DNA of 35,027 nt. It comes from an uncultured bacterium (GTDB lineage: Bacteria; Bacillota_I; Bacilli_A; RFN20; CAG-826). A program made the translations under genes and the position numbers. Shown here piece by piece: positions 1 through 35,027 of the stretch. How positions within the stretch are numbered: the stretch's first letter is position 1; each line of letters opens with the position of its first letter. The stretch covers positions 1 through 35,027 of the forward strand of contig CASGDR010000002.1 of NCBI GenBank assembly GCA_949300345.1. The letters run 5' to 3'. The notes beneath the pieces were generated by a model that ran no database searches, was not told the DNA's origin, and saw only the letters and a list, made by a program, of their open reading frames with translations.

Positions 1-196
1 CTCCATCGTCATCGCCCATAGGCTATCCACCATCGTCCATAGCGACCGCATCTTGGTCATGCAGGGCGGAAGCATCATCGAAGACGGCAACCACGCTAGC
101 CTCATGAAGCAAAAGGGACATTACTATGAACTATATACAAATCAGTTCAAGGAACTCTCGATTTCCAGCCAGCTGAGCCTAAAGGATACCCTATAG
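1..196 (+). CDS. ABC transporter, C-terminal end of the ATPase domain (5' truncated by window)
   Basis: Reading frame from base 2 to the TAG at 194-196 gives 64 residues. It begins inside the H-loop of an ABC ATPase ([11 protein letters not shown], with the switch histidine) and continues through the usual D-R-I-L-V-M ... G-x-I-I-E-D-G-N-H motif and the terminal helix (YYELYTNQF). The pattern is that of type-I exporters in which the ATPase follows a six-helix membrane domain, such as multidrug or lipid exporters; the membrane part lies outside the window. It ends just before a terminator and faces the glycogen gene block, so it is the last gene of its unit. The substrate cannot be told from this fragment. 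Confidence 0.9.
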
Positions 197-197
197 A

Positions 198-224
198 AAA
201 AGGCCCGCTATAGGCGGACCTTTT
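198..224. terminator. Bidirectional rho-independent terminator
   Basis: An 11-bp stem (198-208 with 214-224) closes a 5-nt loop. It is flanked by A-runs on the left and T-runs on the right, so it can serve the ABC gene on the plus strand and the glycogen operon arriving on the minus strand. The one imperfect pair is C-A in the plus RNA but a G-U wobble in the minus RNA, so the hairpin is more stable as the end of the minus-strand operon. Confidence 0.75.
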
Positions 225-233
225 CTTATTTCC

Positions 234-698
234 TTATAGGTCGTGGAAGAGTTTGAAGTCCAGATATAGGACCAAGAGGTTGAGCCCGGCCAAGAGGGCC
301 GCGGCTAGCATCACCAAGATGTCCCCCGCAATCCCAAAGGCGATCGCGAAGGCAAGGTTCACGCATGATGAGACCAGATAGGTGAAGAAGGCCCTTTTTT
401 CGGTCTTATCGAAGTTCTTGGAGGCTCCCCACACCAGGAAGAGGACGGCGAAGACCCCTAGGGCAATGGAGTATATGATCCCCATGATCGAAGAGGCCAG
501 ATTGATTTCATCAAAGCCTAGGACCAAGGAATAAGCGCCCGTGGTCTTACCATAGAACATGGGGATGAATAGGACCATCAGGATAAGCAATAGGAAGAAG
601 GCGGCTACCCCGAAATGGAAGTAGCGGACCTGCCGGTATTCGGCGGCCTTGAAATATTCCTTTTCGGGAGCGTCTTCTCCCCTATCGATGCGGGGCAT
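234..698 (-). CDS. Small four-helix membrane protein, function unknown
   Basis: 154 residues. A charged N-terminal segment of about 25 residues is followed by four hydrophobic stretches at roughly 28-48, 68-90, 104-124 and 126-148. I recognise no family motif and there is no signal-peptide cleavage site, so it is probably an integral membrane protein. The start codon overlaps the dUTPase stop by one base (TGATG at 700-696), which points to translational coupling and to membership of the same operon as glgB, glgP and the dUTPase. It is the last gene before the terminator at 198-224. The only evidence on function is this position, which is weak. Confidence 0.7.
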   Translation of the reverse strand: MPRIDRGEDAPEKEYFKAAEYRQVRYFHFGVAAFFLLLILMVLFIPMFYGKTTGAYSLVLGFDEINLASSIMGIIYSIALGVFAVLFLVWGASKNFDKTEKRAFFTYLVSSCVNLAFAIAFGIAGDILVMLAAALLAGLNLLVLYLDFKLFHDL

Positions 699-1195
699 CA
701 GTAATGGTTCTCCTGCCTAAGGTAATTGACGGCAAGCTTACTGAGGTAGGCGGTGATGGCCTCGTCCATGTTGTAGCCTAGGGTAAATAGCAGTCTCACA
801 TAGGCCTCCATGGCGTAGGTCCAATGCTCCTTATCGTAATGCTCATAGAGCTCGCCGATGGAGCGATAGACCTCGTGGAAGCCCCTGGTGGGGTTTTCAT
901 AAGGGAGCAAGGCCGGCCCTTCATAGGCGGCCTCAGCGATATCGATGGCGACCCCCAAAGAGAGCAGGAAATGCATTCCGTCGGCATATTCGTCGAGGAT
1001 CTTCTCCTTGCTGCCCGGGCCCCTATCGGACCAGTATTTGAAGCAGCGCGTCTCATTGGCCAATTCCCCCACTTCCACATAAAGGGCCAGAAAGCGCCTT
1101 TGTTTGGTAGAGGCATAGTCGACCCCGTGACGGAGATGGATATCTTCGTCTAGGGCCTTCTGTTTGGCAAGATAGGGAGTCAGATCGAAATGCAT
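698..1195 (-). CDS. dUTP diphosphatase, all-alpha (dimeric dUTPase / MazG-like) type
   Basis: 165 residues. The all-alpha NTP pyrophosphatase motifs are clear: E41-x2-E44 within EVGELANETRCFKYWS and E69-x2-D72 within EYADGMHFLLSLG. These acidic residues hold the magnesium ions. The family hydrolyses dUTP to dUMP and pyrophosphate, keeping uracil out of DNA and feeding dTMP synthesis. It is not related to the trimeric beta-sheet Dut family. Family membership is well supported by the R-C-F-K-x-W-S and G-x-H-F motifs typical of Firmicutes and phage dimeric dUTPases; the exact substrate is inferred. The start overlaps the glgP stop by one base (TAATG), so it is probably co-translated with glgP, an odd partner for a nucleotide-sanitising enzyme. 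Confidence 0.85.
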   Translation of the reverse strand: MHFDLTPYLAKQKALDEDIHLRHGVDYASTKQRRFLALYVEVGELANETRCFKYWSDRGPGSKEKILDEYADGMHFLLSLGVAIDIAEAAYEGPALLPYENPTRGFHEVYRSIGELYEHYDKEHWTYAMEAYVRLLFTLGYNMDEAITAYLSKLAVNYLRQENHY

Positions 1196-3606
1196 TATTC
1201 CTCGCTTACCTCGTAGTGGCTTAGATGCCAGATGTCGCGGTTATAGTCATCGATGGTCCTATCGGAGGTGAAGTTGCCCGAAGAGGCGATGTTGGCAAGG
1301 CACATCCTCGCCCAGCCGCGGCGGTCCTGGTATAGCTCGTCGGCCCTAGCGTGGGCTTTGACGTAGCTATCGAAGTCCTTGAGGATGAAGTATTGGTCCC
1401 CGTGCATGACCTCATCGAAGATGAGCCTGAAGCGGTCGCCCTTGGCCCAGGGCCCGGAAGTCAATGAATCGAGGATATTCTTGATGCGCGGATCGGAGTT
1501 ATAGACATCCCAGGGGTTGTAGTCGCCCTTATCATAGTGGGCTTGGACCTCGTCGGCTTCCATCCCGAAGATGACCTCGTTTTCCTTGCCGGCGAACTGG
1601 GCGATTTCGATGTTGGCCCCGTCCATGGTGCCTAGAGTCACCGCCCCGTTCATCATGAACTTCATGTTGGAGGTACCCGAGGCTTCCTTACCGGCGGTGG
1701 AAATCTGCTCGGAGATGTCGGCGGCCGGGATGATCTTCTCGGCTAGGCTTACCCCGTAGTTTTCCACGAAGAAGATCTTCACGAACTTGGAGAAGCCCGG
1801 ATCGTTGTTGACCACTTCCTGGACCGAAAGGATCAGCTCGATGATGCGCTTGGCGTATTCATAGCTGGGCGCGGCCTTGGCCCCGAAGATGAAGGTGTGC
1901 GGGGTAATCTTGAAGGAAGAGGGATTTTCCTTGTATTTCTGATACAGGAACATGATGTGGAAGACATTCATGAGCTGCCTCTTGTAGGCGTGCAGCCTCT
2001 TGATCTGCACGTCGAAGATGGAGTTGGGGTCGATACTGATTCCCCCATACTCCTTGGCGAACTTGGCGAAGTCCTTCTTGTTTTCGTATTTGACCTTCAG
2101 GAAAGCGTCCTGCAGGGTCTTGGAATCGATGTATTGCTTCAGTTCGGAAATCTTGCTGAAGTCCTTGATCCAGCCATCCCCTATCTTGGAGCTGATGAGG
2201 TTAGAGAGCCTCTCATCGCAATAGGCCAGCCAGCGGCGGTGGGTAACCCCGTTGGTCTTGTTGTTGAACTTCTCGGGGAAGAGCTTGTAGAAGCTATGGA
2301 AGGTGTATTCCTTGAGGATGTCGCTATGGATTTTGGCGACCCCGTTGACCGAATAGCCGGCATAGATGGCCAGGTTGGTCATGTGTATCTGCCCGTCCTT
2401 GATGATGCTCATCTGGTAGCGTTCCAGTTCGGGCACGCCCTTTTCGACCATGTATTGGTTGAAGCGGCGGTTGATCTCTTCGATGATCATGTAGACGCGG
2501 GGCACGAGGTGCTGGACATATTGGACCGGCCACCTCTCGAGGGCCTCGGGCATGACCGTGTGGTTGGTAAAGGCGATGGAGTGGGTAACCTCTTCCCAGG
2601 CCTCGTCCCAGCCAAAGCCGTATTCGTCCATCAATAGCCTCATCATCTCGGGAATCGAGAGGATGGGGTGGGTATCGTTGAGCTGGAAGCCATAGAGCTT
2701 GCTGAAGCCCTTCAGGCTCTTGTAGCGGCGAAGATGGGCCAGCATCGTCGACTGCAAGCCGGCCGAGACCAGGAAGTACTGCTGGCGCAAACGCAGGATC
2801 TTGCCGTGCTCAGTCGAATCATCCGGATATAGGCCGAAGCAGAGCTCCTTGAGGGTCGATAGGTATTGTTCGAAGGATAAATCCTTGGGCAAATTGGATT
2901 CGCTAGGCTCGGCCGACCAAAGGCGCAGGATGTTGGCCACCCCGTTCCTATAGCCCGGGACCCAGACGTCGTAAGGCACCGCGCGGACGCAGGTGGCGCC
3001 CACGGTGCGGAGGGCATATTCCCCATTGGGCTTGAGGTAGGTTTCCGGGGAACCCCCGAATTTGACCTCGACGGCGTGCTTGGGCATCCTGACCTCGAAG
3101 ACGAAGCCGTTGGATAGCCACTGGTCGGGAAGTTCGACCTGCTTGCCGTTTAGGAACCTCTGGCGGAAGAAGCCGTATTCATAGCGGATGGTGTTGCCCT
3201 GGAGGGGGATGCCCCTACTGGCGGCCGAATCCAGGAAGCAGGCGGCTAGGCGGCCTAGGCCCCCGTTTCCTAGCCCGGCGTCGGATTCCATCTCTTCCAA
3301 CGAATGGATGTCGATCCCTAGATCGGCAAGGCCGTCCTTGGCGATCTTATAGATGCCGAGGTTCATCATGTTGTTGACCAGAATGCGGCCGATGAGGAAT
3401 TCCATCGAGAAATAGATGACCTGGCGCCTCTTCTTGGCATCGATGTCGTTGCGGCAGTTGCGCCAGTAGTAGCCGGCGTAGTCGCGGACCATCTCGCCGA
3501 GGATGTCATATTGCTCGGTGAGGTGGGAATCGCTGACGTCGCGCCCGTATTTCTCGCTCAGGCGACGCTCGAACTCCTGTTTGAAATCCAATTTGTTGTT
3601 GAACAT
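1195..3606 (-). CDS. glgP: Glycogen/maltodextrin phosphorylase
   Basis: 803 residues, the normal length for bacterial GT35 phosphorylases. It releases glucose-1-phosphate from alpha-1,4-glucan ends using phosphate and pyridoxal phosphate. The PLP-binding segment GTSNMKFMMNG is intact, with the Schiff-base lysine near residue 649. The N-terminal glycine-rich NGGLGRLAACFLDS block and the NDTHP and KRLHAYKRQ blocks of the family are also present. AAGGAG lies 9 bases before the ATG. It sits 28 bp downstream of glgB, in the order glgB-glgP-dUTPase-membrane protein. No synthase (glgA) or ADP-glucose pyrophosphorylase (glgC) lies in this window. Whether glycogen or imported maltodextrin is the main substrate cannot be told; the glgB partner favours glycogen. 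Confidence 0.97.
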   Translation of the reverse strand: MFNNKLDFKQEFERRLSEKYGRDVSDSHLTEQYDILGEMVRDYAGYYWRNCRNDIDAKKRRQVIYFSMEFLIGRILVNNMMNLGIYKIAKDGLADLGIDIHSLEEMESDAGLGNGGLGRLAACFLDSAASRGIPLQGNTIRYEYGFFRQRFLNGKQVELPDQWLSNGFVFEVRMPKHAVEVKFGGSPETYLKPNGEYALRTVGATCVRAVPYDVWVPGYRNGVANILRLWSAEPSESNLPKDLSFEQYLSTLKELCFGLYPDDSTEHGKILRLRQQYFLVSAGLQSTMLAHLRRYKSLKGFSKLYGFQLNDTHPILSIPEMMRLLMDEYGFGWDEAWEEVTHSIAFTNHTVMPEALERWPVQYVQHLVPRVYMIIEEINRRFNQYMVEKGVPELERYQMSIIKDGQIHMTNLAIYAGYSVNGVAKIHSDILKEYTFHSFYKLFPEKFNNKTNGVTHRRWLAYCDERLSNLISSKIGDGWIKDFSKISELKQYIDSKTLQDAFLKVKYENKKDFAKFAKEYGGISIDPNSIFDVQIKRLHAYKRQLMNVFHIMFLYQKYKENPSSFKITPHTFIFGAKAAPSYEYAKRIIELILSVQEVVNNDPGFSKFVKIFFVENYGVSLAEKIIPAADISEQISTAGKEASGTSNMKFMMNGAVTLGTMDGANIEIAQFAGKENEVIFGMEADEVQAHYDKGDYNPWDVYNSDPRIKNILDSLTSGPWAKGDRFRLIFDEVMHGDQYFILKDFDSYVKAHARADELYQDRRGWARMCLANIASSGNFTSDRTIDDYNRDIWHLSHYEVSEE

Positions 3607-3634
3607 ATATAAAATCTCCTTGTAGAAATCGAAA

Positions 3635-5638
3635 TTACTTGGTTTTGGCGGTCTTTTTCACCGACCGTTTTTTGGTAGAGGCGGCCTTCTTGACCGGGGC
3701 CTTTTTGGCCGCGGGCTTCTTAATAGTGGCCTTCTTGGCTACTTCCTTGGGCTCTTCCTCTACCTTGGGCTTTTCACGCTTTTCGATGCGGCGCTTGAAG
3801 ATGCAGGCCGCAAAGCCCCCTAGCTTGATGGAAATGTGGTAGGGCCTATTTTCCGGGGCGCCGGGATAGGCTTGGCAGGGAAGGCCGTTGTACTGGTTCC
3901 ATCCCCCATAGACGTCCTTGTCGGAATTGAAGATCTCGTCATAGATGCCGTCCCTTAGGCAGCCGACCTCATAGCCGTCATACCAATTGCCGGTCATGTT
4001 GAAGACGAAGAGCAAGTCGCTATCGCCATACTCGCGCTGGAAGGCAAAGACGCTTTGGTCGGCATTGTCGACCATGGTCCAGCCGAAGCGGGCCGGGTTA
4101 TGCTCTTCCACATGCATCGCCGGCTCGGCGCGGTAGATGAGGTTGAGGTCTCTGACCAAGCGCTTGACCGAGTCGTGCTTGGGATAGCTAAGCAGATTCC
4201 AGGGAAGCGACTTCTGCTCGTTCCATTCGTCGAAGGAGGCCAGTTCGTTGCCCATGAAGGACAGTTTCTTGCCCGGATGCCCGTATTGGTAGGTATACAG
4301 GTTCCTAAGCTGGGCGAACTTGGTGTCATAGTCCCCCCAGAGCTTGTTGATGATGGTCCCCTTTCCATGGACGACTTCGTCGTGGCTAAGGGGAAGCAAA
4401 AAGTTCTCGGAGTAGAAATAGGCCATCGAGAAGGTGAGCTTGTTATGCTCCCACTTCTTGTAGATCGGGTCCTTGGAATAGTACTTGAGGGTATCGTTCA
4501 TCCAGCCGAGGTCCCACTTGTAGTCAAAGCCCAGGCCTCCGTATTCCAAGGGCTTGGTGACCCCCTGGAAGTCGGTGGAGTCCTCGGCGATCATCATGAC
4601 GCTGGGATGGCGGTAATGGATCTTGCCGTTGAGGCGTCTGATGAATTCGGTGGCCCCGGTATTTTCCCCGTTGTTCTTGTTGCCGTCCCAATAGACGATG
4701 TTGCTGACCGCATCGATGCGGATCCCATCGAAATGGAAATAGTCCAGGAAGAAGTTCATGGCGCTCATCAGGAAGGAGCGGACCGGGTCTTTTCCTAGAT
4801 CGAACTGGGCGCTTCCCCAGGGCGAGATGGTGTGGCTGGGATCGCTATATTCATAGAGGCAGCTACCATCGTATTCCCTCAAGGCATAGTAGTCGGTCGC
4901 GAAGTGGACCGGGGCAAAGTCGAGGATGACCCCGAAGCCGGCCTGGTGGAGCCTATCGACGAAGCTCATCAGCTGGAAGGGATTGCCGTATCGCGAATCG
5001 ACGCTATAGAAGCCGGTGGCCTGATAGCCCCAGCTGCCGTCGAAGGGATATTGGACGATCGGCATGATCTCGACGTGGGTGTAGCCGGTTTCCATCAGAT
5101 AGGGAATCAGGACGTCGGCCACTTCCTCATAGGAAAGATAACGGCCGTCCCTTTGCCCCACCCAGGACCCGAGATGGATCTCATAGATGGACATCGGACG
5201 GTCGAAGTTGCGGTCGCGGTTTTTCAGCCACTCCTCATCATGCCAGATGAAGCCCTCGATGTTGAAAAGCCTCGAGCAGGTCTGGGGGCGGTACTCGCTA
5301 TAGAAGGCAAAGGGGTCGGCCTTGTCGACGTATTCCCCCCTGGCGTTGCGGAAATGGTACTTGTAGGACTGATAGTCGTGAAGCCCGGGGATGAAGGTTT
5401 CCCAAGCCCCGCAGTCATCGACCTTGGTGAGCTTGTCGGCCCTGACGTCCCAGCCGTTCCATTCCCCGATCACGGAGACATCGTCGGCCAAAGGCGCATA
5501 AAGCCGGAACCAAACCCCTTCTTCTTTTATGGTCTTCTTGCCGACTTTTTTCTCCCTATAGCCGAAATGGGCTCCGAAATAGGTATGGGCATCGATGGTT
5601 TGGCCCACCAAAAAATCGTAAAGTACTCCAAATGCCAT
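3635..5638 (-). CDS. glgB: 1,4-alpha-glucan branching enzyme with a Lys/Ala-rich C-terminal tail
   Basis: 667 residues from the chosen ATG. It introduces alpha-1,6 branches into glycogen. An N-terminal CBM48-like domain (VWFRLYAPLADDVSVIGEWNGW) is followed by a GH13 barrel with the nucleophile in DGIRIDAVSNIV, the acid/base Glu in MMIAEDST and the third Asp in LSHDEVVHGKG, then an all-beta C domain. I chose the ATG at 5638 over a TTG at 5644 because AGAGGTG sits 7 bases before the ATG but only 1 base from the TTG. After about residue 620 the enzyme fold ends. The rest is a tail of roughly 45 residues built of K-K-x-A/P-A-K-K units, like histone H1 or HU-type tails, which is not normal for GlgB. 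glgP follows 28 bp downstream. Confidence 0.96.
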   Translation of the reverse strand: MAFGVLYDFLVGQTIDAHTYFGAHFGYREKKVGKKTIKEEGVWFRLYAPLADDVSVIGEWNGWDVRADKLTKVDDCGAWETFIPGLHDYQSYKYHFRNARGEYVDKADPFAFYSEYRPQTCSRLFNIEGFIWHDEEWLKNRDRNFDRPMSIYEIHLGSWVGQRDGRYLSYEEVADVLIPYLMETGYTHVEIMPIVQYPFDGSWGYQATGFYSVDSRYGNPFQLMSFVDRLHQAGFGVILDFAPVHFATDYYALREYDGSCLYEYSDPSHTISPWGSAQFDLGKDPVRSFLMSAMNFFLDYFHFDGIRIDAVSNIVYWDGNKNNGENTGATEFIRRLNGKIHYRHPSVMMIAEDSTDFQGVTKPLEYGGLGFDYKWDLGWMNDTLKYYSKDPIYKKWEHNKLTFSMAYFYSENFLLPLSHDEVVHGKGTIINKLWGDYDTKFAQLRNLYTYQYGHPGKKLSFMGNELASFDEWNEQKSLPWNLLSYPKHDSVKRLVRDLNLIYRAEPAMHVEEHNPARFGWTMVDNADQSVFAFQREYGDSDLLFVFNMTGNWYDGYEVGCLRDGIYDEIFNSDKDVYGGWNQYNGLPCQAYPGAPENRPYHISIKLGGFAACIFKRRIEKREKPKVEEEPKEVAKKATIKKPAAKKAPVKKAASTKKRSVKKTAKTK

Positions 5639-5688
5639 TAGCAAACACCTCTATTTGAATATACGAGTAGCCTCGCGCTCATGGGCCG

Positions 5689-5717
5689 ATTATAAGCAAT
5701 CTTTTCCTTCTTTAGAA
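5689..5717 (-). promoter_or_regulatory. Candidate sigma-A promoter for the glgB-glgP operon
   Basis: On the minus strand there is a perfect TATAAT (5694-5689), 50 bases before the glgB ATG. A weak -35 (TTCTAA, 5717-5712) lies 17 bp upstream. The gap between the esterase pair and glgB (5639-5766) otherwise holds only an inverted repeat. This suggests glgB has its own promoter and the esterases are a separate unit or read through. Confidence 0.5.
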
Positions 5718-5740
5718 GGGGTCAGACGGAAATTGGCCCG

Positions 5741-5772
5741 GCCTGATAGGCATTGTTTTTCATATATCAGGC
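5741..5772 (-). repeat. 8-bp perfect inverted repeat at the end of the esterase gene
   Basis: GCCTGATA (5741-5748) and TATCAGGC (5765-5772) form a perfect 8-bp stem with a 16-nt loop. The right arm includes the stop codon of the downstream esterase. There is no T-run after the stem, so it is not a classical terminator. An mRNA 3'-end stabiliser or processing site between the esterases and glgB is possible. Confidence 0.45.
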
Positions 5773-6543
5773 TAGTAGCCTAGCAAAATCCCGGAACTGG
5801 ATGGCCCAGCACTCCTCGCTATGGCGGTGGCCCTTATAGACCTTGGCGACCTCCAATTTGCAGCTGGCGTCCTGAAGTAGGCCCTTATAGGTCTCCAATT
5901 GCTCGGGGAAGAAATCCTGGCTATCGATGCCCTCCTGCTCGATGGTTTCATTATCCCCGCAGGCGAGGAAGTATTTGGCCTTTGGGTCGCTTCCTAGTTC
6001 TTCGAAGCTTTCTATAAAAAGCTCGGGGCCAGGAAAGCCGAAGGCCGGGGAGAAGACCCCGAAAGCCCCGAAGGTGCCCTGGCACTTCAAGGCGGCGTAG
6101 GCGGTGATGAAGCCCCCGAGGGAGGAGCCGGCCAGATAGGTATGTTCCTGATCGGGCAAGGTGGGATATAGATAGTCGATCATCGGCTTTAGATAGCCCA
6201 CCAAAAACTCAAGGTAAAGATCGGCCTTGGGCTCGACGTGGATCACCTCTTCCCCGACCGGCATATCGATCTTGTAGGCATAGTATTCTTCGCTGCGGTA
6301 GGGATCGGCGCTATCTAGGCCCACCACGATGATCTTCTTGTTCAGCTTCCTGAGGGTCTTGGTCACCTCCCAGGAGCGTTTCGACCATTGGGATTTACGG
6401 ACGATGTTCTGCCCGTCATGCATGTAGAGGACGCTATAGCGTTCCCCTTTCTTCATGCCTTTAGGCAGATACACCCTCACCCTTTTGAAGCGGTTGAGCT
6501 CCGCGCTATAAAGGTCAAAGACCTTTTCTTTCTCAAAAATCAC
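5767..6543 (-). CDS. Alpha/beta-hydrolase-fold esterase (Esterase_phd / CE1-like), paralogue 2
   Basis: 258 residues. It begins with a short beta-rich lead and the family's YLPKGM...VLYMHDGQN block. The serine nucleophile sits in YLAGSSLGGFITAY, and the likely catalytic histidine is in GHRHSEECW near the C-terminus. The acid is probably in the ACGDNE segment. There is no signal peptide, so the enzyme is cytoplasmic. The GTG start overlaps the previous stop by 4 bases (GTGA), with AAGG nearby. It is a close tandem relative of the gene at 6540-7307, aligning end to end. Family members cleave acyl, feruloyl, S-formylglutathione or siderophore esters; the substrate here is unknown. A position beside glgB/glgP suggests acylated sugars or glucans, which is inference only. 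Confidence 0.85.
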   Translation of the reverse strand: MIFEKEKVFDLYSAELNRFKRVRVYLPKGMKKGERYSVLYMHDGQNIVRKSQWSKRSWEVTKTLRKLNKKIIVVGLDSADPYRSEEYYAYKIDMPVGEEVIHVEPKADLYLEFLVGYLKPMIDYLYPTLPDQEHTYLAGSSLGGFITAYAALKCQGTFGAFGVFSPAFGFPGPELFIESFEELGSDPKAKYFLACGDNETIEQEGIDSQDFFPEQLETYKGLLQDASCKLEVAKVYKGHRHSEECWAIQFRDFARLLA

Positions 6544-7307
6544 GGCAATACCTTTATGAAATCGTAGAATTGCTTGGCCCAGTGGCTCTCGGTATGCTCC
6601 CCGCCCACATAGTATTTCTTCTTGGCCAAATTGGCCCCGCAGCCTTCAAGCAAGGCGGTATACATCTCATAGTCGCGCCTGAAAAGGTCCCTCATCATGG
6701 GGCGGTCCTTGAACTGCTTGTGTTCCATCGAACCGACCGAGACGAAATAGGTCCCCTGCATATCGGTGCCATACTTCTCGAAGTCCTTCCTAAAGAGGTC
6801 CTTCATCATCGATAGTGCGGGCGAGAAGACCCCATAGACGGAGAAGACCCCGGGCCTAGTCATCGCGCAGTAGGCGGTGATGCAGCCTCCCAAGGAAGAA
6901 CCGGCCAGATAGCTATGCTCCCTTTCCGGCAGGGTCTTGAAATTGCCATCGACGTAGGGCTTTACCTCATCGATCAAAAAGGAAAGGTATTCCTTCGAGG
7001 TGGATTCCATCCCCTTCATCGAGATGGCGTTTTCGATCTGGTAGGGATAATAATCCCTATTGCGGGGCTGCACGCAGTCGACCCCGACCACGATGACCTC
7101 CTTGCCCATCCGCTTTAGGGCCTTGGTCACCTTCCAGGAACGGTGGGAAGCCTCGGCCCGCCTTACGATGTTCTGCCCGTCATGCATGTAGAGCACCGGG
7201 TAGCGCTTTTGCCCGTCATAGCCCTTGGGCAGATAAATGCGGATCCTTCTTTTCTCGTTAAGAAAGCGGCTATCGAGATCCGCCACGATTTCCCTATTTC
7301 TCAGCAT
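6540..7307 (-). CDS. Alpha/beta-hydrolase-fold esterase (Esterase_phd / CE1-like), paralogue 1
   Basis: 255 residues with the same architecture as its neighbour: YLPKGYDGQKRYPVLYMHDGQN near the start, nucleophile elbow YLAGSSLGGCITAY, and a C-terminal histidine in GGEHTESHWAKQF. It has no signal peptide. Both copies keep the serine and histidine, so both are probably active rather than one being a relic. The ATG has no visible Shine-Dalgarno site. A TAAACT box ends only 6 bases before it, which would fit a leaderless transcript. The start is supported by residue-for-residue alignment with paralogue 2. It is the first gene of the minus-strand block and is divergent from ackA. Confidence 0.85.
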   Translation of the reverse strand: MLRNREIVADLDSRFLNEKRRIRIYLPKGYDGQKRYPVLYMHDGQNIVRRAEASHRSWKVTKALKRMGKEVIVVGVDCVQPRNRDYYPYQIENAISMKGMESTSKEYLSFLIDEVKPYVDGNFKTLPEREHSYLAGSSLGGCITAYCAMTRPGVFSVYGVFSPALSMMKDLFRKDFEKYGTDMQGTYFVSVGSMEHKQFKDRPMMRDLFRRDYEMYTALLEGCGANLAKKKYYVGGEHTESHWAKQFYDFIKVLP

Positions 7308-7391
7308 GGCTTTAGTTTAAAGCCCGAAACAATCCCCTAACAAGAAGAAAAGGTTGCTAGTAAAATTCCCTTAGCAAGTGAGGTAAATAGC
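7308..7391. promoter_or_regulatory. Divergent promoter region between the esterase genes and ackA
   Basis: Minus strand: a TTGTTA -35 (7343-7338), 18-bp spacer and TAAACT -10 (7319-7314) lie directly before the esterase ATG. Plus strand: a TAAAAT -10-like box (7361-7366) with no convincing -35, then GAGGT (7380-7384) 7 bases before the ackA ATG. The Shine-Dalgarno site of ackA is clear; the promoter boxes are weaker calls made by eye. Confidence 0.4.
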
Positions 7392-8603
7392 ATGCTGGTA
7401 ATGGCAGTCAACGCAGGGAGTTCTTCCCTGAAATACAAACTCTACAAGATGCCCGAAGAGGAAGTCCTCTGCGGGGGACTTGCCGAGCGCATCGGGCACG
7501 ATGATGCGATCTTCAAGATCAAATTCGGCGGGAATGAGGACAAGCAGGTCTTGCCCATCCCCGACCACAAGGAAGCCGTGAGGCTGCTCATCGAAGCCCT
7601 GAAGGGACATGGCATCATCAAGAACCTCGAGGACATCGAGGTGGTCAGCCACCGCGTCGTCCAAGGGGGTCCCTACTATTCCCATTCGGTGGTCTTCGAC
7701 GATAGCGCGGAAGAAAAGATCAAGGAGCTGATCCCCCTTGATCCCCTGCACGCCCCGGCCCATCTTATCGGCTACCACGCCTTCAAGGAATACCTGCCCC
7801 ACGCCCTAGCGACCGCGGTCTTCGATACGGCCTACCACCAGACCATGGAAAAGGAGGACTATCTTTTCCCGATTCCTTTGGAATACGCCGAGAAATTCAA
7901 ATGCCGCCGCTTCGGGGCCCACGGCACCTCCCACCAATACCTGATCGAGAAGGCCATCCGCGACTATTTCGGCGGCAAGGCCGAAGGCACGAAGATCATC
8001 TGCTGCCACCTCGGCTCGGGAGCCTCCATCACCGCCGCAAAAAACGGCAAATGCGTGGCCACCTCCATGGGCCTTACCCCCCTTGGCGGCATCATGATGG
8101 GCACCAGGTGCGGGGACATCGATCCGAGCGTCTGCAACTATCTGGCCGACTGCCTGAAGGTCGATTCGGATGCGGTATATGACATCCTGAACAAGAAATC
8201 GGGCTTGCTGGGGATATCCGGGGTTTCCAATGATTCCCGCGACGTCGAAGAAGCCGATTGGGCCGGAAATGAGAATGCCCATTTGGCCTCCAAGCTCTTC
8301 GCTAGGCGCACCGCCGACTTCATCGGCCAATACTTCGTCCGCCTCGGCGGGGTCGACCTCATCATCTTCTCGGCCGGGATCGGCGAAAACTCCAGCTATT
8401 TCCGCAAGCTCATCCTTGAGGATATCTTAGAGGCCCTGGGACTAGATATCGATGAGAAGAAAAACGAAACCTATATCCGCGGCAAGGAAGGGCTCATCTC
8501 CACCCCCGATAGCAAGGTCCGCGTGGCCGTCATCCCCACCGACGAGGAAGTCATGCTCGCTAGGGACGGCTACAAGATCAAGATCAAGGAAGGCAAGCTA
8601 TGA
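7392..8603 (+). CDS. ackA: Acetate kinase
   Basis: 403 residues, full family length. It transfers phosphate from acetyl phosphate to ADP, giving acetate and ATP, the usual substrate-level ATP step of fermenters. Visible ASKHA-family motifs are NAGSSSLKYKL at the N-terminus, HRVVQGG, FDTAYHQTM, GAHGTSHQY with the catalytic-region residues, GSGASITAAKNGK for nucleotide binding and FSAGIGENS near the C-terminus. GAGGT precedes the ATG by 7 bases. The phosphotransacetylase partner (pta) is not in the window. The stop overlaps the start of the next gene (ATGA), so ackA and nrnA are translationally coupled. Confidence 0.98.
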   Translation: MLVMAVNAGSSSLKYKLYKMPEEEVLCGGLAERIGHDDAIFKIKFGGNEDKQVLPIPDHKEAVRLLIEALKGHGIIKNLEDIEVVSHRVVQGGPYYSHSVVFDDSAEEKIKELIPLDPLHAPAHLIGYHAFKEYLPHALATAVFDTAYHQTMEKEDYLFPIPLEYAEKFKCRRFGAHGTSHQYLIEKAIRDYFGGKAEGTKIICCHLGSGASITAAKNGKCVATSMGLTPLGGIMMGTRCGDIDPSVCNYLADCLKVDSDAVYDILNKKSGLLGISGVSNDSRDVEEADWAGNENAHLASKLFARRTADFIGQYFVRLGGVDLIIFSAGIGENSSYFRKLILEDILEALGLDIDEKKNETYIRGKEGLISTPDSKVRVAVIPTDEEVMLARDGYKIKIKEGKL

Positions 8604-9598
8604 GCCTAAATCCCATCATCAAGGCCTATGGCCAGCCCTTTAAGGGAGCCTACAAAAAGATCGAACGCTACATAAAGGAAGCCAAGGCCATCGTGGTATA
8701 CCGCCACATCAAGCCCGACTTCGATGCCCTAGGCACCCAGATGGGCCTAGTCACTTTCCTCAAGGACAATTTCCCCGATAAGGAAATCCGCTTCGTCGGA
8801 GATGACCATGTCTCGTTTACTCCCCGCCTCTTCCCGGTATCCGAGCGCCTTCCCGCTTCCTTTTATGAGTCCAAGAAGTTCCTCGCCATCATCGTCGATG
8901 TCGGGGACGATAGCAGGATTGCCGATCCCCGCTATAAGGAAGCGGAGCACATCGTCAAATTCGACCATCATCCCTATAAGGAACAGGTCGCCGAAGTCGA
9001 GGTCCTAGACCTTGAAGCCGGGGCCGCCAGCGAAATCGTGGTCGACTTCTGCCTCCACTTCAAAGGCACCCGTATTTCCAAGGAGGCGGCCCGCTATTTC
9101 TACATCGGCTTGGTGGGCGATACCGGCTGCTTCCGCTACCCCTCGACCTCCATGCACACCCTGACCGTGGCCGGGGAGTTGATGGCCAGCGGCATCGACC
9201 ACGCCAAAATCATCCGCGAGATGTTCCAAAAGAAGCTCGATGATCTAAGAAGCCAGGCCTATGTCCTCAACCACTTCTATGTCTCCGAACACGGCGTTGC
9301 CTACTACACCTTGCCCTCAAGCGTGCAGAAGGAGCTCGACATCACCCCCGAAAGGGGCAAGGAAAACGTCAATATCTTCTCCAACATCGAAGGCATCGGC
9401 GCCTGGTGTTCCATCACCGAGGACCCCGACCCCAAGGACTACTGCTGGAGGGTCTCCATCAGAAGCAAGGAGAAGGATATCTCAGGGGTCGCCCAGAAAT
9501 GGGGCGGAGGCGGACATAAGAATGCCTCCGGGGCGCGGATCGATGACATCAAAGACCTCGACAAGTTCATCGCCGACCTCGATGCCCTATTCGCCTGA
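8600..9598 (+). CDS. nrnA: DHH-family phosphoesterase, NrnA-like nanoRNase / pAp phosphatase
   Basis: 332 residues. An N-terminal DHH domain has the HIKPDFDALGTQMGL block, a VDVGD acidic site, the FDHHPY motif and GLVGDTGCFRYPST, all of which bind manganese. A C-terminal DHHA1 domain carries GGGGHKNASGA. This arrangement matches NrnA, which degrades 2-5 nt RNAs and dephosphorylates pAp, and lacks the membrane and GGDEF parts of GdpP. The ATG overlaps the ackA TGA. The plain two-domain length favours NrnA over c-di-AMP phosphodiesterases, although some stand-alone DHH-DHHA1 proteins act on pApA. The gene is followed by a strong terminator. Confidence 0.9.
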   Translation: MSLNPIIKAYGQPFKGAYKKIERYIKEAKAIVVYRHIKPDFDALGTQMGLVTFLKDNFPDKEIRFVGDDHVSFTPRLFPVSERLPASFYESKKFLAIIVDVGDDSRIADPRYKEAEHIVKFDHHPYKEQVAEVEVLDLEAGAASEIVVDFCLHFKGTRISKEAARYFYIGLVGDTGCFRYPSTSMHTLTVAGELMASGIDHAKIIREMFQKKLDDLRSQAYVLNHFYVSEHGVAYYTLPSSVQKELDITPERGKENVNIFSNIEGIGAWCSITEDPDPKDYCWRVSIRSKEKDISGVAQKWGGGGHKNASGARIDDIKDLDKFIADLDALFA

Positions 9599-9618
9599 TA
9601 CTAGGCAAAAAATTTAAT

Positions 9619-9685
9619 AAGGCCCTACCTCCTATCATCTACCGGTCGGTAGACATGATAACCAAGGCGGGGCCTTTATTATTCT
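9619..9685 (+). terminator. Nested-hairpin terminator after ackA-nrnA
   Basis: The outer stem AAGGCCC/GGGCCTT (9619-9625 with 9670-9676) is followed by TTATTATTCTTT. Inside it are a 6-bp stem TATCAT/ATGATA (9633-9638 with 9655-9660) and a 5-bp stem CTACC/GGTAG (9639-9643 with 9648-9652) with a 4-nt loop. The T-rich tail makes termination the likeliest role. The inner dyad is unusually elaborate for a simple terminator. Confidence 0.7.
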
Positions 9686-9750
9686 TTATGCAATTTCCGA
9701 TTTTAATCATAAACCAAATTCAAAATTGCCAAGAATTTTGATGATTGTCG

Positions 9751-9770
9751 GTGGCTAAAGCCACAAGGAG
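9751..9770 (+). promoter_or_regulatory. Hairpin abutting the Shine-Dalgarno site of the lipoprotein gene
   Basis: GTGGC (9751-9755) and GCCAC (9760-9764) form a perfect 5-bp stem with a TAAA loop. They touch AAGGAG (9765-9770), which lies 9 bases before the ATG at 9780. The hairpin could limit ribosome access or protect the 5' end. A second short inverted repeat, CAAAAT/ATTTTG, is at 9721-9740. No clear promoter was found in 9686-9750. Confidence 0.4.
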
Positions 9771-9779
9771 AACCAGCGT

Positions 9780-10569
9780 ATGAAAAAATCTTTGCCCCTA
9801 CTTCTAGGCGTGGCCTGCCTAGGGCTTGTGGGCTATAACAACAACGAACAAACTGCCCCTACTTGGGACGAGGCTACCCAAGAGAGGATCAGATAGGCCA
9901 TGGGGACTTCTTTTTGGATGTGATCTCCTATTGGGGCGAAGGCTATGACTACTATAGCGACATCGCCTCCAACTATGGCAACTACCTATAAAGGGCATAG
10001 CCATCCTCGTCGATGACTTCGATGTCTGTGGTCTAGACGAGCTCCTCGCCATCCACGAAGAACACGGTTATGCCTACCACTCAAAGATGTATGGGGTCGA
10101 TTATCCCTTCCTAGACTACCGCGACCAAAACTATAACCGCGTCAAAGTGACCATGACCGTGAACGATGAGAACATGAACATCCTCACCGAAGGAAGCGGA
10201 ACCCTTGTAGTCAGTTACGGCGGCGAGAGGTGCTATGACGACTTCGACGTGGCCGAATCCATTGCCAGCAGCCTTCTTTCGATCTTGACCGGGGTCATCA
10301 CTTTGGAGTTGCCCACGCCCTCCCAGGAAGGCAACCACTATGCCCCCTCGACCTACTATGACCCAGATCTAGATGGGGCCCTAACCACCATGACCGTCTT
10401 CAAAGAAGGCGGAAATGCCTATGGCACCGACCTACTATTCGCGGGCTGGAGCCAAGTCGAAGGGGCCGAATACGAGATCTATAGCGATCCGGATAAGACC
10501 GTCAAGCTGCTCATCTCGACCTATGAGTATGACACTGTCCCCACCGCTTGCTGGGATATCTACCGCTAG
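9780..10569 (+). pseudogene. Frameshifted lipoprotein-like exported protein gene
   Basis: Three reading-frame segments join into one gene of about 263 codons. Segment A (9780-9896) has a good AAGGAG site and a signal peptide beginning MKKSLPLLL, then stops at TAG 9894. Segment B (about 9885-9991) continues one frame back with DFFLDVISYWGEGYDYYSD and stops at TAA 9989. Segment C, again one frame back, runs from about 9988 through GIAILVDDFDVCGLDELL to the TAG at 10567. Its last 160 codons form an open frame from 10087. Both changes act as single-base deletions and would be repaired by one C in each of two short C-runs. The expected lipobox cysteine reads as tyrosine (LVGYNN). I recognise no domain in the mature part, which is acidic and Tyr-rich. 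Either a decayed lipoprotein or assembly error. Confidence 0.7.
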
Positions 10570-10601
10570 GACCAGATCTAAGAATCAAAGCAAACTCAAT
10601 C

Positions 10602-10625
10602 AGCCGCCCTCGGGCGGCTTTTTGC
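10602..10625 (+). terminator. Rho-independent terminator after the lipoprotein gene
   Basis: AGCCGCC (10602-10608), loop CTCG, GGCGGCT (10613-10619) and a T-run directly after. A surrounding AAAGCAAA/TTTGCTT match can lengthen the stem. The stretch 10626-10793 up to the convergent flavodiiron gene has no gene; it holds a TACC-N4-GGT site (10637-10650) and a weak GCCC/GGGC hairpin that might end the minus-strand gene. Confidence 0.85.
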
Positions 10626-10793
10626 TTGCTTTTTACCTACCAATCGGTCGAAAGATTAATAAGCAATGGTGTGATTGTTTTATGAATAACACCTAGGATT
10701 TATCATAAATGGAAAAGCCCCCTACTGGCAGGGATATCGCCGGGCCTGATGGCTCATGCAAATGGCGGTATTGCTAGAAAGGAGGCTTATTGA

Positions 10794-12653
10794 TCAGAGT
10801 TCGACTCTATCGAAGTCGCTGGCCGGATGCTTGCAAAGGGGGCAGATGTAGTCGGCCGGGATGGTATCCCCGACGTAGGTATATCCGCAGATGCGGCACC
10901 TCCATCCGATTTTCTTGACCTTGGAAGTGCTGGGGATGGCAGAGGGCTTAAGATGGGCAAAGTAGTAGGCATAGGTCAGGGCCCGGCACTTACTAAGGAC
11001 CCTGGACTCATCGATGGAGGCGATGAAGACCACGTGGTTGCCGCAGTCGAAGCTCTCGTGGACCGAGCAGGTGATATAGGCGCTAGAGGCCTTCTTTAGG
11101 ACGGTGAGTCCGTTTTTGGCCCGTCCTAGGAACTCTTCCATGCCGATTGTCTTATCGCTGTCGCGTCCGGACTTGAAACCGAAGGCGGTGATGAGGCTAT
11201 AGGGGGTTTCCTCGGTCAGGACCGAGATATTGAACTTCCCGGTCGACCTGATGGCCTCGGCGGAGTAGTTGGCCTTATTGACCGAAAGCATGACCAGGGG
11301 GTGGCCCGGCTCATCGGAAATCTGGAAGAAGGAGTTGTTGATGGAAATATCGTCCCTCCCCTCCTTGTCCTTGCTATGCAGGGTATATAGGCCATAGGTG
11401 AGCTTGAACAAGGCGGTGGGATCGGTGAGGGGGATGCTCTCGGGAGCCTTTTCCACCACGGTCGCGGCCACTTCGTCGGCGATGGCATCAAGGGCCGGCA
11501 AATCCGTTTCCTTCAGGCGGCTGGAGAAGGTTAGGGTATTCTCCAAGAAGGTGCAGTCATCAAGGTCTTTTAGTATCTCCTTCATGCAGCAGGCGGCATT
11601 GGGAGCCCAGGAGCCGTTTTCGAGGATGGCGAAGTTGCGCTTCCTGATCTTATGGTTGGCCAAATCATGGAGGAAGTCCTCCATCTTGACGAAGACCCCG
11701 GCATTGTAGGTGGTCGCGGCCAAGACGATGGTCTTGACCCTGAATGATTCGCTTACAAGATAGGAAGAATCGGTCTTGGAAACATCATAGACCACGAGGT
11801 TTCTGACGCCTCTTTCGGCGAGCTTGGTAGCCAGGATCTCGGCGCAGTTGGCGGTGCCCCCATAGACCGAGGAGTAGGCGATCATGACCCCGTCGGGATC
11901 TTCGGGGGTATAGGAAGCCCAGGCAATGTAGGCATTGATGAGATAGCTCAGGTTGCCGGTATGGATGGGGCCGTGCAGGGGGCAGATGGTCTTGATTTCG
12001 ATGTTGGAGGCCTTCTTGAGGACGGAAACGACCTGATCGCCGTACTTCCCGACGATGTTGGTGTAATACCTTCTAGCCTCGTCTAGGAAGCGGGCGTCAT
12101 AGGTATTTTCATTGGCGAATATCGAACCGCTTAAGGCCCCGAAGGTGCCGAAGGCATCCGCGGAGAAGAGGACCTTTTCGCTGGTCTCATAGGAGAACAT
12201 GACCTCTGGCCAATGGACCATGGGGGCCATGACGAAGGTAAGGGTGTGCTTTCCAAGTTTGAGGACATCCCCTTCCTTCACGATCAGGAATTCGGCCTTG
12301 GTCTCGGGGAAGAAGTTGAGCAAAAACTTCTTGGCCATCGAGGAGGTAACCACGACGGTTTCCGGATGCCTCATCAGCAATTCCCCGATGTTGGCGGCGT
12401 GGTCGGGTTCCATGTGGTCTACCACCAGATAGTCAAGCTTCCTTCCGTTAAGCAGGAAGTCGATGTTCTCGAAATAGACGTCCGAGACCGAAGAGTCGAC
12501 GGTATCAAGGACGCAGGTCTTCTCGTCGAGATAGATGTAGGAGTTATAGGAAACCCCGTTGGCTAGTGGATAGACATTCTCGAATAGGGCGATCCTACGG
12601 TCGGAAGCCCCGATGTAGTAGAAGCCCTCGGAAATCTTGGTTACGTTATGCAT
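10794..12653 (-). CDS. Flavodiiron protein with fused flavin reductase and rubredoxin domains
   Basis: 619 residues, four domains. (1) Beta-lactamase-like diiron domain, about 1-245, with the full ligand set H80, E82, D84, H147, D166 and H227. (2) Flavodoxin domain, about 255-400, with phosphate loop YSSVYGGTAN. (3) Flavin-reductase-like FMN-binding domain, about 410-560 (NNSFFQISDEPGHPLVMLSVNKAN). (4) C-terminal rubredoxin, CRICGY...CPLC, with only 14 residues between the cysteine pairs, i.e. the short-spaced type seen in rubrerythrin. The core reduces oxygen to water and/or nitric oxide to nitrous oxide in anaerobes. The extra domains probably carry electrons from NAD(P)H to the diiron site in one chain, which is inference. 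AAGGAG lies 6 bases before the ATG. It is a single-gene unit. Confidence 0.93.
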   Translation of the reverse strand: MHNVTKISEGFYYIGASDRRIALFENVYPLANGVSYNSYIYLDEKTCVLDTVDSSVSDVYFENIDFLLNGRKLDYLVVDHMEPDHAANIGELLMRHPETVVVTSSMAKKFLLNFFPETKAEFLIVKEGDVLKLGKHTLTFVMAPMVHWPEVMFSYETSEKVLFSADAFGTFGALSGSIFANENTYDARFLDEARRYYTNIVGKYGDQVVSVLKKASNIEIKTICPLHGPIHTGNLSYLINAYIAWASYTPEDPDGVMIAYSSVYGGTANCAEILATKLAERGVRNLVVYDVSKTDSSYLVSESFRVKTIVLAATTYNAGVFVKMEDFLHDLANHKIRKRNFAILENGSWAPNAACCMKEILKDLDDCTFLENTLTFSSRLKETDLPALDAIADEVAATVVEKAPESIPLTDPTALFKLTYGLYTLHSKDKEGRDDISINNSFFQISDEPGHPLVMLSVNKANYSAEAIRSTGKFNISVLTEETPYSLITAFGFKSGRDSDKTIGMEEFLGRAKNGLTVLKKASSAYITCSVHESFDCGNHVVFIASIDESRVLSKCRALTYAYYFAHLKPSAIPSTSKVKKIGWRCRICGYTYVGDTIPADYICPLCKHPASDFDRVEL

Positions 12654-12710
12654 GCTATTCTCCTTAAACGCTGGCTATATTCTAAGGTTCTTGGACCTGA
12701 TTTTTAAAGT

Positions 12711-12732
12711 CATATGCAGGTATGCGCATATG
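12711..12732 (-). repeat. Inverted repeat upstream of the flavodiiron gene (possible operator)
   Basis: CATATGC (12711-12717) and GCATATG (12726-12732) are perfect 7-bp arms with an 8-nt spacer, about 60 bp before the flavodiiron ATG. A weak promoter lies between them and the gene (TTAAAA, 17 bp, TAGAAT on the minus strand). Position and symmetry suit a regulator site, but no regulator gene is adjacent. Confidence 0.4.
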
Positions 12733-12733
12733 A

Positions 12734-12757
12734 AAACCGCCCCCGTGGGGAGGCGGT
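12734..12757 (-). terminator. Terminator of the heterodimeric ABC exporter operon
   Basis: Read on the minus strand, CCGCC-T-CCCC and GGGGGCGG form a GC-rich stem around a short ACG loop, followed by TTTT. It begins 5 bases after the stop codon of the second exporter gene. Confidence 0.7.
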
Positions 12758-12761
12758 CGGA

Positions 12762-14582
12762 CTAATCGAGGGCGAACTGCGAATTGTAGAGGGCGTAGTA
12801 GAAGCCTTGCTTGGCAAGCAGCTCCTCGTGCCTCCCCTGCTCGATGACGTTTCCGTCCTTGAGCACCAAAATGAGGTCGGAGTTCTTGATGGTGGATAGA
12901 CGGTGGGCGATGACGAAGCTCGTGCGGTTTTCGGTGAGCCTATCCATGGCTTCCTGGATGAGTTCCTCGGTCCTCGTATCGACGTTGGAGGTCGCCTCGT
13001 CGAGGATCATAAGGGGCGCATCTTCGGCCATGGCGCGGGCGATGGTAAATAGCTGCTTCTGCCCCACCGAGATGGCTTCCTCGTCTTCGATGACATAGTC
13101 AAGCCCGCCCGGAAGGGTGGCCACATAGTGGGCCAGATTGGCTTCGTTTAATATCTCCATGATCTTCTCGTCAGGCACGTCCTTGATGCCATAGGCCACG
13201 TTTTCCCTGATGGTCCCTTCGAAGACCCAGGTATCCTGAAGCACCATGGCAAATAGGTCGTGGACCTCACTGCGCTTCATCTTGGCGATATCGTGCCCAT
13301 CGACCTTGATGGAGCCTCCGTTTAGCTCATAGAAGCGCATGAGCAGGTTGACGATGGTGGTCTTGCCGGCTCCGGTGGGCCCGACGATGGCGACCTTCAT
13401 GCCCGGTTCGACGTGGCAGGTAAAGTCATGGATGATGGTCCTATCCGGGTCATAGCCGAATCTGACATGCTCGAAGTCCACCTCGCCCTTGACCCCGGCA
13501 AGATGGCCGTGTTCGTCCCTAGCAAAGACGTCGGGGACATATGAATCATCGGATAGTTCGGGTTCCTTTAGTAGGTCTTCGACCCGCTTGGCCGAGGCCG
13601 AGGCCATCTGCAGGGTGTTGGAGGCCTGCCCGATCTGGCTAAGGGGCGACTGGAAGAGGTTGGCATAGACGAGGAACACCGTGATGGTGCCAAAGCTTAC
13701 CCCGAAGCCCCCATTGTTCATCAGTAAGCCTCCGACCAGACATACGGCGGCGTAGACCAGATAGGAAATGAAGGAGTTGATGGGCATCATGCTCCCGCCA
13801 TAGATCTGGGCGGTGAACATGGTCTTGTCGAGCCTGTTGTTGGCCTCGTTGAACTCCGAGAGGGTCGAATCCTCAGCCACGAAGGCCTTGATGACGAACT
13901 GTCCGGAGAACTGCTCCTCGACGATGGCGTTGACCTCGCCTAGCTCCTCCTGCCTGGCATTGAACTGGGGCACCGCGAGCTTGGTCACAATGAGCAAGAA
14001 TATGATCATGAAGGGAAGGGAGGCCAGTACGGTTAGGGCCATGGCCCAAGAGGTGATGAACATGGCGATCAATACCCCGATAAGCATGAATATGCCGGAT
14101 ATGACCATGGAGATGCCTTGGTTGAGGGAGGTACCGATCTGGTCGACGTCGTTGGTAAGGACCGAGAGGGTATCCCCATACTGGGTCGAATCGAAGTACT
14201 TCAGCGGCATGGCGTTGATCTTTCTTACCACCTGGCTCCTAAGGTCATGGCCAAAGAGCTGGGAGACCCTCGCCAAGAGGAAGTTGGTGAGGAATTGGCA
14301 AACCCCCTGCCCGAGGTAGAAGCCCACGAGGATAAAGCCCAATTGGTTGATGTAATATAGATCGATGCTTCTGGTCTGGGCATTGTCGGCGATATGGTCG
14401 GTCAGCTTGCCTAGATAGTTGGGGGCTAGTATCGAAAGAAGGGTGGAACCGATAAGGAATAGGGCGGCCAATATGACCTGGGGAAGATAGGCCTTGGCGT
14501 ACTTCATCAGCCTAGCCAAAGCCCCGTAGCTTCTTTCTTCCTTGGCGTTGGCGGTTTTGCTCATCGGGGCGATCTTGCTCAT
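12762..14582 (-). CDS. Heterodimeric ABC exporter subunit with canonical Walker B (YheH/TM288-like)
   Basis: 606 residues: a membrane domain of six predicted helices (about 35-330) fused to an ATPase domain (about 370-600). Walker A is GPTGAGKTT, Walker B ends LMILDEATSNVD with the catalytic glutamate, and the H-loop keeps its histidine ([10 protein letters not shown]). The signature motif is degenerate (ISVGQKQ in place of LSGGQ). This is how the canonical-Walker-B half of asymmetric exporters such as TM287/288 and BmrCD is built. Its start overlaps the partner gene's stop by 4 bases (ATGA). Related pairs export drugs, dyes, lipids or peptides; the substrate here is unknown. The product is expected in the cell membrane as a heterodimer with the 632-residue partner. 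Confidence 0.93.
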   Translation of the reverse strand: MSKIAPMSKTANAKEERSYGALARLMKYAKAYLPQVILAALFLIGSTLLSILAPNYLGKLTDHIADNAQTRSIDLYYINQLGFILVGFYLGQGVCQFLTNFLLARVSQLFGHDLRSQVVRKINAMPLKYFDSTQYGDTLSVLTNDVDQIGTSLNQGISMVISGIFMLIGVLIAMFITSWAMALTVLASLPFMIIFLLIVTKLAVPQFNARQEELGEVNAIVEEQFSGQFVIKAFVAEDSTLSEFNEANNRLDKTMFTAQIYGGSMMPINSFISYLVYAAVCLVGGLLMNNGGFGVSFGTITVFLVYANLFQSPLSQIGQASNTLQMASASAKRVEDLLKEPELSDDSYVPDVFARDEHGHLAGVKGEVDFEHVRFGYDPDRTIIHDFTCHVEPGMKVAIVGPTGAGKTTIVNLLMRFYELNGGSIKVDGHDIAKMKRSEVHDLFAMVLQDTWVFEGTIRENVAYGIKDVPDEKIMEILNEANLAHYVATLPGGLDYVIEDEEAISVGQKQLFTIARAMAEDAPLMILDEATSNVDTRTEELIQEAMDRLTENRTSFVIAHRLSTIKNSDLILVLKDGNVIEQGRHEELLAKQGFYYALYNSQFALD

Positions 14583-16477
14583 AGTCCGAGTTCCTCCTTG
14601 CTAAGCTGGCTGAGGGCGATGTCGCGATATAGGGGGCAGTTCTCCAACAGTTCCCGGTGGGTGCCCATACCTACCTGCTTGCCTTCGTTAAGGACCACGA
14701 TGGTATCGGCATCCATGATGGTGCCGATGCGCTGGGCCACGATGAATTTGGTGGCGTCCTTCTCCTCTTTGGCGAGGTTTTCCCTGACCTCGCGGTCGGT
14801 CTTGTAGTCCAAAGCGCTGAAGGAGTCATCGAATATGTAGAACTCCGGCTCGATGGCCACGGCCCTAGCGATGCATAGCCTCTGGCGCTGGCCGCCGGAG
14901 ACGTTCTTGCCGCCCTGGCTGATCCTGGCCTCATAGCCGCCGTCCATCTGGTTGATGAACTCATCGGCCTTAGCGATCTTGGCGGCCCGCTTGGTCTTCT
15001 CTTGGCTTAAGCCCGGGACCCCGAGGGCGATGTTCTTGTTGACCGAACCAGAGAAAAGCACGCCCTTCTGGGGGACATAGCCGAAGCGCTTGCGAAGCTC
15101 GGAAGAGTCCATGTCCTTGACGTTGACCCCGTCGACGAGGACCTCCCCTTCGGTCACGTCATATAAGCGTAGTAAAAGGTTGACTAAGGAGGATTTGCCC
15201 GAGCCGGTAGGCCCGATGAAGGCCACGGTCTGGGCCTTATCGGCAGTAAAGCTGATGTCTTCGAGCACGCATTCGGCGGCGTCGGGATAGCGGAAGCTGA
15301 CATGGTCAAAGACCAGTTTCCCCTCCCTCTTCGGATTCCTAGGATGCTCGGGCTCCTTGATGGAGGACTGGGTCATGAGGACCTCGTTGATCCTCTTGGC
15401 GGAAACCGAGGCCCTGGGCCAAAGGACGAACATCATTAATAGCATCACGAAGCTCATGATGACTTGGCTGCCTAGCATCATGAAGGAGGTGACCGTCGCA
15501 TAGTCGGTGGACCCGGCCTGGATGAGGGAAGCCCCGACCCAATAGATGGCAAGTGAGAGTCCGCTCATGATGACGGCCATGGTCGGAGAAAGGATGGATA
15601 TCATCTCGGAGGTAAAGAGGTTGGCTTTTGTGAGTTCCTCGTTCGCGGCTTCGGATTTCTCGATCTGATAGCCCTCGGAGTTATAGGCCCTGACCACCCG
15701 GATGCCGGTGAGGTTCTCGCGGACCACGAGGTTGAGCTTATCGATGAGCTTCTGCATGGATTTGAAGCGCGGGATGACTAGCACCATCACGATGCCGATC
15801 GAAAGGATGAGGGCAAAGATGAAAAGCCCGGTAACCACCGTCAATTGCCAGCTCGCTGCCTGGATCTTGCATAGGGCCCAGATGACGGTGATGGGGGCGG
15901 CTAGGACCATGCGGATGACCATGATGTTGGCCATCTGGACCTGGCTGACGTCGTTGGTGGACCTGGTAATCAGGCTCGCGGTGGAAAAGGAATTGATTTC
16001 CGCTAGGGAGAAGGAGGCGACTTTCTCAGATAGCTCGCGCCTTATCCTAGTGGCCTGGTCGGCGGCCACGCGGGAAGAGAGCACGGATATGACCATCTGC
16101 GCCGCGGCGATGCCGAAGGCCGCCAGTACCATCATCCCGGCGTTTAACCAGATGTCCCCGGTCGAGGATATGGCGATATCGAATATCATCTCGATATCCG
16201 AGGTCGCTAGGCCCATGGGCGAGAGGACATCGATAAGCCAATCAAGGCCGTTTTCGGCGATGGTTGCAAAACCCCCTAATGAGGTTATTAAGGCACTGAG
16301 CTCATCCCCCAATTGGGCGGGGTTGTTATGGTAATTGAGATAGGTGATCGACCTGATGATGTTGCTGACATAGTCGGTCATGGTCATGGTGCAGTAGACC
16401 TGAAGGATCGTAAATCCCAAAATCAGGCCGACGAGGAACCAGTCCCTCTTGGTGAATTTGCTATAGAGTTTGAACAT
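14579..16477 (-). CDS. Heterodimeric ABC exporter subunit with degenerate catalytic site (YheI/TM287-like)
   Basis: 632 residues. Membrane domain about 15-350, ATPase about 380-620. Walker A is GPTGSGKSS and the signature NVSGGQRQR is intact. Walker B reads FYIFDDSFSALD, with Asp at the catalytic Glu position, and the switch histidine is Gln (FIVAQRIGTI). With the partner's poor signature motif these changes make one of the two ATP sites inactive, the usual asymmetric-exporter design. The segment between helices 1 and 2 (about residues 38-110) is long, so a sizeable external loop is likely. AAGGAGG sits 6 bases before the ATG. The gene opens the operon and is preceded by a strong promoter with a palindrome. 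Confidence 0.93.
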   Translation of the reverse strand: MFKLYSKFTKRDWFLVGLILGFTILQVYCTMTMTDYVSNIIRSITYLNYHNNPAQLGDELSALITSLGGFATIAENGLDWLIDVLSPMGLATSDIEMIFDIAISSTGDIWLNAGMMVLAAFGIAAAQMVISVLSSRVAADQATRIRRELSEKVASFSLAEINSFSTASLITRSTNDVSQVQMANIMVIRMVLAAPITVIWALCKIQAASWQLTVVTGLFIFALILSIGIVMVLVIPRFKSMQKLIDKLNLVVRENLTGIRVVRAYNSEGYQIEKSEAANEELTKANLFTSEMISILSPTMAVIMSGLSLAIYWVGASLIQAGSTDYATVTSFMMLGSQVIMSFVMLLMMFVLWPRASVSAKRINEVLMTQSSIKEPEHPRNPKREGKLVFDHVSFRYPDAAECVLEDISFTADKAQTVAFIGPTGSGKSSLVNLLLRLYDVTEGEVLVDGVNVKDMDSSELRKRFGYVPQKGVLFSGSVNKNIALGVPGLSQEKTKRAAKIAKADEFINQMDGGYEARISQGGKNVSGGQRQRLCIARAVAIEPEFYIFDDSFSALDYKTDREVRENLAKEEKDATKFIVAQRIGTIMDADTIVVLNEGKQVGMGTHRELLENCPLYRDIALSQLSKEELGL

Positions 16478-16506
16478 CGGGTTCCTCCTTGTACTCCATG
16501 CAGTGG

Positions 16507-16535
16507 AATGTATTCTCTGACATATAATATGTCAA
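16507..16535 (-). promoter_or_regulatory. Promoter with perfect 17-bp palindromic operator for the ABC exporter pair
   Basis: On the minus strand TTGACA (16535-16530), an exact 17-bp spacer and TACATT (16512-16507) lie 30 bases before the exporter ATG. TGACATATAATATGTCA (16518-16534) is a perfect palindrome of two 8-bp arms around one base and covers most of the -35 box and the spacer. A repressor bound there would block RNA polymerase. MarR-type regulators bind sites of this size, but no such gene is in the window, so the regulator is inferred. Confidence 0.75.
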
Positions 16536-16720
16536 AACATAAAGCCAATCAAAGGGCTGGGAAAACCGAAAACGGCGATGTTTCCTTGCCGGATTCCGGT
16601 TATAGGAATGTCGGATCTCCTTGGATGTTTAAATTCGGTTTATTTTTCATTCCGCCCTTTGGTAGTCCTTAACATCACCCGAATATAAACCGCATTCCGA
16701 CAAAAGGGGCTCCATTGTGG

Positions 16721-16756
16721 AATTCAATAGACTTTTGTCTATTAAGTGATTGAATT
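16721..16756 (+). repeat. Nested inverted repeats upstream of the MacB-type ABC operon
   Basis: Outer arms AATTCAAT (16721-16728) and ATTGAATT (16749-16756) are perfect 8-bp inverted repeats. Inside, AATAGAC (16726-16732) and GTCTATT (16737-16743) form a perfect 7-bp hairpin with a TTTT loop; the two share AAT, so they are alternatives. They end 30 bp before the ATG at 16787. This suits an operator or a 5'-leader element. The rest of the intergenic stretch 16536-16786 has no gene that I can support. Confidence 0.45.
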
Positions 16757-16786
16757 TCTGCTTCTTGTTTGAAACGATAGGTAGCG

Positions 16787-17488
16787 ATGAGTTACGTATC
16801 CGCCAAAAACGCCTGCCGCTACTTCGGCGAGGCCTCAACCCTAGTCAAAGCCCTCGATGAAATATCCTTTGATATCGATAAGGGCACTTTCACGGTCATC
16901 CTGGGTCCCTCGGGGGCCGGCAAGACCACCTTGCTCAATGTCTTGGGCGGCATGGACTCGCTTACCGCGGGCGAGATCATCGTCGGAGACCGCCATCTGG
17001 CGGGCCTAACCAGGCGCGAACTTACCGTCTATAGAAGGCAAGACGTCGGCTTCGTGTTCCAGTTCTATAACCTCATGCCCAACCTTACGGCTAGGGAAAA
17101 CGTGGAACTGGCCACCGAAATCTGCCCCGATGCCCTCGATATCTCAGAGACCCTTGAGGCCGTAGGCCTAAAGGAAAGGATGAACTATTTCCCCGCCCAG
17201 CTATCCGGCGGCGAACAGCAAAGGGTTTCGATCGCCAGGGCCATTGCCAAAAACCCCAAGATCTTGCTTTGCGATGAGCCGACCGGGGCCTTGGACTACC
17301 AGACCGGAAAACTGGTCTTGGCCTTATTATCGAAGATGGCCCGCGAACACGGGCAGACCGTCATCGTGGTCACCCATAACGCCGCCATCGCCGACATGGC
17401 CGATACCGTCTTCCGCATCAAAAACGGCACCATCGAGGAAAGGATCGTCCATAAAGATCCCGTCCCGGCCGAGGAGCTGGAGTGGTGA
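16787..17488 (+). CDS. ABC transporter ATP-binding protein (MacB/LolD family)
   Basis: 233 residues, a stand-alone ATPase. Walker A is GPSGAGKTT, the Q-loop region is [20 protein letters not shown], the signature is LSGGEQQR, Walker B is [11 protein letters not shown] and the switch histidine is in VVTHNAA. The ...YNLMPNLT and EPTGALD forms are typical of the MacB/LolD/BceA group, which drives FtsX-type permeases by mechanotransmission rather than substrate passage. The Shine-Dalgarno site is weak (AGGT). The stop overlaps the permease start, so the pair is one transporter. Roles in this family include peptide resistance, lipoprotein release and export; no two-component sensor is adjacent, so a Bce-type role is not supported. 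Confidence 0.93.
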
Positions 17489-19428
17489 AGATCAGGCGCG
17501 CCTATTACAAAACCTGCCTCAAGCTCTTCCGCAAGGAATGGGTCCGTTTTCTCTTGCTCGTGGGAGTCAACCTCGTGGGCGTCGGGGTCATGTCGGGCCT
17601 TGGTCCGATCTGCGATACCCTCAAGCAGTCCTTCAGCGAAAAGATGGCCTCGGCCAACGCCCCCGACCTCATCGGGATGTGTTCCTCCGAAGAGGGCTAT
17701 ACCGACGAGCTGATGGAGCAGATAAGATCGGTCGACGGGGTGGAAGAGGCCAATGCCTATATCACCCTCCCCTACGGGGACGGCCGCTACTACTTCCAAT
17801 ATTATTGCTATGACGATTATTCGGCCATCGACCAGGCCAAGCCCACCCTATTAGAGGGCCGCTTCCCGGAAAACGAATACGAAATCGCCGTGGAAGCCCC
17901 AGGCAATAGCCTTGATACCTATAAGATCGGGGATACGGTCAGGGTCGAATACGAGACCAGCGTCGTCACCGGCGGCACCCTGCCCGGATTCGATGTCGAG
18001 ATCCCCTTCAACATCGTCACCGGCTCCAGCCATGACTACACCGTGGTCGGCATCGTCGAAAGCGCGATGTACTCCAATAAGACCCAATACCCCTCCTTGC
18101 TTGATCCCGATTCCAATATGTCGGGCATCTATTACATGCACTCCTCTTTCAAGGAGATGGATGTGAATATCACCATCACCTTGCCCGTCATCGGGGACAT
18201 CGTGATAAGTAAGACCACGGCTACGCTTCCCTATAACGCGGTATCCATCAACATCACCGGAATAGCGGGGGCCAACATCTATGAAAGCGACTACCTCGAT
18301 AGGGTCGATGCCCTAAAGGCAGAACTATCCGATTTACTGGGCGAAGACACGACGTTTTTGACCCTGCAGGAAAACGCCGGGGTCGTCTCCCTTAGCGAAT
18401 ATGCCGATAAGGTCATGGCCCTAAGCTACATCGTCTCGGCCTTCTTCATCGTAATTGTTATTCTGGTCATAACCACCACCCTGGCTAGGCTGGTGGAAGA
18501 GGAAAGGCCCATCATCGCCTGCTACCGCTCCAACGGGGTGGGCTCGGGCCACATCGCCATGAAATATGCCCTATTTGCCATCCTTTCGATCACCATCGGG
18601 GCGGTGCTTGGATACCTGCTGATGGGCGAATGGCTCATATATTTCATCTATTCGGCCTTCTCCACGAGCTACTACATGCCCCCGATGACGGGCGTGAAGT
18701 TCATGGCCTTCGGGATTGTCGCCACCCTCATCACCGTCGGGGCGGCCCTGGTGGCCACCATCTTGGTGCTCATCAAATCGCTAAGGGAATCCCCAGCCAA
18801 CCTCTTGCTTCCCAAGGCTCCGACCCCGGGCAAGAAGATCCTCCTCGAGAGGATCGGCCCCATCTGGAGGCGCCTATCCTTCTCCTTCAAGAGCATGTTC
18901 CGCAATGTCTTCCGCCACCCCATCAGAAGCGTCCTTACCATCGTTTCGGTAATCGGCTCGACGGCTTTGCTTTTCGCCGGCTGGGGCGTGGTCTGCGCCT
19001 CCAGCTTCGGGGATTTGCCCCCGGGTAGCGAGATGGTCGGGGTCATCGGCGGGGTCATCGTCCTCGTGGCTGCGGCCCTTTGTCTACTGGTCCTAACCAA
19101 CATCATGAACATCCAAGTGGGCGAAAAGACCAGGGAAATCGCCACTTTGGAGGTGCTTGGCTACACCGATAAGGAGGTGGCCATGTACATCTACCGCGAG
19201 GTGGACTTCCTCGTCATCATCTCCACCTTGTGCGGGCTTCCCTGCGGCTATGGCTTTACCCTATTTGTCTTCGGCTATGTGGGACTCGGCTCCAGCGAGG
19301 ACATCATGTGGTGGGTCTATTTCCTCATCATCGCCATCGAAATGATCATGATGTGCCTATCCAACCTGATGCTATATCCCAAGATCAGGCGCATCGACAT
19401 GAACGCCTCGCTCAAAGCCATCGAATAA
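17482..19428 (+). CDS. FtsX-like ABC transporter permease
   Basis: 648 residues. A cytoplasmic N-terminus and first helix (about 20-42) are followed by a large extracellular domain (about 43-310). Three helices of a first FtsX module follow (about 311-335, 355-385, 405-430). After a linker with a conserved FKSMFRNVFRHPIRS segment come four more helices (about 486-506, 516-540, 575-600, 608-632). The second extracellular domain is almost absent (about 10 residues between helices at 506 and 516). Two GTG codons (17482, 17485) could start it; GAGGAG at 17471 is 5 or 8 bases away. Both overlap the ATPase gene end. The extracellular domain probably contacts the substrate, which is unknown. Confidence 0.88.
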   Translation: MVKIRRAYYKTCLKLFRKEWVRFLLLVGVNLVGVGVMSGLGPICDTLKQSFSEKMASANAPDLIGMCSSEEGYTDELMEQIRSVDGVEEANAYITLPYGDGRYYFQYYCYDDYSAIDQAKPTLLEGRFPENEYEIAVEAPGNSLDTYKIGDTVRVEYETSVVTGGTLPGFDVEIPFNIVTGSSHDYTVVGIVESAMYSNKTQYPSLLDPDSNMSGIYYMHSSFKEMDVNITITLPVIGDIVISKTTATLPYNAVSINITGIAGANIYESDYLDRVDALKAELSDLLGEDTTFLTLQENAGVVSLSEYADKVMALSYIVSAFFIVIVILVITTTLARLVEEERPIIACYRSNGVGSGHIAMKYALFAILSITIGAVLGYLLMGEWLIYFIYSAFSTSYYMPPMTGVKFMAFGIVATLITVGAALVATILVLIKSLRESPANLLLPKAPTPGKKILLERIGPIWRRLSFSFKSMFRNVFRHPIRSVLTIVSVIGSTALLFAGWGVVCASSFGDLPPGSEMVGVIGGVIVLVAAALCLLVLTNIMNIQVGEKTREIATLEVLGYTDKEVAMYIYREVDFLVIISTLCGLPCGYGFTLFVFGYVGLGSSEDIMWWVYFLIIAIEMIMMCLSNLMLYPKIRRIDMNASLKAIE

Positions 19429-19444
19429 GCCATGTTATTTGGCT

Positions 19445-19450
19445 TATAAT
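19445..19450 (+). promoter_or_regulatory. Candidate -10 box directly before dnaE
   Basis: A perfect TATAAT ends 6 bases before the GTG chosen as the dnaE start. There is no good -35 box at 16-18 bp. If real, transcription would begin at or within a base or two of the GTG, i.e. a leaderless message, in keeping with the lack of a Shine-Dalgarno site. Confidence 0.35.
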
Positions 19451-19456
19451 CTAAAG

Positions 19457-22400
19457 GTGCCCTACTTTCCATTGCATGTAAGAAGCGCTTTCTCCTTCCT
19501 GAGGAGTTCTTTGGTGCCCTCTAGTATCGCTAGGGCCGCCGAAAGGCTCTCCTATAAGAGGGTCGGGCTAAGCGATGGGCTTTCCTTATCGGCCTATGCC
19601 CCTTTTTACCATGCCTGCATTTGTAAGGGCATCACCCCCTATTTCGGGATGGATATAGCCGTGCAGGGTACGCCCCTGGCCCTATATATCGCAAACGAGG
19701 AAGGCTACCGTAGCCTGCTGGCCATCTATTACCTGGCCCAGAAAAGGGCCCTGACACCCGAGGATTTCAAATCCTGCAAGGGCCTATATGCCGTCCTTGA
19801 TGGACATAGCCTTGATGAATCGCATTTGTTGGATAAGGACTACCCGATGTTCCTATATCGCCTAAGCGGTTGCTTCATGGGTTTTTATGTGGGTATCCCC
19901 TATCTCCCCAAAGAGCCCGAGAAGGTAAGTAAGATCAGGGAATTCGCCGCTTTGCATTCCTATAAGGCCATCGCCTTCCCGCTTATCTGCTATGAAAAGG
20001 AAGACGACCAGCTGACCCTAGATATCCTTAGGGCCATCGAGGAAAACACCAAGATCGATCAGGAGCATAAGCAAGAAAAGGGCTTCATGTACTTCCTAAG
20101 CAAGGAAGAAGCCGAGGCTTATTTCCATAAAGAGGAGATCGATAGCCTGGAGGAAATAGCCGCAAAACTAAGCTTCGATTATCCCCAAAAGCGCGGGGCC
20201 TTATACCGCCATAAGGAGAATCCGGAGGGCCTAAGCTCTACCAAATATCTCCGTAAACTCGCCCTGGAAGGACTCCAAAAGAAAAATCCCAACTACGACC
20301 AAAGATATGCCAAAAGGCTCGACTATGAGCTATCCATCATCGAAAAGATGGGCTTTTGCGACTATTTCCTTACAGTGGCCGACTATGTGCATTACGCCAA
20401 GACCCACGATATCACCGTGGGCCCGGGCCGCGGCTCGGCCGGGGGCTCCTTGGTTTCCTATGCCCTTGATATCGTCGAGGTCGATCCCATCAGGTTCTCC
20501 TTGCTTTTCGAGAGGTTCCTCAATCCCGAAAGGACCTCGATGCCCGACATCGACGTCGACTTCAATGACCAAAAGCGCGACCGCCTCATCGCCTATCTTA
20601 AGGACAAGTATGGGGAAGAAAGGGTCGCCAACGTCTTGACCACCGTCTATATCGGGGCCAGGCAATCCCTGCATGATATAAGGCGGGTCTATGACTTGCC
20701 CGAAAGGGACCTGGCCCTGCTATCAAGGGCCATAAGCGACCCCAATGCCAGTCTGAGGGAAAACTACAAAAACTCCCCTTCTTTTAGAAGGCTGGTGGAC
20801 TCCGATCGCTTCTATTTGGATTTCGTGAAGCTAGCCACCCGCATCGAAGGCTTGCCCCGCCAGGCCGGACTTCATGCCGCCGGGGTGGTCATCGACGATG
20901 CCCCGCTAAGCGAGGTCCTGCCCACGAAGATCGAACCGGGAACCGGGCTCGTCGCCTGCTTGGAGAAGGCATATCTGGAGGAACAGGGCTTCCTGAAGAT
21001 GGACATTTTGGGTTTAAGGAACCTCTCTTTGGTGGACGCTTGCCTCGATCTATATGAAAAGCATACGGGCAAGAAGGTCTCCTTCTATGAGATACCCTTC
21101 GATGAAGAAGGGGCCATCGCCTTGGTAAGATCAGGGGAAACCTATGGGCTATTCCAGCTTGAATCCCCCGGCATGAGGAAGACGGTCCGCATGGTCAAGC
21201 CCACCAGCTTCCTCGACGTGGCCGCCATCATCGCCCTCTTCCGTCCCGGACCCATGGAGCAGATTCCCAACTTCGCCAGGCGCAAGGCCGGGCAAGAGAG
21301 GATCAGCTACCCCTCCCCTGAGCTCAGCGACATCCTCAAGGAGACCTATGGCATCATCGTCTATCAGGAGCAGATCATGCAGATCGCGACCCTATATGCC
21401 GGCTTCTCCCCTGCTAAGGCCGACATGTTCCGCAAGGCCATCTCCAAGAAGGATCCCATCAAGATCGCGGCCTTAGAAAAAGACTTCAAGGAAGGGGCCA
21501 TTGCCCTAGGCCATAGCAAGGAAAATGCCGACTCGGTCTATTCCTTGATCTATAAGTTTGCCTCCTATGGCTTCAACAAGTCCCACGCGGTGGCCTACGC
21601 CATGCTATCGACGAGGATGGCCTACATGAAGAAGCACATGGCCGGGGAATTCTATTCGGCCGTCCTTTCCAACTACTCCCTTGACGACAAGAAGTTCAAG
21701 GATGCCCTGCGCGAGGCCAAAAGCCACGGATACCGCTTGCTTTGCCCGGATATCAACCGCTCGATCCGCATCATCGAAAACCATGGTAAGGACCTGATTC
21801 TCTCCCTTGGCTACATCAAGAAGCTAAATGGCCGCCTGATCGAAGGCATCTTGCTAGAAAGGGAGGAAAACGGACCCTATCAGGACTTGTTTGACTTCAC
21901 CCTTAGGGTCAAGAAGTACGGGCTGAATACCCAAGCCCTGATCCGTCTGATCGATGCCGGGGCCCTGGATTGCTTCGGACTTAACCGCACCACCCTTAGG
22001 GGCGCGGCCTTCTCCTCTTTGGAGTATGCCGAGATGCTGATGGGCGAATCCGGCAATGCGATCTTGCTCGACTTGGGTTTAGAAAAGCCCCTCATCGAGA
22101 TGAGGGATGAAGACCAGGCCGCCTCCTTAGCGGCCGAGCGGGAAGCCCTAGGGGCCTATATTTCGGCTTCTCCTTTGGAGAAATACTCCATGGATATATC
22201 TAGGGAACACGCCCTTCCCATAGAAGAGGCCTATGATGCCTATGGTGATTTCTTGACCCGCGGCATCGTCTCTTCCCTCGACTTCAAGATCACCAAGACC
22301 GGAGAGCAGATGGCCTTTTTGGAAATCTATGACGAGAACTCCTCGATGCGCTTCAGCTTGTTTAGCGAGGTGCTCGATAAATCGCGTCAGGTCCTAAGTA

Positions 22401-22498
22401 TCGGTAATTCCGTGCTCATCCGCGCCCATAAGGAAAATAGAAAGGGAAGCCCGAGCTACACCGCCGGCTTCATCAGGGAACTAAAGGAAAATGGCTAA
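19457..22498 (+). CDS. dnaE: DNA polymerase III subunit alpha
   Basis: 1013 residues from the GTG. An in-frame TTG at 19439 would add 6 residues. I prefer the GTG because MPYFPLHVRS then matches the family N-terminus (Bacillus DnaE begins MSFVHLQVHS) position for position. It is the replicative polymerase catalytic subunit. Order: PHP domain (1-220), palm with GPGRGSAGGSLVSYALD and the catalytic PDIDVDF, fingers with the SHAVAYAMLS block, tandem HhH region and a C-terminal OB fold (about 920-1000). It is shorter than the roughly 1,110-1,160 usual for DnaE. The PHP domain has HVRS and LSDGL where active PHP domains have HxH and TDHG, so it is probably not a nuclease. It overlaps polA by 8 bases. 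Confidence 0.96.
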   Translation: MPYFPLHVRSAFSFLRSSLVPSSIARAAERLSYKRVGLSDGLSLSAYAPFYHACICKGITPYFGMDIAVQGTPLALYIANEEGYRSLLAIYYLAQKRALTPEDFKSCKGLYAVLDGHSLDESHLLDKDYPMFLYRLSGCFMGFYVGIPYLPKEPEKVSKIREFAALHSYKAIAFPLICYEKEDDQLTLDILRAIEENTKIDQEHKQEKGFMYFLSKEEAEAYFHKEEIDSLEEIAAKLSFDYPQKRGALYRHKENPEGLSSTKYLRKLALEGLQKKNPNYDQRYAKRLDYELSIIEKMGFCDYFLTVADYVHYAKTHDITVGPGRGSAGGSLVSYALDIVEVDPIRFSLLFERFLNPERTSMPDIDVDFNDQKRDRLIAYLKDKYGEERVANVLTTVYIGARQSLHDIRRVYDLPERDLALLSRAISDPNASLRENYKNSPSFRRLVDSDRFYLDFVKLATRIEGLPRQAGLHAAGVVIDDAPLSEVLPTKIEPGTGLVACLEKAYLEEQGFLKMDILGLRNLSLVDACLDLYEKHTGKKVSFYEIPFDEEGAIALVRSGETYGLFQLESPGMRKTVRMVKPTSFLDVAAIIALFRPGPMEQIPNFARRKAGQERISYPSPELSDILKETYGIIVYQEQIMQIATLYAGFSPAKADMFRKAISKKDPIKIAALEKDFKEGAIALGHSKENADSVYSLIYKFASYGFNKSHAVAYAMLSTRMAYMKKHMAGEFYSAVLSNYSLDDKKFKDALREAKSHGYRLLCPDINRSIRIIENHGKDLILSLGYIKKLNGRLIEGILLEREENGPYQDLFDFTLRVKKYGLNTQALIRLIDAGALDCFGLNRTTLRGAAFSSLEYAEMLMGESGNAILLDLGLEKPLIEMRDEDQAASLAAEREALGAYISASPLEKYSMDISREHALPIEEAYDAYGDFLTRGIVSSLDFKITKTGEQMAFLEIYDENSSMRFSLFSEVLDKSRQVLSIGNSVLIRAHKENRKGSPSYTAGFIRELKENG

Positions 22499-25055
22499 GC
22501 TATACATCATCGACGGGAACTCGCTTCTATTCCGTGCCTACTACGCGACTTCCTATAAAGGCAACATCATGACCACATCCAAAGGCGAACCCACCAACGC
22601 CCTATTCGCCTTTTCCAACATGCTCAACAAGATATTGCTCAGGCTCGAGCAGGGCGATGCCCTCTTCGTGGGCTTTGATGCCGACGGGCACACCTTCAGG
22701 AAAGCGGAATTCAAGAACTACAAAGCCAACCGCAAGCCCGCGCCCCAGGAACTCATCGCCCAGTTTGCCCCGACCCGGGAATTGCTCGATAGCCTTTCCA
22801 TCCTCCATTATGAGCAACATGGGATCGAGGCCGATGACATCTGCGGGACTTTGGCCAAAAAAGGCAAAAAGGAAGGCTTCAAGGTCCATATATTTACCTC
22901 GGACAAGGACTACCTGCAGCTGATCGAAGAAGGAATAGAGGTCGAAATCCTCAAGAAGGGCCTAAGCGAGACCCAGATCATCAATGAAAAGAACATGGTG
23001 GAACTCTTTGGCTTTCCGCCCCTAAGGATGATCGATTACAAGGCCCTGGCCGGGGATAGTTCCGACAATCTTCCCGGCATCCCCGGCATCGGGGAAAAGA
23101 AGGCCGTTTCCCTGATCCAGGAATACGGCTCCTTCGAGGACATCGTAAGGGCCGCGCCCAATATCAAGGGCGCCACCGGAGCGAAGATCATCGAAAATGC
23201 CGAGCTGGGCCGGGAATGCTATAAGCTGGCCACCATCCTCACCGATGAGGTGCTGCCCTTCTCCCCTAGCGACTGCCTATATCACGGCTATGACCCCATC
23301 AGGATCGATGCCTTCTGTAGACGCTATGAACTCAAAAGCCTACTAGGAAACTTGCCCTCGAATTGGAAGAAGAATAACGCCGATGAAGGCCTATCTTTCG
23401 AAGAAGTAGAGGCTATTCCCGAAGAGGCTCTTAAGGCCTCTGATGCCTACATCTATCTAGAAGCCAAAGAGGGCGAATATCACCTTAATAAGCCCCTTGG
23501 CGCCTCCATTTATATCGATGGGCGGCTCTATCATATCTCTGCAGAATCCCTGCTTAATGATGAAAAATTCCTGGATTTCCTTGCAGATCCCGCCTCAAAT
23601 GTCCACGCCTATAGCGGTAAGCCCCTGGTCTATTTCCTTGCTAGGAACGGGCATGAGGTAAATGGCTTAAAAGACGATCTGCTCATCGCCTCTTATCTGG
23701 CCGATTCCTCATTGAAGGCCAGCCCCGAATCCGTCTATCTATATTTCGGCAAGGATGTCTATAGCGATGATCCTACTACCTCTTCCTTACTTAAGGCCAA
23801 GCATCTAATAGAGGCTATTAACAATGCAAGGCAGCAGCTCGCCTCCATCGGGGCCAAGACCCTTTATGAGGAAATCGAAATCCCCCTGGTCAAGGTCCTC
23901 GGGGAGATGGAAGCCGAAGGGTTCCCCTTAGATGAAGATAGCCTAACCGGATTAGGCGAGGGCTTTGCTAATAAACGCGATGAGCAAAAAGCCCTCATCG
24001 AAGGGGTACTAGGCCCCATCAACCCCAACTCCGCCAAGCAGCTTTCCGCCGCCCTATACGGGGAAAACGGCATCATCAGCAAAAAGCCCGGGGGCTCGAC
24101 CTCATCGGAGGTTCTTCTTCCCTACCGCGAACGCTTCCCCCTCATCGACTACATCCTTACCTATAGGAAGTACGCTAAACTCTATTCCACCTATGTGGAA
24201 GGACTGCTCCCGTATAGGGAAGAAGACGGGAAGATCCATACCTATTTCAACCAGGCCCAGACTTCGACCGGAAGGCTATCTTCAAGCTCCCCCAACCTCC
24301 AGAACATCACGGTCAGGGACGAAGAGGGCAAATCGGTGAGGAAGTCCTTCTATTATCCCGACAATACGGAAATCCTCTCGCTGGACTATTCCCAGATCGA
24401 ACTGAGGGTCTTGGCCCATATGTCGCATTGCAAGGACTATATCGAGGTCTTCAAAAACGACCGCGACGTCCATAGCGAGACCGCTAGGCGACTCTATCCC
24501 CTAGAAGAGGTCACCTCCGAGCACCGGCGCAAGGCCAAGGCCGTGAACTTTGCCATCATCTACGGCTCGACCGTCTATGGCCTTTCCGAGCAGATCGGCG
24601 GTAGCCTCGAGGAGGCCAAGCGCATCATCGAAGGCTTCTATGGGACCTATCCCGAGATCAAGGATTACCTCGATAAGGTCTACTCCGACGCCTTCCATAA
24701 GGGCTATGTCGCCACCTTGTTAGGAAGAAGGCGCTACCTCAAAGACATCAACTCCCCGGTCTATTCGCTAAGAGAAGCCGCCAAGCGGGCGGCCCTAAAT
24801 GCCCCCATCCAGGGAAGCGCCGCCGATATCCTCAAGCTCGCCATGGTCAAATGCGCCGCCTATATCAAGGAAGAGGCCCCGGAGCTGAAGATGGTGCTGA
24901 CCATCCATGACGAAATACTTTTCGCCGGGAAGAGGAAGGATCTCGAAAAACACCGCCCCCACCTAGTGGAAATAATGGAAAACGCCTATCCCCTTGAAGT
25001 CCCCCTCAAGGTCGAAGGCGGGATCGGAAAGGATTGGGCTAGCGCCAAGGAATAA
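22491..25055 (+). CDS. polA: DNA polymerase I
   Basis: 854 residues. The N-terminal 5' nuclease (1-290) carries IIDGNSLLFRAYY, ADDICGTLA, TSDKDYLQL and the GDSSDNLPGIPGIGEKKA helix-hairpin-helix block. The middle domain (about 300-460) lacks the 3'-5' exonuclease acidic motifs, as in Bacillus Pol I, so no proofreading is expected. The polymerase domain has motif A (LSLDYSQIELRVLAHMS), motif B (RRKAKAVNFAIIYGSTVYG) and motif C (LTIHDEILF). Motif B has Ala where almost all family A polymerases have Gly after the conserved Phe. The enzyme processes Okazaki fragments and fills repair gaps, beside mutM. AAAGGAA inside dnaE serves the ATG. Confidence 0.97.
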   Translation: MAKLYIIDGNSLLFRAYYATSYKGNIMTTSKGEPTNALFAFSNMLNKILLRLEQGDALFVGFDADGHTFRKAEFKNYKANRKPAPQELIAQFAPTRELLDSLSILHYEQHGIEADDICGTLAKKGKKEGFKVHIFTSDKDYLQLIEEGIEVEILKKGLSETQIINEKNMVELFGFPPLRMIDYKALAGDSSDNLPGIPGIGEKKAVSLIQEYGSFEDIVRAAPNIKGATGAKIIENAELGRECYKLATILTDEVLPFSPSDCLYHGYDPIRIDAFCRRYELKSLLGNLPSNWKKNNADEGLSFEEVEAIPEEALKASDAYIYLEAKEGEYHLNKPLGASIYIDGRLYHISAESLLNDEKFLDFLADPASNVHAYSGKPLVYFLARNGHEVNGLKDDLLIASYLADSSLKASPESVYLYFGKDVYSDDPTTSSLLKAKHLIEAINNARQQLASIGAKTLYEEIEIPLVKVLGEMEAEGFPLDEDSLTGLGEGFANKRDEQKALIEGVLGPINPNSAKQLSAALYGENGIISKKPGGSTSSEVLLPYRERFPLIDYILTYRKYAKLYSTYVEGLLPYREEDGKIHTYFNQAQTSTGRLSSSSPNLQNITVRDEEGKSVRKSFYYPDNTEILSLDYSQIELRVLAHMSHCKDYIEVFKNDRDVHSETARRLYPLEEVTSEHRRKAKAVNFAIIYGSTVYGLSEQIGGSLEEAKRIIEGFYGTYPEIKDYLDKVYSDAFHKGYVATLLGRRRYLKDINSPVYSLREAAKRAALNAPIQGSAADILKLAMVKCAAYIKEEAPELKMVLTIHDEILFAGKRKDLEKHRPHLVEIMENAYPLEVPLKVEGGIGKDWASAKE

Positions 25056-25058
25056 ACC

Positions 25059-26420
25059 ATGCCAGAACTACCGGAAGTAGAAACCGTAAAACGCTACCTC
25101 GAACCCCGCCTAAATGGACTCACCTTGGAGCGGATCGAGGTATATAGGGACGCCAATTTCATCGGCGGTTCCGACTCTTTTAAGGTCCTTGAAGGACATA
25201 GGATCAATAGGCTTGGACGCAAGGGAAAGTTCCTGCTTTTCTTCTTTGATGAGGGCCACGCCATCATCAGCCACCTGAGGATGGAAGGAAAGTGGTTTTT
25301 AAAGCCTAAGCAAGCCCCGCGCGAGAAACACGATATCGCCCGCTTTATCCTCAATGGTGAAGAAGACCTCATCTATAACGATACCCGCAAGTTCGGGATC
25401 ATGATCTTGGCTGACCAGGCAACCATGTTTGGGGTTGCCCCCCTATCCGAACTTGGAAAAGAACCCTGGGAGCTAAGCAAGGAAGAACTCCTAGAGGGGC
25501 TAAGCAAAAGGCATGGCCCCATCAAGGAAGCCCTGCTCGACCAAAGCCTGATTGCCGGGCTTGGCAACATCTACGTGGACGAAACCCTCTTCGCCTCTGG
25601 CATCTCCCCGAGGATGGAAGCCTCCAAGACCGATCCAAATCAGGCCGAGGAGATTCTCATCCATTCCAGGGCCATATTGGAAAAGGCCATCTCCCTCGGG
25701 GGTTCGACCGTCCATAGCTACCTCTTTGCCCCCGGGGCCAGAGGCAAGATGCAGGATGCCTTGCTCATCTATGGAAAAGAAGGTGAGAAATGCCCCAAAT
25801 GCGAGACCCCCTTCCGCAAGATCGCCATCAAAGGAAGGGGCACGACCTATTGCCCCATCTGCCAAAGCGATAAGGACCGCCCCTTGGTCTATGCCGTAAC
25901 CGGCCCCATCGCCGCCGGAAAGTCCACGGTGGCCGACTACCTCAAGGAAAAAGGCTATGAGGTCCTTGATGCCGACGCGCTGGTAGCCGGGGCCTATAAG
26001 GATGAAACAATCACCGCAAAACTGGAAAAGGAACTGGGTACTTCCGATAAGAAATCCTTGGCCAAATCAGCTGGCGATCCCCTAATAAGAAAGAAGCTTG
26101 AAAATATCCTCCACCCCTATGTCTATGAGCGGATGCTAAATAGAATCCATGCCAAAAAAGGCGGGAAGATCCTCCTAGACATTCCCCTTTGGAAGGGCTC
26201 ACCCATAGAGGATGAAACCGACTTCCTCATCTTCGTCGGAGCCAAGGAAGAAGTCAGGCGCAAGAGGCTCATCCAAAGGGGCATGGACCCCGATCTATAT
26301 CTTTCCATCAACGCCAAATACCCCTCGAATATCCTTGCAAAAAAGGCCTCTTTGGCCCTTGATGGTTCCGGAAGTGTTCAGAATCTACGCAATATCCTCG
26401 CCGATTGCCCCTATCTTTAA
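25059..26420 (+). CDS. mutM-coaE: Fused formamidopyrimidine-DNA glycosylase and dephospho-CoA kinase (MutM-CoaE)
   Basis: 453 residues in one open frame. Residues 1-272 are a complete MutM/Fpg: catalytic P2 and E3 in PELPEVETV, K57 in GRKGKF, GLGNIYVDE for DNA binding, R260 and a zinc finger C245-C248/C265-C268. It removes 8-oxoguanine. Residues about 276-453 are a complete CoaE: P-loop GPIAAGKST (282-290), DADALVAG, ILHPYVYERM, LLDIPLW and RRKRLIQRG, giving the last step of CoA synthesis. In many Bacilli mutM and coaE are adjacent separate genes; here stop, spacer and start are gone. An in-frame TTG (25884) with AAGGA 7 bases upstream could allow a free CoaE too. It starts 3 bp after polA and its stop overlaps that of the convergent dnaI. 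Confidence 0.95.
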   Translation: MPELPEVETVKRYLEPRLNGLTLERIEVYRDANFIGGSDSFKVLEGHRINRLGRKGKFLLFFFDEGHAIISHLRMEGKWFLKPKQAPREKHDIARFILNGEEDLIYNDTRKFGIMILADQATMFGVAPLSELGKEPWELSKEELLEGLSKRHGPIKEALLDQSLIAGLGNIYVDETLFASGISPRMEASKTDPNQAEEILIHSRAILEKAISLGGSTVHSYLFAPGARGKMQDALLIYGKEGEKCPKCETPFRKIAIKGRGTTYCPICQSDKDRPLVYAVTGPIAAGKSTVADYLKEKGYEVLDADALVAGAYKDETITAKLEKELGTSDKKSLAKSAGDPLIRKKLENILHPYVYERMLNRIHAKKGGKILLDIPLWKGSPIEDETDFLIFVGAKEEVRRKRLIQRGMDPDLYLSINAKYPSNILAKKASLALDGSGSVQNLRNILADCPYL

Positions 26421-27286
26421 TCGTCCATGTCCACATGGACCGCATGGTCTAGGATGAGCGAGGCAAAATCCCTGCCCCCCTTGGGGTCTTTGGCGCTATA
26501 TAGCCCGGCTAGCCTACTAGGCTCGGCCTTGCTACCGATATAGGTGAACTTCCCCTCCTCGATCCTTGCCTCAAGCAAGGGAGTGTAGATCTTATCCCTG
26601 ACGATGGAGGTCCTCGCCTCCATGGCAAAGCCATCGATGAAGAGGTGCTCGGCCTTATATAGCTCGAACATCATGTCCTCGTACTTCTGGGGGCTCTTGA
26701 AGAAGGCATCCGCCATTTCCTTAAAGCGGCTTGGGGCATCGATATAGGCCACCGTCTCCCCTTTTCTAGCGAGGTTATTGCAATAGGCCGAAAGATGGAA
26801 GCTTACGCCCGAATCCTTTTCCCCATAGGTATAAAGGACGGGTTTTTCCTTATTCATGGCCTTGATGCTATAAAGGAAGCGGCGGGACCTATCTTCCTTG
26901 AGTCCTAAATCCTGAAGCTTGGCCTCTAGGAAGGCCTCGGGCATGTCATTGAAAAGGAAGCAGTTCTCGAAATCGATTTTCTTCTGGTAATGGGGGCAAG
27001 GCATGGAAGTCAGAAGGAGGCTATTGCCGTCCTTTACGATTTCATAGGCGATGCCGGTGTTTACCTTGTGACAACGCTCTAATCCCGGGCAATTGAGGCA
27101 GGGCTTTCTATCTTCCAGATAGGTAAGAAGGAGGCCGATATTGTCCTTGACCTCCCCTTTGGTTAGGCCCAGTTCCCTGATCCTAGCTAGGACTTCGGGG
27201 GATTGGCTTAGTTCCTTGATGAAAGGATCGGAGTCTATTTCCCCGTATTGGTCTAGGCTTGAGAAATCGAGTTTCCTAGGCTCCAT
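26417..27286 (-). CDS. dnaI: Helicase loader DnaI, with degenerate ATPase motifs
   Basis: 289 residues. An N-terminal helicase-binding domain has a zinc-type cluster (C63, C66, C72, H73 and C97), as in Bacillus DnaI. The C-terminal AAA+ domain aligns along its length (VLYTYGEKDSGVSFHLSAYCN) but the nucleotide motifs are lost: the Walker A Lys is V161 (G-V-S for G-K-S), Walker B is LFIDGF where DnaI has LMLDDIG, and the sensor-1 Asn is replaced (YIGSKAEP for FFSSNFSP). In Bacillus DnaI loads the replicative helicase DnaC using ATP. Here it may act only as a scaffold. The start overlaps the dnaB stop by one base (TGATG), so the pair is co-translated. Identity rests on domain order and the dnaB neighbour. 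Confidence 0.88.
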   Translation of the reverse strand: MEPRKLDFSSLDQYGEIDSDPFIKELSQSPEVLARIRELGLTKGEVKDNIGLLLTYLEDRKPCLNCPGLERCHKVNTGIAYEIVKDGNSLLLTSMPCPHYQKKIDFENCFLFNDMPEAFLEAKLQDLGLKEDRSRRFLYSIKAMNKEKPVLYTYGEKDSGVSFHLSAYCNNLARKGETVAYIDAPSRFKEMADAFFKSPQKYEDMMFELYKAEHLFIDGFAMEARTSIVRDKIYTPLLEARIEEGKFTYIGSKAEPSRLAGLYSAKDPKGGRDFASLILDHAVHVDMDD

Positions 27287-28449
27287 CAGGCCGCCATCTC
27301 CTTAATGAGTTCCTCAAGGGAAGGCATGTCGCGGTATTTGTCTTCCGAAGCTTCCTTGGCGGGTTTGGCTTTTTTGGAAGTGGCCTTATAGCGCTTGGAG
27401 GTTTCGCTTAGGTAGGACAGAGCCTCATTGGCCGTATTGATGGACTTTCTGACCATGGTGGCGGCTACCCTCTCCATCCAGACCTTGTTCAGGCGCATGT
27501 CGTTACGCTGTATGGAAAATAGCACCAAGGCATTCGCGGCCTGATCGGGCAAGCCCATATCCTCAACGATGTGGCGGACGATTTTTGCATCGGCTTCGGC
27601 CGGTTCATGGCCCTTCTGCAGGGATTTGAGATAGTCATACCAGCCAAGGGTCGAAATATCCCGGATTTCCCTTTCGGTGCCGGTCATTTCCTTAGGATCA
27701 TCGGCTTTTCTGGCGCCGGAGAACTGCTTCATCTCCTCGCTTCTTCTGATCAGTTCAACAAAGCGGACCCGATAGCCGAAGGAATTCTTCTTCTCAAAGC
27801 AGTCCTCTAGAAGCTCGGCCAGGGTCTCTTCGCTGAGTTTGGTCGAAGCGGCGATCTTCTCGATGCGCTTGATCTCTTTCGGAGAGAGGTCTTCATAGGA
27901 AATATTTCCCCTCATGGCCAATAGACCTTTGAAGGATGTCCTATCGAAGAAGCGGTTGGAATTGATGAGCCCGGCGGTGGGATTGATGGCTTGCTGGGCT
28001 TCGCTAGGGAAGCAATCTCCATAGGAGGATGTGGTCTCATTAAAACCATCGGGAATGGGGTCTTCTTTAGGAATATAGGATGAGCCGGTGGCCTTCTTAT
28101 ATAGGCCCGATAGGGCCGGGTCGAGGGCAAAGTCATTGCCGCTGACCGGGGAATATAGGACATGGATCATGTACTTGCCGCCCTCGCCCATCTCCCCTTC
28201 GTAGGTCCTCACCAGTCCGGCGGCTTCCAAAAACTTCAATGACGCCTTCCATTCATAGACGTTCATCTGGGCTTCCATCAAAATGGCGCTGAGTTCCCTA
28301 TGCCCCTTCCCGATATAGGAGGACAAGAAGACAAAAACCCCGATGGCGCGGGGCCCGATGGCCCTTACATAGGGGCGGATGGAAGCCTCGGAATAACCAA
28401 AGCCCGGCTGGCTTCTTACTTCGATGTAGGTAACGCTTTTGCTTTCCAC
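27286..28449 (-). CDS. dnaB: Replication initiation / membrane attachment protein DnaB (Bacillus type, not the helicase)
   Basis: 387 residues. The N-terminal winged-helix DnaB/DnaD region (about 25-120) is followed by a linker. The C-terminal DnaD-like domain (about 290-350) has LPDQAANALVLFSIQRNDMRLNK and the conserved W-x-E-R-V-A-A-T-M segment, which binds DNA. The protein works with DnaD and DnaI to place the replicative helicase at oriC and restarted forks. The end is Lys-rich with an acidic tip. GTG at 28449 is the only start after an upstream in-frame TAG, and no clear Shine-Dalgarno site is present. It is divergent from pfkA and is followed by dnaI with a 1-nt overlap. Confidence 0.88.
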   Translation of the reverse strand: MESKSVTYIEVRSQPGFGYSEASIRPYVRAIGPRAIGVFVFLSSYIGKGHRELSAILMEAQMNVYEWKASLKFLEAAGLVRTYEGEMGEGGKYMIHVLYSPVSGNDFALDPALSGLYKKATGSSYIPKEDPIPDGFNETTSSYGDCFPSEAQQAINPTAGLINSNRFFDRTSFKGLLAMRGNISYEDLSPKEIKRIEKIAASTKLSEETLAELLEDCFEKKNSFGYRVRFVELIRRSEEMKQFSGARKADDPKEMTGTEREIRDISTLGWYDYLKSLQKGHEPAEADAKIVRHIVEDMGLPDQAANALVLFSIQRNDMRLNKVWMERVAATMVRKSINTANEALSYLSETSKRYKATSKKAKPAKEASEDKYRDMPSLEELIKEMAA

Positions 28450-28536
28450 CCCGCCATTCTAGTCCAAGCAGGGATAATCTTCTATAAAAAGCCCGCTTGC
28501 CTATTAAGGCATCTTCTACCTCAATCGCCGGAGGAT

Positions 28537-29543
<1,007 letters not shown>

Positions 29544-29554
29544 GGGAGAACGCC

Positions 29555-31012
29555 ATGCTATTAGTAACATCCAAGAAGACCAAGATCGTCTGCACCATCG
29601 GGCCGGCCACCGAAACCGAGGAAATGATCCGCAAGCTCTATAGCGCCGGCATGAACGTCATGAGGGTCAACTTCTCCCATGGCACCCACGAAGAGCAGAA
29701 AAAGAAGATCGATATCGCTAGGAAACTGGAAAAAGAAGGGATCTATATCCCCGTCGCTTTGGACACCAAAGGACCCGAAATTCGCACTTCCTACATGGAA
29801 AACGGCAAGGTCGATATCCATACCGGCGACATCATCCGCCTAGCCATGGACAAAGACATCATCGGCACCAAGGAGCGGATCGGCGTTTCCTATAGCGGTC
29901 TATACGATGACTGCAAGGTCGGCGATTCCATCCTCATCGATGACGGCAATCTCGAACTCAAGGTCATCAAGAAGGACGAGGCCAAGAAGGAACTCGTCTG
30001 CCAAGCCCAGAACAACCATCCCATCAAGGACCAAAAAGGCATCAATGCCCCGACCACGGTATTGACCATGCCCTTCATCTCAAAGCAGGACGAGAAAGAC
30101 CTCAAGTTCGGCTGCGAAAACGACGTGGACTGCATCTTCGCTTCCTTTACCAGAAGGCCCGAAGACGTGATGGCCATCAAGGATGTCCTAAAGAAATACG
30201 GCAAGCCCGACATCCCCGTCTTTGCCAAGATCGAAAACCCCGAAGCGGTCGAGAAGATCGCCGATATCATCCGCACCGCCGACGGCGTGATGGTGGCCCG
30301 TGGCGATCTAGGCGACGAAATCCCGCCCGAGCAGGTCCCGGTGGTCCAAAAGAGGATCATCAAGCTCTGCCGCCAGATGGGCAAGCCCGTCATCACCGCC
30401 ACCCAGATGCTCGATTCGATGGTCACCCATCCCCGTCCCACCAGGGCCGAGGTCAGCGATGTGGCCACCGCCATCGACGAGTCTAGCGACTGCGTCATGC
30501 TTTCGGCCGAATCGGCCTCGGGCCAATACCCGGTCGAAGCCGTGACCATGCAGGCCAAGATCGCCCAGACCATGGAAAAATACCTCCCCTATGAGCAACT
30601 GGCCAAGGAAGCCTATGACACTTCCTGGAGGGAGAATAACGATGCAATCGCCAACTCCATCTGCAACACCGCCCTGCTCATCGGGGCCAAGCTCATCGTC
30701 AACTTCACGGTGACCGGACGCAGTTCCACCCGCATTTCCAAGGCCCGTCCCTGCTGCCCCATCGTCTCCATCACCAGCGACCGCACCGCGGCCATGCGCG
30801 CGGCCTGGCAGTGGGGCGTCTATTCGGTCCTCATCAAGACTCCGATGCCCGACTTCATCGAAGAGATGGAAGTCTTGGCCCTGAAGATCGCCCGCGACAT
30901 GGGTTATCCGGCCGGTACCCCCATCATCATCGCCGGCGGTACCCCCACCGGGGCCGGCAAGACCAACTTCATGCGCATCGTCAACGTAAATTCCGTCAAG
31001 GACTTCGACTGA
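29555..31012 (+). CDS. pyk: Pyruvate kinase
   Basis: 485 residues. It makes pyruvate and ATP from phosphoenolpyruvate and ADP. Motifs: TKIVCTIGPATET with the N-terminal barrel entry, MRVNFSHG, AKIENPEAVEKI with the catalytic Lys-Glu pair, MVARGDLGDEIPPE and ATQMLDSM. The C-terminal regulatory domain (about 360-475, with VTGRSSTRISKARP) is present, but the extra phosphohistidine-like domain of Bacillus Pyk (about 585 residues) is absent. AGGGAG is 6 bases before the ATG, 11 bp after the pfkA stop. The TGA overlaps the next ATG (TGATG), tying a sugar kinase to the two key glycolytic enzymes. Confidence 0.98.
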   Translation: MLLVTSKKTKIVCTIGPATETEEMIRKLYSAGMNVMRVNFSHGTHEEQKKKIDIARKLEKEGIYIPVALDTKGPEIRTSYMENGKVDIHTGDIIRLAMDKDIIGTKERIGVSYSGLYDDCKVGDSILIDDGNLELKVIKKDEAKKELVCQAQNNHPIKDQKGINAPTTVLTMPFISKQDEKDLKFGCENDVDCIFASFTRRPEDVMAIKDVLKKYGKPDIPVFAKIENPEAVEKIADIIRTADGVMVARGDLGDEIPPEQVPVVQKRIIKLCRQMGKPVITATQMLDSMVTHPRPTRAEVSDVATAIDESSDCVMLSAESASGQYPVEAVTMQAKIAQTMEKYLPYEQLAKEAYDTSWRENNDAIANSICNTALLIGAKLIVNFTVTGRSSTRISKARPCCPIVSITSDRTAAMRAAWQWGVYSVLIKTPMPDFIEEMEVLALKIARDMGYPAGTPIIIAGGTPTGAGKTNFMRIVNVNSVKDFD

Positions 31013-31854
31013 TGAAGAAGGTACTCTCCCTTGATATCGGCGGCACCAACACCAGGGCCGCCATCTACGATGAAGGCTATAGGCTTTTGGAAGTCGCCGT
31101 CCGCCCGACCCCTACCGGCAGCAAGGAAGCCTTTTTGGAGAATATCCGCCGCACCGTAAGCGAAGATCTGACTTCCCTTGAGGGGGTAGTCGCCATCGCC
31201 GGAGGCGTGCCAGGGCAGGTAAGAAGCGACGGCTTCGTCTATGCCCTTCCCAATGTCGGGATCAACGACATCCCCTTGGCCGAATACCTAAGCAAGACCT
31301 TCTCCATACCCGCCTATATCATCAACGATGCCGAAGCCGCGGCTTTGGCCGAGGCCAACCTCGGGGAACACAAGAGGGCCAAGTCCCTCTTCTTCGTCAC
31401 CGTCTCCACCGGAGTCGGGGGTGCCCTCACCATCGGCGGGAAGCTGCGCGAAACCTCCTATGAGATAGGCCACACCGTCTTCTACCGCTGGGGCGAATAC
31501 ATCGAATTCGAAAACTACTGCTCCGGAGGCCGGATCAAGAACCTGATCGCTAGGCTAGGGGGGACCTATAAGAACGCCAAAGAGCTCTTCGATGGAGTAA
31601 GAAATGGCGAAGAGATTGCCCTAGTCATCAAGAAGGAATGGGTCGAGATGATGGCCGAATGGTTCAACATGGTCCAAAAGGACTATCAGCCCGAGGTCTT
31701 TGCCATCACCGGCGGAGTCACCAAATCCCGCGACATGTGGTGGGATGACCTTAAGGCCCTCTGCCCTAACTGCAACCTGCAGCTATGCTCCTTCAAGGAA
31801 GAGGCCGGACTCTCCGGCGGCGCGGTCCTCGGATTCCAGAAAGCTACTGAATAA
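31012..31854 (+). CDS. ROK-family sugar kinase (probable glucokinase) lacking the zinc motif
   Basis: 280 residues from the ATG that overlaps the pyk stop. A longer frame upstream runs over pyk and is not real. N-terminal phosphate loop LDIGGTNTRAAIYD, catalytic Asp in IINDAEAAALAEA, second phosphate loop VSTGVGGALTIGG and the EIGHT segment are as in ROK kinases. The normal CxCGxxGCxE zinc-binding stretch is missing: EIGHTVFYRW leads straight into FENYCSGGRI. Glucose is the likely substrate because of the pfkA-pyk operon, but other hexoses are possible. Lack of a DNA-binding domain rules out a ROK repressor. A terminator follows. Confidence 0.85.
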   Translation: MKKVLSLDIGGTNTRAAIYDEGYRLLEVAVRPTPTGSKEAFLENIRRTVSEDLTSLEGVVAIAGGVPGQVRSDGFVYALPNVGINDIPLAEYLSKTFSIPAYIINDAEAAALAEANLGEHKRAKSLFFVTVSTGVGGALTIGGKLRETSYEIGHTVFYRWGEYIEFENYCSGGRIKNLIARLGGTYKNAKELFDGVRNGEEIALVIKKEWVEMMAEWFNMVQKDYQPEVFAITGGVTKSRDMWWDDLKALCPNCNLQLCSFKEEAGLSGGAVLGFQKATE

Positions 31855-31876
31855 GCATCTTGAAAACCTATGGATG

Positions 31877-31900
31877 CCCCGCCTTTTAGGCTGGGTTTTT
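31877..31900 (+). terminator. Terminator of the pfkA-pyk-ROK operon
   Basis: CCC-C-GCC (31877-31883) and GGC-T-GGG (31889-31895) pair with one internal mismatch around a TTTTA loop, then TTTTT. An outer AAAACC/GGTTTT pair could let the same region end the convergent MFS gene. Confidence 0.7.
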
Positions 31901-31950
31901 CCTTGTTCAGTGACCCAAACCCTAAGGATCCTTGTATCAAAAGGGCTCAC

Positions 31951-33216
31951 CTAGCCTTCGGCCTTTGCCCTCAACTTTTCAGGCAATAGACGGTCCTTGT
32001 CCTTGGTAAGCTTAAGTACCGTTTCGTTTCCGAGCACGCACATGAGTAGGAATAACAAGACGGCATAGGGAAGGGCCAAGAAGGTAAAGGAAGAACCCAG
32101 GGCCCCGAAACTCGGGTTGATGACCAAGGTAGCGATGTAACCGCACCCCATCTGCACCGAGACGACGTTGGACGAGAGCTTTTCGCCGAAGCGGTCCGGG
32201 GTGGCGTGGATGATGGCGGGATATATGGGAGCGCAGCCTAGTCCGATCAGGACGACGCTGAAGGGGGCGAGGTAATTGTTCAAAGGGGCGCAGGCCATCA
32301 GGATCACTCCCAAAAGGACGATCGACTCCCCTAACCTTATCATGTTGCGGTCTTTGACCTTGAGGGACAAAGGACCGCTCAGGAAACGTCCGGCCATGAT
32401 GCCGAAGAAGAAATACGAGGTCCAGCGGCTGGCCACATCCCCGCTGACGCCCAGGCCGAAAACGCACATCGAGGAGAACCAACTGCCGACCAGCCATTCC
32501 GTGGCCGTATAGGCAAAAAAGGCCAATATTCCCATCCAAACCCCTCTGATTTTGAAGGTTTCCAAGAATGAAAGCGGGGCTTTCGAAGCATTTTGCTCCC
32601 GGGCCGGCAGCTCTTCCTTGACCCTTTTCCATAAGGGAATCGCAGCGAGGGAAACCAACAGGATGCAGGCCTGGATGCAACCCAGCACCAGAGCCCCTTT
32701 CCGCCAGCCGTTTAGATCAGTCAGGAAGAAGGAAACCAGAAAGGGCGAAAGGGTGGCACCGACGCCCCAGAAGGCGTGGAGCCAATTGAGGTGTATGGCC
32801 CTATAGTGGAGGGCCACATAGTCATTGAGAGTCGCATCGATGGCCCCGGCCCCGAGCCCAAGCGGGATGCAACTTAGGACCAAGACGGGAAAATTGGGGG
32901 CAAGGGAATAACAGATGAGTCCGGTGAGGGTCAATCCGATGGAAAGGACGATGACCCCGGCTTCGGTAAACCATTTGATGAACTTGACCGTCATGAATGC
33001 GGAGAAGATGGTGAAAAAGGAAGCGGTGACCGTCAGTATCCCTTGGTAGGATTCGCTGACAAAAAGGGAAGCGCTGATGCTAGGCCAGGCGGCCCCGATG
33101 AGTGAATCGGGAAGGCCTAACGAGATGAAAACCAGATAGATGATCAGTAGTAGAAGCACCGACATGGCCAGATGATTTTGCCATAACCAAAGCCAAAAGG
33201 AAGGGAAACCTTGCAA
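31951..33216 (-). CDS. MFS transporter, sugar-type permease
   Basis: Up to 421 residues with about twelve predicted membrane helices in two six-helix halves and a charged middle loop (about 205-225, RVKEELPAREQNASK). The first half has LGLPDSLIGAAWPSI and PLGLGAGAIDATLNDYVA, the form seen in FucP/YbjJ-like sugar and uncharacterised MFS carriers; the second has APIYPAIIH. The substrate is unknown; location beside glycolytic genes makes a sugar plausible. The start is uncertain: a TTG right after the preceding TGA gives 421 residues, while an ATG 17 codons in (33165) would still leave the first helix, and neither has a good Shine-Dalgarno site. Probably coupled to the broken regulator gene upstream. 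Confidence 0.85.
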   Translation of the reverse strand: MQGFPSFWLWLWQNHLAMSVLLLLIIYLVFISLGLPDSLIGAAWPSISASLFVSESYQGILTVTASFFTIFSAFMTVKFIKWFTEAGVIVLSIGLTLTGLICYSLAPNFPVLVLSCIPLGLGAGAIDATLNDYVALHYRAIHLNWLHAFWGVGATLSPFLVSFFLTDLNGWRKGALVLGCIQACILLVSLAAIPLWKRVKEELPAREQNASKAPLSFLETFKIRGVWMGILAFFAYTATEWLVGSWFSSMCVFGLGVSGDVASRWTSYFFFGIMAGRFLSGPLSLKVKDRNMIRLGESIVLLGVILMACAPLNNYLAPFSVVLIGLGCAPIYPAIIHATPDRFGEKLSSNVVSVQMGCGYIATLVINPSFGALGSSFTFLALPYAVLLFLLMCVLGNETVLKLTKDKDRLLPEKLRAKAEG

Positions 33217-33533
33217 TCAGATAATTTTCAGAAAGCGCCTCAGAAGAAAACCGAGGAAATGCGGGAAGGTATATATCCCCTCTAAGAAAGAGATGTTGTA
33301 GTCGCCGAGCTTTATCGCAAACCGGATGTCTGGGTATTTGGGGTCATCGATGAGTTCGACGGCGCTGAATCGAAAATCTCGGCCATTTGTTTCAAGGTCG
33401 AGATATCGGGTTCGACGATCCCTTTTTCCCAACGCGATACGGCCTGGGGGGTGACATTGAGTTTTTCGGCCAACTGCTTTTGGGTCAGCCCACTCTTGTT
33501 CCTATGTAAACGAATGCTGTTGCTTATATCCAT
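33217..33533 (-). pseudogene. XRE-family HTH regulator, split by a single-base frameshift
   Basis: From the ATG at 33533 the frame gives a clear Cro/cI-type helix-turn-helix (SIRLHRNKSGLTQKQLAEKL, then NVTPQAVSRWEKG) and ISTLKQMAEIF, then loses sense and runs on to 33312. The other frame (33217 to about 33375) continues as FSAVELIDDPKYPDIRFAIKL and ends with LGFLLRRFLKII. One extra T in the TTTT near 33373 would join them as one protein of about 105 residues: DNA-binding domain plus a small tail of unknown type. AGGAGG is 19 bases before the ATG, which is far. It lies directly before the MFS gene and probably controlled it. Real frameshift or sequence error cannot be separated here. Confidence 0.65.
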
Positions 33534-33602
33534 ATTTATTATGGTGCGGTTTCCTCCTGGGCCTATTCTTCCCCAAGCCTCACACTTCGCCAATCTACCA
33601 TC

Positions 33603-33692
33603 TGTTGAATTTCCTCAACAATTTGTTTATTCATTGCTTTAATATGATGCGCTTACAAATTCCAAATTGATTACAAACAATTTGTTGAATTT
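33603..33692. repeat. Paired repeat motifs in front of the XRE gene (possible operators)
   Basis: The 11-mer AACAATTTGTT occurs at 33617-33627 and 33676-33686, and the 10-mer TGTTGAATTT at 33603-33612 and 33683-33692. The motif is nearly palindromic. The first copy overlaps a candidate minus-strand -35 (TTGTTG, 18 bp, TAGATT) for the XRE gene. Autoregulation by the XRE protein would explain it. The remaining AT-rich stretch 33534-33809 between the XRE gene and the thrS promoter shows no gene. Confidence 0.45.
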
Positions 33693-33809
33693 GCGTTTTC
33701 ATTAGAAACAATCGAAACAAATCAGCTGCTCAAATTAAGATGTAGGCAATTCCAAAGACGGGAATGCCATATTTAAGACCCCTCCTTCTTTGATTTATTT
33801 ACATTAAGG

Positions 33810-33815
33810 TATATT
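33810..33815 (+). promoter_or_regulatory. Candidate -10 box of the thrS leader transcript
   Basis: TATATT lies in an AT-rich stretch with only a poor -35 (TCTTTG at 17 bp). It would start a leader of roughly 270 nt, the normal length for a T-box leader. Confidence 0.4.
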
Positions 33816-33821
33816 AGAGGC

Positions 33822-34080
33822 AAATGCCAACAAACACTCCTTCAGGGCATTCTCCAAAAGCCACTGGTTTTTGTTTTCTCATCTTTTCCCTTGAACCCTA
33901 AAAATAGGGAACTATCCTATAGGTGCGTTGACGGAGACCCTCTATACAGGCACCACTCCCGAGCATCCCGGGACATAACCGGGACGTAGCCCTGCGTTAA
34001 AGGCCAGAGAGCGTTTCAAAGAAAAGGAAACGAAGCAAGGTGGGACCGCGCCCTAGGCGCCCTTGCCCGCCTTTTGTTTT
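33822..34080 (+). promoter_or_regulatory. T-box riboswitch controlling thrS
   Basis: The T-box sequence AAGGTGGGACCGCG (34037-34050) differs from the AGGGTGGNACCGCG consensus at one base. Two exclusive folds are visible. Antiterminator: CAAGG (34036-34040) with CCTTG (34061-34065) and GCGCC (34048-34052) with GGCGC (34056-34060), leaving the 7-nt UGGGACC bulge that binds the uncharged tRNA 3' end. Terminator: GGTGGG (34039-34044) with CCCGCC (34066-34071), sharing the inner stem and followed by TTTTGTTTT. A stem III, CGTTTC/GAAACG (34012-34017 with 34027-34032), sits just before. Uncharged tRNA-Thr is the expected ligand since thrS follows. I could not fix the specifier codon; ACC triplets occur at 33937, 33952 and 33978. 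The 5' end is approximate. Confidence 0.9.
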
Positions 34081-34092
34081 ATGGAGGAGAGT

Positions 34093-35027
34093 ATGCAAAT
34101 CACTCTAAAGGGAAGCAAATACGAACTGGAAAAGGGAAGCACCGGCTTTGCTCTTCTTAAGGCGGCCCAGCCCAAGAACAAGAACAAGGTCGTGGCCATT
34201 AGGCTCAACGGGGAAATCCAGGAACTAGGAAGGGAACTCCTGGACGGGGAGGTAGAGCTCATTTACCAAGGTAGCCCCGAATCCTACGACGTGCTCAACC
34301 ACTCCTGCAGCCACCTCATGGCCCAGGCCATCAGCCACCTGTATCCAAACGCCAAGTTCGGGCTAGGACCCTCCATCGAAGAGGGCTTCTATTACGACAT
34401 CGATTTCGGCGATCAGGTGATCACTGAAGCCGATCTAGCCAAGATCGAAGAAGAGATGCATAGGCTCTCCAAAGCCGACGAGAAGATCATCCGGGAAGAT
34501 GTCGGGGGCGAGAGGGCCCTGGAGTTCTTCAAAGGCAACGAATACAAGGAAGAACTGATCAAGGAACACGCCAAGGAGGGCGAGCACATCACCATCTACA
34601 GGCAAGGCGATTGGTTCGACCTCTGCCGCGGGCCCCACGTGGCCTCCACCGGGCTCATCAAGCACTTCAAACTCCTCTCTTTGGCCGGCGCCTATTGGAG
34701 GGGCGATAGCTCCAGAAAGCAGCTCACCCGCATCTACGGCACCGCCTTCTTTGACGCGGAATCCCTGCAAAAGCACCTCGAAATCCTTGAAAAGCGCAAG
34801 GAAAACGACCACCGTAGGCTCGGCAAGCAACTCGGCCTATTCATGATCAGCGACTACGGCCCGGGCTTCCCCTTCTTCCTGCCCAAGGGCATGGTCCTAA
34901 AAAACACCCTGCTCGAGTATTGGCATGAGGTCCATAAAAGATACGGCTATCACGAAATCGAAACCCCGACCATGCTCAGCAAGGAACTCTGGCTCACCTC
35001 GGGGCACTGGGACCACTACAAGGACAA
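34093..35027 (+). CDS. thrS: Threonyl-tRNA synthetase (3' truncated by window)
   Basis: The first 311 residues, open to the window end. It charges tRNA-Thr with threonine. Order: an N-terminal TGS-like domain (1-60); the editing domain with HSCSHLMAQAISH (HxxxH) and the FDLCRGPH motif carrying the editing cysteine; and the beginning of the class II catalytic core with FFLPKGM and the motif-1 region TPTMLSKELWLTSGHWDHY. I chose the ATG at 34093 because GGAGGAG ends 3 bases before it; an in-frame ATG at 34081 lies within that Shine-Dalgarno area. The T-box leader makes expression respond to threonine starvation. Its place near dnaI/dnaB is the usual one in Bacilli. Confidence 0.97.
   Translation, partial: MQITLKGSKYELEKGSTGFALLKAAQPKNKNKVVAIRLNGEIQELGRELLDGEVELIYQGSPESYDVLNHSCSHLMAQAISHLYPNAKFGLGPSIEEGFYYDIDFGDQVITEADLAKIEEEMHRLSKADEKIIREDVGGERALEFFKGNEYKEELIKEHAKEGEHITIYRQGDWFDLCRGPHVASTGLIKHFKLLSLAGAYWRGDSSRKQLTRIYGTAFFDAESLQKHLEILEKRKENDHRRLGKQLGLFMISDYGPGFPFFLPKGMVLKNTLLEYWHEVHKRYGYHEIETPTMLSKELWLTSGHWDHYKD

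Follow-up and report, generated by a model that had tools for sequence, protein, structure and literature searches.

Does the open frame that follows polA in the genome of an uncultured bacterium of the GTDB order RFN20 encode one protein with two enzymes, the DNA glycosylase MutM (Fpg) and the dephospho-CoA kinase CoaE, or is the union of the two only apparent? The window analyzed here, i.e. the whole stretch of 35,027 nucleotides, contains a single frame on the forward strand that runs from ATG to TAA without internal stops. The features to which the following analysis refers are:

22491..25055, + strand: polA, directly 5' of the fused gene
25059..26420, + strand: fused gene mutM-coaE (453 codons and TAA), with relatives of the same architecture
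25059..25868, + strand: MutM/Fpg domain, residues 1-270, with MPELPE N-terminus, K57, N170 and R260
25791..25862, + strand: zinc finger of MutM (C245, C248, C265 and C268), recognized by Pfam and by its conserved ligands
25866..25901, + strand: SDKDRPLVYAVT, the 12 residues that lie between the zinc-finger CQ and the P-loop, a length shared by 40 of the 42 clade proteins
25872..25886, + strand: AAGGA with in-frame TTG, a candidate CoaE start that is not conserved
25884..26417, + strand: CoaE domain, residues ~276-453, recognized by Pfam and by conserved residues
25902..25925, + strand: Walker A motif (P-loop) of CoaE, GPIAAGKS, residues 282-289

Only 3 bases separate the TAA of polA from the ATG of mutM, so that polA and the fused gene are probably co-transcribed. 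On the opposite strand (26417-28449), DnaI-like and DnaB-like primosomal genes converge with the fused gene, and the DnaI-like gene and CoaE end in overlapping stop codons. In many Bacilli, dnaB-dnaI are co-directional with polA-mutM-coaE.

An earlier note, made from the letters of this DNA, had described two full domains in one frame with no stop between them, which the frame itself and the Pfam matches confirm. Fapy_DNA_glyco covers residues 1-115 (E 5.6e-30), H2TH residues 134-219 (E 2.6e-21), zf-FPG_IleRS (PF06827) residues 242-270 (E 6.2e-8) and CoaE (PF01121) residues 278-407 (E 2.5e-15, 57.1 bits against a cut-off of 27). The four cysteines of the C-terminal zinc finger and the P-loop residues G282, G287 and K288 lie at the positions it had given. 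The MutM half exceeded the cut-offs of both NCBIfam models (NF002211, 273.3 bits vs 212; TIGR00577, 266.4 vs 203.3), and its best PDB match over residues 1-270 was Fpg of L. lactis (1tdz, E 1.5e-56). The AF2 model aligned with Geobacillus MutM (1r2y) at Z 35.8 over residues 2-270, in a comparison whose list consisted of MutM/Nei-type chains only, since the larger domain fills it and the CoaE fold is not seen alone. Among the aligned relatives, the catalytic M1-P2-E3, K57, N170 and R260 of the zinc finger were invariant or nearly so. In two metagenome-assembled genomes (G016, loci L011/L170, and G184, locus L168) the fused gene is broken inside MutM, while the remaining MutM and CoaE stretch is open over 375 and 363 codons, respectively; this interruption reflects either decay of MutM with CoaE kept or an error in the draft sequence.

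The window stems from a draft genome of 10 contigs, and an assembly or frameshift error was accordingly considered as a source of the long frame. The search of relatives for the two-domain architecture, which the earlier note had proposed, recovered the fused protein in 54 of 61 relatives, and nearly all complete copies span residue 1 to ~445-453 in one frame. Likewise, the CoaE matches of this family listed in the survey of the order were found nearly all in frames of 437-657 codons, and the shorter frames that were checked either lay at contig ends (G086 and G008) or had the interrupted MutM described above. Dozens of independent genomes show the same architecture, which rules out chance or misassembly, and this explanation was rejected. 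A loss of MutM-CoaE in some relatives was rejected as well: four family genomes without CoaE (G011, G019, G110 and G121) were checked and found to lack PolA too, and these assemblies thus do not contain the locus at all. On the genomes surveyed, the fusion is fixed in the family, in which practically all intact copies of this locus are fused, and the same holds for several sister families. Candidatus Onthovivens merdipullorum (L033) carries the fused gene as well and groups with L043 in the tree described below.

Codes in which AGG is read as Met and CGG as Trp are known within the order RFN20 (PMC8629427). For the fused gene, a changed genetic code was rejected, as AGG occupies four conserved Arg positions. 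A different situation was noted in a genome of 0.6 Mb (G511, family f32, locus L161), in which mutM reads through TGA codons and mutM and coaE are separate; this suggests that the genome uses code 4.

If the protein is continuous, CoaE could still also, or even mainly, be made separately from a start within the junction, in which case the fusion would be partly nominal. The earlier note had pointed to the in-frame TTG at 25884, preceded by AAGGA (25872-25876) with 7 bases between them, as such a start. Both elements are present exactly on the domain border, and the TTG is the best combination of Shine-Dalgarno and start in the frame, being the only one of 16 in-frame NTG codons with an SD-like motif of at least 5 bases. 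What did not hold up is its preservation as a CoaE start. A start codon in the linker together with a Shine-Dalgarno motif was found in 3 of 64 fused genes, the window included, as opposed to 33 of 51 separate coaE genes. No start codon at all was present in the linker of 47 of the 64 fused genes, and the two closest relatives (L002 and L003) are among those whose linker is devoid of one. Since TTG makes up 15% of the Leu codons here, its chance occurrence at the junction would not be odd. A conserved internal start was therefore rejected, the TTG is real but most likely incidental, and separate synthesis of CoaE from this site appears unlikely. The length of the stretch is nearly fixed: counted from CQ of the zinc finger up to the first glycine of the P-loop, it is exactly 12 residues in all but two of the 42 proteins of the family clade. 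It comprises a linker of ~6 residues followed by the first strand of CoaE (residues 276-281 in the AF2 model).

Whether the second half is a working kinase is less straightforward. It keeps G282, G287, K288, D306, HP352-353, P376 and R407, and in the alignment the Walker A motif as well as D306, P376 and R407 were invariant throughout the clade. However, much of the clade no longer has the glutamate of the PLLxE motif and the Q and K of the lid, all nearly invariant in separate CoaE proteins; the window has G380, K420 and L426 in their place. With 61.1 bits, the domain also falls below the cut-off of the NCBIfam equivalog TIGR00152 (65.55), which a fused relative from another family (L052) passes at 164.7. 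Together with the faster divergence of the CoaE half in most of the pairs compared, these losses would fit a domain that is decaying or has been repurposed, either as a mere C-terminal tail of MutM or as another nucleotide kinase. Against this, dN/dS among close and moderately close pairs was 0.05-0.27 for MutM and 0.08-0.35 for CoaE, values far below 1 that indicate purifying selection on either domain. The invariance of the catalytic core speaks in the same direction, as do the retention of CoaD and the fact that no second CoaE was found in the draft assembly. Decay or repurposing is thus quite improbable, and the CoaE half is likely active as a dephospho-CoA kinase; the lost residues and the score under the cut-off are the reason for grading this activity no higher than likely.

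The surrounding pathway is consistent with such a role. CoaD was detected in 36 of 37 relatives of the order, 32 of them over the cut-off, while none of the 37 genomes contained CoaBC over its cut-off. The CoA pathway therefore seems to be shortened throughout the order to CoaD and CoaE only, and with CoaD kept and CoaBC undetected the CoaE half most likely completes the synthesis of CoA from phosphopantetheine obtained by salvage. These bacteria therefore probably import a precursor at the phosphopantetheine level and need CoaD and CoaE only, as has been proposed for some mycoplasmas (PMC8721197). In the survey of the class, most genomes of family f17 were without a detectable CoaE in spite of a reported completeness of 94-99%, for which full dependence on external CoA or an unrecognized kinase are possible explanations.

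The fused state is not peculiar to this genome, as the earlier note might have led one to expect: the whole family has it, and it recurs across the class. The search of the phylum yielded Bacilli only, and the survey of fusions accordingly refers to the class Bacilli. In agreement with the earlier note, the majority state in the class is two separate genes that are directly adjacent. In these pairs the start of coaE mostly lies between ~26 bases inside mutM, via ATGA overlaps, and a few dozen bases beyond it. Fused genes were present in at least ten other families (f2, f3, f5, f12, f16, f19, f25, f26, f27 and f28), which stand beside separate overlapping pairs, e.g. with ATGA or 26-base overlaps. 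The phytoplasma-like g164 genomes were considered as additional fusions and rejected, as their MutM has one domain and no adjoining CoaE. Family f8, which belongs to the same order, has mostly unfused pairs whose two genes share a reading frame and are parted by a TAA; in three of these (L072, L073 and L074) a single TAA splits mutM from coaE and an ATG follows 3-6 bases later, an arrangement that one stop loss would fuse.

A likelihood tree of 96 MutM and CoaE pairs required 11 changes between the fused and the separate state, which, the tree being unrooted, can be counted as gains or losses alike. At least eight of these changes were forced by well-supported branches, so that the state has changed repeatedly and the recurrent joining of mutM and coaE, as read from the tree, is real. 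The clade of the window (27 sampled rows from families f1 and f3 and from Onthovivens) formed one branch with a support of 100, and all of its members were fused. The wide spread of separate adjacent genes points to this as the ancestral state. An origin by loss of the junction, as previously suggested for this locus, is likely because separate pairs overlap or lie only a few bases apart.

Taken together, we favor, with a probability of roughly 0.8, a genuine bifunctional protein in which mutM and coaE have been joined end to end and two largely independent enzymes are carried on one chain. The ancestor would have had the common layout of the Bacilli, with the start of coaE overlapping or abutting the stop of mutM, and loss of the stop or an insertion or deletion of one or two bases would have brought both into one frame. 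The fusion was presumably tolerated because both the C-terminus of MutM past the zinc finger and the N-terminus of CoaE, with its strand ahead of the P-loop, admit an extension. One chain would then supply the two enzymes at a 1:1 ratio: the MutM half is predicted to excise 8-oxoG and FaPy and to nick abasic sites, and the CoaE half to phosphorylate dephospho-CoA as the final step of the shortened route, which would lead from phosphopantetheine to dephospho-CoA (CoaD) and on to CoA (CoaE). Several observations weigh against parts of this reading. Among them are the residues missing from many CoaE domains of the clade, the TIGR00152 score under the cut-off and the two genomes with an interrupted MutM but an intact CoaE. 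The 12-residue junction and the confidence of the structural models are compatible with fixed packing, and hence with coupling rather than independence.

Such coupling could mean that CoaE is kept where DNA has been damaged by oxidation or that MutM is regulated by the CoA or ATP state, with selection for the link driving the repeated fusion. The earlier note had read the protein as joining DNA repair to CoA synthesis, and nothing was found that demonstrates a functional link between the two. Several observations would nevertheless fit with it, namely the changes of state on at least eight well-supported branches, the constant length of the linker at ~40-50% protein identity within the clade and the two-domain AF2 model of the window protein, built from 18 sequences (pLDDT 87, pTM 0.83), which makes a fixed arrangement of the domains possible. 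In B. subtilis lacking the GO system (MutM, MutY and YtkD), CoaE protein was 9.5-fold higher, and it was proposed that CoA plays a part in oxidative stress (PMC10968225). That increase could be a hint of a stress link or a neighbor effect, as the disrupted mutM lies just upstream of coaE, and the model confidence falls in the relative L032 (pLDDT 84, pTM 0.74, likewise from 18 sequences). In addition, adjacency and overlap of the genes suffice to make fusion easy, and in mycoplasmas CoaE has been fused to a different partner, a HAD phosphatase (PMC8721197). It is thus unlikely that the fusions recurred because a physical or regulatory link between the repair of oxidized guanine and the last step of CoA synthesis was selected for, beyond the ease with which overlapping neighbors are joined.

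Understood as a chain with two enzymes that are largely independent, the protein provides a clean case of a recurrent fusion of enzymes that have no pathway in common, for which an old gene order with overlaps seems to have been the driver, and a warning that not every gene fusion proves a functional interaction. The coexistence of fused and separate pairs also offers a natural test of how tethering affects either enzyme. Since the whole protein scores as Fpg and its CoaE half can stay under the equivalog cut-off, CoaE could be missed in the annotation of these genomes. A review of phytoplasmas reports CoaE annotated there as Fpg and does not describe a fusion (PMC3322544). This perhaps represents the same fusion gone unrecognized; six reduced g164 genomes, on the other hand, carry a one-domain MutM.

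Searches of the open-access literature on MutM or Fpg with CoaE and fusion found no paper describing a MutM-CoaE fusion; CoaE fusions as such are known, and it is this pairing that was found undescribed there. The N-terminal half resembles MutM/Fpg of known structure (1tdz and 1r2y) over the whole enzyme, including the catalytic N-terminus, H2TH and the C4 zinc finger, but the matched chains stop right behind the zinc finger, whereas the window protein continues into a kinase domain. The C-terminal half shares with CoaE (PF01121, e.g. 1uf9 of T. thermophilus) the P-loop kinase core and the positions of the catalytic Asp and Arg, and differs by the MutM in front of it, the diverged lid motif and a score just under TIGR00152. 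Human COASY, a PPAT-DPCK enzyme (PMC8721197), and the PRK03333/6n39 type of CoaE, which has a long C-terminal extension, are comparable in that CoaE is fused to another domain; COASY, however, unites two steps of one pathway, while MutM and CoaE share no known pathway. A parallel in layout is HAD-DPCK of the Hominis-group mycoplasmas, in which CoaE follows a Cof-type HAD phosphatase (PMC8721197). As in the window protein, CoaE there makes up the C-terminal half of a chain of ~445 residues in Bacilli with reduced genomes. The N-terminal partners differ: by Pfam, the N-terminal half of the window protein lacks a Cof-type HAD domain, and MutM takes its place.
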